From an uncultured Prevotellaceae bacterium (GTDB lineage Bacteria > Bacteroidota > Bacteroidia > Bacteroidales > Bacteroidaceae), in NCBI GenBank assembly GCA_900321965.1, contig ONYA01000011.1, forward strand, positions 31,367-95,366: a DNA stretch of 64,000 nucleotides. The letters run 5' to 3'. Shown here in pieces: positions 1 through 64,000 of this stretch. Both the position numbers and the translations under genes were made by a program. Below the pieces are notes generated by a model. It was given only the letters and a program-made list of their open reading frames with translations. It had not been told where the DNA came from and searched no databases. How positions within the stretch are numbered: position 1 is the stretch's first letter; every line of letters begins with the position of its first letter.

Positions 1-27
1 TAAGTTTGTATTTGTTTTAGTTGATGA

Positions 28-1098
28 TTATCCTCTGAAGGTACGGCGATAAAAGTCCACATTTTCGCGCGTCAGCAGTTCGATGGGCATATAGTTGACA
101 GGGTTCACCTTTTTCTTCAGCACGATGGCCTCGAAGAGCGACTCGATGCAGGAGTAGCCCTGACGGTAGGCGTGCTGAGCAATGAGGAACGAGATGCTGC
201 CCTCCTTGACGCACAGTTCGTTTTTTGGCACCATATCGTAGCCCATGATCTGAATGTCGCGGCGATTGGTGTGCAGCAGGAACTCACCCACAATGTGAGC
301 CTTTGAGTTGAACGTGATGCAATGGTGAACCTGCGGATGTTCCTTAAAGAACTCCTCGAGTATCTTGTTGTAATCCTCTGGTTTATCGTCTAATGAGAGA
401 TTGACTTCTGAAATCTTGACGTCAGGAAAGTGGTCGCGCATATAATGACGGAACCCCGTCTCGCGGTTCTCCTGCTGCTTCGATGCCACATTGCCGTCGC
501 GCATTTGTTTCATCAGCATAATCTCTTTCTCCTTCGACGCGATGAGCATCAGCATACGGGCTGCAAAATAGCCGCTTTGGAACGAGTCTTGTCCGTAGAA
601 CGACAGCGGTCGCAGGTCGGGCATATAGGAGTCGAGCAGGATGAATGGTATCTGCTGGTCGTGCAGATGGTCAGTAAACTGGCGCGTCAATTCCAGCTTT
701 GACGGTACGATGATAACGCCGGCGGGGTGTTGCTTCTTACATTCGGCGGTAGCTTTCTCGAAAGTCTTCAGGTCAAACCTATTATAATATATGAACTCTA
801 CGGAGATGCCGAAGTCGCGGCGATGCTCACAGGCGGCTACACAACCCTCTTCAATCTCTTCCCAGTAAGCCTCCGACTCGTGCTTTGGCAGCAGGCAGTA
901 GAAGGTGTAGCTTTTATTGTAGGCCAATGCTGAAGCATACATGTTGGGCTTATAGTCCAACTCCTCTAAAGCCTTGTTGACCTTGTCTAATGCTTTTTTC
1001 GACACGTTGGGACGATTGTGCAGCACGCGGTCGACGGTACCTGCCGAAACGCCCGCCCGTTCTGCAATGTCCTTGATTCTTATATTCTCTTTTGCCAT
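28..1098 (-). CDS. LacI/GalR-family transcriptional regulator
   Basis: A DNA-binding repressor or activator with an N-terminal LacI helix-turn-helix (IRIKDIAERAGVSAGTVDRVL, first ~25 residues) and a periplasmic-binding-protein-like effector domain filling the rest of ~356 residues. The start at 1098 (MAKENIR) is preferred over an in-frame start 24 nt upstream, because that one lies closer to the -7 box and does not match family N-termini. It is divergent from kdgK-eda, so control of ketodeoxygluconate or hexuronate use is the natural inference; the ligand cannot be read from the sequence. The effector domain is of the hormone/sugar-binding type common in Bacteroidetes. Confidence 0.88.
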   Translation of the reverse strand: MAKENIRIKDIAERAGVSAGTVDRVLHNRPNVSKKALDKVNKALEELDYKPNMYASALAYNKSYTFYCLLPKHESEAYWEEIEEGCVAACEHRRDFGISVEFIYYNRFDLKTFEKATAECKKQHPAGVIIVPSKLELTRQFTDHLHDQQIPFILLDSYMPDLRPLSFYGQDSFQSGYFAARMLMLIASKEKEIMLMKQMRDGNVASKQQENRETGFRHYMRDHFPDVKISEVNLSLDDKPEDYNKILEEFFKEHPQVHHCITFNSKAHIVGEFLLHTNRRDIQIMGYDMVPKNELCVKEGSISFLIAQHAYRQGYSCIESLFEAIVLKKKVNPVNYMPIELLTRENVDFYRRTFRG

Positions 1099-1119
1099 GA
1101 TTCTTTGCTTAGAATGTTG

Positions 1120-1151
1120 CAAAGGTAAATAAAAACTTTTATACCACCAAA
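1120..1151 (-). promoter_or_regulatory. Promoter of the LacI-type regulator
   Basis: On the minus strand the -7 box TACCTTTG lies at 1127-1120 and the -33 box TTTG at 1151-1148, 20 nt apart, matching the Bacteroidetes consensus. The -33 box sits inside one half (CCACCAAAT, 1144-1152) of an inverted repeat shared with the divergent kdgK promoter. Confidence 0.7.
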
Positions 1152-1204
1152 TTTCTGCCTGACGAAATCGGTTACGAAAGTTTTTTTCGTGCTTTATTTG
1201 GTGG
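1144..1204. promoter_or_regulatory. Candidate operator region between the divergent promoters
   Basis: A perfect 9-bp inverted repeat (CCACCAAAT at 1144-1152, ATTTGGTGG at 1196-1204) covers the -33 boxes of both divergent promoters. Between the arms there is a second dyad, ACGAAA (1174-1179) and TTTCGT (1185-1190). Either could bind the adjacent LacI-type protein; the assignment is inference from position and symmetry. Confidence 0.45.
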
Positions 1205-1228
1205 ATTCAAAAAATCGTCGTATCTTTG
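1197..1228 (+). promoter_or_regulatory. Promoter of kdgK-eda operon
   Basis: TTTG at 1197-1200 and TATCTTTG at 1221-1228, with a 20-nt gap, match the Bacteroidetes -33/-7 consensus. The kdgK start codon is ~50 nt further on. Confidence 0.75.
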
Positions 1229-1279
1229 TGGTCGCAATTAGTAAAACAATTAATCTATAGTACTAAAACAAACAAGACA

Positions 1280-2302
1280 ATGGCAAAAATCGTAACATTG
1301 GGCGAGATTATGCTCCGCCTGTCTCCGCAAGGAAACGACCGTTTTATCCAGAGTGAATCATTCCGCATCATCCCTGGTGGTGGTGAAGCAAATGTCGCTA
1401 TCTCAGTAGCCAACTATGGCCATGAGGCTTACTTCGTATCGAAACTCCCAAAGCATGAGATTGGTCAGATTGCAGTGAACGCTCTGCGTCGCTATGGTGT
1501 GAACACACAGTTCATCGCCCGTGGTGGTGACCGCGTGGGTCTGTATTATGCTGAGACAGGTGCTTCTATGCGTCCTTCAAAGGTGATTTATGACCGCGCT
1601 CACTCTTCTATTGCCGAGGCCGATCCTCAGGATTTCGACTTCGATGCTATCATGGAGGGTGCCTCCTGGTTCCACTGGTCAGGCATCACACCTGCCATCA
1701 GCGACAAGGCTGCCGAGCTGACGAAGCTGGCTTGTGAGGCTGCTAAGCGTCACGGTGTGACCGTCTCTGTCGACCTGAACTTCCGCAAGAAGCTGTGGAC
1801 ATCTGAGAAGGCTATCAGCATCATGCGCCCCTTGATGCAGTATGTCGACGTCTGCATTGGCAACGAGGAGGACGCTGAGCTTTGCTTAGGCTTCAAGCCC
1901 GACGCTGACGTTGAGGGTGGTCAGACTGACGCTGCCGGCTACGAGGGCATCTTCAAGCAGATGATGCAAGAGTTCGGCTTCAAGTATGTCGTCTCTACGC
2001 TCCGTGAGTCGTTCAGCGCAACGTTCAACGGCTGGAAGGCCCTTATCTACGACGGTAAGGAGTTCTATCAGTCAAAGCGTTACGAAATCAATCCTATCAT
2101 CGACCGCGTTGGTGGTGGCGACTCTTTCTCTGGCGGCTTGATTCACGGTCTGCTAACAAAGGAGACGCAGGGTGAGGCCTTAGAGTTTGCCGTAGCAGCA
2201 TCGGCTCTGAAGCACACCATTAATGGCGACTTCAACCTGGTGAGTGTTGACGAGGTTGAGAGTCTGGCTGGTGGTAATGCCAACGGTCGCGTGCAGAGAT
2301 AA
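1280..2302 (+). CDS. kdgK: 2-keto-3-deoxygluconate kinase (PfkB family)
   Basis: Phosphorylates 2-keto-3-deoxygluconate to KDPG in the cytoplasm, the step before Eda in hexuronate breakdown. The PfkB fold is visible: the N-terminal substrate region GGGEANVAISVANYG (about residues 33-47) and the C-terminal anion-hole motif RVGGGDSFSGG with the catalytic Asp. Length (340 aa) is normal for the family. The start at 1280 (MAKIVTLGE) was chosen over an upstream in-frame codon at 1226, which would fall inside the -7 box. The pairing with an adjacent aldolase makes KDG kinase more likely than another sugar kinase. Confidence 0.87.
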   Translation: MAKIVTLGEIMLRLSPQGNDRFIQSESFRIIPGGGEANVAISVANYGHEAYFVSKLPKHEIGQIAVNALRRYGVNTQFIARGGDRVGLYYAETGASMRPSKVIYDRAHSSIAEADPQDFDFDAIMEGASWFHWSGITPAISDKAAELTKLACEAAKRHGVTVSVDLNFRKKLWTSEKAISIMRPLMQYVDVCIGNEEDAELCLGFKPDADVEGGQTDAAGYEGIFKQMMQEFGFKYVVSTLRESFSATFNGWKALIYDGKEFYQSKRYEINPIIDRVGGGDSFSGGLIHGLLTKETQGEALEFAVAASALKHTINGDFNLVSVDEVESLAGGNANGRVQR

Positions 2303-2303
2303 T

Positions 2304-2324
2304 TGAACATTGAAGATTGAACAT
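2304..2324 (+). repeat. Heptamer tandem repeat before eda start
   Basis: Three 7-nt units, TGAACAT-TGAAGAT-TGAACAT, fill the kdgK-eda gap and end 1 nt before the eda ATG. The same unit type recurs, longer, at 25160-25208. Confidence 0.75.
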
Positions 2325-2325
2325 T

Positions 2326-2994
2326 ATGGCAAAGTTTGATAAGATAGCTGTTCTAAAGAAGATTGGCGATACGGGTATGGTGCCCGTTTTCTACCACAAG
2401 GATCTTGAGACTTGTAAGAATGTGGTGAAGGCTTGCTACGAAGGTGGCGTTCGTGCCTTTGAGTTTACTAATCGTGGTGACTTCGCTCATGAGATTTTTG
2501 GCGAGTTGGTGAAGTGGGCCGATAAGGAGTGCCCTGAGCTGGCTCTGGGTATTGGTAGCGTGGTTGACGCTCCTACGGCTGCCCTCTACCTGCAGTTAGG
2601 TGCAAACTTCGTGGTTGGCCCGCTGTTCAATCCCGAAATTGCTCCCGTCTGCAACCGCCGTCTCGTGCCTTACTGCCCTGGCTGCATGACCGTCAGCGAG
2701 ATTGGCAAGGCCCAGGAGTTGGGTTGCGACCTGACGAAGGTGTTCCCTGGCGACGTTGTTGGTCCTAACATGGTGAAGGGCCTGAAGGCTCCTATGCCTT
2801 GGTCGAAGATCATGGTCACGGGTGGTGTAGCTCCTGAGGAGGAGAACCTGACGAAATGGTTCAAGGCTGGCGTCTTCTGCGTTGGCATGGGCTCGAAGCT
2901 CTTCCCCTCTGACAAGGTGAAGGCCGGCGACTGGCAGTATGTGACCGATAAGTGCAAGGAGGCACTCGGTTATGTGGCTAAGGCGCGCGCTTAA
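2326..2994 (+). CDS. eda: KDPG/KHG aldolase
   Basis: Class I aldolase that splits 2-keto-3-deoxy-6-phosphogluconate into pyruvate and glyceraldehyde 3-phosphate. The conserved Glu of the RAFEFTNRG segment, the Schiff-base Lys region LTKVFPGD, and the phosphate-binding MVTGGV and GMGSKLF loops are visible. About 222 residues, normal for the family. ATG at 2326 is preferred over a TTG 9 nt upstream that lies within the heptamer repeat. It follows kdgK by 23 nt, and its 3' end overlaps the next ORF by 23 nt, so the sensor kinase is probably co-transcribed with it. Confidence 0.88.
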
Positions 2995-5900
2995 GCTGCT
3001 GCTCGTCACAATTATTATTTCAGCTTGTTCACCCTCTGATAGGCAGCAGGTGGACAAGCTGAATTCTCTTTCGTACGCCTATCATTACCGTTGTCTTGAC
3101 TCCATCCGCTATGTTGAGGACGATGCCGAGGGACTGAACAACAAGGTTTTCCGGCATATCGCCAAGATGGAGTACGACAGCGCGGAATACTGTCTGAACC
3201 ATATTCCTGAAATTACTGACAACCAGATAGAGTTGCTGGTTTGCTACGTCCAGCAGATGCGACTCTGCCAGCGCCGTTCGCGCAACAAAGACTTCTACGA
3301 CTATCGCGAACGGGCAATGACCTGCTTGAAGCGCATCAACGAGGAACGGTCGCAGCTCGACGAGCGCCAGCAGCGCCGTCTGCTCTACGCTGAGACGGAA
3401 CTGGCCATCGTTACTTCCACCTATTATTATTATATAGGACTGGAACAGCAGTCTGTCGACGCCCTGATGGCTATCAATCCTGATGAGGTGAAGAAGGACA
3501 CGGCACAGTTCCTGAACTATCTCTATAACGTCGGAGCTGGCGGCATTCTGACCAAAGGCACGGCTACGGAGATATTCCAGCAGGAGATGGACTACCTGCT
3601 GCGCTGTTTCCAGATAGCCCAGCGCGACAACTATCCTTACTTCATGGCCAACGCCCTACAGGCGATAGCTGAGCACCTGACGTCGCCACAGGCCGAAGAC
3701 GAACTCCTTGACCGCGGACTGGCGATGGTGAACCCTGAGAGTCTGACAGACCGCTACGAGTTGGCCGTCTGGCTGGCTGAAGAGTCGCTGGCGCTGTTCG
3801 AGACGTTTGGCGATGTCTACCAGATAGCGGGTGCCTATCGAACGCTGGCCTCCTGTCATTGGGCAATGGGCAATGACGAAGCTACGCTCCACCACTTGGA
3901 ACAGGCACTTGCCGATACGGTTATTTTCCAGGCGCCTGACCTCGTGGCGAGTATCTACGAGCGACTCAGCGTAGCCTACGCAGCCATCGACGACAAAGCG
4001 AGCAGCGACTATTATCGTAACCTCTATCTCGATCTGCACGAACAGACACGTCAGGACCGTCAGTTGGAGGCGCGAGCCGGACAGTTGGACCGTTCTGTGA
4101 CGCAGTTAGACTGGATTCTGATGGCAACCGTTGCCGCTATCCTGCTGCTGATATTCCTGCTGTGGCTCTTCCGCTGGCTCAACCGTCGCCGTCCGACGGA
4201 GAATCCCCTGGCTGACGAACTCGAGGAACGTCGCGAACAGCTGACCGTCAGCCGCAGTCATATCAAAGAGGCTGAGCGTCGACATGCGGAGCAGCGAGCC
4301 AAAATCTCATTGGTCAACAGTCTGTTGCCGCTCATCGACCGCATGGTCTACACCATCAACCGCCAGGACGACAAGGAGTATGTGCGCGAGCTGACGGAGA
4401 AGATAGAGGCCGACAACGAACTGCTGACACAATGGATACAGTTGCGACAGGGACAGTTGACCCTGCATATCGAGAGCTTCGCCCTGCAACCGCTGTTCGA
4501 CATGATGGCCCGCAGTCAGAAGAGTTTCCAGATGAAAGGCATCACGCTACACGTCGAACCCACACAGGCTGTTGTCAAGGCCGACCGCATTCTGACGCTC
4601 TTCATGCTGAACACGCTTGCCGACAACGCCCGCAAGTTCACCAGCGAAGGACAGGTATCCATCAGCGCCGCAGAGACCAACGACTACGTCGAGGTGTCTG
4701 TCATCGATACGGGCTGCGGTATGGACGAGAATCAGCTCGCCCACGTCTTCGACCACCAACTGACGACCCACGGCTTCGGACTACTGAACTGTAAGGGTAT
4801 CATCGAGAAGTATCGCAAGATGAGTCAGCTGTTCCGCGTCTGCACCCTTCAGGCTGAGAGCCAGCAGGGTAGGGGAAGCCGCTTCTTCTTCCGGCTGCCG
4901 CTTGGCAGGATGATGGGCCTTATAGGACACATAGGTCTTATAAGACTTATAGGTCTTATAGGTCTCATAGGACCCATAGGTCCCATTAGTCTCATTAGTC
5001 TTATTTGTCTTATCTCCCCCCTAAGCCTTCAGGCTCAGCCGCTGAACAAGGCAGCCGTCTATTCCGACTCGGCTTACTTCTCTAACATCAACGGCAACTT
5101 CGAGCGGACACTGCTCTTTGCCGACTCCTGCTGCCGCTGCCTGAACGAACACTACCTGAAGCAGCATCCCCGTGGGAAAGCCTTGCTGAGGATTGCCGAC
5201 GATGATGCTGTGACACCGCCAGAGATACAATGGCTGCACGACTCCGTACAGACAAACTACAACATGATTCTCGACATCCGCAACGAGGCGGCTGTAGCGG
5301 CATTGGCACTCCACCAGTGGGCACTCTATCAGTATAACAACCGCGCCTACAACCAACTCTACAAGGAGCTGTCGGCCGATGCCACGCTGGCCGACTACTG
5401 CCGCACGATGCAGCAGACCAAGGAGAACCGCACCATTGCCGTCGTACTCTTGCTGATGGCCCTGTTAGCCGTACTGCCCGTCTGGTATTTCTACTACCTG
5501 CGACCGCGATTCAACGCCCGCTTCAAGGCCGAGCGCACCAGTCGCGACGACCTCATGCTCTTAGACGACGAACAGCGGCGCGCCGACCTCGAACTGGCCA
5601 ACCTCCACGTGTCGAACGCCGTGCTCGACAACTGCCTGTCGACCCTCAAGCACGAGACGATGTACTACCCCTCGCGCATCCGTCAGCTCATTGAGCAGAA
5701 CGATATGGAGGCCGCACGCGAGGTGGTCGACTACTATCGCGAACTCTATAACATGCTGAGCCTGCAGGCGATGGATCAGGTGGAGCGCGTCAAGCTGCAC
5801 CTGCACCCATGCACCCTCTACGGTCAGACCGTTCTTGGCGACGAGAATCTGCTCGGCTATCTCTTCGAACTCCTCAAGTCGCCAGACGTCAAAGCCAAGA

Positions 5901-6109
5901 AACTCAGCGACAAGTACGTCGAGTACACCATATCGCTCACCTCGCGACCCACCACATACACCTCGTACATCATCCGCCAGATTGTACGCGACCACGGCGA
6001 AGCCACCAACCGCCGCGCCTGCAGCGTCCGCGAGGAGCACGACGACGACATCATAAACATTATCATTATATTACCTGCTTATGGAAAACTTCAAAGTAAT
6101 CATAGTTGA
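2972..6109 (+). CDS. Large lipoprotein sensor histidine kinase (DUF5112/DUF5113-like)
   Basis: A 1045-residue membrane signalling protein. In order: lipobox signal (IISAC, Cys19); a long helical, TPR-like sensor region; a transmembrane segment (~380-402); a coiled coil; an HATPase domain (~500-645) with N-box [12 protein letters not shown]1 DTGCGMD and a GFGLLN motif. Then comes a 33-residue Ile-rich repeat (~651-683) ending in SLQAQ like a second signal peptide, a second extracytoplasmic stretch, a second transmembrane segment (~821-843), and a second kinase-like module with [11 protein letters not shown] near residue 893. It resembles Bacteroidetes proteins annotated DUF5112/DUF5113 (recalled, not searched). 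ATG codons at 4910 and 4913 could start the second half on its own, so this may be two genes fused by the repeat. It overlaps the response-regulator gene by 29 nt. Confidence 0.7.
4922..5020 (+). repeat. In-frame nonamer tandem repeat in the sensor kinase gene
   Basis: Eleven degenerate 9-nt units based on ATAGGTCTT. They stay in frame and encode Ile-x-x triplets ([33 protein letters not shown]). The result is the hydrophobic core of a possible internal signal peptide or membrane segment. Confidence 0.9.
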
Positions 6110-6778
6110 GGACGTACCCCTGGAAATGAAGGGTACGTTAGGCATCATCCGTACTGACATTCCCGAGGCCGAAGTCATCGGGACGGCAACCAACGAGATA
6201 GAGTACTGGCGTGTGCTGAAGCAGCAACTGCCCGACCTCGTACTGCTCGACCTCGGACTGGGTGGCTGTGCCGCTCCACAAAGGAGATGCACCCAGGCGT
6301 AAAAGTGCTCATCTTCACGGGCGAGATACTCAACGAGAAACTCTGGGTCGACGTGCTCGATGCCGGAGCTGACGGTATCATCCTGAAAACGGGTGAACTT
6401 CTGACGCGCCACGATGTGCAGGCCGTCATGGACGGCAAGCAGCTGGTGTTCAACGAGCCCATCCTGCGCAAGATCGTCGAGCGCTTCAAACGAGCCGTCG
6501 GCGCGCAGTTAGCCAAGCAGGAGGCACTTATCAACTACGAGATTGACGAGTACGACGAGCGTTTCCTGCGCCATCTGGCCCTCGGCTACACCAAAGAGCA
6601 GATTACAGGCCTGCGCGGTATGCCCTTCGGCGTGAAGAGCTTAGAGAAACGACAGGTGGAACTGATGAAGAAACTCTTCCCGGAAGGCACATCGGGCGTC
6701 AACGCCACCCGCCTCGTCGTACGGGCATTAGAGTTGCAGATTCTCGACATCGAAAACCTCGAAGCCGATGAAGACTAA
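6081..6778 (+). pseudogene. Response regulator (receiver + LuxR-type HTH), frameshifted
   Basis: The 5' frame (from 6081) encodes a receiver start with the acidic pair in IIVEDVP and the phospho-acceptor region LVLLDLGLGG, then runs out of frame at ~6262 and stops at 6302. The continuation is in another frame: CRSTKEMHPGVKVLIFTGE, then a C-terminal LuxR-like DNA-binding region (FLRHLALGYTKEQI) ending at 6778. From the phospho-Asp to the Thr of IFTG only ~22 residues remain where ~28-30 are usual, so a small deletion that is not a multiple of three near 6262 is likely. It would be the partner of the preceding kinase. A sequencing error is the alternative; no slippery heptamer is seen. Confidence 0.75.
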
Positions 6779-7349
6779 GCAGGTGCTGACGTGGCTCACC
6801 ATCGTCGCCGCAATGGCCGAACTCGTGCTTGTGCTCACGTCGTGGCTGCTGTCGGCCATGATGGTCGGAGGGGTGCGCTCGCTGCTCTCCTCTGAAGGCA
6901 TACGCTGGTTCTTTGGCAGTTTTGCCGACGTGCTCGCCACACCCTGCCTCGTATGGATCCTGCTGCTCGCCATGAGCGGTGGATGCCTGTGGCGCAGCCG
7001 ACTGATGCTGGGGCCGCAGACCTTCCGCGACAAGACCGCCTTGCGCACCACCGTCGCCGTCCTGTTGGTTTACATCGTCATTGTCCTGCTGCTGACGGTC
7101 GTCCCTCACGCCATCCTCCTGTCGGCCACAGGGCGCCTGCTATCGTCGCCGTTCAGCCGTGCCGTCATCCCCATCGTCGCCTTCGGCATCCTCCTCGCGG
7201 CAGCCGTCTATGGCCGTATGTCAGGCCGTTTTACTTCAGTTACTGATGTCTTCGACGCAATGTCGGCGGGCATTGCACGCTGCGCATCCCTGTTCATTGT
7301 ATATGTGATGCTTATGCAGCTCTACGAGTCAATCCTGTTTGTTTTCTAA
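6768..7349 (+). CDS. Membrane protein resembling part of AbgT transporters
   Basis: A 193-residue protein with about five hydrophobic segments. The stretch SLLSSEGIRWFFGSFADV resembles the conserved SLLS-EG-RW segment of AbgT (aminobenzoyl-glutamate) transporters, but at under half the usual length of ~500 residues it cannot be a complete AbgT. Similar short proteins occur in Bacteroidetes (recalled). It overlaps the broken response regulator by 11 nt, so it is the last gene of that operon. Transport function is unproven. Confidence 0.55.
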   Translation: MKTKQVLTWLTIVAAMAELVLVLTSWLLSAMMVGGVRSLLSSEGIRWFFGSFADVLATPCLVWILLLAMSGGCLWRSRLMLGPQTFRDKTALRTTVAVLLVYIVIVLLLTVVPHAILLSATGRLLSSPFSRAVIPIVAFGILLAAAVYGRMSGRFTSVTDVFDAMSAGIARCASLFIVYVMLMQLYESILFVF

Positions 7350-7446
7350 GCTCTTAGGCAATGGAATTATGAGTGGGGCAATTTAATTGGGGAAAATAGA
7401 ATAATGACACGTTTTTAGCCTCTTTTGTAATTTTTCTGCAAAAATA

Positions 7447-7478
7447 TTTGGCGATATGATAGAAATATGCTAACTTTG
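7447..7478 (+). promoter_or_regulatory. Promoter of the small secreted protein gene
   Basis: TTTG at 7447-7450 and TAACTTTG at 7471-7478 with a 20-nt gap. The ~195-nt space upstream of the gene is AT-rich and holds nothing else recognisable. Confidence 0.7.
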
Positions 7479-7545
7479 CACGTCGAAAAGATGAAATATG
7501 AAAGTATTTCTAACACAAAAGTAACAATTAAACGAGAGAGAGAAC

Positions 7546-8016
7546 ATGAAAACGATGAAGATGATTGTTGTAGCAGGCTTGATGATGCTGGGCACCATCA
7601 CGGCCAGTGCACAGGATGCAACGAATGATAACGTTATCAAGACTGACGACCAGCAGGTGCCCATCTGCTATGTCAACAAGACCATCGACGAGTTGCGCGA
7701 GGGTGTAGGTGAGCTTGAGACGGTTCTTGAGACTGAGAACTTCCAGCTTTATCAGGCTGGTGACTATACCTTCAAGGTTGAGAACGACATCGTCGTGTCG
7801 CAGAGCATTCAGTTTGAGGACGCTAAGGACGATAAGGTGCTCTACAACAAGATTCTGTCTGACCTGAAGAAGACGAAGTTTATCCGCGACACTCACAATT
7901 CGGGTGCCAATCATTTCCTCTATACTGATTTTCAGGTGCAGTTCGACGACTTCCAGGGTTATCAGAAACTGACGTTCTCGGTTATCCCTGCCGACTACGA
8001 CCTGACTGAAAAGTAA
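7546..8016 (+). CDS. Small secreted protein of unknown function
   Basis: 156 residues with a typical signal peptide (MKTMKMIVVAGLMMLG..., cleavage likely after ASA before QDAT). The mature part is acidic with alternating hydrophobic residues, suggesting a small periplasmic beta-rich or mixed fold. No family is recognised. It has its own promoter and ends just before a strong palindrome (8035-8093) that separates it from the convergent rhaM. Confidence 0.7.
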   Translation: MKTMKMIVVAGLMMLGTITASAQDATNDNVIKTDDQQVPICYVNKTIDELREGVGELETVLETENFQLYQAGDYTFKVENDIVVSQSIQFEDAKDDKVLYNKILSDLKKTKFIRDTHNSGANHFLYTDFQVQFDDFQGYQKLTFSVIPADYDLTEK

Positions 8017-8034
8017 GAATCAGACAGCGGGAGT

Positions 8035-8093
8035 TTTGCTTACGGTAAACCCGACCTTTGCTTACGGTAAAGGTCGGGTTTACCGTAAGCAAA
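8035..8093. repeat. Long palindrome built from a 22-nt repeat; likely bidirectional terminator
   Basis: Two direct 22-nt units (8035-8056 and 8057-8078), each beginning TTTGCTTACGGTAAA, are followed by an inverted half. Together they give perfect 25-nt arms (8035-8059 and 8069-8093) around a 9-nt loop. It lies between convergent genes. The same unit is tandemly repeated at 63251-63315. Confidence 0.85.
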
Positions 8094-8095
8094 GG

Positions 8096-8416
8096 TTAGT
8101 CGAGGTGGAACACCTCTTCGAGGGGGATGGTGACGGGCGAGTTGTCGGGGTTCACTTCCATAATGTCGGCCATCATGTCCCACCAGCGCTGGGTGATGGG
8201 GTCAACGTTCTCCGTGTCCTGCGAGTTGCCCTCTTTCGAACACTCCTGATAGGCGAAGAGAATGTTGGTGTCGCGGTCCCAGTAGATGCTGTAGTTGCCT
8301 ACGCCCTGTTCCTTAATCATTTCTACCAGTTCTGGCCAGATGGCGGCGTGACGTTTCTGGTACTCACGCTCGAAGCCTGGCTTCAGCTTCATCTTGAATG
8401 CAAATCTGCGTGTCAT
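8096..8416 (-). CDS. rhaM: L-rhamnose mutarotase
   Basis: Interconverts the anomers of L-rhamnose (EC 5.1.3.32). The 106-residue protein shows the family pattern: RFAFKMKLKPG at the start, the Y-x3-H segment EYQKRHAAIWPEL, NYSIYWD, and the Trp pair QRWWDMM near the C-terminus. No other rhamnose genes are nearby. It begins 7 nt after the end of the upstream glycosyltransferase on the same strand, so the two are likely co-transcribed. Confidence 0.88.
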   Translation of the reverse strand: MTRRFAFKMKLKPGFEREYQKRHAAIWPELVEMIKEQGVGNYSIYWDRDTNILFAYQECSKEGNSQDTENVDPITQRWWDMMADIMEVNPDNSPVTIPLEEVFHLD

Positions 8417-8423
8417 AATTGTT

Positions 8424-9299
8424 TTAGTTTTTAATTGTTAAGTAATAACCTATTTTATAGAGTTTGAATACGGTCAGGTTCGGATGTCGTCCGCAGAGGT
8501 TGCGGCGTTCTATCGTGCCGAAGAGACGGTGCCACAGACGGATGAGCGACTTGACAAAGCCGATGTGGATGCCTTCTGTCAGGGTGAGCATCTGTGAGTA
8601 GCCCCGCAGGTCGTCACGGAAGTCGTTGAGCGTGTCGAGTGCCTCTTCTGTCTTCCGCAGAAACTGGTCGTTAGGCTCGAAAGTGAGGAATCCCACGGGA
8701 TTCTCTATATGGGTGATGCTGATGCCGCCCTGCTTCAGCTGCTTGCCAAAGAGTACGTCTTCGTAACCGTAGCGTCGAAAGCGTTCGTCGAAAGGGTGGG
8801 AGAGCATCACGTCGTGGCTGACGACAAAGTTGCAAGTGTGGAAATGTTGGTAGGGGCGCTGCTGCCGCACGGAGGCACGATGCTGGGCTTCGCAGGCCTT
8901 CTCATAGCAGTATCTCAAGCTTGACGTTTCGCCTTCTCCGACGATGTAACCGCCATAGATGACGTTACCGTCGGTTTCCAGATAGTGCTGCAGGAACTGC
9001 TGACTGCAGACGGTCATGTGGCTGTCGATGAAGAGCAGCCACGGGTATCGGGCTTCGCGGGCCAGGAAATTGCGGATGGCGGCGCGCCCGGCGTTGGGCT
9101 GTCTGCAGATGTATCGGCAATGCTCCATCGCGTCAATCGACTGATTGGCTTCAACGGTCTGATGCTCTGTGGAACCATCGTCGCCGACGATGATCTCAAA
9201 CGTGATGCCTGCCGATACTGCCTGCTGCCGGATAGCGGTAACCAGTGGCACGCAGACGGTGTTATATACGGGTATGAGAATAGACAATTCGTGCTTCAT
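8424..9299 (-). CDS. Family 2 glycosyltransferase
   Basis: A GT-A fold glycosyltransferase of ~291 residues. Visible are the N-terminal strand LSILIPVYN, the nucleotide-binding GDDGS, a DSH triad in the usual DxD position (LLFIDSHMT), and a later RRYGYEDVLFG segment typical of the ED acceptor/catalytic loop. The product is unknown; cell-surface glycan synthesis is likely. The start at 9299 is 18 nt inside a longer open frame, chosen because the -7 box ends only 7 nt upstream of it. Confidence 0.82.
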   Translation of the reverse strand: MKHELSILIPVYNTVCVPLVTAIRQQAVSAGITFEIIVGDDGSTEHQTVEANQSIDAMEHCRYICRQPNAGRAAIRNFLAREARYPWLLFIDSHMTVCSQQFLQHYLETDGNVIYGGYIVGEGETSSLRYCYEKACEAQHRASVRQQRPYQHFHTCNFVVSHDVMLSHPFDERFRRYGYEDVLFGKQLKQGGISITHIENPVGFLTFEPNDQFLRKTEEALDTLNDFRDDLRGYSQMLTLTEGIHIGFVKSLIRLWHRLFGTIERRNLCGRHPNLTVFKLYKIGYYLTIKN

Positions 9300-9306
9300 T
9301 GCGGTA

Positions 9307-9314
9307 CAAAAGTA
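9307..9314 (-). promoter_or_regulatory. -7 box of the glycosyltransferase
   Basis: Minus-strand TACTTTTG, 7 nt before the start codon at 9299, so the transcript would be almost leaderless. No good -33 box is seen. Confidence 0.5.
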
Positions 9315-9339
9315 CAAAAAATGAAAGATTTAAGCAAAT

Positions 9340-9367
9340 TTTTCACTCTTCACGCGTCACTTTTCAC
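9340..9367 (+). repeat. Heptamer tandem repeat nnnTCAC x4
   Basis: TTTTCAC-TCTTCAC-GCGTCAC-TTTTCAC, immediately upstream of the rpsP -7 box. Confidence 0.7.
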
Positions 9368-9377
9368 TTTTTTTTTG

Positions 9378-9385
9378 TACCTTTG
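9378..9385 (+). promoter_or_regulatory. -7 box of rpsP
   Basis: TACCTTTG 64 nt before the rpsP start codon. The -33 region falls in the TCAC heptamer repeat and has no clear TTTG. Confidence 0.55.
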
Positions 9386-9449
9386 CAGCCGCTATTACGA
9401 GATAATGGCATGAAATTCAAATTTTTAACAACAAAATTAACAAAAAACA

Positions 9450-9995
9450 ATGGCAACAAAAATCAGATTGCAGCGTGGCGGTCATAAGGGCTATGCCGTT
9501 TATCGCATCGTTATCGCTGACGCAAGAGCACCACGTGATGGTCGTTTTACTGAGAAGATTGGTATGTACAATCCTAACACCAATCCTGCCACAGTAGAAT
9601 TGAATTTCGAGCGTGCTCTCTATTGGGTTGAGACTGGTGCCCAGCCCACAGACACAGTACGCAACATTCTCAGCCGTGAGGGCGTGTACCTGATGAAGCA
9701 CCTGAAGGGTGGCGTGAAGAAGGGCGCTTTCGATGAGGCTGCTGCACAGAAGAAGTTCGAAGCATGGAAGGCTGACAAGCAGAACGGTCTGAGCAAGATT
9801 GCTGAGGCTGAGGCCAAGGCCAAGAAGGACGCTGCCGCTAAGGCTCTCGATGCCGAGAAGAAGGTGAATGAGGAAATTGCAAAGAAGGTGGCCGACAAGA
9901 AGGCTGCTGCCGCTGCCGCTAAGGCAGAGGAGGAGGCTGCAAAGGCTGCTGAGGCCGCTGCTGCTGAAACAGCTGAGGCTCCCGCTGAGGCATAA
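9450..9995 (+). CDS. rpsP: 30S ribosomal protein S16 with long Ala/Lys-rich tail
   Basis: The first ~85-90 residues are S16 ([20 protein letters not shown], then [13 protein letters not shown] and [11 protein letters not shown]). About 90 more residues are rich in Ala, Lys and Glu, probably one long charged helix, giving 181 aa against ~80-90 in most bacteria. Extended S16 is a known Bacteroidetes trait. S16 supports 30S assembly. ATG at 9450 follows an A-rich, SD-free leader. Confidence 0.93.
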
Positions 9996-10022
9996 GTCTT
10001 TCCCTTCGTTCGCAAAGACACT

Positions 10023-10065
10023 GACTGGACATCGGGCTCTCGGCTCAGTGTCCAGTCGTTTCTTT
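10023..10065 (+). terminator. Hairpin with T-rich tail between rpsP and pheT
   Basis: GACTGGACA (10023-10031) pairs with TGTCCAGTC (10049-10057), 17-nt loop, followed by GTTTCTTTT. It may terminate rpsP or act as a pheT leader structure; the large loop makes this uncertain. Confidence 0.45.
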
Positions 10066-10094
10066 TAAATTGAAGATTGATTAAAGATTAAAAT

Positions 10095-12611
10095 ATGAAT
10101 ATTTCCTATAAATGGCTGAAAGACTACGTTGACTTCGACTTGACGCCGCAGCAGGTCTGCGATGCGCTGACGTCAACAGGTCTGGAGGTCGACGCACTCG
10201 AAGAGGTGCAGAGCATTCGTGGTGGACTGAAGGGACTCTATGTTGGCAAGGTGCTGACGTGCGAAGCCCATCCCAATAGCGACCACCTGCATGTGACGAC
10301 TGTTGATCTGGGCAAGGGCGAACCGAGCCAGATTGTGTGCGGCGCCCCCAACGTGGCAGCTGGTCAGAAAGTGATTGTGGCCGACTTGGGCTGTGTGCTC
10401 TACGACGGCGACAACGAGTTTGTTATCAAGAAGTCGAAACTGCGCGGCGTGGAGTCGTGCGGCATGATTTGTGCTGAGGACGAGATTGGTGTTGGTACGT
10501 CGCACGACGGTATCATCGTATTGCCTGACGACGCTGTGGTAGGTATGCCTGCCGCCGAGTATTATCACTTGGAGAGCGACTGGCTCATAGAGGTGGACAT
10601 CACCGCCAACCGTGCCGACGCATTGAGCCACTGGGGTGTTGCCCGCGATCTCTACGCCTGGCTTCGCCAAAACGGCTACGAGTCCTCCCTCCACCGCCCC
10701 GCGGTCGATGGTTTCGCCATCGACAACCACGACCTCCCCATCGACGTGGTCATCGAGAATACCGAGGCTTGTCGCCGTTACGCCTGCGTCAGCATCACCG
10801 GCTGCGAGGTGAAGGAGTCGCCCGAGTGGCTGAAGACCCGCCTGACGACCGTCGGCCTGCGTCCTATCAACAACATTGTTGACATTACGAACTACATCAT
10901 GTTCGCCTACGGTCAGCCGCTGCATTGTTTCGATGCCGATATGGTGACGGGTCATAAGATTGTGGTAAAGACGATGCCCGAGGGTACGCCGTTCGTCACC
11001 CTTGATGGTGAGGAACATAAGCTCTCAGACCGCGACCTGGCCATCTGCAATGCTGAGGAAGCTATGTGCATAGCCGGCGTGTTTGGCGGTAAGGGTAGCG
11101 GTACCTACGAGACGACGAAGAACGTCGTTTTGGAGTCGGCCTACTTCCATCCTACATGGATTCGTAAGTCTGCCCGCCGTCACGGACTCTCGACTGACGC
11201 CTCGTTCCGCTTTGAGCGTGGCATCGATCCCAATGGCGTCATCTACGCCCTGAAGCAGGCTGCCATCATGTGCCGTGAACTGGCTGGCGGTAAGGTGTCG
11301 ATGGAGATTCGCGACGAGTATCCGTCACCCATAGAGAATGCTAAGGTAGAACTTAACTTCAATTATGTCAAGACGCTGATAGGTAAGGATATACCTCATC
11401 AGACGATTAAGGATATCTGCACCTCTTTGGAGATGAAGATACTCAGCGAGACGCCCGAGGCCATGACCGTCGATGTGCCTGCCTACCGTGTGGACGTCCA
11501 GCGTCCTTGCGACGTCGTAGAGGACATTCTGCGCATATACGGATATAATAATGTGGAGATTCCTACACAGCTGAAGGGCTCGCTCGTCATCAAGGGCGAC
11601 GAAGACCGCAAGCACAAGCTGGCTAACTTGGTGAGCGAGCAGCTGGTAGGCGAGGGCTTCAACGAAATTCTGAACAACTCGTTGACGAAGGCTGCGTACT
11701 ATGCAGCCCCTCTGTCGTCCCCCGAGGGGGACACAAATGTCCAGCAAACAAATGAAGCCCCCTCGGGGGCTGTAGGGGGGGCTTTCCTTGTCAGAATCAT
11801 GAACCCGCTCTCAAGCGACCTGAACGTCATGCGTCAGACCCTGCTCTACGGCGGTCTGGAGAGTGTTGCCCATAACGCCAACCGTAAGAATCAGAACCTG
11901 CGTTTCTTCGAGTTCGGCAACGTCTACTACTTCGATTCTGAGAAGCAAAACGAAGACGACCCGATGCAGGCCTACAAGGAGCAGAATCACCTGGCTCTTT
12001 GGCTGACAGGTAAGCGCGTCGAGGGTTCGTGGGCACATCAGAATGAGGATTCTACGTTCTATGAGTTAAGCGCCTACGTCGAGAATGTGCTGCGTCGTAT
12101 CGGTCTGAAATTAGGTATGGCTGTTCGCAAGAAGTCAGAGAATCCAATCTTCTCGGCTGGTCTTGTCATTGAGAATCGTGGTGGCAAGAAGCTTGTTGAG
12201 ATGGGTGTGCTGACGAAGAAACTGCAGAAGCAGTTCGGCATCGACAATCCTGTCTACTATGCCGAGATGAACTGGACGCAGCTGATGAAGGCCACGAAGA
12301 AGAACGAGGTGAAGTTCACCGAGGTGCCGAAGTTCCCTGCCGTCAGCCGCGACTTGGCCCTGTTGGTCGACAACAGCGTGGAGTTTGCACAGATTGAGCA
12401 GATTGCCCGTCAGTCGGAGAGGAAACTGCTGAAGAAGGTGGAACTGTTCGACGTCTACGAGGGCGACAAGCTGCCTGCCGGCAAGAAGTCGTACGCCGTC
12501 AACTTCATCCTGCAGGATGAGGAGAAGACGATGGGCGACAAGCAGATCGACGCTATCATGCAGAAACTCATCACCAACCTGAAGAAGCAGCTCAATGCTG
12601 AGTTGCGCTAA
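10095..12611 (+). CDS. pheT: Phenylalanyl-tRNA synthetase beta subunit
   Basis: Beta chain of the alpha2-beta2 PheRS that charges tRNA-Phe. Order: N-terminal OB-fold tRNA-binding domain (~40-155), B3/B4 editing domain (GLRPINNIVDITNYIMFAYG at ~255-275), B5 domain, the catalytic-like module (IMNPLSSDLNVMRQTLL), and the C-terminal ferredoxin-like anticodon-binding domain (FPAVSRDLALLVD). About 26 residues at ~536-562 (from PLSSPEGD to GGAF) are a repeat-derived insertion just before IMNPLSSDL, with the frame kept. pheS is not adjacent. It is followed by yebC. Confidence 0.95.
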   Translation: MNISYKWLKDYVDFDLTPQQVCDALTSTGLEVDALEEVQSIRGGLKGLYVGKVLTCEAHPNSDHLHVTTVDLGKGEPSQIVCGAPNVAAGQKVIVADLGCVLYDGDNEFVIKKSKLRGVESCGMICAEDEIGVGTSHDGIIVLPDDAVVGMPAAEYYHLESDWLIEVDITANRADALSHWGVARDLYAWLRQNGYESSLHRPAVDGFAIDNHDLPIDVVIENTEACRRYACVSITGCEVKESPEWLKTRLTTVGLRPINNIVDITNYIMFAYGQPLHCFDADMVTGHKIVVKTMPEGTPFVTLDGEEHKLSDRDLAICNAEEAMCIAGVFGGKGSGTYETTKNVVLESAYFHPTWIRKSARRHGLSTDASFRFERGIDPNGVIYALKQAAIMCRELAGGKVSMEIRDEYPSPIENAKVELNFNYVKTLIGKDIPHQTIKDICTSLEMKILSETPEAMTVDVPAYRVDVQRPCDVVEDILRIYGYNNVEIPTQLKGSLVIKGDEDRKHKLANLVSEQLVGEGFNEILNNSLTKAAYYAAPLSSPEGDTNVQQTNEAPSGAVGGAFLVRIMNPLSSDLNVMRQTLLYGGLESVAHNANRKNQNLRFFEFGNVYYFDSEKQNEDDPMQAYKEQNHLALWLTGKRVEGSWAHQNEDSTFYELSAYVENVLRRIGLKLGMAVRKKSENPIFSAGLVIENRGGKKLVEMGVLTKKLQKQFGIDNPVYYAEMNWTQLMKATKKNEVKFTEVPKFPAVSRDLALLVDNSVEFAQIEQIARQSERKLLKKVELFDVYEGDKLPAGKKSYAVNFILQDEEKTMGDKQIDAIMQKLITNLKKQLNAELR
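11703..11783. repeat. In-frame inverted hairpin element within pheT
   Basis: Two GC-rich arms, each itself a palindrome (CCCCCGAGGGGG type), face each other around an A-rich spacer. The arms are imperfect inverted copies. They encode the low-complexity insertion between the AAYYA and VRIMNPL segments of PheT. Confidence 0.8.
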
Positions 12612-12618
12612 GGTCTCG

Positions 12619-12650
12619 TCATAACGAAATAACGTAATAACGACATAACG
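12619..12650 (+). repeat. Octamer tandem repeat nnATAACG x4 before yebC
   Basis: TCATAACG-AAATAACG-TAATAACG-ACATAACG fills the pheT-yebC gap, 14 nt before the yebC ATG. Confidence 0.75.
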
Positions 12651-12664
12651 AAAAAATAATATTT

Positions 12665-13402
12665 ATGGGAAGAGCATTTGAATATCGTAAAGCTACAAAG
12701 CTGAAGAGATGGGGCCACATGGCCAAGACTTTTACAAAGATTGGCAAGCAGATTGCCATTGCCGTCAAGGCTGGTGGTCCTGAGCCTGACATGAACCCCG
12801 CACTCCGTGCTTGCATCGCCAATGCCAAGCGCGAGAACATGCCGAAGGACAACATCGAGCGTGCCATCAAGAACGCTATGGGCAAGGACCAGAGCGACTA
12901 CAAGGAAGTGACCTACGAGGGATACGGCCCTCACGGTATTGCCATCTTCGTTGACACTCTGACTGACAACACCACCCGTACCGTTGGCGACGTCCGTTCA
13001 GTATTCAACAAGTTCAACGGCAACCTCGGCACTCAGGGTTCACTCTCGTTCCTGTTCGACCACAAGGCAGTCTTCACTTTCAAGAAGAAAGACGGACTGG
13101 ATATGGACGAGATGATTCTCGACCTCATTGACTATGGCGTGGAAGACGAGTTCGACGAGGACGAAGAGGAGAACAGCATAACCATCTATGGCGACCCCTC
13201 AAGCTTCGGCGCTATCCAGAAGCATCTGGAGGAGAATGGTTTCGAGGTCACGGGTGCTGAGTTCACACGTATCCCCAACGACCTGAAGGATGTGACGCCT
13301 GAACAGCGTGAGACCATCGACAAGATGGTGGAGAAGCTCGAAGACTTCGATGACGTGCAGACAGTCTACACGAACATGAAGCCTGAGGCTATCGAGGAGT
13401 AA
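12665..13402 (+). CDS. yebC: YebC/TACO1-family protein
   Basis: 245 residues with the family signature: MGRAFEYRKATKLKRWG, KTFTKIGKQIAIAVKAGG, NMPKDNIERAIKNA, and the YEGYGPHG loop. YebC-type proteins are annotated as transcriptional regulators; recent work on the family supports a role on the ribosome in relieving polyproline stalling. The C-terminal domain contains an acidic stretch. It lies ~50 nt after pheT and ends ~40 nt before an intrinsic terminator. Confidence 0.92.
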   Translation: MGRAFEYRKATKLKRWGHMAKTFTKIGKQIAIAVKAGGPEPDMNPALRACIANAKRENMPKDNIERAIKNAMGKDQSDYKEVTYEGYGPHGIAIFVDTLTDNTTRTVGDVRSVFNKFNGNLGTQGSLSFLFDHKAVFTFKKKDGLDMDEMILDLIDYGVEDEFDEDEEENSITIYGDPSSFGAIQKHLEENGFEVTGAEFTRIPNDLKDVTPEQRETIDKMVEKLEDFDDVQTVYTNMKPEAIEE

Positions 13403-13442
13403 TATAACATAAACATAGGCTTCCGACAGCGTAAAAAAAGAG

Positions 13443-13472
13443 AGCCGAAAGATTTGGTCTTTCGGCTTTTTT
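13443..13472 (+). terminator. Intrinsic terminator after yebC
   Basis: Perfect 10-bp stem AGCCGAAAGA / TCTTTCGGCT with a 5-nt loop (TTTGG), then six T. The loop contains the -33 box of the next promoter. Confidence 0.85.
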
Positions 13473-13483
13473 ATGTACCTTTG
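13453..13483 (+). promoter_or_regulatory. Promoter of pcrA
   Basis: TTTG at 13453-13456 and TACCTTTG at 13476-13483, gap 19 nt. The start codon follows 7 nt after the -7 box. The -33 box is in the loop of the yebC terminator and the -7 box begins 4 nt after its T-tract. Confidence 0.75.
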
Positions 13484-13490
13484 CAGTCCT

Positions 13491-15851
13491 ATGACAGAAA
13501 CGACATTACTTAAAGAACTGAATGAGAGCCAGCGCGAGGCGGTGCTGTTCTGCGACGGGCCGTCGCTGGTGATTGCCGGTGCAGGGTCGGGCAAGACGCG
13601 CGTGCTGACGTATAAGATAGCATGGCTGCTGGAGCAGGGACTGAAACCGTGGGAGATTCTGGCGCTGACGTTTACCAACAAGGCGGCACGCGAGATGAAG
13701 GACCGCATAGGCCGGCTGGTGGGTGAGGAGCGGGCACGCTACCTGCAGATGGGTACGTTCCATTCGGTGTTTTCGCGCATACTGCGTGCAGAGGCCGACA
13801 AGATAGGTTTTAACGCCAACTTCACGATATACGACCAGACGGACGCCCGCTCGCTGGTGAAGGCCATCATCAAGGAGATGGGACTCGACGACAAGGTGTA
13901 TAAGCCGGCATCGGTGGCCGACCGCATCTCGATGGCTAAGAACCACCTGATACTGGCGGGGCAGTATGGCCAGACGGCCTGGGCGCGCGATGACGCCAGC
14001 AGCAAGCGTCCGCTGATAACGAACATCTATGGGCGTTATGCCGAGCGCTGCCGTCAGGCTAACGCGATGGACTTTGACGACCTGCTGGTGCAGACTTATG
14101 TGCTGTTCCAGAATCATGAGGACGTCAGGCGGAAATATGCTGAACGGTTCAAGTTCGTGCTGGTCGACGAATATCAGGACACGAACTTCGCGCAGCAGGC
14201 TATCGTGCTGCAGCTGACCCGTGAGCGCCAGCGCGTCTGCGTGGTCGGCGACGATGCCCAGAGCATCTACAGCTTTCGTGGTGCGAATATCGACAACATC
14301 CTGAACTTCCGTTCGGCATACGACAACGCCCGACTGTTCAAACTGGAGCAGAATTACCGTTCGACGCAGATGATTGTGCAGGCGGCAAACTCGCTCATAC
14401 GCAAGAACGAGCGGCAGATACCGAAGGACGTCTACAGCCGCAACGAGACGGGTGAGCGTGTGACGCTGAAGCCAGCGTACTCTGACCGCGAGGAGGCACT
14501 CATCGTCTGTCAGGACATCAAGCGCATACGGCGTGAGGACCGCTGCGGATGGAGCGACTTCGCCATTCTCTACCGCACGAACTCGCAGAGCCGCTCGTTT
14601 GAGGAACAGATGCGCAAGGACAATATTCCCTACCGCATCTACGGCGGTCTGTCGTTCTATCAGCGCAAGGAGATCAAGGACGTGATAGCCTACTTCCGAC
14701 TGGTGGCGAACCCCAATGACGAGGAGGCTTTCAAGCGTATTGTGAACTATCCCGCACGTGGCATCGGCGACACGACAGTAGGGAAAATCATACAGACGGC
14801 GCAGACGTACGGCGTCAGCCTCTGGCAGGTCATCAAGGAGCCGGTGCTGTTTCCGACGGGTGTCAGCAAGGGCACACAGGCGAAGCTTCAGGCCTTCCGC
14901 GAGCTGATAGAGGGCTGGATAGGACGACTGACGACGGAGGACGCCTACGTGCTGGGTCACGACATCATTATGTCGAGCGGCATCAGCAAGGATATCTACA
15001 GCAGTCGCAACCCAGAGGACATTGCGCGCCAGGAGAATCTTGAGGAGTTTCTCAGCGGTATGCAGGACTTTGTGGAGAGCCGCCGCGAGGAGGACATGGG
15101 CGGACAGGTGTTTCTGACGGACTTCCTGCAGGAGGTGGCGCTACTGACCGATCTGGATAGCGACGAGGGCGACGCTAACGACAAGGTGACGCTGATGACC
15201 ATCCACTCGGCCAAGGGCCTGGAGTTCCCGACGGTTTTTGTCGTAGGATTAGAGGAGAACATCTTCCCCTCGCCGATGTCTACGGGCTCGATGCGCGAGT
15301 TAGAAGAGGAGCGCCGACTGCTCTACGTGGCCATCACGCGAGCCGGGAAACATTGCATCCTGACGTGTGCGCAGAACCGTTTCCGCTACGGACGGATGGA
15401 GTATGACACGCCGTCGCGATTCATCAAGGATTTTGACCCGCAGCTCATCAGGGTGGAGTCAGAGAAAGGGGGCGACGACGACACCTACACCCGCAGCTAC
15501 CGCCAGACGACGAGCCGTGGCAGCGACTGGATGCAGAACCCGCGCCCCGTGGCCACGCAGTTCAAGGCCGACCCCAAGCCCCGTATGGTGGCACCCCCAA
15601 GGCCGGAGAAACCCGTCGACCCGTTTGGCCCGAACTTCAAGCGTGTGTATCAGGCTACGGCTCCCCGCCAGACGTCTGTGGAGGGTGGGGCGTTGCAGGA
15701 AGGCTGCATGATTGAGCACCAACGCTTCGGCATCGGCCGTGTGGTCAGGATTGAGGGGACGGGTGAAAATCAAAAAGCAACTGTAGAGTTCAAGAATACA
15801 GGAACTAAACAGTTGCTATTGAAGTTTGCTCGTTACAAGATCATCTCATAA
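13491..15851 (+). CDS. pcrA: UvrD/PcrA-type ATP-dependent DNA helicase
   Basis: Superfamily 1A 3'-5' helicase of ~786 residues for repair and replication-fork maintenance. Motifs in order: Q-motif LNESQREAV, Walker A AGAGSGKTR, Walker B VDEYQDTN, motif III VVGDDAQSIYSFRGA, motif V TIHSAKGLEFP, motif VI YVAITRAG. The C-terminal ~70 residues form a Tudor-like RNA-polymerase-binding type region (GCMIEHQRFGIGRVVRIEG). The start at 13491 (MTETTLL) is forced by the -7 box, which lies downstream of the alternative start at 13473. The 3' end overlaps a convergent 43-codon gene by 6 nt. Confidence 0.93.
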   Translation: MTETTLLKELNESQREAVLFCDGPSLVIAGAGSGKTRVLTYKIAWLLEQGLKPWEILALTFTNKAAREMKDRIGRLVGEERARYLQMGTFHSVFSRILRAEADKIGFNANFTIYDQTDARSLVKAIIKEMGLDDKVYKPASVADRISMAKNHLILAGQYGQTAWARDDASSKRPLITNIYGRYAERCRQANAMDFDDLLVQTYVLFQNHEDVRRKYAERFKFVLVDEYQDTNFAQQAIVLQLTRERQRVCVVGDDAQSIYSFRGANIDNILNFRSAYDNARLFKLEQNYRSTQMIVQAANSLIRKNERQIPKDVYSRNETGERVTLKPAYSDREEALIVCQDIKRIRREDRCGWSDFAILYRTNSQSRSFEEQMRKDNIPYRIYGGLSFYQRKEIKDVIAYFRLVANPNDEEAFKRIVNYPARGIGDTTVGKIIQTAQTYGVSLWQVIKEPVLFPTGVSKGTQAKLQAFRELIEGWIGRLTTEDAYVLGHDIIMSSGISKDIYSSRNPEDIARQENLEEFLSGMQDFVESRREEDMGGQVFLTDFLQEVALLTDLDSDEGDANDKVTLMTIHSAKGLEFPTVFVVGLEENIFPSPMSTGSMRELEEERRLLYVAITRAGKHCILTCAQNRFRYGRMEYDTPSRFIKDFDPQLIRVESEKGGDDDTYTRSYRQTTSRGSDWMQNPRPVATQFKADPKPRMVAPPRPEKPVDPFGPNFKRVYQATAPRQTSVEGGALQEGCMIEHQRFGIGRVVRIEGTGENQKATVEFKNTGTKQLLLKFARYKIIS

Positions 15852-15977
15852 AGCCTCGTCGTCGGGCTTTTCGATATGGCGCTTCTGCTGACTGGGCAGG
15901 TGCGCCTTTTTTCGCAGCCAGGCCGCCTTGCGGGCTTCGTACTCCTGCTGGTGGGTCTCTAAATAGCCGTCGGCCAT
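15846..15977 (-). CDS. Conserved 43-residue basic protein
   Basis: A short ORF reading MADGYLETHQQEYEARK... and ending KPDDEAL. The pattern MAD-YLE-...-EYEARKAAWL-RKK...-P-DEA matches a very common Bacteroidales small protein (often mislabelled dehydrogenase), from memory. It is helical and highly charged. It starts 9 nt after the DUF4270 stop on the same strand and overlaps the end of pcrA by 6 nt. Function unknown. Confidence 0.7.
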   Translation of the reverse strand: MADGYLETHQQEYEARKAAWLRKKAHLPSQQKRHIEKPDDEAL

Positions 15978-15986
15978 AGCTGTAGG

Positions 15987-17468
15987 TTATTGTTTGAACT
16001 TACCATAGACGATGTTCAGATTGATGGGGTTATGCTGGTTCCGGCTGCCGCCCACTAATTTCGTACTGGCAATGCCCACATAGTGCTCGATGCCGGTAAC
16101 GGTGGCTGTGGTCGACGATGTGCTGCTCCACTTCAGCTGGACGGGTACGAGGAGCACCTTGTTCCAGTTAGGCGACAGAGTGCCACCAGCCTTCTTCACG
16201 TCGTACATCTTCTTGATGAGGTTCGAAATGTTGGAGAAGGTGTACTGGTTGGCAGAACCGCTGCCTACGGCATAGGTTGTGTAGTAGCTGAGGACATTGT
16301 CGGCCAGACGCTTCATCTCGAAGAACGAATTCAGACTGTCTGCCGGCACCATCAGCACGTAGGGCGGAACTGACAGGGAGTTGTCCTTTATGGGGTTGTT
16401 GATGCGCTGGAAGCTGACTTTAGCCGTCATGATGGAGTCGTTCTCATGGCCCCAGTAGATGTCTTCGATAGGCAGCGTCACCTCGGTATAGATGCCTGCG
16501 GGGGCTTTCAAATATGTACAGGTATCGATGGTGGCCATAAACTCCAGAATCTCTTTCTCATTGTCAATCTTCGTTGTCTGCAACACCTCCTCGGTGCCGG
16601 CAAAGAAACTGGAGAAGGTCACGATACTGTCTTTGCTGTTCTTCCCCCGATAGTAGAATCGCAGGGCCATGTCGGGCACTTCGGTGTAGACGTCCTCACC
16701 ATCGCTTACTGCGACGTAGAAACCTGGACAGACGTTGTGGGTAAAGGTGTAGGGGTTTTTGAAGTACTCGGGGTGGCGGTAGTACTGCTGCATGAGGTAG
16801 GTGCCGTAGTTGTTATAGACGGTGCCGTCCTTAGCAGTATACGGCTGGTTCATCTTGAAGACGATGCAGTCGTAGTAAGTGGACTTCGCACGCAGGCTGT
16901 CGGCCACGGTCTGGTCTTTATAGGAGACCATCTTGTCGACAACCAGTCCGCCCTGGCGTATTTTCCCCTCCTTGACGGGGTCGTAGTTGGAATAGTATTT
17001 TGCACCCTCTTCCAAAGGTTCCGACAGTTCCGACAGTCTGACCTTCAAGGCGGCCAGCGTATCGGTAATGCCCGTCGGCGTGTTCATGTAGAGTTCTATC
17101 TGGCAGGAATCGGCACCTGCAACGTCAACATAATCGGCATCACCCGGACGCTTGATCTTGCGGAGGCTGGTGACCTTGCTCTCGCTGGTCAGGGTATAGT
17201 TGTCGAGCACGTTGAACTGTGTCATCAGTTGGCTGGTGACGTATGCGCCCGTCTCCGGGTCCTTGACTCTGCCCAAGTAGCAATAGCTACTCCTGAGCAG
17301 TACGGAGTCGGCCAGGACGGAGCGTGTGGTTACCTGATAGTCTGTGGCACTAATATCCAGTTTGTCGGCCTCTTGGGTCAGCGTGTTTCCAAAATCGAAG
17401 GTGTCGTCACTACATGCAGCGAATGATAGCGCGGTAAGCATCATTGCTGTCAGCAATTTCTTGTTCAT
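15987..17468 (-). CDS. DUF4270 family surface lipoprotein
   Basis: 493 residues beginning with a lipoprotein signal (MNKKLLTAMMLTALSFAACSDD; lipobox Cys at residue 19), so anchored in the outer or inner membrane. The body is beta-rich and matches the Bacteroidetes DUF4270 family by overall character (an early FGN-L segment, repeated DS-L-R-Y patterns, a C-terminal IASTKLVGG/NPINLNIVYGKF). No enzymatic motif is seen. Downstream of the glycogen-synthase-like gene by 17 nt; likely one operon. Confidence 0.82.
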   Translation of the reverse strand: MNKKLLTAMMLTALSFAACSDDTFDFGNTLTQEADKLDISATDYQVTTRSVLADSVLLRSSYCYLGRVKDPETGAYVTSQLMTQFNVLDNYTLTSESKVTSLRKIKRPGDADYVDVAGADSCQIELYMNTPTGITDTLAALKVRLSELSEPLEEGAKYYSNYDPVKEGKIRQGGLVVDKMVSYKDQTVADSLRAKSTYYDCIVFKMNQPYTAKDGTVYNNYGTYLMQQYYRHPEYFKNPYTFTHNVCPGFYVAVSDGEDVYTEVPDMALRFYYRGKNSKDSIVTFSSFFAGTEEVLQTTKIDNEKEILEFMATIDTCTYLKAPAGIYTEVTLPIEDIYWGHENDSIMTAKVSFQRINNPIKDNSLSVPPYVLMVPADSLNSFFEMKRLADNVLSYYTTYAVGSGSANQYTFSNISNLIKKMYDVKKAGGTLSPNWNKVLLVPVQLKWSSTSSTTATVTGIEHYVGIASTKLVGGSRNQHNPINLNIVYGKFKQ

Positions 17469-17485
17469 CTTTTAAATGTGTGTTT

Positions 17486-18298
17486 TTATTCCTCTTCGGG
17501 ACAAATCTGGTTGTAGAGCGTTTCGTAGCCCTCGGCAAAGTCCTCCTGATAGCCTAATACGGGAATGTTCTTTGCTGCGGCATAGCTCTCGAAGTTCTTG
17601 TCGGCATCGGGACTGGCCATGATGACGCCGTCGCTGTAGTCGATGGCTAACTTACCCATCTCCTCGAAGTCGAAGTTGTCTTTGTAGGGCGTCAGCAGGT
17701 CGGCCGTCGTCTCGCGGAACTCCACGCACTTCTTGAAGTTGGTGCCTAAGTCGTTGGTGAGGTTCTTGGCAAAAAGCGAGGTGACAACCTTCGTATTGGC
17801 AAACGAGGGCTCGTCCTGATAGGCCGTCTTGATGTAGAGGGGCACAACGGCGCTCATCCATCCTTGGCAGTGGATGATGTCGGGCACCCAGCGCAGTTTC
17901 TTGACCGTCTCAAGGACGCCGCGTGCAAAGAAAATAGCGCGTTCGCCGTTGTCGGGATAGTCGTTGCCCATCTCGTCCTTCTCCATCTGACGTTTGGAGA
18001 AGTAGTCGTCGTTATCGATGAAGTACACCTGTACGCGGGCCTGCTGGATAGAGGCTACCTTGATAATCAGCGGATGGTCGGTGTCGTTTATGATAAGATT
18101 CATTCCCGACAGGCGTATGACCTCATGCAACTGGCCCCGGCGCTCGTTGATATTACCCCATTTGGGCATGAATGTACGGATTTCGTGACCCATCTCCTGT
18201 ATAGCCTGTGGCAGGGCACGTCCCATCAAGGACAGTTCGGTGTCGGGTACGTATGGAGAAATCTCCTGATTGATGAATAATATCTTTTTCTTTGCCAT
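17486..18298 (-). CDS. Short glycogen/starch synthase-like protein (GT5 N-terminal domain)
   Basis: 270 residues resembling the N-terminal Rossmann domain of glycogen synthase: KKILFINQEISPYVPDTELS at the start, IRTFMPKWGNINERR, then PDIIHCQGWMSAVVPLYIKT. The C-terminal GT-B half with the usual nucleotide-sugar binding Glu is absent. Proteins of this size are annotated glycogen/starch synthase across Bacteroidales, so this is probably a family form and not a local truncation; activity is doubtful. Its -7 box is at 18319-18326. Confidence 0.75.
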   Translation of the reverse strand: MAKKKILFINQEISPYVPDTELSLMGRALPQAIQEMGHEIRTFMPKWGNINERRGQLHEVIRLSGMNLIINDTDHPLIIKVASIQQARVQVYFIDNDDYFSKRQMEKDEMGNDYPDNGERAIFFARGVLETVKKLRWVPDIIHCQGWMSAVVPLYIKTAYQDEPSFANTKVVTSLFAKNLTNDLGTNFKKCVEFRETTADLLTPYKDNFDFEEMGKLAIDYSDGVIMASPDADKNFESYAAAKNIPVLGYQEDFAEGYETLYNQICPEEE

Positions 18299-18318
18299 CT
18301 TTTGGTTGTTTAGCCTTG

Positions 18319-18326
18319 CAAAGGTA
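18319..18326 (-). promoter_or_regulatory. -7 box of the glycogen-synthase-like gene
   Basis: Minus-strand TACCTTTG, 20 nt before the start codon at 18298. The rest of the 95-nt gap is AT-rich. Confidence 0.6.
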
Positions 18327-18393
18327 CGAAAAATTTATCAGATTCAGGTGCTTTGCGCTTTGATTTTAGTTTTTTTTTTGAAAAGCGGGCCGC

Positions 18394-19377
18394 TTAGTCG
18401 CGATAAATCCACGATAATATGGTATTTACCCAATGTATGGAGCATCGGAACCAGCGGTAGGTGCTGACTGGTTTTCCGCCAAAGCGCAGGATGAATTCAC
18501 GGAAGGGATTGTGGGAGAAAGGCAGGCCGACATCAAGGAAATAGACGTGCTGGTAGCCTCGGGTGTGGGAGTCTTTCAGGACGTGCCACAACGTCAGTTC
18601 ATCAGGATGGACGATAGCAAACGACTTGCGACGGAAGGCGGTGTACCAGAGGTAGGCGTTCTGCTGGCTGTAGACAACGGCAGAACAGCCGACGATGTGG
18701 TCATGATAACGGGTGAGATAGAGTCGTCCGTGACCTTCTTGCTTGATGAGATAGAAGAATTTCTCGTCGGGGATATAGCGTTTGGGTTTCAGCCAGTGGT
18801 GGCGTTTCAGGAGCTTGAAGAACTGTCGCATGTCATCCTCGGTCTTCACCTCGTTGGTGACGACGCCTTTGTCGTACGCATTCTTGATGTGATGCTGCAG
18901 GCGTTCCGAAATGCGCTCTTCCGGCGTGTGGCTGTGCAGCGAGTTGTGGATGCTCATCCATCTGACGGGGAAGAACTCCTGCTGTTTCAGTTCGCGGTAG
19001 GCAAACATCTTCTCGCTGAGGTTGCTGACCTCGATATACAGCACATGATAGCCGATATGTGAACGTAGCGCGTTGAGCATCTGACCGAAGAGCTCGTATT
19101 CGGAGTAGCCCTCGTGGTTGTAGGTGTAGACGCCTTCGCCCAGGATGCGGCAATGCGTATAAATATAAGGAGGTACCCACAGCGTGCGGTAACGTACGGT
19201 GGCCAGCATGTGAGCCAGGACACGCCCGTCGCTCGCCGTTGCCACCACCATATAAGGGCGTTGGCGCGGTGTCTGCTTGACTATCTCAAACAGCTGCCGG
19301 CTGTGGAAGAAGTTGCTGTTGTCCAGCTCGGGCAGGTCTTTCTGTTTGCTGATAATATGTATGACGGGCGCATTCAT
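18394..19377 (-). CDS. FemAB/GNAT-like acyltransferase
   Basis: 327 residues. The layout fits the double-GNAT FemAB-like family found in Bacteroidetes: an N-terminal lobe (SNFFHSRQLFEIVKQTP), a central ISERLQHHIKNAYDKGV, then GHGRLYLTRYHDHIVGCSAVV and a C-terminal strand pair ending in RFGGKPVSTYRW. The substrate is unknown; polysaccharide or peptidoglycan modification is typical for relatives. The -7 box ends only 4 nt before the ATG, so the mRNA should be leaderless or initiate at the following codons. Confidence 0.68.
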   Translation of the reverse strand: MNAPVIHIISKQKDLPELDNSNFFHSRQLFEIVKQTPRQRPYMVVATASDGRVLAHMLATVRYRTLWVPPYIYTHCRILGEGVYTYNHEGYSEYELFGQMLNALRSHIGYHVLYIEVSNLSEKMFAYRELKQQEFFPVRWMSIHNSLHSHTPEERISERLQHHIKNAYDKGVVTNEVKTEDDMRQFFKLLKRHHWLKPKRYIPDEKFFYLIKQEGHGRLYLTRYHDHIVGCSAVVYSQQNAYLWYTAFRRKSFAIVHPDELTLWHVLKDSHTRGYQHVYFLDVGLPFSHNPFREFILRFGGKPVSTYRWFRCSIHWVNTILSWIYRD

Positions 19378-19381
19378 GGGG

Positions 19382-19389
19382 CAAAGATA
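19382..19389 (-). promoter_or_regulatory. -7 box of the FemAB-like gene
   Basis: Minus-strand TATCTTTG with only 4 nt before ATG. No clear -33 box. Confidence 0.55.
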
Positions 19390-19439
19390 GAAAAATATTA
19401 TGAATTATGGCGAATAAATTATGTTTTTTTTGTAACCCT

Positions 19440-19470
19440 TTTGCATTTCTCCCGTTTTTGTGTATCTTTG
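19440..19470 (+). promoter_or_regulatory. Promoter of the nitroreductase-kdsC-maf operon
   Basis: TTTG at 19440-19443 and TATCTTTG at 19463-19470, gap 19 nt; start codon 26 nt later. Confidence 0.7.
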
Positions 19471-19496
19471 CAGCGCTTAATCAACAAAAAGGATAT

Positions 19497-20033
19497 ATGA
19501 CAGACTTTAAGAATTTGGCGCAGATGCGCCGTTCACACCGTAAATTTACTGAGCAGGAGTTGGATGCTGAGCAGGTGCGCCTGATCATGCGGGCGGCTCT
19601 GATGTCGCCTACGTCAAAGGGTCAGCGCGCCTGGCAGTTCGTCGTGGTCGACGATAAGCAGGATATTGAGAAAATTGCTGACGCCAAGGACCTGGGGTCG
19701 CAGTTCCTGAAAGGTGCTCCGCTGGCTATCGTCGTGCTGGGCGACCCCGTTCAGAACGACTGCTGGGTGGAGGATGGTTCCATTGCTGCCATCTCGATGC
19801 AATACCAGGCCGAAGAGTTAGGACTCGGCAGTTGTTGGATACAGATGCGCGGTCGCGGACTCTCTGACGGCACGTCGGCCGATACCGTCATACGCGGCAT
19901 CCTTGACATTCCCGAGAACCTCAATGTGCTCTGCGTGTTGGCTATCGGTCATAAGGCTGACGAGCGGAAACCCCAGAACGAAGACAAGCTGAAGTGGGAA
20001 AACGTTCACATCGACAAGTATCGCCATGATTAA
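19497..20033 (+). CDS. Nitroreductase-family FMN oxidoreductase
   Basis: 178 residues with family features: the N-terminal phosphate-binding [33 protein letters not shown], and the central [19 protein letters not shown]. These enzymes use FMN and NAD(P)H to reduce nitro or quinone compounds; the physiological substrate is not evident. The start at 19497 (MTDFKNL) is used because the longer frame reads through the promoter. Its end overlaps kdsC by 8 nt. Confidence 0.85.
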
Positions 20034-20544
20034 CTACGATTTGCAACGCATCAAGGCTATTATCTTCGACGTCGATGGCGTGTTGTCGGCAGAGACCATT
20101 ACGCTGGCTGCCGACGGTGAGCCGTTGCGAACGGTCAACATCAAGGACGGCTATGCCATACAGTTAGCTGTGAAGATGGGGCTGCGCATCGTCATCCTGA
20201 CGGGCGGCAAAACGGAGGCCGTCCGTTTGCGCTATGAACGTTTAGGTGTAGAGGATATCTACATGGGTTGTGCCGTGAAGGTGAAGACGTATGACGAATT
20301 CCTGCAGAAATACCAGTTGACGGATGACGAGGTGATGTATATGGGCGACGATGTGCCCGACATCGAAATCATGCGCCGCGTGGGATGCCCTGTCTGTCCT
20401 CAGGATGCCTGTCCTGACGTGAAGGACATCAGCCTCTATGTCAGTCCCTACAGAGGGGGTTATGGCTGTGGTCGTGATGTGATTGAACAGACGCTTCGTG
20501 CCCAAGGGAAATGGTTGAGTAATGAAAAGGCTTTCGGATGGTGA
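20026..20544 (+). CDS. kdsC: KDO-8-phosphate phosphatase (HAD family)
   Basis: 172 residues. Removes phosphate from KDO 8-phosphate in LPS core synthesis. HAD motif I is [10 protein letters not shown], motif II VILTGGK, and motif [15 protein letters not shown]; the cap-less small form (~170-180 aa) and the [10 protein letters not shown] segment are typical of KdsC. The start overlaps the nitroreductase gene by 8 nt and the end overlaps maf by 7 nt, indicating translational coupling. Confidence 0.88.
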
Positions 20545-21143
20545 AAGATTATAAGATGATATTGGCCAGCAATTCGCCACGCCGGCGCGAACTGTTGGCA
20601 GGTTTGGGGGTAGACTTTGAAGTGCGTGTCCTGCCCGATATTGACGAGAGCTATCCCGCTTTCTTGCCGGCTCTGCAGACGGCAGAATACATTGCCTGTA
20701 AGAAGGCTGCGGCCTATCGTGAGGTGATGGCCGACGACGAGTTGGTCATTACTGCCGACACCGTGGTGATCGTTGGTGACGAGGTGTTGGGCAAACCTTC
20801 AGATGCTGCAGAAGCTGCCCTGATGCTCAGGAAACTGAGTGGACGGACGCATCAGGTGGTGACGGGCGTCTGCCTGACAACCTGTGAGCAGACGGTACAG
20901 TTCTCTGTCAGGACGGACGTCACCTTCAAGCAACTGACTGACGACGAGATAGACTTCTACATAAAAAAGTACCAGCCTTTTGACAAGGCTGGCGCTTATG
21001 GCATTCAGGAGTGGATTGGCTACATTGGCTGTACGGGACTTAATGGTAGTTACTACAACGTCATGGGGTTGCCCGTACAGCGAATATATACCGAGTTGCA
21101 ACAGTTTACTCGTCGGCGTAGTCTTCAAGACTGTCAGCGGTGA
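20538..21143 (+). CDS. maf: Maf-family nucleotide pyrophosphatase
   Basis: House-cleaning hydrolase of non-canonical NTPs. Signature [13 protein letters not shown] at the N-terminus, the catalytic-base region ADTVV, and the [12 protein letters not shown] motif near the C-terminus. About 201 residues; a shorter start 18 nt downstream (MILASNS) is possible. Its last 38 nt overlap the 3' end of the convergent acidic-protein gene. Confidence 0.9.
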
Positions 21144-21924
21144 TGTCATCGTCATCGCCACTCAAGTCCATCATGGTTGAGTAGTTGTCCTCGTTGATAT
21201 CGTCATCATCAGGCTCACCAATCTCAACGTCATCCTCATCGGGCTTGTTGTAGGTGTCCTCAATCTCAACATCCTCGTCTTCGTTCTCGCCGTCGAGATC
21301 TTCATCGTCGCGTGTAGCGAATTTCATGCGCGGTTTCTCAGACTCTGGCTTCAGTTTGGCAAAGATAGCCTCTACCCACGTGCCTTTCTCCACCTCGAGT
21401 ACATCATAGCCGTCGGCCATCTTCTTCTCGTACATACCGCCCTTCTTGTGCAGACGGTCCTTGGGCAGGGTAGTGGTGGAAATGTCGAAGCCACTTTCGA
21501 TGATATCTTTGATAGACTGCGACAGAGAGTCCCAACCGCCGCCGAAGTTACGATCAAGCACCTCTACCAGCTTGGCAGCAGAGATGTGGCGGATGTTCTC
21601 ATACGTCAGGTCGGTCACTCTAACGATGGGCTTCTTCTTCAGGGCCCAGGTCACCTTGACGTTCTCCGACAGCTTCACCTGTGCTACCTTGTAACCTGTC
21701 TTCTCGTATTTCTCCTTGACGGCTTTGGAATCGTCCTTGATTTCCTCTATCATAAACGCGCTGCGTATGATATCCTGATAATGACGCGGATTCTCCAGAA
21801 CGTCGGCATCTTTGTCAGCGCTTTCCCAAAGTCTGAAGATGTCGTTCTCCTGCAGATCCCAAACGCTACTCTTGTTTAATGCTTTGAGTGTCAGTCCTTT
21901 GCTGTTTTCTTCTTTCTTGTCCAT
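21106..21924 (-). CDS. Acidic cytoplasmic protein of unknown function
   Basis: 272 residues. The first ~190 are mixed alpha/beta with no recognised motif. The last ~70 residues are dominated by Asp and Glu in several blocks (DDEDLDGENEDEDVEIED, DDDDINEDN) and are likely disordered. The start at 21924 (MDKKEEN) is used because the longer frame would begin at a TTG inside the -7 box (21949-21956). No signal peptide. The acidic tail is encoded partly opposite the end of maf. Roles such as nucleic-acid mimicry or chaperoning would be guesses. Confidence 0.7.
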   Translation of the reverse strand: MDKKEENSKGLTLKALNKSSVWDLQENDIFRLWESADKDADVLENPRHYQDIIRSAFMIEEIKDDSKAVKEKYEKTGYKVAQVKLSENVKVTWALKKKPIVRVTDLTYENIRHISAAKLVEVLDRNFGGGWDSLSQSIKDIIESGFDISTTTLPKDRLHKKGGMYEKKMADGYDVLEVEKGTWVEAIFAKLKPESEKPRMKFATRDDEDLDGENEDEDVEIEDTYNKPDEDDVEIGEPDDDDINEDNYSTMMDLSGDDDDITADSLEDYADE

Positions 21925-21948
21925 ATTTGTGTTATTTGGTTTCTGCTG

Positions 21949-21956
21949 CAAAGATA
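21949..21956 (-). promoter_or_regulatory. -7 box of the acidic-protein gene
   Basis: Minus-strand TATCTTTG, 24 nt before the start codon. The spacer to the divergent rarA promoter is short and AT-rich. Confidence 0.6.
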
Positions 21957-22001
21957 GAAAATAATTTTGATATATGGATTATAATTTACGAAATAATTTT
22001 G

Positions 22002-22009
22002 TACCTTTG
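22002..22009 (+). promoter_or_regulatory. -7 box of rarA
   Basis: TACCTTTG, 9 nt before the start codon, so the leader is only a few nucleotides. -33 box not clear. Confidence 0.6.
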
Positions 22010-22018
22010 CCGCCGAAT

Positions 22019-23293
22019 ATGTCACAACCATTAGCCGAAAGACTGCGTCCCCGTACGCTTGACGACTATATCGGACAGCAACACCTGGTGGGTGAAGGGG
22101 CTGTACTGCGTCGAATGATTGATGCAGGACGCATCTCGTCGTTCATACTCTGGGGACCGCCGGGAGTGGGTAAGACAACGTTGGCGCAGATTATCGCCAA
22201 CCGTCTGGACACACCCTTTTACACGCTGTCGGCTGTTACCAGCGGCGTCAAAGATGTGCGCGACGTCATTGAGAAGGCCCAGAAAGGACGTTTCTTCAAT
22301 GCGGCTTCACCTATTTTATTTATAGACGAGATTCACCGCTTCTCGAAATCGCAGCAGGACTCGTTGCTCGGAGCTGTTGAACGGGGTGTTGTCACGCTGA
22401 TTGGTGCGACGACGGAGAATCCTTCGTTCGAAGTCATACGTCCGCTACTTTCCCGTTGTCAGCTTTATGTGCTGAAGTCGTTGGAGAAAGACGACTTGCT
22501 GCAATTGCTGCAGCGCGCCATTACGACGGATGTCATCTTGAAGGAACGTCATATAGAATTGAAGCAGACGGACGCCTTGCTGCGCTTCAGCGGTGGCGAT
22601 GCCCGTAAGCTGCTCAACATACTGGAGCTGGTAGTAGAGGCAGAGGCGGGTGACGTCATCATTACCGACGAACTGGTTGTGGCGCGGCTGCAACAGAATC
22701 CGTTGGCGTATGACAAAGACGGCGAGATGCACTATGACATCATCTCGGCCTTCATCAAGAGTATCCGTGGTAGTGACCCCGATGCCGCTCTCTATTGGTT
22801 GGCGCGTATGATAGAGGGTGGGGAAGACCCGAAGTTCATTGCCCGGCGACTGGTCATTTCTGCCGCTGAGGACATTGGCTTGGCCAATCCCAATGCGCTG
22901 TTGTTGGCCAATACCGCCTTCGACGTGATTCAGAAGATCGGCTGGCCGGAAGGACGTATTCCCCTTGCCGAGGCAACGGTCTATTTGGCGACGTCGCCCA
23001 AAAGCAATTCCGCCTATCTCGCTATTGACGCTGCCTTGCAGTTGGTGCGTCAGACGGGCAATCAGCCTGTGCCGCTGCCCATCCGCAATGCGCCGACCCA
23101 GCTGATGAAGGAGTTAGGCTATCATGACGGCTATAAGTATCCTCACGACTTCCCCGGGCATTTCACGCCCCAGCAGTATATGCCCGATGCCTTGCAGAAC
23201 GAAAGGCTATGGCACGCGCAACATTCACCGTCGGAACAGAAACTCTATGAGCGCATGGTTGCCTATTGGGGCGACCGTTATAAAGATGAATAA
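22019..23293 (+). CDS. rarA: Replication-associated recombination protein A (AAA+ ATPase)
   Basis: RarA/MgsA clamp-loader-like ATPase acting at stalled forks, 424 residues. N-terminal PLAERLRPRTLDDYIGQQHL, Walker [14 protein letters not shown], Walker B LFIDEIHRFSKSQQD, sensor 1 LIGATTENPSFEV, then the tetramerisation domain with SAEDIGLANP and the C-terminal PHDFPGHF-QQYMPD. The start at 22019 (MSQPLAE) is fixed by the -7 box, which lies between it and the longer upstream frame. Its stop overlaps the next start (TAATG). Confidence 0.93.
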   Translation: MSQPLAERLRPRTLDDYIGQQHLVGEGAVLRRMIDAGRISSFILWGPPGVGKTTLAQIIANRLDTPFYTLSAVTSGVKDVRDVIEKAQKGRFFNAASPILFIDEIHRFSKSQQDSLLGAVERGVVTLIGATTENPSFEVIRPLLSRCQLYVLKSLEKDDLLQLLQRAITTDVILKERHIELKQTDALLRFSGGDARKLLNILELVVEAEAGDVIITDELVVARLQQNPLAYDKDGEMHYDIISAFIKSIRGSDPDAALYWLARMIEGGEDPKFIARRLVISAAEDIGLANPNALLLANTAFDVIQKIGWPEGRIPLAEATVYLATSPKSNSAYLAIDAALQLVRQTGNQPVPLPIRNAPTQLMKELGYHDGYKYPHDFPGHFTPQQYMPDALQNERLWHAQHSPSEQKLYERMVAYWGDRYKDE

Positions 23294-23910
23294 TGGAGCA
23301 GGATATCGTTATTAAGATTATTGAGCTGTTAGGTACCTTCGCTTTTGCTATCTCAGGCATCCGTCATGCTGCCGCCAAGCAGTTCGACTGGTTCGGCGGT
23401 TATGTCTGCGGTATTGCAGTAGCTATTGGCGGCGGTACTATTCGTGACGTCATGTTAGGAACGACACCTTTCTGGATGACTACACCTATTTATATGATAT
23501 GTACGGCGGTTGCCCTTTTGACGGTAGCTTTCTTCGGCAAGTGGATGGAACCGCTGAAGAATGCGTGGTTTGTCTTCGACACCTTGGGCTTGGCGCTTTT
23601 CACGATTGCCGGCATCCAGAAGTCACTCGCTTTCGGCCAGCCCTTCTGGGTAGCTATCATCATGGGTTGTATCACGGGTTCTGCGGGTGGCGTCATCCGC
23701 GATGTGCTGTTGAACAACGAACCGGTTATCTTCCACAAGGAGATTTACGCGATGGCTTGTGTGCTGGGCGGTATCGTCTATTGGGGATTGATGGAGTTAG
23801 GGGTGCCTGTTGAAATGACAGCCGTCTTGTCCTTTCTCACCACCTGTCTGATACGGTTTCTTGCTGTGCGTTACCACATTTCGCTTCCCACGCTCAAGAA
23901 CGAGGAGTAG
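23293..23910 (+). CDS. TRIC/YicG-type (UPF0126) membrane channel protein
   Basis: 205 residues with seven hydrophobic segments and the internally duplicated GGG-T-RD motif of the family: AIGGGTIRDVMLG in the first half and GSAGGVIRDVLLN in the second. Bacterial members are K+-permeable trimeric channels related to the animal TRIC channels. Coupled to rarA by a 1-nt overlap; its end overlaps the convergent helicase gene by 17 nt. Confidence 0.88.
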   Translation: MEQDIVIKIIELLGTFAFAISGIRHAAAKQFDWFGGYVCGIAVAIGGGTIRDVMLGTTPFWMTTPIYMICTAVALLTVAFFGKWMEPLKNAWFVFDTLGLALFTIAGIQKSLAFGQPFWVAIIMGCITGSAGGVIRDVLLNNEPVIFHKEIYAMACVLGGIVYWGLMELGVPVEMTAVLSFLTTCLIRFLAVRYHISLPTLKNEE

Positions 23911-25156
23911 ACTTGTTGTTGTGTGGGCGGTTATGGCGCTTGCCATTGCCGTGACTGTGCCAGCGACCATGTCTGCGGGTGTTGGAACGCTTCTTCTCGC
24001 GCTTGGTATATTCGGGACCTTCGCCTAATCCTTCGGGCATGGGGTTCTTCAGCACTTCCTTACCTAAGAAGTGTTCTATTTCATGGAACTTGCCCATCTC
24101 TGCCTCGTTGACGAAGGTGATGGCCACACCGTCGCGGTCAGCACGCGCCGTACGACCGATACGGTGTACGTAATCCTCTGCATCATGAGGTACGTCGTAG
24201 TTGATGACGATGCGGATATCATCGATGTCAATACCTCGGCTGACGATGTCGGTAGCTACAAGAACGTCCACCTGTCCGGCCTTGAAACGGTACATCACGT
24301 CGTCGCGTTCTGCTTGCGACAAGTCGCTGTGCATTTCGGCACAGTTGATTTTCATACGCTTCAGCTGGCGGGTAATATCCTTTACACGGTCTTTCTTGCC
24401 GCTGAAGATGATGACGCGTTGCAAGTCGCCCGCCTTGAACAGATACTCAATGATCTTAAGTTTCTGAGGGTCGTAGCAGACGTAGGCCGACTGTTGGATT
24501 TTCTCTGCTGGCTTCGATACGGCGAGCTTGATTTCTACGGGGTCGTGCAGCAACGATACGGCTAACTCGCGGATTTTGGCTGGCATCGTTGCCGAGAACA
24601 TGACGCGCTGACAGGTTGCTGGCAGCTCCTTGACAATACGCATGATGTCTTCCGAGAAGCCCATGTCCAGCATACGGTCGGCCTCGTCGAGCACGAAGAA
24701 CGAACAGCGTGACAAGTCGAGATTTCCCACCTTCAGATGGCTCAGCAGACGTCCGGGCGTTGCAATGAGTACGTCGGCACCGAGGCGCATACCACGCAAT
24801 TCCTGATCGTAGCGCCCACCGTCGTTGCCGCCATAGACGGCCACCGATGATACACCGTCCAGGTAGTAGCCAAACCCTTGCATGGCCTGGTCAATTTGCT
24901 GTGCTAATTCACGCGTTGGTGACATAATGACGCAGTTGATGGCATCCTTAGGATAATCGCCGTCGTCGAGCATGGAAAGGATGGGCAGCAGGTAGGCAGC
25001 CGTCTTTCCCGTGCCTGTCTGTGCTACGCCTAAGACGTCGTAGCCGTCGAGTATTTCAGGAATGCACTTCTCTTGTATCGGCGTCATATCGTCGAAACGC
25101 ATGTCATAGAGTGCATCGAGGATATTATCGTTCAAATAGGTTTCTTCAAATTTCAT
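23894..25156 (-). CDS. DEAD-box RNA helicase (RhlE-like)
   Basis: 420 residues. Q-motif MTPIQEKCIPEIL, Walker A AQTGTGKT, PTRELAQQ, TPGR, DEAD (VLDEADRMLDMGF), SAT, then ATDIVSRGIDI and HRIGRTAR. After ~residue 375 the tail is basic and His/Arg/Asn-rich (RRHGRWHSHGNGKRHNRPH), suiting RNA binding. Likely acts in RNA turnover or ribosome assembly. The gap to lptG upstream is filled by heptamer repeats. Confidence 0.9.
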   Translation of the reverse strand: MKFEETYLNDNILDALYDMRFDDMTPIQEKCIPEILDGYDVLGVAQTGTGKTAAYLLPILSMLDDGDYPKDAINCVIMSPTRELAQQIDQAMQGFGYYLDGVSSVAVYGGNDGGRYDQELRGMRLGADVLIATPGRLLSHLKVGNLDLSRCSFFVLDEADRMLDMGFSEDIMRIVKELPATCQRVMFSATMPAKIRELAVSLLHDPVEIKLAVSKPAEKIQQSAYVCYDPQKLKIIEYLFKAGDLQRVIIFSGKKDRVKDITRQLKRMKINCAEMHSDLSQAERDDVMYRFKAGQVDVLVATDIVSRGIDIDDIRIVINYDVPHDAEDYVHRIGRTARADRDGVAITFVNEAEMGKFHEIEHFLGKEVLKNPMPEGLGEGPEYTKREKKRSNTRRHGRWHSHGNGKRHNRPHNNKSTPRS

Positions 25157-25159
25157 TCA

Positions 25160-25208
25160 ATCTTCAATCTTCAATTTTCAATTTTCAATTTTCAATGTTC
25201 AATCTTAA
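25160..25208 (-). repeat. Heptamer tandem repeat upstream of the DEAD-box gene
   Basis: Seven 7-nt units, on the minus strand mostly TGAAAAT and TGAAGAT with one TGAACAT, run from the stop codon of lptG to 3 nt before the helicase start codon. Confidence 0.85.
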
Positions 25209-26410
25209 TTCGGTGCTTGTCGCCAACAGAAGTAGGCGATGAAAACATATAGAATATTGGGAATCCATTCGGCCACGATGGCAGGCGTACCGGCATTGAT
25301 GGCGAATGTTGCTGAGATGGTTTGCAGCAGAATATAGGCAAACGAAAGGGCAAGACCGATGCCTAAGTAGAGTCCCATACCGCCTTTGCGCTTGCGTGAC
25401 GACAGCGAGGCACCGATGACGGTAAGGATGAACGAGGCGAACGACATGGCTATACGCTTATGGTATTCCACCTCGTACTGCACCACGTTCTGCGAGCCGC
25501 GCTCCTGCTGTTTTGAGATGTATTCGCGCAATTCGGGGCTCGTAAACGTCTCCTGCTGTCCTTTCGAAAACACCAAGTCCATGGGCTCCATCATCACCGT
25601 CGTGTCTATTTCGGCACCCGTTTGTATTTCTTCGCGCAGACCTCTCAGCGTACGGATTTTATAGTTCTGCGCACGCCAGTGGAAGCGCGATTCGCTGATA
25701 GTGTCGTAGCGTATGACGCTGGCCGTCATGTGGCTGACGAGCTTTTTCTTCTCGAACTTGTCTAACGAGAAGCCGTAGCCCGTCTTTGTCTGGTCGTCAT
25801 ACTGCTGCATATAGGCAATGACACCTTTTCCCACCTGTAGCTGTACGTTTGAAGCCGTTGTGATTTTCTTGTTGTCCTTATACCTTGTTTCAAAGTTTTG
25901 GCGTATGACCGTTCCTTTGGGTATGACGTATGAGCCGAGGTGGAAGTTCAGGAAGGCAATGAGTGCGGCTGAAATGAAGTATGGCCGCATCAGCCGTTTG
26001 AAGCTCAGGCCTGAAGCTAACATGGCGATAATCTCGCTATTGCCTGCCAACTTCGATGTGAAGAAGATGACGGCAATGAAGACGAACAACGGCGAGAAGA
26101 GGTTGGCGAAGTATGGTACGAAGTTGGCATAGTAGTCAAAGACGATAGCCTTCAGCGGCGCATGGTTAGTGGTGAACTTTGCCAGGTTCTCGTTGACGTC
26201 AAAGACTATCGAGATAGAGATTATCAGCAAGATGGAGTAGATGTAGGTGCCGATGAACTTCTTGATGATGTATCGGTCAATACGTGGCAGATAGTGGAAC
26301 GGGTTGAGATACTTCAAGTAGCTCAGCCAATGACCAACATGACGCAGACCACGACCAACATAACGCAGTCCACGGCCAATTTGACTCAGGATAATCTTCA
26401 GCTTCTTCAT
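25205..26410 (-). CDS. LptF/LptG-family LPS export permease
   Basis: ~401 residues. One of the paired inner-membrane subunits of the Lpt transporter that pulls LPS out of the inner membrane. Visible are YIIKKFIGTYIYSILLIISI (first membrane helix), AIIFFTS-like second helix, SEIIAMLASGLSF (the coupling-helix region for LptB), a long periplasmic jellyroll stretch, and three C-terminal helices. The first ~35 residues before the first helix are an unusual extension of 7-residue repeats (GRGLRYV, GRGLRHV). Start at 26410 gives an ATGA overlap with tgt. F versus G is not resolved. Confidence 0.86.
   Translation of the reverse strand: MKKLKIILSQIGRGLRYVGRGLRHVGHWLSYLKYLNPFHYLPRIDRYIIKKFIGTYIYSILLIISISIVFDVNENLAKFTTNHAPLKAIVFDYYANFVPYFANLFSPLFVFIAVIFFTSKLAGNSEIIAMLASGLSFKRLMRPYFISAALIAFLNFHLGSYVIPKGTVIRQNFETRYKDNKKITTASNVQLQVGKGVIAYMQQYDDQTKTGYGFSLDKFEKKKLVSHMTASVIRYDTISESRFHWRAQNYKIRTLRGLREEIQTGAEIDTTVMMEPMDLVFSKGQQETFTSPELREYISKQQERGSQNVVQYEVEYHKRIAMSFASFILTVIGASLSSRKRKGGMGLYLGIGLALSFAYILLQTISATFAINAGTPAIVAEWIPNILYVFIAYFCWRQAPN
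26320..26382 (-). repeat. 21-nt in-frame tandem repeat at the lptF/G 5' end
   Basis: Three consecutive 21-nt units (26320-26340, 26341-26361, 26362-26382), with a degenerate fourth at 26383-26403, encode the heptad-like GRGLRYV repeats before the first membrane helix. Confidence 0.8.
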
Positions 26411-27534
26411 CTCCTTCTTCCAAGTTGTTCTATGACAGAACGCTTCCACTGTACGAAGTCGCCCTGCTCAATATGCGTGCGGGCATCGGTGACCAGTCGC
26501 AGGTAGAACGCTAAGTTGTGTATCGAGGCAATCTGCATAGCCAACAGCTCTTGTGCCTTGAACAGATGATGCAGATAAGCCTTCGTGTGAATACGGTCAA
26601 CGTCGCAGCCGTCGGGATCGATGGGCGTGAAGTCCTGTTCCCATTTCTTGTTGCGCATGTTCATCGTGCCCTCGTAGGTGAACAGCAACGCGTTACGACC
26701 GTTACGTGTTGGCATGACACAGTCGAACATATCCACGCCGCGCTCGATGGCTTCGAGGATGTTCTGAGGTGTGCCGACGCCCATCAGGTAGCGGGGCTTG
26801 TCTTTGGGCAGGATCTCGTTAACCACCTCAATCATTTCGTACATCACCTCCGTAGGCTCACCTACGGCCAGTCCGCCGATGGCGTTGCCGTCGGCCCCCT
26901 TGTCAGCCACGTGCTTGGCCGCTTCCTGGCGCAAGTCTTTATAGGTACAGCCCTGTACGATGGGGAAGAGGCTCTGCTGATAACCGTAGAGCGGCTCTGT
27001 CTCGTTGAAGCGCTTGATGCAGCGGTCGAGCCAGCGCTGGGTTAGCCCCAACGAGTTCTTGGCATACTGATAGTCGCTCTGTCCCGGGGGGCACTCGTCT
27101 AATGCCATCATGATGTCGGCACCGATGATGCGCTCCGTGTCCATCACATTCTCCGGCGTGAAGATGTGCTTCGAGCCGTCAATATGTGAGCGGAATTCGC
27201 AACCTTCTTCACGTAGCTTGCGGATGCCTGTCAGCGAGAAGACCTGGAAGCCGCCGGAGTCTGTCAGTATGGGGCGGTCCCAGGTGTTGAACTGATGGAG
27301 TCCGCCTGCCTTCCTGAGCGTGTCGAGTCCTGGGCGCAAGTAGAGATGATAGGTGTTGCCTAAGATAATCTGTGCCTTCACCTGTTCGCGCAGTTCAGCA
27401 AAATGTACGCCCTTGACGGAGCCTGCCGTGCCTACGGGCATGAAGATCGGCGTCTTGATCTGTCCGTGGTCTGTCGTTATCAGGCCTGTGCGTGCATCGC
27501 TGGCGTTGTCGCTATGTTCTACTTTGAAAGTCAT
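26407..27534 (-). CDS. tgt: Queuine tRNA-ribosyltransferase
   Basis: 375 residues. Exchanges guanine 34 for a queuosine precursor in GUN-anticodon tRNAs. Visible: TDSGGFQVFSL with an active-site Asp, GGLAVGEP, VDMFDCVMPTRNGRNALLFT with the nucleophile region, and the C-terminal ASIHNLAFYL. The usual C-x-C-x2-C zinc site is not complete: at the expected place (before TKAYLHHLF) only one Cys is present, in GCDVDRIH. It overlaps lon upstream and lptF/G downstream by ATGA junctions. Confidence 0.92.
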   Translation of the reverse strand: MTFKVEHSDNASDARTGLITTDHGQIKTPIFMPVGTAGSVKGVHFAELREQVKAQIILGNTYHLYLRPGLDTLRKAGGLHQFNTWDRPILTDSGGFQVFSLTGIRKLREEGCEFRSHIDGSKHIFTPENVMDTERIIGADIMMALDECPPGQSDYQYAKNSLGLTQRWLDRCIKRFNETEPLYGYQQSLFPIVQGCTYKDLRQEAAKHVADKGADGNAIGGLAVGEPTEVMYEMIEVVNEILPKDKPRYLMGVGTPQNILEAIERGVDMFDCVMPTRNGRNALLFTYEGTMNMRNKKWEQDFTPIDPDGCDVDRIHTKAYLHHLFKAQELLAMQIASIHNLAFYLRLVTDARTHIEQGDFVQWKRSVIEQLGRRR

Positions 27535-30005
27535 TTCTTATCGTCTTTTTTCTCGTCGTCCTCTGGTATTGTGAAGTCGGTGGGATTCTTCACAATCTCT
27601 TTGGTCAATGCGAAGTCCCAGACGTCCTGTACGTTTTCGACATAGTGGAAGGTGACTCCTTTGAGGTATGTGTCAGGAATCTCGTTGACGTCTTTCTCGT
27701 TCTCGCGGCACATCATAATATCCGTGATGCCGGCACGCTTGGCAGCCAGGATTTTCTCCTTGATACCACCTACGGGTAGCACCTTTCCGCGCAGGGTAAT
27801 CTCTCCCGTCATAGCTGTGTTCTTGCGCACCTTGCGTTGTGTCAATGCCGAGGCGATAGACGTGGCAATGGTGATGCCTGCCGAAGGGCCGTCCTTGGGC
27901 GTCGCACCTTCTGGTACGTGAATATGGATGTTCCAGTGGTCGAAGATGCGATAGTCCACGCCGAGCTTGTCGACATGTGCCTTGACGTATTCCAAGGCAA
28001 TGATGGCTGACTCCTTCATCACGTCGCCTAAGTTACCCGTCAGCGTCAGCTTGCCTGCCTTGCCCTTCGACAGCGAGGTCTCGATAAAGAGTATCTCGCC
28101 GCCGACGCTCGTCCAGGCAAGGCCCGTCACTACGCCAGCATAGTCGTTGCCTTGATAGATGTCGCGGTAGAAAGGCGGATTACCCAACAGTTCTTCCACC
28201 TCCGTAGGAGTTATCTTGCTGTAGGGCATCTCGCCGTTCAGCGCCTGCTTGAAGGCCAGTTTGCGCATGGCCTTGTTGATTTGCTTCTCCAGCTGTCGCA
28301 CGCCGCTCTCGCGGGTATAGCGCTCGATGATCATCTCTATAGCGGCCTTGTTGAAAGAGGGCTTGGGCGACACTGTGTTCAGACCCGTATTCTCCATCTC
28401 GCGGGGGATGAGGTGACGTTTGGCTATCTCTATCTTCTCCTCGGTGATGTAGCCCGACACCTCGATGATCTCCATGCGGTCGCGCAGGGGACCGGGGATG
28501 GTGGCGAGGTTGTTGGCCGTTGCAATGAACAGCACCTTCGACAAGTCATAGTCCACGTCAAGGTAATTGTCGTGGAAGGCATTGTTCTGCTCGGGGTCGA
28601 GCACCTCCAACAGCGCCGATGCCGGGTCGCCGTTGTGCGTGTTCTGCGTCACCTTGTCTATCTCGTCAAGAATGAAGACGGGATTCGAGGAACCGGCTTT
28701 CTGGATGCTCTTGATGATACGTCCGGGCATGGCGCCGATATACGTGCGGCGATGGCCGCGAATCTCTGCCTCGTCGTGCAGACCGCCTAACGACATGCGC
28801 ACATACTTACGCTTCATGGCGGCAGCAATCGACTTGCCTAACGATGTTTTACCCACGCCTGGAGGGCCGTAGAGACAGATGATGGGCGACTTCAAGTCAC
28901 CGCGCAGCGAGAGTACCGACATGTGTTCCAGTATGCGCTCCTTCACCTTCTCCATACCGTAGTGGTCGCGGTCGAGAATCTTCTGGGCGCGTTTCAGGTT
29001 CAGGTCGTCTTCAGTAAACTCGCCCCACGGCAGGTCGACCATCGTCTGCAGATAGGTCAGTTGTACGTTGAAATCAGGACTTTGCGGGTTCAGCGTGTCC
29101 AGCTTGTCAGCCTCTTTGTAGAACACCTTTGCCACCTCTTCCGGCCACAGCTTCTTCTCGGCCTTCTTCAGCAGTTCCGTCTTCTCGGGCGCACTCTCGC
29201 CGTTACCCATTTCGGCCTGCAGGTTCTTAATCTGCTGCTGCAGGAAGTAGTTGCGCTGCTGCTCGTCGAGATCCTCACGCGTCTTGTTGCGGATGTCGGC
29301 CTTCAGGTGTTGTAGGTTGATTTCGCGGTTCAGCACCTTCATCGCGGCAAACAGGCGTTCCTTCACCGACTCTGTTTCCAGGAGCATCATCTTGTCCTTA
29401 ATGCTGAACGGCATGTTCGAGCAGGTGAAGTTCAGCGCCATCACGTCGTTCGAGATGTTCTGCACGGCAAACGTTGCTTCGTCGGGTATCTCGTCGCTCA
29501 TGTTGATGTAGTCGTTCACCTGTTTGCGCAGGTCCTGCATTGCGGTGCGGAACTCCTTGTCGCGCTTCTCCGGGCTTATCTCGGGTGCCGGCTCCACGTG
29601 TCCTGTCAGGTAGGGGTCGTCGCCGAGGATGTCTATCAGCCTCATGCGGCCCAATGCCTGAATGATGGCCGTGATGTTACCGTTTGGCAGCGTCAGCTGC
29701 TTGACCACCTTGGCAAAGACGCCATAATCGTACAGGTCATCTTTCGTAGGCTCGTCCACCTCCGGGTCGCGTTGGCAGACGATACCAATCACCAGTTGTT
29801 TCTTCTCGGCACGCTTGATGAGCGTTGAGCTCGATTCGCGGCCGATGAGGATGGGCGACACCACGCCTGGGAAAAGCACCAGGTTGCGTACGGCAAGAAT
29901 AGGCAGCTCGTCGGGCGTGGGCACGCCGTTAATCAGGTCCTTAAAATCTCCTTCAATGTCGGCAATCATGGAGAATGCCTTGTTATTCTGACTTTCTAAA
30001 AACAT
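27531..30005 (-). CDS. lon: ATP-dependent Lon protease
   Basis: ~824 residues: N-terminal LON substrate-binding domain ([16 protein letters not shown]), coiled-coil region, AAA+ module with Walker [13 protein letters not shown] and Walker [10 protein letters not shown], and the C-terminal Ser/Lys-dyad protease ([13 protein letters not shown], then [17 protein letters not shown]). Degrades misfolded and regulatory proteins in the cytoplasm. A second start 36 nt downstream (MIADIEG) is possible. First gene of the lon-tgt-lptF/G-helicase operon; the -7 box is at 30028-30035. Confidence 0.95.
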
Positions 30006-30027
30006 ATTACATCTTTATAAGAGCGTG

Positions 30028-30035
30028 CAAAGTTA
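30028..30035 (-). promoter_or_regulatory. -7 box of the lon operon
   Basis: Minus-strand TAACTTTG, 22 nt before the first start codon. No clear -33 box. Confidence 0.6.
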
Positions 30036-30088
30036 CGAATTTTAATTGAGATTTGCTAACAGATAGCCGATAATTAACAAAAAATGTG

Positions 30089-30096
30089 TATCTTTG
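30089..30096 (+). promoter_or_regulatory. -7 box of trmN6
   Basis: TATCTTTG, 9 nt before the ATG; predicted near-leaderless transcript. Confidence 0.6.
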
Positions 30097-30105
30097 TGCC
30101 CGATT

Positions 30106-30819
30106 ATGGCAAATGACTATTTCCAATTCCGTCATTTCACGATTTATCAGGGCCGTTGTGCGATGAAGGTGGGCACCGATGGAACGCTGCTCGGCGCATG
30201 GGCTCGGGGAGGGCAGACGGTGCTCGACATCGGCACGGGTACGGGCTTGATAGCGCTGATGATGGCGCAGCGGTTCCCTGAGGCGCAGGTCGTAGGTGTC
30301 GACGTCGACCCCAAAGCCGTCGCCCAGGCCCGCGAGAATGTCGCCGCCTCGCCCTTTGCCAGTCGCATTCAGCTGCTAAATGCCGATATACGCACCCATC
30401 ACCACTCACCCTTCACCCTTCACCACTCACCCTTCACCACCATCGTGAGCAATCCCCCGTATTTCGTCGACTCGTTGGCGTGTCCTGACGGTCAGCGCAC
30501 GCTGGCGCGCCATACGGCTTCGTTGTCATATCGCGAGCTGATGCAGGCCGTCTGTCGCCTGTTGGCCGACGACGGTGAGTTCTCGGTCATCATTCCCTTC
30601 GACTGCAAGGCGCGTATGGAGGACGAGGCCGCCTTGGCCGGTCTGTTCAAGGTGCGTGAGTGTGCTGTCAAGACCACCCCGCGCAAACAGCCTCGCCGCT
30701 ATCTGATGGCCTTTCGCAAGCATCCAGCTGAACTAGAACTGACGGAAGGGGTTATTGAAACCTCTCCCAACGTCCGCTCGTCGTGGTATCAGGAACTGAC
30801 AAAAGACTTCTACTTATGA
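30106..30819 (+). CDS. trmN6: tRNA1(Val) A37 N6-methyltransferase
   Basis: 237 residues. SAM-dependent enzyme with N-terminal FHFTIYQG-like segment (FRHFTIYQGRCAMKVGTDG), SAM loop VLDIGTGTGLIALMMAQR, GVDVDP, and the catalytic NPPY (IVSNPPYFVDSL). Between ADIRT and IVSNPPY, where relatives have a short link, sits a repeat-encoded insertion of two HHSPFT units (~residues 98-112). The start at 30106 (MANDYFQF) is set by the -7 box. Its stop overlaps the nitrilase start (ATGA). Confidence 0.88.
   Translation: MANDYFQFRHFTIYQGRCAMKVGTDGTLLGAWARGGQTVLDIGTGTGLIALMMAQRFPEAQVVGVDVDPKAVAQARENVAASPFASRIQLLNADIRTHHHSPFTLHHSPFTTIVSNPPYFVDSLACPDGQRTLARHTASLSYRELMQAVCRLLADDGEFSVIIPFDCKARMEDEAALAGLFKVRECAVKTTPRKQPRRYLMAFRKHPAELELTEGVIETSPNVRSSWYQELTKDFYL
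30400..30441 (+). repeat. 21-nt in-frame duplication within trmN6
   Basis: Two 21-nt units (30400-30420, 30421-30441; 18 of 21 identical) built from CACCACTCACCCTTCACC encode HHSPFTL and HHSPFTT. Confidence 0.85.
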
Positions 30820-31571
30820 ATATAACGATTTTTCAAACAGACACCGTTTGGGGACAACCCGATGAAAACGTGAAAAACGTGCAGCGGCTGTTGTCCGAAA
30901 ATACGGGTTCCGACCTCTATGTCCTGCCCGAAATGTGGGCTACGGGATTCGCTACAGAGCCGCATGAACTGGCAGAAAACGACGATTCCATCGCTCTCCG
31001 ATGGATGCAGCAGACGGCTGTAGCTCACCGATGTGCGCTCAGCGGCAGCCTCTTGATACACGCTGCCGATGGTACCTACCGCAATCGTCATTATTTTGTC
31101 ACGCCCGAAGCCACCGTTTTCTACGATAAACACCATCTGTTCACCTATGGTCACGAGGATGTGTATATCACGCCGGGCACGGCGCACGTTGTTGCCACTT
31201 GGCAGGGGCGCCGTTTCCTACTGCTGACGTGCTACGACCTACGTTTCCCCCTGTGGTCGCGCTATGGGCGTGCTGGTGAGTACGATGCCATCATCGTGTC
31301 GGCCAACTGGCCGGAAAGCCGTCAGCAGGCGTGGCGGGTGCTGACGCGGGCACGTGCCATCGAGAACCAGTGTTACTTGATTGGTGCCAACCGTGTGGGC
31401 GACGACCAGTTCTGTCATTACCGGGGCGAGAGCCTCGTCTGCGACTCCAAGGGCGATACGTTGGCAGAGGCGGTTCCCAACCGTCAGCAAGCGCTGACGA
31501 CAACCCTCGACTTCGAAAAATTAGACGTCGTCAGAACTCGCTTTAAAGTCTTAGAAGACAGAGATTTTTAG
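30816..31571 (+). CDS. Nitrilase-family amidohydrolase (omega-amidase-like)
   Basis: 251 residues of the carbon-nitrogen hydrolase fold. The triad is visible: Glu in VLPEMWATGF, Lys in VFYDKHHLF, Cys in LLTCYDLRFP. The combination of length and the YDKHHLFTYG segment resembles omega-amidase/Nit2-like enzymes that hydrolyse alpha-ketoglutaramate, but substrate is inferred only from resemblance. The start at 30816 gives an ATGA overlap with trmN6. A single base separates its stop from the stop of the convergent ligase gene. Confidence 0.85.
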   Translation: MNITIFQTDTVWGQPDENVKNVQRLLSENTGSDLYVLPEMWATGFATEPHELAENDDSIALRWMQQTAVAHRCALSGSLLIHAADGTYRNRHYFVTPEATVFYDKHHLFTYGHEDVYITPGTAHVVATWQGRRFLLLTCYDLRFPLWSRYGRAGEYDAIIVSANWPESRQQAWRVLTRARAIENQCYLIGANRVGDDQFCHYRGESLVCDSKGDTLAEAVPNRQQALTTTLDFEKLDVVRTRFKVLEDRDF

Positions 31572-31572
31572 A

Positions 31573-32880
31573 CTAACGGTAAAACTTTCGGTTTAACTTG
31601 CCGTTGTAGGTTCTCTCTACGTGGTCGACCTGTTCGTAGAGCATGGGGATCTTGTAGACTTCCAAGCGGCTTTTCAGGTGCAGGGCTACCTGGCGCTTGT
31701 TTAGTTGGCAACCGTCGGCCATGACCACTAACAGCTTCAGGGCATTGCCCGTGATGGGGTGCGCAGCCGAGATGCAGATGCAGTCTTTCACCTCTGGCAA
31801 CAGCAGGGCGGCGTCCTCCACTTCTGTTGGCGCTACCTTGTAGCCGCCAATATTGATGACGTCATCCTGGCGCCCACCGATATGCAGCCTTCCCTGTTCG
31901 TCGAGCCGTCCTAAGTCCGACATGAAGACCGTCTGGTCGTGCAGGACGGTGGCCGTCAGTTCGGGTTCCCCGATATAGCCGCTCATGAGCGTGTCGCCCT
32001 GGCACGATATGCGGCCTTCGGGCGTGATGATGATGCGTGAGTGAGGCATCGCTTTGCCTAAGCACCCCACAATGCACTCGCCGTCGTTGTAGTTATAGGT
32101 GCTGATGATGCCCGTTTCTGTCGATGCATAGGTGTTGTAAAGGCGCGTCTTGGGCAGCAGACGGCACAGCTCGAGCATGTCGGCGTGGGGTAGTGGGGCA
32201 CCTCCGCACTCGATGAAATCTATCTTTTCTGCATACGATGCCAAGCGTTCGGCGCTGAACTGCGTCAGCATACGGACGCTGGCCGGTACGAAGAAGGTGG
32301 CCATCTTCGTGGCGGGATAGTTGAGGGCGGTGAAAAAGGCGTTCATATCCCTCATACCGTCGATGATATACAGCGTGGCACCAAGCACGATGACGGGGTA
32401 GATCTTCGACAGGCTGCCGATATGGTTCAGCGGCCCGTTGATGATGAACACTAATTCGTGCGTGAACAGCTGACCGGCAATCAGGTTCTCGGCGTCGGCC
32501 ACGATGGTGCGATGACTGATCATCACGCCCTTCGAGCGGCCGGTAGTGCCTGTGGTGTAGAGCACGTCGGCAATGCCTTCGGGAACCTCGGCGAAGTTGA
32601 GCTTTTTACCCAATTCATCGATGATTTCCTGTGGCGTATCCTTCTCCATCGGGGCGGCTACGGCACCAGCCATGTGGATGGCGAAATAATCGACGATGAA
32701 ACCGATGGTTGGCGAAGCCCTGAACAGCACCACCTTGCCCCGACGGTCCGCATAGTCGGCGGCACGCGCCACGCAGCGCTCGTAGAGTTGCTGATAAGAG
32801 CACGTCTCTGCCCCGCAGATAATAGCGATTTTATCGGGGTAGAGACGTGCGTCTTCTCTGAGATAGTCTTCTAAAATCAT
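31573..32880 (-). CDS. Acyl/aminoacyl-AMP ligase (ANL superfamily)
   Basis: 435 residues, short for the superfamily (usually 500 or more). Core motifs are intact: P-loop YTTGTTGRSKGVM, A5 motif YASTETG, A7/A8 SDLGRLDEQGRL and GGRQDDVINIGGYKV, and the C-terminal catalytic Lys in NGKLNRKFY. Such enzymes activate a carboxylic acid with ATP and pass it to a thiol. It overlaps the ACP gene by ATGA, so the acceptor is most likely that ACP. Relatives of this layout load carriers in DltA/DltC-like or specialised lipid systems; the acid here is unknown. Confidence 0.82.
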   Translation of the reverse strand: MILEDYLREDARLYPDKIAIICGAETCSYQQLYERCVARAADYADRRGKVVLFRASPTIGFIVDYFAIHMAGAVAAPMEKDTPQEIIDELGKKLNFAEVPEGIADVLYTTGTTGRSKGVMISHRTIVADAENLIAGQLFTHELVFIINGPLNHIGSLSKIYPVIVLGATLYIIDGMRDMNAFFTALNYPATKMATFFVPASVRMLTQFSAERLASYAEKIDFIECGGAPLPHADMLELCRLLPKTRLYNTYASTETGIISTYNYNDGECIVGCLGKAMPHSRIIITPEGRISCQGDTLMSGYIGEPELTATVLHDQTVFMSDLGRLDEQGRLHIGGRQDDVINIGGYKVAPTEVEDAALLLPEVKDCICISAAHPITGNALKLLVVMADGCQLNKRQVALHLKSRLEVYKIPMLYEQVDHVERTYNGKLNRKFYR

Positions 32881-33113
32881 TTCTCCTGAAGTTTGCGCTC
32901 CACCATAGCCACGATGTTGTCTAACGACTTCAGGTTCTTCGGCGTAGCATCGATAGCTTCCAGCTTGATGCCGTATTTGTCGGCCAGCGACATCAGGATG
33001 GTGGTGACGTCAAGCGAATTGAGTTCAGCAAACAGAAAGTCGCTGTCAAAGTCTACCAAAGGCAGCAAATCTTCCAAGAGTGCTCTGATTTCTTCTTTCA
33101 CAACAGTTGTCAC
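32877..33113 (-). CDS. Stand-alone acyl carrier protein
   Basis: 78 residues with the four-helix ACP pattern. The phosphopantetheine Ser is in AELNSLDVTTIL (Asn where most ACPs have Asp before the Ser). This is not the housekeeping AcpP, which normally sits beside fabF and is more strictly DSLD. It lies 11 nt downstream of carB and is coupled to the AMP ligase, suggesting a dedicated carrier for the acid that the ligase activates. Confidence 0.85.
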   Translation of the reverse strand: MTTVVKEEIRALLEDLLPLVDFDSDFLFAELNSLDVTTILMSLADKYGIKLEAIDATPKNLKSLDNIVAMVERKLQEK

Positions 33114-33124
33114 TTTTCACGTTA

Positions 33125-36100
33125 TCAATTATTATACTCCTGCCACGACTTAATCTGGATGTCTTCCAGCTTCATGGCGGTAAATGCCTCGATGAAGGCT
33201 TTGGCCAGACGGACGTTGGTCATCAGGGGGATGTTGTGGTCGATGGCCCCACGGCGGATGCGGTAGCCGTTGGTCAGCTCGCGCTTCGTGTGGTTCTTCG
33301 GCACGTTGACGATGAGGTCGAATTTGTGTTCGGCAATCATGTCCATGACGTTGTTCTCGCCATCCTCGTCGGGCCAACTGACGGGCGTGGCCTTCACGCC
33401 GTTGTCATTGAAGAACTTGGCCGTGCCGCCAGTGGCGTACACCTCGAAGCCCTTCTTTACCAGATCCTGTGCAGGCTCAAGGAGCGACACCTTGCCCTTA
33501 GCACCACCCGAAGAGATGAGTACCGACTTCTTCGGCAGACGATAACCCGTTGCTATCAAAGCATTTAACAGGGCTTCGTTCAAGCTGTCGCCCAAGCATC
33601 CTACCTCACCCGTTGACGACATGTCGACGCCTAATACGGGGTCGGCATTCTGCAGACGGGCAAAGGAGAACTGGCTGGCCTTGACGCCGATGCGGTCGAT
33701 GTCGAACTCGCTCTTGTCGGGACGCGAGTAGGGGGCGTCGAGCATGATCTTCGTGGCCGTCTCGATGAAGTTGCGCTTCAGAATCTTCGACACGAAGGGG
33801 AACGAACGCGAGGCACGCAGGTTGCACTCGATGACCTTCACCTCGCGGTTCTTGGCGAGGAACTGGATGTTGAACGGACCCGAGATGTTCAGTTCCTTGG
33901 CTATCTTGCGCGAGATGTTCTTAATCTGACGGATGGTAGAGTAGTAGATGTGCTGGGCGGGGAACACCATCGTAGCGTCGCCCGAGTGAACACCGGCATA
34001 CTCTACGTGTTCGGAGATGGCATACTCGATGACCTCGCCCTTGTCGGCAACGGCGTCGAACTCTATCTCCTTCGTCTCGGTCATGAACTTCGAGATGACC
34101 ACGGGGAACTCCTTTGACACCTCGGTAGCCATATTGAGGAAGCGGTGCAGCTCCTCGTCGTCGTAGCACACGTTCATAGCGGCACCTGAGAGCACGTACG
34201 AGGGACGCACGAGCACGGGGTAGCCCACCTGGTTGACGAAGTCCTTCACGTCGTCGAACGATGTCAGGGCGCGCCATGCCGGCTGGTCGATGCCAAGCTT
34301 GTCGAGCATGGCCGAGAACTTGTCGCGGTTCTCAGCGCGGTCGATGTTGACGGGGCTGGTGCCTAAGACGGGCACACCCTGACGGTGCAGCTTCATGGCC
34401 AGGTTGTTAGGTATCTGACCGCCCACCGAGACGATGACGCCCTTCGGCGACTCCAAGTCGATGACGTCGAGCACGCGCTCCAACGACAGCTCGTCGAAAT
34501 ACAGGCGGTCGCACATGTCGTAGTCCGTCGACACGGTCTCGGGGTTGTAGTTAATCATGATTGACTTGTAGCCCAGCTTGCGCGCCGTGTTGATGGCGTT
34601 CACCGAGCACCAGTCGAACTCTACGCTGGAGCCGATGCGGTAGGCACCTGAGCCGAGCACCACCACCGACTTGTCGTTGTTGTAGTAGCTGATGTCGTGC
34701 TTCGGCGTGTAGCCTTTGGCGTCGGGCGAGGCGGTACCCACGCTGAAGGCATCTTGGAACGCGGGCGTGTGCGTGTACGTGAAATAGAGGTAGTTTGTCA
34801 GTTCGGGATGCTCGGAGGCAACGGTGGGTATGCGCTTCACCGAGGGCATGATGCCGCGCTCCTTGCGGTACTGGCGCACCTGCAGGTTCTCCTTCTCCAT
34901 GTTCGTGGCCGTCGACTTCAGCACGAAGCGGGCAATCTGGAAGTCTGAGAATCCGGCACGCTTCACCTCCAACAGGAACTCGTCGGGCAGATCCTCCAGT
35001 TTGTCGTATGTCAGCAGCTTGTGCTTCAGGTCTACGATGTGCTTCAGGCGCTCCAGGAACCACACGTCAATCTTCGTCAGCTCCTCGATGCGCTCCACCG
35101 TGTAGCCCTCTTCCAAAGCCTGTGCGATGGCGAAGATACGCAGGTCGGTGGGGTTGGCCAGCTCCTTGTCGAGGTCTTCGAACTTCGTGTGGTCGTTGCC
35201 CACGAAGCCGTGCATGCCCTGGCCAATCATGCGCAGGCCCTTCTGAATCATCTCTTCGAACGAGCGGCCGATAGACATGATTTCGCCGACAGACTTCATC
35301 GACGAGCCAATCTGACGGCTGACGCCCACGAACTTCGTGAGGTCCCAGCGCGGAATCTTACAAATCATATAGTCGAGGCTCGGAGCCACGTAGGCACTCG
35401 ACGTGGTGCCCATCTCGCCAATCTGGTCGAGCGTGTAGCCCAGGGCAATCTTCGCAGCCACGAAGGCCAGGGGATAGCCGGTGGCCTTCGATGCCAATGC
35501 CGACGAGCGGCTCAGACGGGCGTTGATCTCGATGATGCGGTAGTCGTTGGTCGTGGCGTTGAAGGCAAACTGAATGTTGCACTCGCCGACAATGCCGAGG
35601 TGCTTCACGCAGCGGATGGTGATGTCCTGCAGCATCTTCACCTGCTCCTCTGTCAGCGAGCAGGTGGGAGCCACCACGATAGACTCACCCGTGTGGATGC
35701 CTAAGGGGTCGAAGTTCTCCATCGAGGCAACGGTGAAGCAACGGTCGTTGGCGTCGCGGATGCACTCGAACTCTATCTCCTTCCAGCCCTTCAGGCTCTC
35801 CTCGACGAGAATCTGCGGGGCAAAGGTGAATGCTGACTCAGCCAATTCGATAAACGCCTTTTCGTCGGGACAGATGCCGCTTCCCAGACCGCCGAGGGCG
35901 TAGGCCGAGCGAATCATGATGGGGAACCCTATCTCGCGGGCTGCCTTCAGGGCGTCATCCATATTCTCAACGGCGTGGCTCACGGGCACCTTCAGGTCAA
36001 CCTCGCCAAGCTTCTTGACGAAGAGGTCGCGGTCCTCGGTGTTCATAATGGCTTCAACGCTGGTGCCTAACACCTCGACGCCGTACTCCTTCAGCACGCC

Positions 36101-36409
36101 GCTCTGGTAGAGTTCCGTGCCGCAGTTCAGGGCCGTCTGTCCGCCAAAGGCCAGAAGAATGCCGTCAGGACGCTCCTTCTTGATGATTTCAGTCACAAAG
36201 TAGGGAGTTACCGGCTGAAAATACACCTTGTCGGCAATGCCTTCCGAAGTCTGGATGGTTGCAATGTTGGGGTTGACTAACACAGAGGAAATGCCTTCTT
36301 CGCGAAGCGCTTTCAGAGCCTGGGAGCCCGAATAGTCAAACTCGCCAGCCTGTCCGATTTTCAGGGCACCCGAACCAAGGACGAGCACCTTCTTCATTTG
36401 TTTTTTCAT
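33125..36409 (-). CDS. carB: Carbamoyl-phosphate synthase large subunit
   Basis: ~1094 residues, two ATP-grasp halves plus a C-terminal MGS-like domain. Makes carbamoyl phosphate for pyrimidines and arginine. Visible: KKVLVLGSGALKIGQAGEFDY, the first-half NARLSRSSALASKATGYPLA, second-half VVVLGSGAYRIGSSVEFDW, and C-terminal KSVLISSGGAKGK. Several segments resemble the eukaryotic-type CPS (for example FVAAKIALGYTL after the SRSSALASKATGYPL motif), as known for one of the Bacteroidetes copies. Start choice is uncertain: 36409 fits the family, while an in-frame ATG at 36436 lies 9 nt after the -7 box. The partner carA is not adjacent. Confidence 0.92.
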   Translation of the reverse strand: MKKQMKKVLVLGSGALKIGQAGEFDYSGSQALKALREEGISSVLVNPNIATIQTSEGIADKVYFQPVTPYFVTEIIKKERPDGILLAFGGQTALNCGTELYQSGVLKEYGVEVLGTSVEAIMNTEDRDLFVKKLGEVDLKVPVSHAVENMDDALKAAREIGFPIMIRSAYALGGLGSGICPDEKAFIELAESAFTFAPQILVEESLKGWKEIEFECIRDANDRCFTVASMENFDPLGIHTGESIVVAPTCSLTEEQVKMLQDITIRCVKHLGIVGECNIQFAFNATTNDYRIIEINARLSRSSALASKATGYPLAFVAAKIALGYTLDQIGEMGTTSSAYVAPSLDYMICKIPRWDLTKFVGVSRQIGSSMKSVGEIMSIGRSFEEMIQKGLRMIGQGMHGFVGNDHTKFEDLDKELANPTDLRIFAIAQALEEGYTVERIEELTKIDVWFLERLKHIVDLKHKLLTYDKLEDLPDEFLLEVKRAGFSDFQIARFVLKSTATNMEKENLQVRQYRKERGIMPSVKRIPTVASEHPELTNYLYFTYTHTPAFQDAFSVGTASPDAKGYTPKHDISYYNNDKSVVVLGSGAYRIGSSVEFDWCSVNAINTARKLGYKSIMINYNPETVSTDYDMCDRLYFDELSLERVLDVIDLESPKGVIVSVGGQIPNNLAMKLHRQGVPVLGTSPVNIDRAENRDKFSAMLDKLGIDQPAWRALTSFDDVKDFVNQVGYPVLVRPSYVLSGAAMNVCYDDEELHRFLNMATEVSKEFPVVISKFMTETKEIEFDAVADKGEVIEYAISEHVEYAGVHSGDATMVFPAQHIYYSTIRQIKNISRKIAKELNISGPFNIQFLAKNREVKVIECNLRASRSFPFVSKILKRNFIETATKIMLDAPYSRPDKSEFDIDRIGVKASQFSFARLQNADPVLGVDMSSTGEVGCLGDSLNEALLNALIATGYRLPKKSVLISSGGAKGKVSLLEPAQDLVKKGFEVYATGGTAKFFNDNGVKATPVSWPDEDGENNVMDMIAEHKFDLIVNVPKNHTKRELTNGYRIRRGAIDHNIPLMTNVRLAKAFIEAFTAMKLEDIQIKSWQEYNN

Positions 36410-36445
36410 ATCAAAAGCTGAGTTTTGTAATTGCATTCTGGGCTG

Positions 36446-36453
36446 CAAAGGTA
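36446..36453 (-). promoter_or_regulatory. -7 box of the carB-ACP-ligase operon
   Basis: Minus-strand TACCTTTG, 9 nt before an in-frame ATG at 36436. Confidence 0.6.
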
Positions 36454-36537
36454 CAAAGAAAATAGGATACGGCCAAACTTCTTTGCATAAAAAATCTTAT
36501 ACTGCAAGAAACGTGCATAAACGTGCACGAAGATGGA

Positions 36538-36600
36538 AAAATTCTCGCGCCCATTCGTAAAATTCTCGCGCCCATTCGTAAAATTTTCGCGTTCATTCGT
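36538..36600 (+). repeat. 21-nt tandem repeat x3
   Basis: Units at 36538-36558, 36559-36579 (identical) and 36580-36600 (three substitutions), of the form AAAATTCTCGCGCCCATTCG plus T. Non-coding. Confidence 0.95.
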
Positions 36601-36617
36601 GATATTGGCAAATAGAT

Positions 36618-36788
36618 GTCTTACAGTTCTTACAGTTGACAGTTTTCACAGGCGCGCTTTACGAATCGGCAAAATTGTATAAGAATATTATACTATATAT
36701 ATAATATATATATTATATATATAGTATTACTTATTTCAAGGTTTTGAGGTGCTCCTGTGAAAACTGTCAACTGTAAGAACTGTAAGAC
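36618..36788. repeat. Inverted-repeat element with AT-rich palindromic core
   Basis: Perfect 35-bp inverted arms (36618-36652 and 36754-36788). Each arm contains phased direct repeats of ACAGTT about 9 nt apart. The 101-nt interior contains a 38-nt perfect AT palindrome (36690-36727, arms of 18 around AT). No transposase or coding capacity. Confidence 0.9.
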
Positions 36789-36867
36789 GAAGGTGAGGCA
36801 GTATTTTCCGAAATATTCTTGGCACTCTCGCGTGTAAGTTAAAAAGTATTTATATACGTGCGTGATA

Positions 36868-36899
36868 TTTGGCGGTCTCGTTTTTTATTCGTACCTTTG
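36868..36899 (+). promoter_or_regulatory. Promoter of ileS operon
   Basis: TTTG at 36868-36871 and TACCTTTG at 36892-36899, gap 20 nt; start codon 39 nt downstream. Confidence 0.75.
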
Positions 36900-36938
36900 C
36901 ACGTCTTTAAAGAAATTTCATAAAACGGATATAGAAAT

Positions 36939-39900
36939 ATGAGTAAGAGATTTGCCGAGCATAACGGCTTGAACCTGACGCAGACGAACAACGATGTGCT
37001 GCAGATGTGGAAGGAGAAGAACATCTTCTGGCGCTCCATCAACGAGCGCGAAGGTTGTCCGCAGTTTGTATTCTTTGAGGGACCTCCCTCAGCCAACGGC
37101 CACCCCGGCATCCACCACGTGTTAGCACGTACGATCAAGGATACCTTCAACCGCTATAAGACCATGCAGGGCATGCAGGTGAAGCGTAAGGCCGGTTGGG
37201 ACACCCACGGACTGCCCGTAGAGTTGGGCGTGGAAAAAGAGTTGGGCATCACCAAGGCTGATATCGACAATAAGGAGTCGGCAAAGTACATCTCTACGGA
37301 GGACTACAACCACAAGTGCCGCGAGAACGTCATGAAGTTCACCGCCGAGTGGCGTGACCTCACGGAGCGCATCGGCTACTTCGTAGACCTCGACAACCCC
37401 TACATCACTTACGACAACAAGTACATCGAGACACTGTGGTGGCTCCTGAAGCAGCTCTATGGGAAGGACCTGCTCTACAAAGGCTACACCATACAGCCGT
37501 ATTCACCCGCCGCAGGTACGGGACTGTCGAGCCACGAGCTGAACCAGCCTGGCTGCTACCGCGACGTGAAGGATACGACGTGTACGGCGCTGTTTAAGGT
37601 TAAGGGCCGTCAGACAACCCCTCCTTTGGAGGGGCTTGGGGAGGCTTGGGGTCCCCTTTACTTCATGGCGTGGACGACAACGCCTTGGACGTTGGCTGCC
37701 AACTCGGCACTCTGCGTGGGTCCGAAGATTGACTACGTAGCCGTAGAGACCTATAACCCCTATAGTGCTGAGAAGATTACCGTCATTCTGGCCGAAGCCC
37801 GTCTGGGCGCCTATCTGCCCGCAGCAGGCGAGATTACGGACGGCGGCGAGATGCCTGAATACAAGAAGGGTGACAAGCTGCTGCCTTACCGCATCGTAGG
37901 CCGCTACAAGGGTACTGATCTCGTCGGCATGGAGTACGAGCAGCTGATGCCCGCCATCAAGCCCATGGGCGACGCCTTCCGCGTCATCCCTGGCGACTAC
38001 GTGACGACGGAAGACGGTGCCGGTATCGTGCATATCGCCCCGAACTTCGGTGCCGACGACGCCTTCGTGGCCAAGAAAGCCGGCATCTGTCCCATCGTGC
38101 TCATCGACAAGAAAGGCAACGAGCGCCCCGTGGTGGACTTGCAGGGTAAGTACTTCGTCGTCGACGACCTCGACCCCGAGTTCGTCAAGAACTACATGAA
38201 CGTTGAGGAGTGGAACAAGTTTGCAGGCCGCTACGTGAAGAACGCCTACGACGACACGCTGACCGACAAGGACGAGACGCTGGACATCAGCATCTGCATG
38301 GACTTGAAGGCGCAGGACAAGGTCTTCAAGATTGAGAAGCATACCCACAACTACCCCCACTGCTGGCGTACGGACAAGCCCGTGCTCTACTATCCGCTCG
38401 ACTCGTGGTTCATCCGCTCGACGGCTAAGAAGGAGCGTATGTTCGAGTTGAACAAGACCATCAACTGGCAGCCTGAGTCAACGGGTACCGGCCGCTTCGG
38501 CAACTGGCTCGAGAACCTGAACGACTGGAACCTCTCACGCAGCCGCTTCTGGGGCACGCCGCTGCCCATCTGGCGCGACGAGGACGGCAAGGCCGAGAAG
38601 TGCATCGGTTCGGTCGAGGAACTGTACGATGAAATCGAGAAATCTGTGGCTGCCGGTATCATGGCCGAGAACCCGCTGAAGGCAAAGGGCTTCGTGCCTG
38701 GCGACATGTCGAAGGAGAACTACGACCGCATTGACCTGCACCGCCCCTATGTGGACAACATCGTGCTCGTCAGCGACGAGGGCAAGCCCATGAAGCGCGA
38801 GACCGACCTCATCGACGTGTGGTTCGACTCCGGTTCGATGCCTTACGCTCAGGTACACTATCCGTTTGAAAACCGCGATTTAATCGACAAGCGCGAGGCC
38901 TTCCCCGCCGACTTCATCAATGAGGGTGTCGACCAGACGCGCGGTTGGTTCTTCACGCTGCACGCTATTGCCACCATGATCTTCGACTCCGTAGCCTTCA
39001 AGAACGTCATCTCCACCGGTCTGGTGCTCGACGCCAAGGGCAACAAGATGTCGAAGCACGTGGGCAACGTGGTGAACCCCTTCGAGATGATTGAGAAGTA
39101 CGGCACTGACGCCGTCCGCTTCTATATGCTGACCAACTCAGAGCCGTGGGACAACCTGAAGTTCGACCCCGAGGGCGTCGACGAGGTGCGCCGCAAGTTC
39201 TTCGGCACCTTATATAATACGTATAGCTTCTTTGCGCTCTATGCTAATGTGGATGAATGGAGACCCACCCCCCAGCCCCTCCCTGTGAGGGAGGGGAGTA
39301 ATTACCCAGAAGGTGGGCAGTCTGCAGAAGAATTATCTACTCCCCTCCCTCACAGGGAGGGGCAAGGGGGTGGGTCTTCTCCCGAGATTGACCGCTGGAT
39401 TCTCTCGTGCCTCAACACCCTCATCAAGGGCGTGCAGAAGGAGCTCGACAACTTCGACCCGACCCGTGCAGGCCGTCTCATCGATGCGTTCGTCAACGAC
39501 GACCTCTCCAACTGGTATGTCCGCCTGAACCGCAAACGCTTCTGGGGTAAGGACATGAGCGACGACAAGCGCTCGGCTTACGACACGCTCTACACCTGTC
39601 TGCTGACCGTCGCGAAGCTGATGGCACCGTTCGCCCCGTTCTATGCCGACCAGCTCTACAAGGATCTCGGCGGCGAGAAGGACAGCGTACATCTCGACTC
39701 CTTCCCCGCTGTCGATGAATCCCTCATCGACAAGGACCTTGAGGCCCGTATGGAGATGGCTCAGAAGATTACCTCGATGGTGCTCGCCCTGCGCCGCAAG
39801 GTGAATATCAAGGTGCGCCAGCCGCTTCAGGCTATTATGGTGCCCGCTACCGAGGAACAGAAAAAGCACATCGAGGCCGTCAAGCAGCTTATCATGAACG

Positions 39901-40463
39901 AGGTGAATGTCAAGGAACTGAAATTCGTTGAAGGTCAGGGCATTCTTGTCAAGAAGGTAAAGTGTAACTTCAGGACGATGGGTAAGAAGTTCGGCAAGCT
40001 GATGAAGGGTGTTGCCGCTGTTATAGACGCCCTGTCGCAGGAGCAGATTGCTGAGTTGGAGCAGAACGGCACCATCGGCATCAATGTTGAGGGACAAGAC
40101 CTGACGGTCGAAACTGCCGACGTCGAGATTATCAGCGAGGACATCCCCGGCTGGCTCGTTGCCAACGAAGGCTCGTTGACCGTAGCCCTCGAAGTGGAAC
40201 TCAACGACGAGCTGCGTCAGGAGGGTATGGCCCGCGAGATCATCAACCGCGTGCAGAACATCCGTAAGGAGAGCGGACTGGAGATTACCGACCGCATCAG
40301 CATCACGCTGGCTCCCAATGCCGAGGTGGAGAAGTCGGTAGCGGCCTTCGGCGACTATATCAAAACGCAAGTTCTGGCCGATTCCATCGAGATAGCCCCG
40401 AACGACGGCACCGAGGTGGAGTTCGACGATTTCAAACTGAATATTACAATAACCAAAAACTAA
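36939..40463 (+). CDS. ileS: Isoleucyl-tRNA synthetase
   Basis: 1174 residues, class I aaRS. HIGH motif in FFEGPPSANGHPGIHHVLAR, editing domain with AWTTTPWTLAANSALCVG, the KMSKH loop (LDAKGNKMSKHVGN), then anticodon-binding helices and a C-terminal region without the E. coli-type zinc finger. Two repeat-derived insertions keep the frame: a short one at ~residues 227-238 (TTPPLEGLGEAWG) just before the editing-domain AWTTTPW, and a 38-residue one at ~775-813 between YANVDEW and PEIDRWILSCL, at the junction with the anticodon domain. First gene of a run through rsmE. Confidence 0.95.
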   Translation: MSKRFAEHNGLNLTQTNNDVLQMWKEKNIFWRSINEREGCPQFVFFEGPPSANGHPGIHHVLARTIKDTFNRYKTMQGMQVKRKAGWDTHGLPVELGVEKELGITKADIDNKESAKYISTEDYNHKCRENVMKFTAEWRDLTERIGYFVDLDNPYITYDNKYIETLWWLLKQLYGKDLLYKGYTIQPYSPAAGTGLSSHELNQPGCYRDVKDTTCTALFKVKGRQTTPPLEGLGEAWGPLYFMAWTTTPWTLAANSALCVGPKIDYVAVETYNPYSAEKITVILAEARLGAYLPAAGEITDGGEMPEYKKGDKLLPYRIVGRYKGTDLVGMEYEQLMPAIKPMGDAFRVIPGDYVTTEDGAGIVHIAPNFGADDAFVAKKAGICPIVLIDKKGNERPVVDLQGKYFVVDDLDPEFVKNYMNVEEWNKFAGRYVKNAYDDTLTDKDETLDISICMDLKAQDKVFKIEKHTHNYPHCWRTDKPVLYYPLDSWFIRSTAKKERMFELNKTINWQPESTGTGRFGNWLENLNDWNLSRSRFWGTPLPIWRDEDGKAEKCIGSVEELYDEIEKSVAAGIMAENPLKAKGFVPGDMSKENYDRIDLHRPYVDNIVLVSDEGKPMKRETDLIDVWFDSGSMPYAQVHYPFENRDLIDKREAFPADFINEGVDQTRGWFFTLHAIATMIFDSVAFKNVISTGLVLDAKGNKMSKHVGNVVNPFEMIEKYGTDAVRFYMLTNSEPWDNLKFDPEGVDEVRRKFFGTLYNTYSFFALYANVDEWRPTPQPLPVREGSNYPEGGQSAEELSTPLPHREGQGGGSSPEIDRWILSCLNTLIKGVQKELDNFDPTRAGRLIDAFVNDDLSNWYVRLNRKRFWGKDMSDDKRSAYDTLYTCLLTVAKLMAPFAPFYADQLYKDLGGEKDSVHLDSFPAVDESLIDKDLEARMEMAQKITSMVLALRRKVNIKVRQPLQAIMVPATEEQKKHIEAVKQLIMNEVNVKELKFVEGQGILVKKVKCNFRTMGKKFGKLMKGVAAVIDALSQEQIAELEQNGTIGINVEGQDLTVETADVEIISEDIPGWLVANEGSLTVALEVELNDELRQEGMAREIINRVQNIRKESGLEITDRISITLAPNAEVEKSVAAFGDYIKTQVLADSIEIAPNDGTEVEFDDFKLNITITKN
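37614..37655 (+). repeat. Single hairpin module inserted in ileS (site 1)
   Basis: CCCCTCC-TTT-GGAGGGG (37618-37634) followed by CTTGGGGAGGCTTGGGG. This is the hairpin-plus-G-rich-tail module also seen in ileS site 2, hisH and pheT, here as one copy. Confidence 0.75.
39262..39376. repeat. Inverted pair of hairpin modules inserted in ileS (site 2)
   Basis: Two 39-nt arms (39262-39300 and 39338-39376) are inverted copies with 37 of 39 matches, around a 37-nt spacer. Each arm contains the inner palindrome CCCCTCCCTGTGAGGGAGGG plus one base. Open in the ileS frame, encoding Pro/Gly-rich sequence. Confidence 0.92.
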
Positions 40464-40470
40464 TCATACA

Positions 40471-40854
40471 ATGGAAACAGAAAAAACACGTTATTCTGAC
40501 CAGGAACTCGAGGAGTTCCGCGAGATTATCAACGAGAAGCTGGCTCTTGCCAAGCGCGACTATGACCAGATGATGGCCGTCATTACCAATCAGGACTCCA
40601 ACGACGTGGACGACACGTCGCCTACGTACAAGGCATTGGAGGAAGGTTCGGCAACCCAGTCGAAGGAGGAAATCATCACGATGGCTGCACGTCAGCAGAA
40701 GTTTATCCAGGGGCTGAAGGCTGCGCTGGTGCGTATTGAGAATAAGACTTACGGTATTGACCGTCTGACGGGCAAGCTCATACCGAAGGAGCGTCTGAAG
40801 GCCGTTCCTCACGCTACGCTCAGCGTTGAGTCGAAAATGAATCAGAAGAAGTGA
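40471..40854 (+). CDS. DksA/TraR-like protein without zinc-finger cysteines
   Basis: 127 residues with the DksA-type layout: an N-terminal coiled coil (QELEEFREIINEKLALAKRDYDQ cut into two helices) and the C-terminal YGIDRLTGKLIPKERLKAVPHATLS. Family members carry Cys pairs around this last segment; here none remain (IDRLTG where Cys is usual). It may still bind RNA polymerase's secondary channel. 7 nt after ileS and coupled to lspA by a GTGA overlap; this ileS-dksA-lspA order is common in Bacteroidetes. Confidence 0.85.
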   Translation: METEKTRYSDQELEEFREIINEKLALAKRDYDQMMAVITNQDSNDVDDTSPTYKALEEGSATQSKEEIITMAARQQKFIQGLKAALVRIENKTYGIDRLTGKLIPKERLKAVPHATLSVESKMNQKK

Positions 40855-41480
40855 AGCTAAAACGAATCATCTCTGACGGTTGGCTGGCAGTACTCGTCGT
40901 ACTGTCGGCCCTCGTCATTGACCAGCTCATCAAGATCTGGGTCAAGACGTCGATGACGCTTCACGAGAGCATCCGCATCTTCGACTGGTTCTACATCTCG
41001 TTTATCGAGAACAACGGTATGGCCTACGGCATGCAGATAGGCTCGAAGCTCGCTCTCTCGCTCTTCCGCGTGGTGGCCATCGGTCTGTTGGCCTACTACC
41101 TCTGGCTGCAGGTGCGCAAGAAGGCCCGTACGGGCTACATCGTCTGTCTGGCGATGGTGTTAGCAGGTGCTGTCGGCAACTTGATTGACTGTATGTTCTA
41201 CGGCCTGATCTTCAATGCCTCATCGCCGTATTACACCAGTTATTTCGTACCTTTCGGCACGGGCTATGCGCCATTCCTGATGGGTAAGGTGGTAGATATG
41301 TTCTACTTCCCGCTGATCGTTACGACGTGGCCGGAGTGGGTGCCGATGTGGGGCGGTCAGGAGTTCATATTCTTCAGCCCTGTCTTCAACTATGCCGACG
41401 CCAACATCTCCGTGGGCGTGGTGCTGCTTTTGCTGTTCTATCGCAAGGAAATCGGTCAAATCAGCTTGAAACGTGAGTAG
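40851..41480 (+). CDS. lspA: Lipoprotein signal peptidase (signal peptidase II)
   Basis: 209 residues, four membrane helices. Cleaves the signal of prolipoproteins after lipidation. The catalytic Asp pair is in GNLIDCMFYG and FNYADANISVG. The family Arg after the first Asp is Cys here, and about 40 extra residues (FGTGYAPFLMGKVVDMFYFP) lie between the two motifs, a form seen in Bacteroidetes. GTG start overlapping the dksA-like stop. The next gene encodes a lipoprotein, a likely substrate. Confidence 0.9.
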   Translation: MKLKRIISDGWLAVLVVLSALVIDQLIKIWVKTSMTLHESIRIFDWFYISFIENNGMAYGMQIGSKLALSLFRVVAIGLLAYYLWLQVRKKARTGYIVCLAMVLAGAVGNLIDCMFYGLIFNASSPYYTSYFVPFGTGYAPFLMGKVVDMFYFPLIVTTWPEWVPMWGGQEFIFFSPVFNYADANISVGVVLLLLFYRKEIGQISLKRE

Positions 41481-42309
41481 ACACCTATTATATATTATAG
41501 TAGTGGCCTGCGTGGCAATGGTGGCGTGTACCCCTTCCGTCCCTTCGCGCTATATTCAGCCCGGCGACATGGAGGACATCCTGTGTGACTTCCATCTGTC
41601 GCAGGCGATGGCCGATCAGAACGGAAAGACCGATGCCGAACGTGACTATCTGAAAACGCTGTATTTTGCGAGTGTTCTCGAAAAACATGGTGTGACGAAG
41701 GCCGACTTCGACTCCTCATTAGTCTACTACTACGTCCGTGCCGACCGCTTCAGCGACATGTACAAACATGTTGCCGAAAGACTGACGGACCAGGCGATGG
41801 AACTGGGGGCCAACGAGGGCGAGGTGAACCACTTTGCCAATCTCAATGCCGGCGGTGACACTACCGACGTGTGGACGGGAAATCTCTCGAAGATACTCCT
41901 GCCTTACGCACCTTACAACGTCTTCAGCTTTGTTCAGAAAGCCGACACCTCGTTCCGCAAGGGTGACTCGTTCATGCTGATTCTCGGTACCGATTTCATC
42001 TATCAGAACGGTATGCGTAATGCAGAGGCTTGCTTGGCTATTCGCTATGACAACGACAGCGTCATCAGCCGTGCTACAGGACTCTCGTCGACGGGCGTCA
42101 ACCAGCTGCGAATACCCGCTAACGGCAACCATTTGGTGAAGGAAATACGAGGCTTTGTCTATCTGACACCTGAGAAAGAGCCGACGACAACCCTGAAGTT
42201 GATGTTCATCAGAGGTATCCAGCTGATCAAGTTCCGGAAACAGGAGAACCCCATCATGGCGCCTGTTGACTCGGCAAATACCATCAATGAATTGAAACCT
42301 TTAAACTAA
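41473..42309 (+). CDS. DUF4296 family lipoprotein
   Basis: 278 residues. Lipobox MVACTPS near residue 19 after a short hydrophobic core. The region IQPGDMEDILCDFHLSQAMA and the following FASVLEKHGVTKADFDSSLVYY match the N-terminal DUF4296 domain known from Bacteroidetes; the C-terminal half is beta-rich. GTG start overlapping lspA by 8 nt, an arrangement usual for this family. Function unknown. Confidence 0.82.
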   Translation: MSRHLLYIIVVACVAMVACTPSVPSRYIQPGDMEDILCDFHLSQAMADQNGKTDAERDYLKTLYFASVLEKHGVTKADFDSSLVYYYVRADRFSDMYKHVAERLTDQAMELGANEGEVNHFANLNAGGDTTDVWTGNLSKILLPYAPYNVFSFVQKADTSFRKGDSFMLILGTDFIYQNGMRNAEACLAIRYDNDSVISRATGLSSTGVNQLRIPANGNHLVKEIRGFVYLTPEKEPTTTLKLMFIRGIQLIKFRKQENPIMAPVDSANTINELKPLN

Positions 42310-42316
42310 AACTAAT

Positions 42317-43648
42317 ATGAATCTAAAAATCCGATTAGCATTGATGAACTTCCTGGAGTTCGCTGTCTGGGGAGCTTATCTGACGTGTATGGGAAATTAT
42401 CTTGGAGTTGCCGGCCTGGGCGACCAGATTTCGTGGTTCTATGCCATCCAAGGTATTGTGTCAATCTTTATGCCTACCATCATGGGTATTGTAGCCGACA
42501 AGTACATTCAGCCGCAGCGCCTCCTCGGCCTTTGCCATCTGGTAGCCGGTATCTTCATGATTGGCTGCTGGTGGTTGGGCTATCAGGCAGGGTTCGGACA
42601 GCAGTTGGCTGACAAGGCCCTGTTTATCGCACTCTATACGCTGAGCGTGGCCTTCTTCATGCCTACCATCGCCCTTGCCAATACGGCGGCGTTCAGCATC
42701 CTGAAGAAGAACAATCTCGATACCGTCAAGGATTTCCCGCCCATCCGTGTGTTGGGAACCGTCGGCTTTATCGCCACGATGTGGTTTGTCAACTGCGCCT
42801 TCATCGACGATAGCGGCTTCGGCTTCACGCTGGCTGAGAACTCGCATAAGTTCCAGTACACGTATATGCAGTTCTTCGTGTCGGGACTGTTGAGCATCGT
42901 ACTCTTTGCCTATTGCTTCACGCTGCCCGAATGCAGGTTGGAGAAGAAAGAGGGCAAGGTGTCGCTCATCGAGAGTCTCGGACTCAATGCCTTCACGCTG
43001 TTCAAGCGCCGTCAGATGGCTCTGTTCTTCATCTTCTCGGCACTCCTGGGTATGTGTCTGCAGGTCACTAACGGCTTTGCCGGTCCCTTCCTGACCAGCT
43101 TTAAGGGAATGCCCGAGTTTGCCGACACCTTTGCAGCCAACAATGCTACGCTACTGACGAGTATCTCGCAGATTAGCGAAGCCTGCTGCATCCTGATGAT
43201 TCCGTTCTTCCTGAAGCGCTTCGGCATCAAGGTTGTGATGCTCATGTCGCTCTTTGCCTGGGTGTTCCGCTTCGGCTTCTTCGGCATCGGCAATCCCGCT
43301 ATGCCCGGTGTGCTGCTGTTTGTACTCTCGTGTATCGTCTACGGTGTGGCCTTCGACTTTTTCAATGTCTCGGGCGGTATCTATGTCGACCAGGAGTGCG
43401 ACCCCAGCATCAAGGCTTCGGCACAGGGACTGTTCATGATGATGACTAACGGACTGGGTGCCACCATAGGTACGCTGGCTGCTGGCGAGATTGTCAACAG
43501 CTTCTGTTCTTGGCAGGAGTTCATGATGAACGGTGAGAAGCAGAGCTTCCTCGTTGGTGATTGGCAGACGTGCTGGTTCATCTTCGCCGGCTTTGCGCTG
43601 GTGGTTGGCTTCTGCTTTGCTTTGGTATTCCATCCTGAGAAGAAATAA
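42317..43648 (+). CDS. Nucleoside:H+ symporter (NupG-type MFS transporter)
   Basis: 443 residues, about 12 membrane helices. N-terminal RLALMNFLEFAVWGAYLTCM and GIVADKYIQPQRLLGLCHL resemble the nucleoside:proton symporter branch of MFS (NupG/XapB), as does PPIRVLGTVGFI. It would import nucleosides across the inner membrane. 7 nt after the DUF4296 gene. Confidence 0.85.
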   Translation: MNLKIRLALMNFLEFAVWGAYLTCMGNYLGVAGLGDQISWFYAIQGIVSIFMPTIMGIVADKYIQPQRLLGLCHLVAGIFMIGCWWLGYQAGFGQQLADKALFIALYTLSVAFFMPTIALANTAAFSILKKNNLDTVKDFPPIRVLGTVGFIATMWFVNCAFIDDSGFGFTLAENSHKFQYTYMQFFVSGLLSIVLFAYCFTLPECRLEKKEGKVSLIESLGLNAFTLFKRRQMALFFIFSALLGMCLQVTNGFAGPFLTSFKGMPEFADTFAANNATLLTSISQISEACCILMIPFFLKRFGIKVVMLMSLFAWVFRFGFFGIGNPAMPGVLLFVLSCIVYGVAFDFFNVSGGIYVDQECDPSIKASAQGLFMMMTNGLGATIGTLAAGEIVNSFCSWQEFMMNGEKQSFLVGDWQTCWFIFAGFALVVGFCFALVFHPEKK

Positions 43649-43659
43649 GGAGACACAGC

Positions 43660-44208
43660 ATGGGGCGCGTACAACTGTTCTATAAGGACATGGGTGAGAT
43701 CGTGGGAAGTGACGGCTTTTCTGTCGTACGGCTTACCGATGCAGATGAAGTGCGGGCTATCTGCGTCATCTGCGATAAGCTGATGACAGATCAGCTGACC
43801 CTTCGCATCCATCGTCAGCCAGGTCGTGAACAGATGCTGCCCGAAGTGCTGTTGAGAATGCTGTTGGCAGACAACGACATCAATGACTTCGAGATGATGG
43901 TCAGCGACGTCTGCGACGGGCAGTACCGTGTGACGCTCATCAACAAGCGTACGCTCACGATGAAACTCATCCGTATGAGCGACGCGGTGCTGCTGAGTGT
44001 CATCTCGCGCATACCTCTTTATATAGATGATACTTTGATGCAGCGTCAGAGCACACCCTACAACCCTGACGTCCGCGGTATCTCGGTTCCCATCAATACC
44101 ATCGACCTGGAACGTCTGAACCAAGAGTTGGACCGTGCCATCGAGGCAGAAGACTATCGGTTGGCATCGTACCTGCACGAAGAGATATTGAGGAGGGACA
44201 AGAAATGA
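43660..44208 (+). CDS. DUF151 bifunctional nuclease with C-terminal UVR motif
   Basis: 182 residues. Residues ~1-130 match the DUF151 fold (RIPLYIDDTLMQR near its end replaces the more usual region that carries acidic residues). The last ~35 residues (LERLNQELDRAIEAEDYRLASYLHEEI) form a UvrB/UvrC (UVR) interaction motif. Family members are annotated as bifunctional nucleases; in vivo role unclear. Overlaps rsmE by 4 nt. Confidence 0.82.
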   Translation: MGRVQLFYKDMGEIVGSDGFSVVRLTDADEVRAICVICDKLMTDQLTLRIHRQPGREQMLPEVLLRMLLADNDINDFEMMVSDVCDGQYRVTLINKRTLTMKLIRMSDAVLLSVISRIPLYIDDTLMQRQSTPYNPDVRGISVPINTIDLERLNQELDRAIEAEDYRLASYLHEEILRRDKK

Positions 44209-44927
44209 AGGAAACGCGTTTCTTCTATGTGCCTGACGCCGAGACCCGGCAGGAGCTGCCGCCCGAGGAAGCCAATCACGCGCTGAGGGTGCTTCGCCTG
44301 AAGGAGGGCGACGAACTGATGCTGATGGATGGTTGCGGTACTTTCTTCCAGGCTGAGGTGACTCTGGCGAACAATCATCATTGCATGTATCATATCGTGG
44401 AGAAGCTGCCACAGCCGGCCCAATGGCAAGGCCACGTTCATCTGGCCATCGCTCCGACAAAGATGATGGACCGCATAGAATGGATGACGGAGAAAGCCGT
44501 TGAGGTGGGCATTGACGAGCTGTCGTTTCTGAACTGCCAATTCTCGGAGCGCCGTCAGCTGAAGACGGAGCGTATCGGGAAGATTGTGGTGGCGGCTGTC
44601 AAGCAGAGCCATAAGGCTTATCTGCCGACGGTTAACGAACTGGTGGCGTTCAGCGAGTTTGTTGCCAGTCACCCCTCAGGACATCGCTTCATTGCCCATT
44701 GCTATCAGGAAGTGCCGCGAGTGAATCTCTTCGACCAGCTGTGTCAGCTCAACGAGGCTGACGATGCGTTGGTGATGATAGGCCCCGAAGGAGATTTCAG
44801 CATCGACGAGGTGCGGATGGCTGTTGATGCAGGCTTCGTCAGCGTTGACTTGGGCAAGAGCCGACTGCGCACCGAGACGGCAGGTCTCTCTGCGGTCATG
44901 ATGATGCAACTGTCCAAACAAGTATAA
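44205..44927 (+). CDS. rsmE: 16S rRNA m3U1498 methyltransferase
   Basis: 240 residues, SPOUT family with N-terminal PUA-like domain (NHALRVLRLKEGDELMLMDG). Knot motifs are visible: MIGPEGDFSIDEV and LGKSRLRTETAGLSAVMM. Methylates U1498 of 16S rRNA. ATGA overlap with the DUF151 gene. Confidence 0.93.
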   Translation: MKETRFFYVPDAETRQELPPEEANHALRVLRLKEGDELMLMDGCGTFFQAEVTLANNHHCMYHIVEKLPQPAQWQGHVHLAIAPTKMMDRIEWMTEKAVEVGIDELSFLNCQFSERRQLKTERIGKIVVAAVKQSHKAYLPTVNELVAFSEFVASHPSGHRFIAHCYQEVPRVNLFDQLCQLNEADDALVMIGPEGDFSIDEVRMAVDAGFVSVDLGKSRLRTETAGLSAVMMMQLSKQV

Positions 44928-44939
44928 AAGAAAAGAACA

Positions 44940-45440
44940 ATGAAAAGAATACTGTTACTGTCGCTTCTGTTCGTGACAACACTCTCAACGATGGCCGATA
45001 CGCTGACGATCCGTCAGCTGTTCGTCGAAATGCCTGATTCCGTCATTCCATACCTGTCGCGCAACAACCGCCTCGATTTCCTGGATTTTATGGACTCGAA
45101 GATGACAGCTGAGGTGACTAACGAGTTTGGAGGCAAAAGCGTGATGACGGCCTTGGGAAATGACTCGATTACCATTCGCCTGAACGATGCCTGTACGATT
45201 GATATGTTGCTGCTGACGACCAATGAGACAGTTGATAGTTGCAACCAGGTTATCTGTGTGGTCAAGACAGTTGGTGTCGATGGTGATAATCAGGAGAGCG
45301 TCGTCAATTACTACACGAGATATTGGCATCATTTGCCCATAGTGCCAAAACTAACTGCTACCCACCAGAGAAGACTCGAAGCACATATTAAAAGCTTAAA
45401 CATCCTTAATTTTATAAACAAGATAGTTAACAAACGATAA
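44940..45440 (+). CDS. DUF3256 family secreted protein, possibly truncated
   Basis: 166 residues. Signal peptide (MKRILLLSLLFVTTLSTMA), then VEMPDSVIPYLSRNNRLDFLDFMDSKM and EVTNEFGGKSVMTALGNDSI, hallmarks of the Bacteroidetes DUF3256 family. Usual members are somewhat longer; here, after IVPKLTATHQRR, the last ~25 residues (SLNILNFINKIVNKR) have abruptly AT-rich codons and look unrelated. The original 3' end may have been replaced. Function unknown. Confidence 0.78.
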   Translation: MKRILLLSLLFVTTLSTMADTLTIRQLFVEMPDSVIPYLSRNNRLDFLDFMDSKMTAEVTNEFGGKSVMTALGNDSITIRLNDACTIDMLLLTTNETVDSCNQVICVVKTVGVDGDNQESVVNYYTRYWHHLPIVPKLTATHQRRLEAHIKSLNILNFINKIVNKR

Positions 45441-45603
45441 ATCTTGCAAGCATAATCCTCAAGTAATTGGAATCTCCAATAAAATTATTTAAATTTGCAG
45501 AGTGTTTTTCATGGTATTAGATTATTAAGGTTAACAGGAAATTCATTTTTGTCGTGAGACAAGTGTAATTTCCCCTTATTCGCATCATTTGCGAATGAGC
45601 AAC

Positions 45604-45635
45604 AAAAAGGAGAGCCTGAGAAGGTTCTCCTTTTT
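45604..45635. terminator. Bidirectional terminator between DUF3256 gene and pyrF
   Basis: AAAAAGGAGAGCC (45604-45616) pairs with GGTTCTCCTTTTT (45623-45635) with one mismatch and a 6-nt loop, and gives a T-run on both strands. The rest of the 213-nt gap is AT-rich with no gene. Confidence 0.85.
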
Positions 45636-45653
45636 CTTTGTCTAAGATTTTTT

Positions 45654-46481
45654 TTAATGCTTGAAATACTTCAATTCCTGAGCCATCTGCTGCTGTAACT
45701 CATGGGCTTTCTTGGCTGCAACCTCTGCAAAGTCCTCACCCTGAGAAGCATAGATGATGCCGCGACTGGAGTTTACGAGCAAACCACAATCCTTAATCAT
45801 ACCGTATTTGCACACTTCTTGCAGCGAACCGCCTTGGGCGCCAACACCAGGCACGAGCAGGAAGTGGGTGGGAGCCAGGCGACGGATGTCTTCAAACATC
45901 TGACCCTGGGTGGCTCCTACGACGTACATCATCTGCTCGTCATTGGCCCATTGCTGACTGCGGCGAAGGACTTTCTCGAAGAGGCGTTCGCCATCGGGCG
46001 ACTCCGTGAGTTGGAAGTCGTGGCTGCCTTTGTTGGAGGTGAGTGCCAACAGGATGACCCACTTGCCCTCGTAGCCGAGGAAGGGCGTGACGCTGTCTTC
46101 ACCCATATAAGGGGCGACGGTCAACGAGTCAACGTCGTATTCCTCGAAGAAGGTACGGGCATACATAGCCGACGTATTTCCGATGTCGCCACGTTTGGCG
46201 TCGGCAATGATGAAGTGCTGCGGGTAGTTCTGCTTGAGATATTTGATGGTCTTTTCGAAGGCCATGAGTCCCTTTACGCCGAAGGCCTCGTAGAAAGCCA
46301 GGTTGGGCTTGTACGAGACGCAATAAGGGGCGGTAGCGTCGATGATAGCCTTGTTAAACGCAAAGATGGGGTCTTCTTCCTGCAGCAGGTGCTGGGGAAT
46401 CTTCTTTAAGTCTGTGTCAAGACCTACACAGAGAAACGACTGCTTCTGCTTGATCTGCTCAACTAATTGCTGTCTGTTCAT
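45654..46481 (-). CDS. pyrF: Orotidine 5'-phosphate decarboxylase (long form)
   Basis: 275 residues, the longer type 2 form. Converts OMP to UMP. Conserved [13 protein letters not shown], the catalytic [10 protein letters not shown], and VPGVGAQGG near the C-terminus. Last gene of a long minus-strand run; 6 nt downstream of a small membrane-protein gene. Confidence 0.93.
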
Positions 46482-46487
46482 AAGTGA

Positions 46488-46694
46488 TTATTTGCTTTTA
46501 AGATAACGATAGGTGAGATAAGTAAAAAATACAATAATCCACCACAATAGGGCGATTCCAAGCGAAATCCAGTCACTGCCCAATTGTCTGCCAATCATCA
46601 CAGCAGGGAATATGCCTAAGGCACCGGCAAAGTTAATGACAGCGATATTCTTTTTGTCGTATTTTTGCCCCAAGGGTTCGAAAAACTTATTCAT
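46488..46694 (-). CDS. Small two-helix membrane protein
   Basis: 68 residues: a short polar N-terminus (MNKFFEPLGQKYDKKN) and two hydrophobic segments (VINFAGALGIFPAVMIG; WISLGIALLWWIIVFFTYLTY) ending in basic RYLKSK. Tightly placed between prfA (5-nt gap) and pyrF (6-nt gap). No family recognised; translation is supported by the spacing and start codon. Confidence 0.6.
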   Translation of the reverse strand: MNKFFEPLGQKYDKKNIAVINFAGALGIFPAVMIGRQLGSDWISLGIALLWWIIVFFTYLTYRYLKSK

Positions 46695-46699
46695 ACTTC

Positions 46700-47815
46700 T
46701 TATAATTCCGATTCTTTCATGCGCTCGGCATTCTCGGCAACGGTCAGAGCGTCAATCATGGGCTGGATGTCGCCACCGAGGAAGCCTTGCAGGTCGTGGG
46801 TGGTATAGCCGATGCGGTGGTCGGTAACGCGGCCTTGCGGGAAGTTGTAGGTACGAATCTTGGCCGAGCGGTCGCCAGTAGAGACGAGGCTCTTGCGGCG
46901 CGAGGCGATATCGTCCATATACTTCTGGTGCTCCTTATCATATATAAAGGTATACAGGCGCGAGAGTGCGCGTTCCTTATTCTTTGGCTGGTCGCGGGTC
47001 TCGGTACACTCGATGAGAATCTCCTCGGTCTCGCCCGTGTTGGGGTTCTTCCACATATAGCGCAGACGGACGCCAGACTCCACCTTGTTGACATTCTGGC
47101 CACCGGCACCCGAGGAGCGGAAGGTGTCCCACTTGATTTCGCCCTCGTTGACGTGAACCTCGAACTTGTCGGCCTCTGGCAGTACAGCTACCGTAGCTGC
47201 CGAGGTGTGCATACGTCCCTGCGTCTCGGTAGCCGGCACGCGTTGTACACGGTGGACACCTGACTCGTACTTCAGCGTGCCGTAGACATCGGCACCCGAG
47301 ACGGCAAAGTCGATCTCCTTGTAACCGCCGACGGCACCTTCAGAAACGCTTGTGATAGAGAGCTGCCAACCTTTGGAGTCGCAAAAGCTCTTATACATCT
47401 TGAAGAGATCGCCGGCAAAGAGACAAGCCTCGTCACCACCCGTTCCCGCACGAATCTCCATCTGAACATTCTTGGCATCCTCAGGGTCCTTTGGTATGAG
47501 AGCAATCTTGATTTCCTCCTCCAACTTCGGTTGTAGTTCCTCATTGGTAGCTAGTTCCTCGCGGGCCATCTCCTTCATCTCGGGATCGTCCTCGTTAGCC
47601 AGTATATCCTTAGCCTCCTTGATGCTATTGAGACAGGCGATGTAACGTTTGCGGGCGTCCATAATGTCGCCCAGGTCCTTGTATTCCTTTGTGAGTTTGA
47701 CAAAACGGTTCTGGTCAGCTATCACGTCGGGGTCGGTAATCAGGGTCGATACCTCCTCGAAGCGGCTTTCCAGACCGTCTAATTTCTGTAAAATACTATT
47801 TGATGTTTCTGCCAT
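46700..47815 (-). CDS. prfA: Peptide chain release factor 1
   Basis: 371 residues. Stop-codon recognition region PATETQGRMHTSAATVAVLP contains the domain before the codon-reading loop, and the peptidyl-tRNA hydrolysis motif is SSGAGGQNVNKVESGVRL. The length and the PKDPEDAKNVQMEIRAGTGGDEA segment are those of RF1. Releases peptides at UAA and UAG. Confidence 0.94.
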   Translation of the reverse strand: MAETSNSILQKLDGLESRFEEVSTLITDPDVIADQNRFVKLTKEYKDLGDIMDARKRYIACLNSIKEAKDILANEDDPEMKEMAREELATNEELQPKLEEEIKIALIPKDPEDAKNVQMEIRAGTGGDEACLFAGDLFKMYKSFCDSKGWQLSITSVSEGAVGGYKEIDFAVSGADVYGTLKYESGVHRVQRVPATETQGRMHTSAATVAVLPEADKFEVHVNEGEIKWDTFRSSGAGGQNVNKVESGVRLRYMWKNPNTGETEEILIECTETRDQPKNKERALSRLYTFIYDKEHQKYMDDIASRRKSLVSTGDRSAKIRTYNFPQGRVTDHRIGYTTHDLQGFLGGDIQPMIDALTVAENAERMKESEL

Positions 47816-47835
47816 ATAATATGTTTAAGTTAATT

Positions 47836-49284
47836 TCAATAGATAATGCTGGTAAGCAGGTAGGCGACAATTGTCGACGTGAAGACACAGATAAGTCCAG
47901 GCATCATAAACGAGTGGTTCAACAGATACTTGCCGATGACGGTGGTTCCGGAGCGGTCGAAGTTTACCGTTGCAATATCACTCGGATAGTTGGGAATGAA
48001 GAAGTATCCGTAGACGGCGGGCAAAACGCCGAGCAATACGGGGCCAGCTATGCCTAACTGATAGGCTAACGGCAACATGGCTACCACGACAGCACCCTGA
48101 GAGTTGATGAGTACCGACACGAGGAAGAAGACGAACGCGATAGACCACGGGTAAGCTTTGACCAAATCGGCGAGCATCAGCTTCATTTCGGGCAGATAGT
48201 TTGAGAAATAAGTATCTGCTAACCAAGCGATGCCGTAGATAGCGACAACGGCCACCATGCCCGACTGCCAGACGGGACCGGCAACAGCCTTTTTCGGTGT
48301 GGCTTTGCAGAAGATAATCATCAGGGCTGAAGCAGAGATCATGACAATCTGGATGACAATGTTCATAGGCAGCGTCTTGTCAAACCATTCGGTGGTTCCC
48401 TTCAGATAAATGTTAGCTTTCACCAACTGGTCGCCAGTAACGGCTATATTGGGGGAGACATAGAGTGCTCCTGCATCATGAACGGCTCGCAAGGTCTTAT
48501 AGGAAGGCAATGCTTCCTGGAAGATGGCGAAGAACACGATGACGGCCAGCGCACCGAGGAAGATGTAGACGGCATTCTTGGCCGACTGCGGAATCTCCTT
48601 GTCAAGTGTGGTGGCATTCGAACCGTAGATATATTCATATTGTGCGGGATCCTTGAGCTTCTTCTGGAACTGTGGATCCTTGTCGAGGTCAAGCCCTCGG
48701 TGATAGCTGGCGGCGGCGGCAGCCAGCAGCCCGATGATACAGGCGGGAAGTGAAATCATTAGCACCTGTGGGATGGTGACGTCGAAACCGTTGGTATTTG
48801 ATATGCTGACAAACGCCACGACAGCTGCGGCAATAGGCGAACAGGTGATACCTACCTGCGAGGCGATAGATGCTACGCCACAGGGACGCTCAGGACGGAT
48901 GCCTTTCTTGAGAGCGATGTCGCAGATGATGGGCATCAGCGTGTAGACCACATGGCCCGTACCGACAAGTACCGTCAGGAAGAATGTGCAGAGGGGAGCC
49001 AGGAACGTGATGCGGTCAGGATGCTTACGCAACAACCGCTCAGCAATCTGAATGAGCCAGTCCATACCGCCCGAAGCCTGCATAATGCCTGCGCAGGTAA
49101 CGGCGGCAATGATGATGTAGATAACGTCGGTCGGTGGTGTACCAGGTTTCAGTCCGAAACCGAAGACGAGAATGGCCAAGCCAATACCACTAATGGCACC
49201 AAGTGCCAACGAACCGTAACGTGAGCCTACCCAGAGTGCACCGAGCACGATGAAGAGCTGGAGAATCATTGTAAAAGTAATCAT
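47836..49284 (-). CDS. dcuB: Anaerobic C4-dicarboxylate transporter (Dcu family)
   Basis: 482 residues, ~12 membrane helices. N-terminal GSRYGSLALGAISGIGLAIL, the long TFLAPLCTFFLTVLVGTGHVVY and ASQVGITCSPIAAAVVAF match DcuA/DcuB-type exchangers. It would swap external fumarate or malate for succinate, fitting succinate-producing anaerobes. DcuA versus DcuB is not resolved. ~20 nt upstream of prfA, same strand. Confidence 0.87.
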   Translation of the reverse strand: MITFTMILQLFIVLGALWVGSRYGSLALGAISGIGLAILVFGFGLKPGTPPTDVIYIIIAAVTCAGIMQASGGMDWLIQIAERLLRKHPDRITFLAPLCTFFLTVLVGTGHVVYTLMPIICDIALKKGIRPERPCGVASIASQVGITCSPIAAAVVAFVSISNTNGFDVTIPQVLMISLPACIIGLLAAAAASYHRGLDLDKDPQFQKKLKDPAQYEYIYGSNATTLDKEIPQSAKNAVYIFLGALAVIVFFAIFQEALPSYKTLRAVHDAGALYVSPNIAVTGDQLVKANIYLKGTTEWFDKTLPMNIVIQIVMISASALMIIFCKATPKKAVAGPVWQSGMVAVVAIYGIAWLADTYFSNYLPEMKLMLADLVKAYPWSIAFVFFLVSVLINSQGAVVVAMLPLAYQLGIAGPVLLGVLPAVYGYFFIPNYPSDIATVNFDRSGTTVIGKYLLNHSFMMPGLICVFTSTIVAYLLTSIIY

Positions 49285-49310
49285 AGATGTCGGGTTTTTA
49301 GTTATTGGGT

Positions 49311-51263
49311 TTAATTACGTTTCTCTTTGATGATGCCGTGACGATAGGCGTGCAGCAGCTGCTTGAGGTCGCTCACCTGATCGTGCAATTCCTTACCTTT
49401 GTCTGTGTCGGCCACGAGCATACGATGGGCCGACATCTCAACAATCTGCGTTGTCGACTTGATATCCGTACCACGCATGATGGCATCCTTCCTTGATGTG
49501 AACGGTTCATGCTGCACCAGTTCGAATCCCCGGCTGTGATAGACCAGCGTGTAGCCGGCAATGCCCGTCTCGTGATGATAGGCCTCCGAGAAACCGCCGT
49601 CGATGACCATCAGCCGTCCGCCAGCCTTGATAGGGTTCTCGCCCTTGGAAGCGTGGACGGGGACGTGGCCGTTGATGATGTGGCGGTTGGAACCTGTGAC
49701 TCCGAAGGCGTCGAGGATGCGGTCGCATACCTCCTCGTTGTTGCGCAACTGGAAGTAAGCTCCTTTCTCCTCCTTGAACGTTTCCTTGTCAAAGAGGAAG
49801 TATCGCTCGAAGGTGGCCATCTTCGACTTGTCAAACAAGGGTGAGTCCTTGCCACACCAGAGATAGAGGAAATAGTCCTTGGCGTAGGCCTTCAGATCAG
49901 GTTCGGTATCGTTCTCGAACGCGGCACGCACCAATTGGCCGATATATGACATCAACTCTTTACCTTGATAGCGGCGCCCCTTGATTTCGACGTCTTTCAG
50001 CGAACCGTCTTCATTTAGCGGCACAGAAGCATGGAAGAGCAAGTTTGAGTTGCAGATGGTGTACATACATCCATGACTCAGAATGGTCATGATATGCTTG
50101 CGAAGCTTTTCGGAAACACGGAATGAGTGGTGCAGCTTTTGCATCAACACATCCTCTTCAGGCGTCAATTCCGTAAAACCTGTCGGGAAGTGGCACGATT
50201 TCATCTTGTACTCCTTGCCACCAATAGAACACACGCCACGTTCTGCGTCGATAGCTTCCAGCAGACAACGGTCCTGCATCTGCCACTCAGGACGACGGCG
50301 GAAGATGCGGGCTTCCTCCTTGAACTGTATGATGCTGATAGCTTTGTGCATCTTAGCCGTCAACTGTAGCGTCTTCTCGTCCATCTTCGTGTCTTTCAAC
50401 AGCTTAGGCATGAACTCCTCACAGGGGTCGTCGCCGTAGGTCTCGAGGGCAAAGGTTGCCAGTGGCACCAGGTTGATGCCATAGCCATCCTCTAAAGTTG
50501 CGAGGTTGGCATAGCGCAACGACAGACGCAGCACGTTACAGATACAGGCATCGTTGCCCGCAGCCGCTCCCATCCAGAGTATGTCGTGATTGCCCCATTG
50601 TATGTCCCATGAGTTGTAGCGTCGCATGACGTCCATAATGATGTGGGCGCCTGGACCGCGATCGTAGATGTCACCCAGGATATGCAGCTGGTCGATGGCC
50701 AGTCGTTGTATGACGTTACATATTGCGCATATAAAATCGTCGGCACGGCCAGTAGAGATGATTGTGTCGACAATGACAGCTACATAGGCCGCTTTGTCTT
50801 GGTCGTCTGTACGTTCGTGCAGCAGCTCTTCGATAATGTATGAAAATTCCTCGGGAAGTGTTTTGCGCACCTTTGAGCGCGTGTACTTCGATGATACGTC
50901 ACGACATACTTTTACCAGCTGGTGGATGGTGATGTGATACCAGTCGTCGATATCCTGTTCTACGGCTTTGACGAGCTCCAGCTTCTGCTCCGGATAATAG
51001 ATGAGCGTACACAGCTCTTTTTTCTCCGACTCCCGGATGCTGTTGCCGAAGATTTCTCCCACTTTGCGTTTGATATTTCCCGAGGCATTCTTCAGCACGT
51101 GCTCGAACGCTTCATTCTCGCCGTGAATGTCGGCCAGAAAATGTTCCGTCCCCTTGGGCAGGTTCATGATGGCCTCCAGGTTGATAATCTCCTTGGCCGC
51201 GTCGGCCACTGTCGGAAACGACTGCGACAGTAGGTTGAGGTAGTGCATATCGGTATTACTCAT
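49311..51263 (-). CDS. fbp: Class III fructose-1,6-bisphosphatase
   Basis: 650 residues, the length of the Firmicutes/Bacteroidetes class III enzyme. Metallophosphatase motifs: FLADIHGENEAFEHV, ILGDIYDRGPGAH, IQWGNHDILWMGA, and a late INGHVPVH. Gluconeogenic step from fructose 1,6-bisphosphate to fructose 6-phosphate. ATGA overlap with the glycosyltransferase upstream. Confidence 0.94.
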   Translation of the reverse strand: MSNTDMHYLNLLSQSFPTVADAAKEIINLEAIMNLPKGTEHFLADIHGENEAFEHVLKNASGNIKRKVGEIFGNSIRESEKKELCTLIYYPEQKLELVKAVEQDIDDWYHITIHQLVKVCRDVSSKYTRSKVRKTLPEEFSYIIEELLHERTDDQDKAAYVAVIVDTIISTGRADDFICAICNVIQRLAIDQLHILGDIYDRGPGAHIIMDVMRRYNSWDIQWGNHDILWMGAAAGNDACICNVLRLSLRYANLATLEDGYGINLVPLATFALETYGDDPCEEFMPKLLKDTKMDEKTLQLTAKMHKAISIIQFKEEARIFRRRPEWQMQDRCLLEAIDAERGVCSIGGKEYKMKSCHFPTGFTELTPEEDVLMQKLHHSFRVSEKLRKHIMTILSHGCMYTICNSNLLFHASVPLNEDGSLKDVEIKGRRYQGKELMSYIGQLVRAAFENDTEPDLKAYAKDYFLYLWCGKDSPLFDKSKMATFERYFLFDKETFKEEKGAYFQLRNNEEVCDRILDAFGVTGSNRHIINGHVPVHASKGENPIKAGGRLMVIDGGFSEAYHHETGIAGYTLVYHSRGFELVQHEPFTSRKDAIMRGTDIKSTTQIVEMSAHRMLVADTDKGKELHDQVSDLKQLLHAYRHGIIKEKRN

Positions 51264-52249
51264 ATCTTCAGGTGGTTATATAGATTATTCCGTAATTTCT
51301 GCGTGCCTTTATCGTCGAGAGGTGCTATGGGAATGAAGCCTTCGTCAATGGCCGTTACCTCTGTCAGCACCTGTAGCAGGCGTCGGAAGAATTTCAGCAG
51401 GTGTCCCTCGTCGAAGGTGTCAATAAGCCACTCGTCGTCGACTTCAGGTTTTCTAAGGGCACGGTCGAGCTCCACAAAATGTCTCATTGTGATCTTGCTA
51501 CGATGCATCTCGTTGACTATACCTGCCACGTCGTAGGCGCTTACCTTCGGTTTCTTGTAATCCGTTGGGAGGTAGCTTTTAATGCTGCCAGTCTCAATAT
51601 AGTCGTGGCGTACGTTCATGACGTGCGTGCCTTTGTCGAGCGTAGTACGTACGTTCTCATGGTCAGCATAGATCAATATCCGTCGCCATTCCGTTTCGTC
51701 TACAACGGGTGGCTGTTGGGCAACCCATCGTTTGTCGCCTGTGATACCGGCTTTCAGCAGCATGGTTATCAACTGGCGGCTGTCGTCGCTCATCAGTTCT
51801 ATGGTGTTTGAATCCATCACCTTGTTGTAGACATCTTTCGTCTGCTGCGCCATAGCTTCCGGCGTAATCGTGTTGGTAATGACGGCATTACGGATAGTCT
51901 CTATTCGTGGATTCCATCCTAACTTTTTCAGGGCCTCAGCTTCCATCTTGCCTTGTGCTATGACCACGTAAGAATATTCCACGAGCCGTCGTTGCCAGAG
52001 TAGCGTCTTGTAGAGCTTCTCGCTGAGTCGGCGTTCGGCAATAATCCAAGGTTCAAGTCCTCCGTGAGGCGTGAACACGATACGTGCCCCTTGGCTATGG
52101 GCCTGTAGCGCACGCTTCACTACCTTGTAATCCCAGCATCCATGGACGTGTACAATATCGGGTAGAGCATCACTATCCATCTGGCCAAGTATTTCTATAT
52201 GCTTGGCTATCAGCTGGTTCTCTTGGTTGTACAGATGCTGTATGTTCAT
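51260..52249 (-). CDS. GT4-like glycosyltransferase, partial fold
   Basis: 329 residues. IVHVHGCWDYKVVKRALQ and VFTPHGGLEPWIIAERR are classic of the N-terminal half of family 4 glycosyltransferases. The usual first Rossmann strand is missing, and the C-terminal half lacks the E-x7-E donor site; instead it carries an unfamiliar helical region. It may work with the adjacent GT2 protein or be a regulatory homologue. Substrate unknown. Confidence 0.65.
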   Translation of the reverse strand: MNIQHLYNQENQLIAKHIEILGQMDSDALPDIVHVHGCWDYKVVKRALQAHSQGARIVFTPHGGLEPWIIAERRLSEKLYKTLLWQRRLVEYSYVVIAQGKMEAEALKKLGWNPRIETIRNAVITNTITPEAMAQQTKDVYNKVMDSNTIELMSDDSRQLITMLLKAGITGDKRWVAQQPPVVDETEWRRILIYADHENVRTTLDKGTHVMNVRHDYIETGSIKSYLPTDYKKPKVSAYDVAGIVNEMHRSKITMRHFVELDRALRKPEVDDEWLIDTFDEGHLLKFFRRLLQVLTEVTAIDEGFIPIAPLDDKGTQKLRNNLYNHLKI

Positions 52250-52264
52250 AAATATGATACTTTC

Positions 52265-52876
52265 TTAGTGTTCCTTGGGTACTTGCAACTTTGGCGAGAC
52301 CATAAAGAACCGCAGCAGCTCATGTGCCTGGTCGGCGCGCACGACGATGAAGTCGTAATTCGTGCCAAGTTGCAGGTGCTGTATCCAGCCATGATGATTC
52401 TCGTTCTCGCGTCGCCTCTCGGCCTTGGTAATGATTTGTCTGGCCTTTTCGATGTCCTCATACGTCTTCAAGCGTACGTCGCCGGTTTTCTTGTTGACAA
52501 AGCCCAACAGCAACGTCCACGGCTGGCAGGCGAATTCGCTCAGTTCTTCGAGCCATTGTTCTGAGATTGACGGAGTGGTAATGTCAGCAAAGATAATCCA
52601 CTCCTTCTTCGATGCCTTGACGCCGATGGAATAAGCCAGTCTGCGGCGATTGCGCTGGAATTGGTATGTTGGTAAGAAAGTTGTGTAGAGCCTATCGTTT
52701 TCTGCTTTCTGTTGTTTCAGAAAATCGCCGCTGTCGTCCGTAGAACTTTCGTCTACCACAATCATCTCATAGTTGTCATAGGTCTGCCCGAGCAATATGG
52801 GCAGATTGGCGCTGAGATCCTCGGCTTGGTCGCGGACGGCGATGACGATGCTGAACGATGGTTTCTTTTCAGACAT
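52265..52876 (-). CDS. Short GT2-like glycosyltransferase
   Basis: ~203 residues. N-terminal FSIVIAVRDQAEDL, MIVVDESSTDDSG and the IFADITTPSI segment (in the DxD position there is only one Asp, FADIT) resemble the nucleotide-binding half of GT2 enzymes. It is shorter than typical members, and the acceptor half is mostly lacking. Start M at 52876 or 6 nt further upstream. Between lysA and the GT4-like gene on the same strand. Confidence 0.65.
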   Translation of the reverse strand: MSEKKPSFSIVIAVRDQAEDLSANLPILLGQTYDNYEMIVVDESSTDDSGDFLKQQKAENDRLYTTFLPTYQFQRNRRRLAYSIGVKASKKEWIIFADITTPSISEQWLEELSEFACQPWTLLLGFVNKKTGDVRLKTYEDIEKARQIITKAERRRENENHHGWIQHLQLGTNYDFIVVRADQAHELLRFFMVSPKLQVPKEH

Positions 52877-52899
52877 ATTCATTCCTTAATTTTTTCTCT

Positions 52900-54057
52900 T
52901 TACAGTTCGTCGCTGGTATATCCCACAGGCAGTTGTCGGCAGTTGTAGCCCGAAGCCATGATCTCGCCGTAGGCTCCTGCCGACCGTATGGCCAACAGGT
53001 CGCCGCGCTTGGTTCCGTCGAGGTCAATCTGCTTGGCAAACACGTCCGTTGACTCGCAGATCGGTCCGACCACGTCGTAGGTCTCTTTAGGCTCGTTGCT
53101 GCAGATGTTCTCAATCTTGTGGTAAGCCTGATAGAGTGCGGGACGTATAAGGTCGGGGAATCCGGCGTCGACGATGGCAAACTGCTTCACGGCTCCTTTC
53201 TTAATATATAAGGTTCGCGTGATAAGACTGCCGCATTGGGCCACGACAGCCCGGCCAAGCTCGAAATGCAAAGTCTGTCCGGAGCGCAGCTTCAGCTTCT
53301 TGGCATAAGTGTCAAAGTAGGCCTTGAAGTCGGGTAGGGGTACGCGGTTCGGATGTTCGTAGTCGATACCCAGACCGCCGCCCACGTTGATGTGCTCCAC
53401 GCGGATGCGATGACGTTCCAGTTCGTCCTGCAGTTCGTTGATACGGTTGCAAAGTGCCTGGAAGTCGCCCATGTCGAGAATCTGACTGCCGATGTGGAAG
53501 TGGAGACCTACCACCTGAATGTTCTTCAGCCGGCTGGCGTGCTCGATGACGGGCACCATGTCGCGCATGGCAATGCCGAACTTGTTCTCGGCCAGTCCTG
53601 TCGTGATGTTGGCATGGGTGTGAGCCCCCACGTTGGGATTCAGTCGGAAGGCTACGCGCGCCACCTTTCCCTTGGCAGCTGCCAGTTCGTTGATAATCTC
53701 CAGTTCGGGGATACTCTCAACGTTGAAGCAGAAGATGTCGCGGTCCAGTCCGAGGTTGATTTCCCAGTCAGCCTTGCCTACTCCGGCATAGACGATCTTC
53801 GAGCCTGGGAAGCCCGCCTTGACGCAGGCCTCAATCTCGCCGCCGCTGACGCAGTCGGCCCCCAGTCCTGCCTCCCGGATGATGGTGAGCAGTTTGGGGT
53901 TGGCGTTAGCTTTTACGGCATAATGTACGTGCCAGCCTTCGTGGCGGCTGGTCTCGGCATTGATGGCGCGTAATGTCTGTCGCAACAGCTCCGTATCGTA
54001 GTAGTAGAATGGCGTCCTGATGGTCTGGAACCTGTCTACGGGGAATATACCTTTCAT
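52900..54057 (-). CDS. lysA: Diaminopimelate decarboxylase
   Basis: 385 residues, fold-type III PLP enzyme making L-lysine from meso-DAP. The PLP Lys is in VHYAVKANANPKLL, with FHIGSQI, the GGGLGIDY phosphate loop, and CESTDVFA carrying the active-site Cys, then SAGAYG. 18 nt downstream of lysC, consistent with a lysine-pathway pair. Confidence 0.94.
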   Translation of the reverse strand: MKGIFPVDRFQTIRTPFYYYDTELLRQTLRAINAETSRHEGWHVHYAVKANANPKLLTIIREAGLGADCVSGGEIEACVKAGFPGSKIVYAGVGKADWEINLGLDRDIFCFNVESIPELEIINELAAAKGKVARVAFRLNPNVGAHTHANITTGLAENKFGIAMRDMVPVIEHASRLKNIQVVGLHFHIGSQILDMGDFQALCNRINELQDELERHRIRVEHINVGGGLGIDYEHPNRVPLPDFKAYFDTYAKKLKLRSGQTLHFELGRAVVAQCGSLITRTLYIKKGAVKQFAIVDAGFPDLIRPALYQAYHKIENICSNEPKETYDVVGPICESTDVFAKQIDLDGTKRGDLLAIRSAGAYGEIMASGYNCRQLPVGYTSDEL

Positions 54058-54075
54058 GTTTGTGTTGCGTGTGTA

Positions 54076-55392
54076 TTAATTAAACAGGTTGTTGCTCAGG
54101 CTCTGGAGGGCGCGCTTCTTGTCCTCCTCCTTGATGAGGAACGAGATGTTGTAGTTAGAGCCGCCGTACGACACCATGCGGACGGGAATGTTGTTGAAGG
54201 CGTCCATCACGCGTGTCTCGAAGCCGATGTTCGACCAGTCGAGGTCGCCTACGACGCAGATGATACACATACCCGTATCGACCGTAACCGTACCGTATTT
54301 CTTCAGCTCGTCGACGATTTCGCCGAGGTGAGCCGAGTTGTCGATACTCATCGAGACGCCTACCTCTGAAGTACACACCATGTCGATAGGTGTCTGGTAG
54401 CTCTCGAAAATCTCAAATACCTTGCGCAGGAAACCTGTTGCCAAGAGCATGCGCGATGACTTGATCTTGATGGCGATGATGTTGTCCTTGGCGGCAACGG
54501 CCTTGATCTTGCCGTATTCCGTCTGGTTCGAAATGGTCGTACCCTCGGCGTCGGGGTCCATCGTGTTGAGCAGACGGACGGGGATGCCGGCGTACTTGGC
54601 GGGCTGCACACACGTCGGGTGCAGGATCTTGGCTCCGAAGTAAGCCAGCTCGGCAGCCTCTTCGAACTGCAGCTGGTGGACGGGCTGTGTCTTGTCTACC
54701 ACGCGCGGGTCGTTGTTGTGCATACCGTCGATGTCGGTCCAGATCTGGATTTCCTCAGCTCCGAGGGCAGCACCTATGAGCGAAGCGGTATAGTCGGAAC
54801 CGCCACGTTGCAGGTTGTCGACCTCTCCGTAGGCGTTACGGCAGATGAAGCCCTGAGTGATGTACACCTGCTGGCCTTCGTTCTCGGCCATGATAGCCGA
54901 CAGCTTCTCCTTGATGTAGACGAGGTCGGGCTCTGCGTTTTTGTCGGTACGCATGAAGTCGAGTGCATTCAGCAGTACGGCCTTGATGCCCTGCTCCTTC
55001 ATGTAGTTCACCACCATGTTTGTCGACATCATCTCGCCTTGTGCCACGATGGCCTTCTCCTCGAACGAGGTGAAGATCTCCTTCGTAAACGAGCGCAGGT
55101 AGTTGAACTCGTCTTTCAGGAAGTCGCGGGTCAGGCTCTTCGTCTCGTCCTTGGTGTAGAGTTCGTCGAGGTGCTTCATGTACTTCGACTCCAAACGGTT
55201 GATGACCTCGTTAGCGCCGTCGGCATTCTTCTTGTAGAGATAGTCCGAGATTTCCACCAGCGAGTTGGTGGTTCCCGACATGGCCGAGAGCACAACGAAT
55301 ACCGGCTCGCCGCTCTTGGTGACGAGACTTGTAACCTCCTTCATTCTTTGCGGCGTACCTACTGACGTGCCGCCGAATTTCATTACTTTCAT
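54076..55392 (-). CDS. lysC: Aspartate kinase
   Basis: 438 residues. Kinase domain begins MKVMKFGGTSVGTPQRM; GGSDYTASLIGAALGAEEIQIWTDIDG is the substrate loop. Two C-terminal ACT domains (CTSEVGVSMSIDN; VVGDLDWSNIGFETRVM) imply feedback control, probably by lysine. Catalyses the first step of the aspartate family. Downstream gene is lysA. Confidence 0.94.
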   Translation of the reverse strand: MKVMKFGGTSVGTPQRMKEVTSLVTKSGEPVFVVLSAMSGTTNSLVEISDYLYKKNADGANEVINRLESKYMKHLDELYTKDETKSLTRDFLKDEFNYLRSFTKEIFTSFEEKAIVAQGEMMSTNMVVNYMKEQGIKAVLLNALDFMRTDKNAEPDLVYIKEKLSAIMAENEGQQVYITQGFICRNAYGEVDNLQRGGSDYTASLIGAALGAEEIQIWTDIDGMHNNDPRVVDKTQPVHQLQFEEAAELAYFGAKILHPTCVQPAKYAGIPVRLLNTMDPDAEGTTISNQTEYGKIKAVAAKDNIIAIKIKSSRMLLATGFLRKVFEIFESYQTPIDMVCTSEVGVSMSIDNSAHLGEIVDELKKYGTVTVDTGMCIICVVGDLDWSNIGFETRVMDAFNNIPVRMVSYGGSNYNISFLIKEEDKKRALQSLSNNLFN

Positions 55393-55415
55393 AGTCGTTC
55401 TTATTTTGTTTTTAA

Positions 55416-56135
55416 TTAATTGTCTGACTCTTCCTCTTCTGGCATTTCCATCTGGTTGTAGTCGTCAGTCACTTCCTCAAGTCCTTGTTCGCCACAATGG
55501 TAGACTATGCCCGGATACTTGCTGAGCAACGTGCGGTCGTGTGTTGTCAGGATGACGGCCGTGCCTTTGAGCGATATTTCACGCAGCAGGTTGATGATGT
55601 TCTCGGCCGTCTCGTTGTCAAGACTGGCTGTCGGCTCGTCGGCCACAATCAGTTCCGGAGCGTTCAGCAGAGCACGTGCGATGGCTATGCGTTGCTGTTC
55701 GCCGCCCGACAGTTCATGGGGCAGACGGTCTTTCATGTCGCTCATGCCTACCTGTTGCAGCACCTCGTCTATGCGTTGGTTGATGCGCTCCTTGTCATAC
55801 CATCCTGTAGCTTTCAGGACGAAGCGCAGGTTCTGGTAGACCGAGCGGTCGCTCAGCAGTTGGAAGTCTTGGAAGATGATGCCCATCTTTCGGCGCAGTT
55901 CCGGCACCTGCTTGCGACGTATGGTCAACATGTCGTAGTCTAAGACTGTAGCTTCGTCGGCTTCGTCGATGTCTATTTCCTGATAGAGCGTCTTCAATAG
56001 CGAGCTCTTGCCTGAACCAACTCGTCCGATAAGATAGACGAACTCTCCCTCGTCAACATGAAAATTGACGCCGTTCATGACGGTTTCACCATCGTTGTGG
56101 TGTATATTGACGTTCTTGTAATTGACTAACATCAT
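55416..56135 (-). CDS. ftsE: Cell-division ABC ATPase FtsE-like
   Basis: 239 residues. Walker A is IGRVGSGKSSLL, Q-loop IIFQDFQLL, signature LSGGEQQRIAIARAL, Walker B LIVADEPTASLD. FtsE-like by the short length and the YQNLRFVL-KATGW segment; partner FtsX is not in the window. Would couple to peptidoglycan hydrolases at division. The last ~25 residues are acidic. A second start 3 nt in (MLVNY) is possible. Confidence 0.8.
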   Translation of the reverse strand: MMLVNYKNVNIHHNDGETVMNGVNFHVDEGEFVYLIGRVGSGKSSLLKTLYQEIDIDEADEATVLDYDMLTIRRKQVPELRRKMGIIFQDFQLLSDRSVYQNLRFVLKATGWYDKERINQRIDEVLQQVGMSDMKDRLPHELSGGEQQRIAIARALLNAPELIVADEPTASLDNETAENIINLLREISLKGTAVILTTHDRTLLSKYPGIVYHCGEQGLEEVTDDYNQMEMPEEEESDN

Positions 56136-56149
56136 CTTTGCTGTTTTAC

Positions 56150-56797
56150 TTATTTCATAGTTCCGGCAGCCTTTGCGGCGCGGCGATTCTTGTCCCAGTT
56201 GGGGTCGTGGCGCTTGGCCAGTTCTGCCGCAACATCCTCTATACGCAGTCCCTTGCTGGTCAGCAGCACGATGAGGTGGTAGAGCATGTCGGATGCTTCA
56301 TACACCAGTTTCTCGCTCGAACCGTTGGTGGCTTCGATAACGGTTTCCAAGGCCTCTTCGCCCACCTTCTGGGCCATGCGGTTTACGCCGTCCTTGAAGA
56401 GCTTTGTGGTATAACTGCCTTCCGGCATTTCCTCGTGGCGGCGGTTGATGAAGTCCTGCAGCTCGGTCAGGAAGAGCAGCGGGTTCTGCTCGTTGTCCTC
56501 GCCCCAGCAGGTGTCCGTCCCTTTGTGACAGGTGGGTCCGTCGGGGTTGGCCTGGACGAGTAGCGTGTCGTTGTCGCAGTCAATCTTAATGCTGACCAAG
56601 TTCAGAAAGTTGCCGCTTGTCTCGCCTTTCGTCCAGAGGCAGTTGCGCGAACGGCTCCAGAAGGTCACCTTCTTCGTTTCCATAGTCTTGTCGAACGCCT
56701 CCTGGTTCATGTAGCCTAACATCAGCACGTTTTTCGTCTTGGCATCCTGGATGATGGCAGGCACGAGACCGCCACACTTTTCAAAATCTATCTTCAT
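56150..56797 (-). CDS. hisIE: Bifunctional phosphoribosyl-AMP cyclohydrolase / phosphoribosyl-ATP pyrophosphatase
   Basis: 215 residues. HisI domain first ([26 protein letters not shown], the zinc-binding [12 protein letters not shown] and [13 protein letters not shown]), HisE second ([20 protein letters not shown]). Steps 2 and 3 of histidine synthesis. The start at 56797 (MKIDFEK) is used because the longer open frame is only antisense-frame carry-over of hisF; it gives an ATGA overlap with hisF. Confidence 0.94.
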
Positions 56798-57552
56798 AAT
56801 CTTACGTTTATTCCTTCGTTCTTTAGATATTGTTTTAGTTCGGGTATGGGAATCTCGCCGAAATGGAATACGCTGGCAGCTAAGGCCGCATCGGCGTGAC
56901 CCTCGGTAAAGACGTCGCGGAAGTGCTCGCGCTTGCCGGCTCCTCCGCTGGCGATAATGGGTATCGAGAGGTTGTCGGCCAGCTGGCGCAGGGCTTCGTT
57001 GGCATAGCCTTCCTTCACGCCGTCGTGGTTCATCGAGGTGAAGAGAATCTCGCCAGCTCCACGCTCCTGAGCCTCGTGGGCCCATTCGAAGAGTCCGCGC
57101 TCCGTCCGTTCGCGACCGCCTTTTAAGTAGCAATGCCAGCCGTCCTCGTCGAGGCGGGCGTCGATGGCGCAGACGCAGACCTGGCTTCCGAAGCGGTTGG
57201 TAATCTCGTCAATCAGTTCCGGACGACGAATGGCTGCCGAGTTGACGCTCACCTTGTCGGCTCCGGCATATAGCAGCCGTTCCACGTCGGCCAGCTCGTT
57301 GATGCCGCCGCCTACGGTAAAGGGTATGTTAATCTCTTTCGCCACGCGTGTCACCATTTCCGTGAACGTCTTGCGGCCTTCAAAGCTTGCCGTGATATCG
57401 AGGAAGCAGAGTTCGTCAGCCCCTTGCTCCGAGTAGGCCTTGCCCAGTTCTACCGGGTCGCCGGCACTTCTGAGGTTCACGAAGTTGGTGCCTTTGACGG
57501 TTTCGCCGTCCTTGACGTCCAGGCAGGGTATGATTCGTTTTGCTAATGACAT
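56794..57552 (-). CDS. hisF: Imidazole glycerol-phosphate synthase subunit HisF
   Basis: 252 residues, TIM barrel. Catalytic Asp residues in [10 protein letters not shown] and [21 protein letters not shown] and [12 protein letters not shown] form the phosphate loops. Uses ammonia delivered from HisH to build the imidazole ring. Coupled to hisIE. Confidence 0.95.
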
Positions 57553-57562
57553 AAGTACTTTT

Positions 57563-58294
57563 TTAGACAGGAGTACAAGAGTACATTTTTATTAACGCAT
57601 TTAGGTCGATGCGACCTTCGTAGATTGCTTTTCCAAAGACGACGGCGGGAATGCCGGCCTTGTCGAGGGCCTTGATGTCATCAATACTCGACACGCCTCC
57701 GCTGGCTATGAGGTGCAGGTCGGGGTATGCCTCCATCACCTGCTGATACAGTCCGATGGCGGGTCCTGCTAACGTACCGTCCTTGGATATTTCCGTACAG
57801 AGAACAGTCTTGACGCCAGCCTCGATGTATTTCTTCAGGAAGGGCAGCAGGTCTTCCGTCGAGTCTTCCTTCCAGCCGTTGATGCTGATTTTGCCGTTAC
57901 GCACGTCGGCGCCTAATATCATGCGGTCGGCTCCGTACTTCTCGAGCCATCCCAAGAACAGGTCGGGTTGTGTGACGGCGATGCTGCCGACGGTCACCAT
58001 CGAGGCCCCCGCCTCAAAGGCTTTCTCTATGTCCTCGTCGGTCTTGATGCCGCCGCCGAAGTCGACCGTCAGGCGGGTTTCGGTCGTCACGCGACTGAGC
58101 ACTTGGCTGTTGACGATATGCTTCGACTTGGCGCCGTCGAGGTCTACCATGTGCAGACGCTTGTAGCCGATGCGCTCAAACTCCAAGGCCATCTCCAACG
58201 GATGACCGTAGACGGTCTTCTGGTCGTAGTTGCCTTTTGTCAGGCGCACACATTGTCCGTCGATAATGTCTATGGCGGGTATCAGTTCTATCAT
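57563..58294 (-). CDS. hisA: ProFAR isomerase HisA
   Basis: 243 residues, TIM barrel. [17 protein letters not shown] carries one catalytic Asp and [11 protein letters not shown] the other; [10 protein letters not shown] and IASGGVSS are phosphate-binding loops. Isomerises the ProFAR intermediate of histidine synthesis. ATGA overlap with hisH. Confidence 0.95.
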
Positions 58295-58944
58295 AATGCC
58301 AGGAAGTTTTTGATGATTTGCTCACCTACGCGTCCGCTCTTCTCGGGGTGGAACTGGCAGGTGTAGAAGTTGTCCTTGTGCATGGCGGCAGAGTAGGGCA
58401 GGATATAGTGGGCCGTGGCGATGGTCTCGTTGCATACGGGGACGTAGTACGAGTGGACGAAGTAGACGTAGCAGCCTACCCCCAGCCCCTCCCAGAGGGA
58501 GGGGTGACTGGTATCTAACAATCCTTTGAACAGAGCATTCTCAACTCCCTTCCCTTCGGGAGGGGTTGGGGGTAGGCTAAGTTTATTCCAACCCATGCAC
58601 GGCACCTTGTCCTCATGGCGCTGGGGCTGGAAGCGTCTGACGTCGGCGTCGAAGATGCCGATGCAGTCGACGTCGCCTTCCTCCGAGTGGCGGCAGAGCA
58701 GCTGCTGACCGATGCAGATGCCTAATACGGGCTGCTTCAACGAGCGGATGACCTCGTCGAGCCGTCGCGCCTTCAGATACTCCATAGCCCCGCTGGCCTC
58801 ACCTTGTCCGGGAAAGAGCACGCGGTCGGCTTTCATCAGCTGCTCGGCATCGTCGGTCAGCATGGGCTCAATACCCAGTCGCTTCAGGGCGTTGACCACC
58901 GAGTAGATGTTTCCTGCGTTATATTTTACGATTGCAACGTTCAT
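58291..58944 (-). CDS. hisH: Imidazole glycerol-phosphate synthase glutaminase subunit HisH
   Basis: 217 residues. Class I amidotransferase: nucleophile Cys in LGICIGQQLL, His-Glu pair in CQFHPEKSG. After CMGWNKLS a block of repeat-derived sequence (PPTPPEGKG) precedes NALFKGLLD, which is the native segment NxLFxGI of the family, and a second block (HPSLWEGLGVG) follows before YVYFVHSYY. Family members have one short link here, so the protein carries two flanking insertions of ~10-13 residues each, with the frame intact and the triad preserved. First gene of hisHAF(IE). Confidence 0.94.
   Translation of the reverse strand: MNVAIVKYNAGNIYSVVNALKRLGIEPMLTDDAEQLMKADRVLFPGQGEASGAMEYLKARRLDEVIRSLKQPVLGICIGQQLLCRHSEEGDVDCIGIFDADVRRFQPQRHEDKVPCMGWNKLSLPPTPPEGKGVENALFKGLLDTSHPSLWEGLGVGCYVYFVHSYYVPVCNETIATAHYILPYSAAMHKDNFYTCQFHPEKSGRVGEQIIKNFLAL
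58473..58578. repeat. Inverted pair of hairpin modules flanking a native hisH segment
   Basis: Arm 58473-58507 (AGCCTACCCCCAGCCCCTCC...) is an imperfect inverted copy of arm 58541-58578, each with an inner CCCTCCC/GGGAGGG-type hairpin. The 33-nt segment between them encodes residues conserved in HisH. Confidence 0.85.
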
Positions 58945-58962
58945 TGTTTCTTATTTACCATT

Positions 58963-59060
58963 TAACGATGTACAATTTACAATTTATTGTTCAATTGTAT
59001 TATTTGTCAATTTGTTAATCAGCAAATCCAATTGTACATTGTAAATTGTCAAATTGTAAA

Positions 59061-59062
<2 letters not shown>
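58963..59062. repeat. AT-rich inverted array upstream of hisH
   Basis: Two arms of repeated TACAATTT/TGTACAATT units (about 58963-58994 and 59029-59062) face each other around a ~35-nt AT-rich centre. This fills the 116-nt purU-hisH gap; no -7 box was found in it, so hisH may be co-transcribed with purU. Confidence 0.65.
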
Positions 59063-59924
<862 letters not shown>

Positions 59925-59956
59925 TTTGCTTTCTATACTTTTTCAGTTTCGTCGTG

Positions 59957-59964
59957 CAAAGGTA
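59957..59964 (-). promoter_or_regulatory. -7 box of purU (and possibly the his-lys run)
   Basis: Minus-strand TACCTTTG, 32 nt before the purU start codon; -33 not clear. Confidence 0.6.
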
Positions 59965-60089
59965 CGAAAAAAATATGATTCTGACGTCATGTTTTCGCCA
60001 CTTTATTTATTAAATAGGTAATTTTTTACCCCCCAAAAGCCACTTTTTCCGACAAAATTACAATTTTTTTTCAAAAAATCGCCATTTTA

Positions 60090-60121
60090 TTTGGAAATTC
60101 TGTAAAAAATACTTATATTTG
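60090..60121 (+). promoter_or_regulatory. Promoter of AraC-type regulator and DPP III
   Basis: TTTG at 60090-60093 and TATATTTG at 60114-60121, gap 20 nt; start codon 37 nt later. The surrounding region is very AT-rich. Confidence 0.7.
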
Positions 60122-60158
60122 CACTTGAAAACTATACCGTTAAAAATCTTTCACGCGT

Positions 60159-60629
60159 ATGGCTAAGTATAATATCACAGAAAAGAGAGAAAAAGAGGCC
60201 GCTTACAGGAGCCTCGTGAGTCCGAGACTGATGGACGAGATGAAGGAGAAAATCCTGAATATCATCGTCATGCAGAAGAAGTACAAGGACAAGGACTACT
60301 CAGCCCGGAAGCTGGCTGAGGACTTAGGCACAAACACCCGTTATGTCTCAGCAGTCGTTAACGTCAAGTTTCACATGAACTATGCGTCGTTCGTCAACAA
60401 ATATCGCATCGAGGAGGCTATGTCCATCCTTGTCGATAAGCGTTACCAGAACCTGCGCATGGAGGAGGTGAGCGACATGGTGGGCTTTGCCAACCGGCAG
60501 TCGTTCTACGCGTCGTTCTACAAGATTATGAAGATGACGCCGCGTGACTACCGCCTGCAGCACCTGCAGCAGCACCCGTCGCAGGTGGCGAAGAGGACGG
60601 CCAAGAAGCAACAGGAGGCGGCCAAGTAA
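60159..60629 (+). CDS. AraC-type HTH protein
   Basis: 156 residues with no sensor domain. The DNA-binding double helix-turn-helix is seen from SARKLAEDLGTNTRYVSAV (first HTH) to MEEVSDMVGFANRQSFYASF and YKIMKMTPRDYR (second HTH with the classic AraC end). The C-terminal tail is basic (VAKRTAKKQQEAAK). It overlaps the DPP III start by 1 nt (TAATG), so the two are translated together; control of that gene is possible but not shown. Confidence 0.85.
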   Translation: MAKYNITEKREKEAAYRSLVSPRLMDEMKEKILNIIVMQKKYKDKDYSARKLAEDLGTNTRYVSAVVNVKFHMNYASFVNKYRIEEAMSILVDKRYQNLRMEEVSDMVGFANRQSFYASFYKIMKMTPRDYRLQHLQQHPSQVAKRTAKKQQEAAK

Positions 60630-62575
60630 TGGGAATGTTTCGCTATGTTGACGAGCGTTTTGCTGACTTGCAGATGCTCCGCTACCGGCTGGAAGGCTTC
60701 GAGCACCTGTCGTTACAGCAGAAGAAGCTGATTTTCTTTCTTTCAAAGGCGGCATTGTTCGGGCGCGACATCACGTTCGACCAATACGGCCGTTATAACC
60801 TGCTGATACGACGGACGCTGGAGACCGTCTATACCGACCTCAGTATAGACCACGATACCGACCAGTTCCGCGCCCTGGAGGTCTATCTGAAGCGCGTGTG
60901 GTTTTCCAACGGTATTTACCATCACTACGGCTGCGAGAAGTTCGAGCCGCAATTCACAGAAGACTATTTTCGCGAGGTGGTATGCCGGGTCGACGCCCGA
61001 CGGCTGCCGTTAGCTAACGGTCAGACGGCCAGAGAGTTGTGCGACGTGCTCTGTCCCGTCATCTTCGACCCCACGCTACTGCCCAAGCGCGTGAACAAAG
61101 CCGACGGCGAGGACCTGCTGCTGACGTCGGCCTGCAACTTCTACGACGGCGTGACGCAAGCCGAGGCCGAAGCCTATTACAACGCGCGGAAAGATGCCGC
61201 CGACCCGATGCCACCTTCCTATGGTCTGAACTCGACGCTCACGAAGCGCGACGGACAGCTCTTTGAGGACGTCTGGAGCATCAACGGCCGCTACGCCAAC
61301 GCCCTGCGACACATCGTCTACTGGCTGCGGAAGGCTGCCGAGGTGGCCGAGAACGACAGCCAGCACGAGGTCATCGGCAAGCTCATAACGTACTACGAAA
61401 CAGGCGACCTGCGCACGTTCGACGACTACAGCATCAGCTGGCTGCAATGCCTTGAGGGTAGGGTAGACTTCATCAACGGCTTCATCGAGGTCTATGGCGA
61501 CCCATTGGGGCTGAAAGGCTCGTGGGAGGCACTCGTGGAGTATATCGACGAGGAGGCCACCCACCGCACGCAGACCATCGCCCGCAACGCCCAATGGTTT
61601 GAAGACCATTCGCCCATCGACCCGCGCTTCCGCAAGCCCGTCGTCAGGGGTGTCTCGGCCAATGTCATCTGTGCCGCCATGCTCGGCGGCGAGGAATACC
61701 CCTCGACGGCCATCGGCATCAACCTGCCCAACGCCGACTGGATACGTGCCCAGTACGGTTCGAAGAGCATCACCATATCGAATATTACCGACGCCTACAA
61801 CAAGGCCGCTCACGGCAACGGATTCAAGGAGGAGTTCGTCGTAGACGCCACGACGCTGGCGCTCATCGATAAATATGGTGACGCCTGCGACGACCTGCAT
61901 ACCGACCTGCACGAGTGCCTGGGACACGGCAGCGGACAGCTGCTGCCAGGCGTTGACCCCGACGCCCTGAAAGCCTACGGCAACACCATCGAGGAAGCCC
62001 GCGCCGACCTCTTCGGACTCTACTACATGGCCGACCCGAAGCTTGTCGAACTGGGTCTGTTGCCCGACGGCGAGGCCTACCGCGCGCAGTACTACTCCTA
62101 CATGATGAACGGACTGATGACTCAGCTCATACGCATCACGCCCGGCAACCAGATAGAAGAGGCCCACATGCGCAACCGCGCCCTCATAGCCCGCTGGTGT
62201 GCCGCCCAGGGCGACGTTGTGGCTTTGGTCGAGCGCGACGGTAAAACATACTTGCAGATAAGCGATTACGAGGAATTGCGAAAGCTTTTCTCGAAGCTGT
62301 TGGCCGAGGTGCAACGCATCAAGAGCGAGGGCGACTACGAGGCTGCCCGACGGCTGGTCGAGGACTACGCCGTCAAGATTGATCCCGAGCTGCATGCAGA
62401 AGTTCTGGAGCGCTATGCCAAGCTGAACCTCGCCCCCTACAAGGGGTTCATCAATCCGCAGATGCTGCCTGTCAACGATGCCGACGGCGAGATCGTCGAC
62501 ATCCAACTGAACTACTCAGAGAGCTACGCCCACCAGATGCTGCGCTACAGTTCGGAATACGCCACGCTCATTTAG
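60629..62575 (+). CDS. Dipeptidyl-peptidase III (peptidase family M49)
   Basis: 648 residues. Zinc site HECLGH (in DLHECLGHGSGQLLPG, ~residue 427) with the second motif EEARAD (IEEARADLFGLYYM). This HECLGH variant is the one described for Bacteroides DPP III, where most family members have HELLGH. Removes dipeptides from the N-terminus of short peptides. No signal peptide, so cytoplasmic. A start 6 nt downstream (MFRYVDE) is possible. Sometimes mislabelled dihydrofolate reductase. Confidence 0.92.
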   Translation: MGMFRYVDERFADLQMLRYRLEGFEHLSLQQKKLIFFLSKAALFGRDITFDQYGRYNLLIRRTLETVYTDLSIDHDTDQFRALEVYLKRVWFSNGIYHHYGCEKFEPQFTEDYFREVVCRVDARRLPLANGQTARELCDVLCPVIFDPTLLPKRVNKADGEDLLLTSACNFYDGVTQAEAEAYYNARKDAADPMPPSYGLNSTLTKRDGQLFEDVWSINGRYANALRHIVYWLRKAAEVAENDSQHEVIGKLITYYETGDLRTFDDYSISWLQCLEGRVDFINGFIEVYGDPLGLKGSWEALVEYIDEEATHRTQTIARNAQWFEDHSPIDPRFRKPVVRGVSANVICAAMLGGEEYPSTAIGINLPNADWIRAQYGSKSITISNITDAYNKAAHGNGFKEEFVVDATTLALIDKYGDACDDLHTDLHECLGHGSGQLLPGVDPDALKAYGNTIEEARADLFGLYYMADPKLVELGLLPDGEAYRAQYYSYMMNGLMTQLIRITPGNQIEEAHMRNRALIARWCAAQGDVVALVERDGKTYLQISDYEELRKLFSKLLAEVQRIKSEGDYEAARRLVEDYAVKIDPELHAEVLERYAKLNLAPYKGFINPQMLPVNDADGEIVDIQLNYSESYAHQMLRYSSEYATLI

Positions 62576-62598
62576 TCCCCCAGTCCCACTCCGTCCCA

Positions 62599-62607
62599 CC
62601 CCCCCCC
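62599..62607 (+). repeat. Nine-C homopolymer within a C-rich leader
   Basis: A run of nine C (62599-62607) lies in a pyrimidine-rich spacer (62576-62614) directly upstream of the DNA alkylation repair gene start. Confidence 0.9.
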
Positions 62608-62614
62608 ACACCCC

Positions 62615-63211
62615 ATGATCCAATCCCAAATCAAAGCCATCAAGCAGTCGTTCCGTCAGATGATGGACGGCTCCATCGCCAAGTCCATGCGCGACAAGGG
62701 CGTCGACTACCACCTCAACTGGGGAGCCACCATCCTGCGGCTGCGCGAGAAGGCCGATGAAATCGGCAAAAACTACGACCTCGCCATCGCCCTGTGGAAG
62801 GAGAACGTCCGCGAGTGCAAGATTCTCGCCACGATGCTCATGCCCCCCGACGAGATACTGCCCGAGGTGGTCGACATCTGGATGGAGCAGACCGAGACCG
62901 TCGAGATAGCCGAGCAGGCCGCTATGAACCTCTACCAGTATCTGCCCTACGCCCCCGCGAAAGCCTACGAGTGGATAGCCTCCGACCGCGAGATCTGTCA
63001 GCTCTGCGGCTTTCACGTCCTGAGCCGCCTCTTCATGAACGGTCAGGAACCCAACGAACGCGGCATCAACGAGTTTCTCGACCAGGCACATACAGCCCTG
63101 CTCTCGCCCTCGCTCGTCGTCCGCAAGGCCGCCCTCAACAGCCTCAACCGCTTCGCTGGCCTCGGCCTCGTCTACGAGCGCCTCGCCGACAGCATCTTCC
63201 GCCGGATATAG
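62615..63211 (+). CDS. DNA alkylation repair-like (HEAT-like) protein
   Basis: 198 residues, all-helical. The layout (NWGATILRLREKADEIGKNYDLAIALWKEN cut across helices, AMLMPPDEILPEVVDIWME, FHVLSRLFMNG) resembles the AlkD-like DNA alkylation repair family as annotated in Bacteroidetes. The catalytic residues of true AlkD (Trp and Asp) cannot be assigned with confidence. 39 nt after DPP III with a C-rich gap. Confidence 0.6.
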   Translation: MIQSQIKAIKQSFRQMMDGSIAKSMRDKGVDYHLNWGATILRLREKADEIGKNYDLAIALWKENVRECKILATMLMPPDEILPEVVDIWMEQTETVEIAEQAAMNLYQYLPYAPAKAYEWIASDREICQLCGFHVLSRLFMNGQEPNERGINEFLDQAHTALLSPSLVVRKAALNSLNRFAGLGLVYERLADSIFRRI

Positions 63212-63250
63212 CACAACTGGCAGCATCTTTTTTCCCCTCCACACCAGCCC

Positions 63251-63315
63251 GACCTTTACCGTAAGCAAGCCCGAGGTTTACCGTAAGCAAACCCGAGGTT
63301 TGCCGTAAGGAAAGC
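63251..63315. repeat. 22-nt tandem repeat x3 (TTTACCGTAAGC family)
   Basis: Units 63251-63272, 63273-63294 and 63295-63315 share TTTACCGTAAGCAA, the reverse complement of the palindrome unit at 8035-8093. A lone TTACGGTAAA follows at 63368-63377. Confidence 0.9.
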
Positions 63316-63328
63316 ATCATCATCATTT

Positions 63329-63521
63329 CTTGCAATCTTGCATCCTTGCATCCTTGCATAAGGCCTGTTACGGTAAATTTATTAATGATAATAGTTATAT
63401 TATTAAATTATTATATTATTATAATATATTTATATAATATTTAACATATATAACTAGAACATACCACTACTTGCACTTGTCAACCACCTTCATGCAAGAT
63501 GCAAGGTTGCAAGATTGCAAG
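63329..63521. repeat. Inverted iteron element with AT-rich core
   Basis: Left arm 63329-63359 is a direct array of CTTGCATC-like 8-9-nt units; right arm 63492-63521 is its inverted copy with one mismatch and one indel. The 132-nt interior is mostly AT with long TATTAT runs. Confidence 0.88.
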
Positions 63522-63650
63522 GTCTGTGTTTATTGCGGAAGCGCGCAATTTTACCAATAATTCCTTAATGTCATTAACGGCTGCAGCCGTCACAAGGGGG
63601 ACTGTTACGTTGTGATTTTTTTTACTCTCATAGTAACAACAACAATGCTT

Positions 63651-63830
63651 ATGAAAAAGACATTTAGATTTCTGAGTCTGCTCGTGCTGCTCATGATGGT
63701 GGCGACGGGTGCGTGGGCCGTGAAGAAGGCACCGGTGAGCCTCATTGTCAATCCCGCTTTGGGACAGATTATCGGCGACGACGGCAAGAACCATGCTGCA
63801 AACGACCTGCCTGCAGGTGTGAAAGCCGTG
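63651..63830 (+). pseudogene. Secreted-protein N-terminus, cut off at ~63830
   Basis: From ATG at 63651 (an in-frame ATG lies at 63645): signal peptide MKKTFRFLSLLVLLMMVATG ending AWA, then APVSLIVNPALGQIIGDDG and AANDLPAGVKAVA, typical of a Prevotella-type surface protein. The frame then runs through unrelated DNA to a stop at 63897-63899. The continuation belongs to another gene in a different frame. Confidence 0.6.
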
Positions 63831-63832
63831 GC

Positions 63833-64000
63833 CACACCTATTCGCCGGCCTACACCGACGGCGAGTTCGACGAGATACTGCGCTGCTCCAGCCACCTGAC
63901 GTTCAACTCGCTGTCGCAGTACGAGCGGTTCCACGCGAGGGTAGGGGGACAGGCTTCTATCGGCCTGCGCGTCAATCCCGAATATTCCGAGGTGGGCACG
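63833..64000 (+). pseudogene. nspC: Carboxynorspermidine decarboxylase fragment (runs off window)
   Basis: In the frame beginning at 63833: HTYSPAYTDGEFDEIL, FNSLSQYERFHARVGG, and GLRVNPEYSEVG, which match the middle of NspC (alanine-racemase-fold PLP decarboxylase of the norspermidine route). The N-terminal third with the PLP Lys is absent; its place is taken by the preceding signal-peptide ORF in another frame. No start codon of its own. May be a real rearrangement or an assembly join; the gene continues past the window. Confidence 0.65.

Follow-up and report, generated by a model that had tools for sequence, protein, structure and literature searches.

How a palindromic DNA repeat can lie in frame within the coding sequence of an isoleucyl-tRNA synthetase, and what might have brought it there, is the question raised by the ileS gene of this uncultured Prevotellaceae bacterium. 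The gene is part of the window, that is, the whole stretch of 64,000 nucleotides that was analysed, and it carries an inverted pair of modules through which the reading frame is continuous (Table 1). In the protein, the pair is flanked by the Pfam domains tRNA-synt_1 (residues 20–742) and Anticodon_1 (818–965). Its arms, originally predicted at 39 nt, are 40 nt long, 95% complementary and 37 nt apart, and each is composed of the hairpin CCCCTCCCTGTGAGGGAGGGG and a tail that points outward (AGACCCACCCCC... on one side, ...GGGGGTGGGTCT on the other). As single-stranded DNA the pair folds with −52.5 kcal/mol against a shuffle mean of −22.1 (z −10.5; none of 200 shuffles as good), and there is no Rfam match within positions 36900–40500. 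The single copy predicted elsewhere in ileS is also present, as a module of a different subtype. Length differences of IleS near residues 350 and 650 were considered as modules and rejected, being ordinary indels.

Table 1. Coordinates of the host genes and their repeat modules in the window.
Feature	Position	Strand	Remarks
ileS, 1174-aa isoleucyl-tRNA synthetase	36939..40463	+	Intact, with two separate in-frame insertions
Type A module, left	39261..39300	-	Tail AGACCCACCCCCC, hairpin CCCCTCCCTGTGAGGGAGGGG, inner end AGTA; G-rich tail outward
Spacer of the ileS inverted pair	39301..39337	+	Unlike the spacers of 25 other pairs examined
Type A module, right	39338..39377	+	TACT, hairpin, tail GGGGGTGGGTCT
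Single ileS module	37619..37643	+	CCCCTCCTTTGGAGGGGCTTGGGGAG(GCT); resembles the repeats around the genome's own DUF559-gmk gene (contig C79)
hisH, GATase, 217 aa	58294..58944	-	
hisH inverted module pair	58474..58578	.	Hairpins 58487-58503 and 58545-58564; brackets a short segment like the native loop
pheT, 838 aa	10095..12611	+	
pheT inverted pair, AGCCCCCCCTACAGCCCCCGAGGGGGCT subtype	11705..11783	.	Arms 11705-11730 and 11758-11783, 77% complementary

Two further genes of the window were said to carry such pairs. The flanking pair in hisH is confirmed, and lies inside the GATase domain. The degenerate pair in pheT is real, since its right arm contains 28 printed letters that are identical in a repeat of a relative, G172 (locus L323), where this repeat lies next to a stop-containing DUF559 gene; by the same token it belongs to another subtype and not to the same module.

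The repeats are dispersed well beyond the window. In the 2.92 Mb assembly of this genome, which is 79% complete, a 141-base ileS query gives 78 matches (strands and halves counted separately), and the pattern CCTCCC-N(0-12)-GGGAGG occurs 96 times against 3 for its reversed control, such that the further copies anticipated by the original prediction are indeed there. The stretches fetched for closer reading were picked from the query and pattern matches, and among these listed matches, which are not all copies, 78 family-like hairpins form 50 clusters. Within long ORFs lie 23 of the 50, of which 21 are in ORFs with a Pfam family; the in-frame hosts among the listed matches are ileS (twice), hisH, era, uvrA, SufB/D, purL, mfd, murF-alr, feoAB, an AcrB-type pump (one copy inside, one at the junction with an OEP domain), another OEP protein, GT2, pnuC, a Mur ligase, an ATP-grasp acyl-CoA ligase, a THUMP-like protein, GH106, AXE1 and YfhO. 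The predicted in-frame placement in housekeeping genes, at domain borders or in loops, is thereby borne out for ileS, hisH, era, uvrA and others. The other 27 clusters among the listed matches are found between separate ORFs or beside one, often a few bases from a stop codon, and no frame-breaking insertion was identified among them, as judged by ORF reading and not by homology. Modules overlap the ends of some genes, namely the C-termini of ffh and purL and the N-terminus of folD. What did not hold is the notion of one module family, since at least four subtypes can be distinguished.

The type A module, 46 nt long, has three open frames among its six and encodes peptides rich in Pro and Gly (PTPQPLPVREG, SPPSQGGAGG, TPLPHREGxGGG), and an insertion that keeps the frame is therefore easily made. 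The same DNA repeats recur in intergenic DNA and within genes that are not related to one another, where they are read in several frames.

Comparison with relatives speaks to the movement of these repeats. Among 29 IleS loci, 27 were readable (L073 and L086 were dropped, as the pattern was not matched), and the ileS block is absent from all 27; the closest relative without it, G082, has 96% identity over residues 1–777 and 93% over the rest. The linker that holds the block is hypervariable among the relatives, with the native sequence there apparently replaced in part, and the exact borders of the insertion are blurred as a result. For era, 119 other genomes were compared: the C-terminal half aligns as a separate piece in 100, the alignment is unbroken in 10 and there is no clear match in 9. 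Three of the ten unbroken cases were read, of which G087 has one module in the same linker, and G023 and G082 have unrelated extensions. HisH aligns in two pieces in 36 of 79 other genomes and unbroken in 24, with the rest aligning poorly or not at all. Five of the 24 were read: four contain other linkers, and in G070 the site holds what looks like a decayed pair, which means that the hisH insertion is not unique to the window. The native loop of HisH is visible in G082, and in the hisH of the window it seems to have been partly replaced.

Given the absence of the ileS block in 27 of 27 relatives and the split of the era site in 100 of 119 genomes, the palindromic family is very probably mobile. 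The possibility, weighed with the original prediction, that close relatives all carry the same block is contradicted at ileS, where none of the 27 does; at hisH, one of the five relatives read, G070, shows what looks like a decayed pair at this site. In other words, the idea of a mobile element adapted to be translated stands in so far as the repeats are dispersed, in frame and very probably mobile, and falls in so far as they are not one family. Target duplications, for which a check had been proposed, were not seen by eye at the ileS, hisH, LeuS or macA-macB sites, the borders at ileS and hisH being blurred by linker change and their native loops seemingly replaced in part.

The 26 inverted pairs compared have spacers of 30–212 nt, whose mutual similarity is that of shuffled sequences (median score 7.0 in both cases). 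The spacer in UvrA aligns with native UvrA of known structure and that in HisH resembles the native loop; the Alr spacer, unlike these two, is not native. Judging by the host-like spacers of UvrA and HisH, at least some of the pairs are modules placed on either side of host sequence.

A gene associated with the repeats, DUF559 (PF04480), was absent from the original reading of them as a mobile element, of which the dispersed mobile family was upheld. On contig C38 of this genome a module pair surrounds a DUF559 ORF between ffh and folD, and DUF559 matches are found in 121 of 200 genomes of the genus. Taking as threshold an inverted-repeat score of at least 20 within 400–450 nt of the DUF559 match, inverted flanking repeats are present at 24 of 30 genus loci (best matches, one per genome), with direct orientation at 3 of 30; at 52 of 77 named Bacteroidota loci (from the best 80 of 520 confirmed, three being dropped for short flanks), with direct orientation at 4 of 77; and at 7 of 16 loci on plasmids of cyanobacteria, Deinococcus and alphaproteobacteria, selected from 38 matches. 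Below the threshold are 25 of the 77 Bacteroidota loci (again from the best 80 of 520) and 9 of the 16 plasmid loci, and the scores at the loci of N. gonorrhoeae and E. coli are 16.0 and 12.5. As a control, none of 40 ileS loci has inverted flanking repeats, a control that is weak where the match covers only part of a gene. The flanks of a given DUF559 gene match each other better than mismatched flanks do, with p 2e-11 (genus), 6e-33 (Bacteroidota; best 80 of 520) and 1e-4 (plasmid). The threshold is reached by 92 of 128 testable loci; 85 of the 92 repeats hold a perfect stem of six or more, and 81 of them contain 26 different stem arms in all. Tails point outward on both sides at 17 of 30 genus loci and inward at two (L170, L195), as read by pattern; inward-looking tails are also seen at two plasmid loci.

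The hairpin of the ileS pair itself, letter for letter, lies on both sides of a DUF559 gene in G172, a relative with 92% IleS identity (locus L329; score 31.5). The inverted copy at this locus is about 150 nt beyond the DUF559 gene, in the start of macB, and a third, degenerate copy in direct orientation is at the end of the gene. Between macA and macB in the genome under study there is neither DUF559 nor the hairpin repeats, and its assembly, 79% complete, contains no DUF559 with type A repeats.

DUF559 proteins are 120–150 aa in length. The profile matches the structures 3hrl (E 8e-31) and 3r3p, the latter annotated as a mobile intron protein (E 9e-7). An AlphaFold model (pLDDT 87) comes closest in structure to 3hrl and to I-Bth0305I, a homing endonuclease, with weaker matches to AbaSI/PvuRts1I and Vsr; the TM score against 3r3p is 0.75–0.76 when normalised by 3r3p and 0.65 by the model. 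A strict pattern finds the core residues E, FxRQ, DF and ExDGxxH in 117 of the 131 copies; one of the misses (L175) is a coordinate fault. From the model, DUF559 is predicted to have the fold of I-Bth0305I, an EDxHD homing endonuclease, and of Vsr, and would accordingly be expected to act as a nuclease.

The number of hairpins follows the number of DUF559 genes. Over the 200 genomes, mostly metagenome assemblies and with ancestry ignored, the Spearman correlation is 0.71, or 0.76 when the ten genomes with weak matches alone are set to zero DUF559; again ignoring ancestry, the partial correlation given genome size and Y1 (200 genomes) is 0.69. Median hairpin numbers are 3, 18, 33 and 96 in genomes with none, one, two, and three or more DUF559. 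Every genome that is at least 90% complete and has at least 50 hairpins contains DUF559 (26 of 26). At least 30 hairpins without DUF559 are found in G043, G116, G136, G163 and G192, four of which are at most 81% complete and the last 93%. At the other end, a DUF559 match is present in 15 of the 68 genomes with five hairpins or fewer, and a strong one in 8.

The type of repeat also follows its gene. The median similarity of a repeat to that of the nearest DUF559 relative is 0.76, and falls to 0.72, 0.56 and 0.40 once relatives with a similarity above 0.9, 0.8 and 0.7, respectively, are excluded, such that part of the co-divergence of repeat and DUF559 is, on these values, a matter of near relatives. 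Between different DUF559s of one genome repeat similarity is 0.24 (14 pairs), and over all pairs 0.30. A Mantel comparison of repeat with DUF559 relatedness gives rho 0.34 (p 0.001), in a set from which 5 of 92 rows were dropped (proteins with stops or identical) and whose loci may share genomes (L248 and the G059 LeuS contig).

DUF559 itself is also found in frame inside host proteins. Pfam scans place it in LeuS (G059), in a DNA helicase just after the Walker A motif (G053), and in an ABC-F ATPase (G044), a sugar epimerase (G070), a DegT aminotransferase (G132), MazG (G165) and an unnamed protein (G131); by reading alone, G150 carries it at the corresponding position of the epimerase, and G215 carries it within a GAF-like protein. 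In addition, it is fused ahead of gmk in the genome under study (Pfam), and in other genomes it is fused, by reading, to the front of gmk, argB, ispF and a SpoU-type methylase, where the names argB, ispF, SpoU-type methylase and GAF, and gmk and epimerase in the second and third genomes, are read from translations. In LeuS, both the 603-nt DUF559 block and a second module pair of 141 nt are absent in G083, which matches G059 LeuS in 94–96% of residues across the pieces that align and in 86% of nucleotides. The Pfam scan of eight embedded or fused copies gave no intein family, and the frame is uninterrupted. In LeuS, the helicase and MazG, three of the six embedded copies tested, there is no ATG, GTG or TTG between 75 and 20 codons before the FRRQ motif, and DUF559 is therefore probably made in these three only as part of the host protein.

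Taking together the bracketing, the copy-number correlation, the cognate specificity, the G172 hairpin, the in-frame DUF559 and the fold, we consider that the modules are probably the ends of DUF559 elements and that DUF559 probably moves them. Dispersal, presence and absence, cognate bracketing, copy-number correlation, repeat-gene co-divergence and in-frame nuclease insertion are demonstrated at the level of sequence; the nuclease activity of DUF559, its role as mover and the copying step we infer. A full element would have the form [C-rich tail-hairpin]-DUF559 gene-[hairpin-G-rich tail], from which the dispersed single modules and inverted pairs would be gene-less derivatives. DUF559 would recognise its own type of hairpin and then cut or nick the DNA, a copy of the module being placed at the cut through repair or strand annealing, and the insertions would survive between genes, or in loops and domain borders where the frame is kept.

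The strongest rival to DUF559 as mover, although an unlikely one, is that DUF559 is a passenger, with a host process (hairpin-primed template switching, gene conversion) spreading the palindromes and DUF559 riding or acting on them. Single modules and pairs around host DNA require no gene, and there are both DUF559 genes without repeats and module-rich genomes without DUF559, all of which would suit such a process; it fits less well with a repeat type that tracks DUF559 clade and not host genome, with a repeat number that tracks DUF559 number, or with an association that recurs in cyanobacteria, Deinococcus and alphaproteobacteria. It is very improbable that the modules belong, as REPs or REPINs, to a RAYT (Y1/HUH tyrosine transposase) of the kind found in Pseudomonas and E. 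coli. The look is the same, that of short palindromes in inverted pairs, 111 of the 200 genomes of the genus have a Y1_Tnp match, with one strong match in this genome, and hairpin number has a weak correlation with Y1 (rho 0.21 over 200 genomes, 0.31 in the 89 more complete). However, given size and DUF559, the partial correlation is 0.04 (p 0.59) over the 200 and 0.20 (p 0.06) in the 89, 11 of 24 Y1 loci have flanking inverted repeats which are all other sequences, e.g. GCCCTGAAAGGGC, a module-like hairpin is found anywhere in just 3 of 30 Y1 loci and is absent from this genome's own, and the spacers of the pairs are unrelated. RAYT as mover was thus set aside on the Y1-locus repeats and the copy-number partial correlation. 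Two weak Y1-like ORFs of the same genome (L133, L134) were also discarded, these being longer proteins without the module.

About as improbable is the suggestion that the repeats are not parasites but are retained for what they do as RNA or DNA (terminator, mRNA end, supercoiling); the hairpins are stable, and the frequent position of the 27 listed clusters outside long ORFs a few bases from a stop codon agrees with it, against which stand the 21 of 50 listed clusters inside ORFs with a Pfam family and the lineage-specific occupancy of the ileS site. It is barely credible that the blocks are just variable linkers of the usual sort, or ancient extensions of the proteins, whose DNA is alike through codon and Pro/Gly bias. 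Hypervariable IleS and Era linkers, and varying HisH linkers, are what this would predict, but not the same repeats between genes and in unrelated genes in several frames, nor a LeuS block and module pair that a 94–96% identical relative lacks.

We lean towards regarding DUF559 elements as an undescribed class of bacterial mobile DNA, in which a gene of homing-endonuclease fold with cognate palindromic ends would spread both itself and its bare ends, adapted to translation and lying in frame and unspliced in essential proteins; the same class would include their C-rich hairpin relatives from cyanobacteria, Deinococcus and proteobacteria. Subject to a test of the enzyme, the system is rated as new because its enzyme fold and its ends differ and because a nuclease is translated inside proteins of the host. 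A link of DUF559 with repeats, transposases, palindromes or homing endonucleases was not the subject of any paper found in the open-access literature (titles and starts of abstracts), which for in-frame palindromic elements gave only PMC3733652 for Bacteroidetes and none for Prevotella. Were the reading true, bare ends would reside in IleS, Era and UvrA and the nuclease in LeuS, MazG and ABC-F, with host and nuclease as one polypeptide, that is, a nuclease residing in essential proteins without splicing. It would propose a function for DUF559, a domain of many bacteria, and offer a candidate enzyme for a large set of palindromic repeats left unexplained by RAYTs. To test the question of mobility, a 46-nt hairpin and one small protein in purified form would now suffice.

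Several known systems share features with this one. EDxHD homing endonucleases such as I-Bth0305I (PMC3943268) have the nuclease fold and core residues in common with DUF559, which differs in being flanked by palindromes and in the lack of any intein family in the eight embedded or fused copies scanned. In PMC3733652, both GTAG and CGTC palindromic repeats can sit in frame in proteins, with uvrA also a target, the RPEs are given a CGTC tag, and no dedicated transposase is reported for CGTC repeats; for such repeats, the present association indicates what to look for. The parallel with Rickettsia drawn in the original prediction extends to in-frame insertion in conserved genes, RPE-4 and RPE-6 (CGTC REPs) being palindromes in frame in probably functional proteins (PMC3733652); unlike them, the module lacks the CGTC tag and a candidate gene was found here, and the parallel is thus an analogy only. 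As no CGTC-AT element was found by pattern near 18 fetched DUF559 loci, DUF559 as mover of the CGTC repeats (Neisseria dRS3, Rickettsia) was set aside.

MITEs, with their inverted terminal repeats, resemble the present repeats in that an element that has a gene gives rise to pairs of inverted ends that have none. They differ in that the gene here is not a DDE transposase and the spacers are unrelated and in some pairs host-like; by eye, no target duplication is seen either, at borders which in ileS and hisH are blurred by linker change. RAYT-REP/REPIN systems, reportedly treated by Bertels in 2011, have in common with it the dispersed short palindromes, the inverted pairs and an enzyme gene bracketed by cognate palindromes. 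To these PMC3733652 adds intragenic copies in some species, uvrA being among the targets, and variable spacers in some REP dimers; a REPIN is expected to have an element-derived spacer, and the spacers of the 26 module pairs are no more alike than shuffled ones. Unlike in RAYT systems, the gene encodes a Vsr/EDxHD-fold nuclease and not a HUH tyrosine transposase, the nuclease gene is itself in frame inside host genes, and Y1 genes of the same genus have different repeats. Nor does the module seem to have a constant 5′ GTAG tag: by eye, GTAG follows the hairpin in some copies (AGTAGATA), and others have AGTAATTA, AGTATATA or AGTTTGGTTAG.

In hisH of another member of the genus (G070, locus L347), the encoded protein carries the segment SLPQPLLKEGR...SPLSMEGSG at the position occupied by the module pair in the window's own hisH, and this segment looks like an insertion, either a decayed one or one parallel to the window's pair. 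Within the window's own genome, a module pair in contig C35 (locus L099) links an AcrB-type pump to a protein of the OEP family in a single ORF of 1543 aa. This pair encloses the apparent signal peptide of the second protein, and therefore two genes may have been merged into one.

Translated repeats occur elsewhere in this genome, where in-frame tandem repeats lie within proteins, as GENAAKMHE units in a Y1-like protein and as AAPAAG units in a glycosidase-like protein, a further sign that such repeats are tolerated. The genome's single strong IS200/RAYT-like gene adjoins a tandem repeat (translated, RYPRYPRYPQVLRTLRLLRGDRVAVRCR) which differs from the module, such that a second repeat system coexists with it. 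In the window, an AT-rich palindrome separates the arms of an inverted repeat upstream of ileS, with a tandem repeat close by.

Coordinates of repeats and repeat-associated genes
Feature	Location	Positions
Inverted repeat (38 nt, 97%), immediately upstream of ileS	window	36618-36655 / 36751-36788
21-nt tandem repeat	window	36538-36600
IS200/RAYT-like gene	C45, L132	2133-2612
Proteins with in-frame tandem repeats	L133	465-1901
Proteins with in-frame tandem repeats	L134	1094-2383, 2387-4423

On plasmids, genes for the homing-endonuclease-like DUF559 protein are placed between adjacent pathway genes (loci L304, L299, L309, L297 and L298): between sufB and sufC in Sphingomonas, between paaD and paaZ, and also adjoining hpa genes, in Deinococcus, and flanked by carboxylase-subunit genes in Sphingobium. 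At an Escherichia coli DUF559 locus (L358), the gene is adjoined on its downstream side only by a C-rich palindrome, which occurs there in more than one copy (CCCTCACCCCAACCCTCTCCCTGAAAGGGCGAGGGGG plus a variant) and is possibly a decayed relative.
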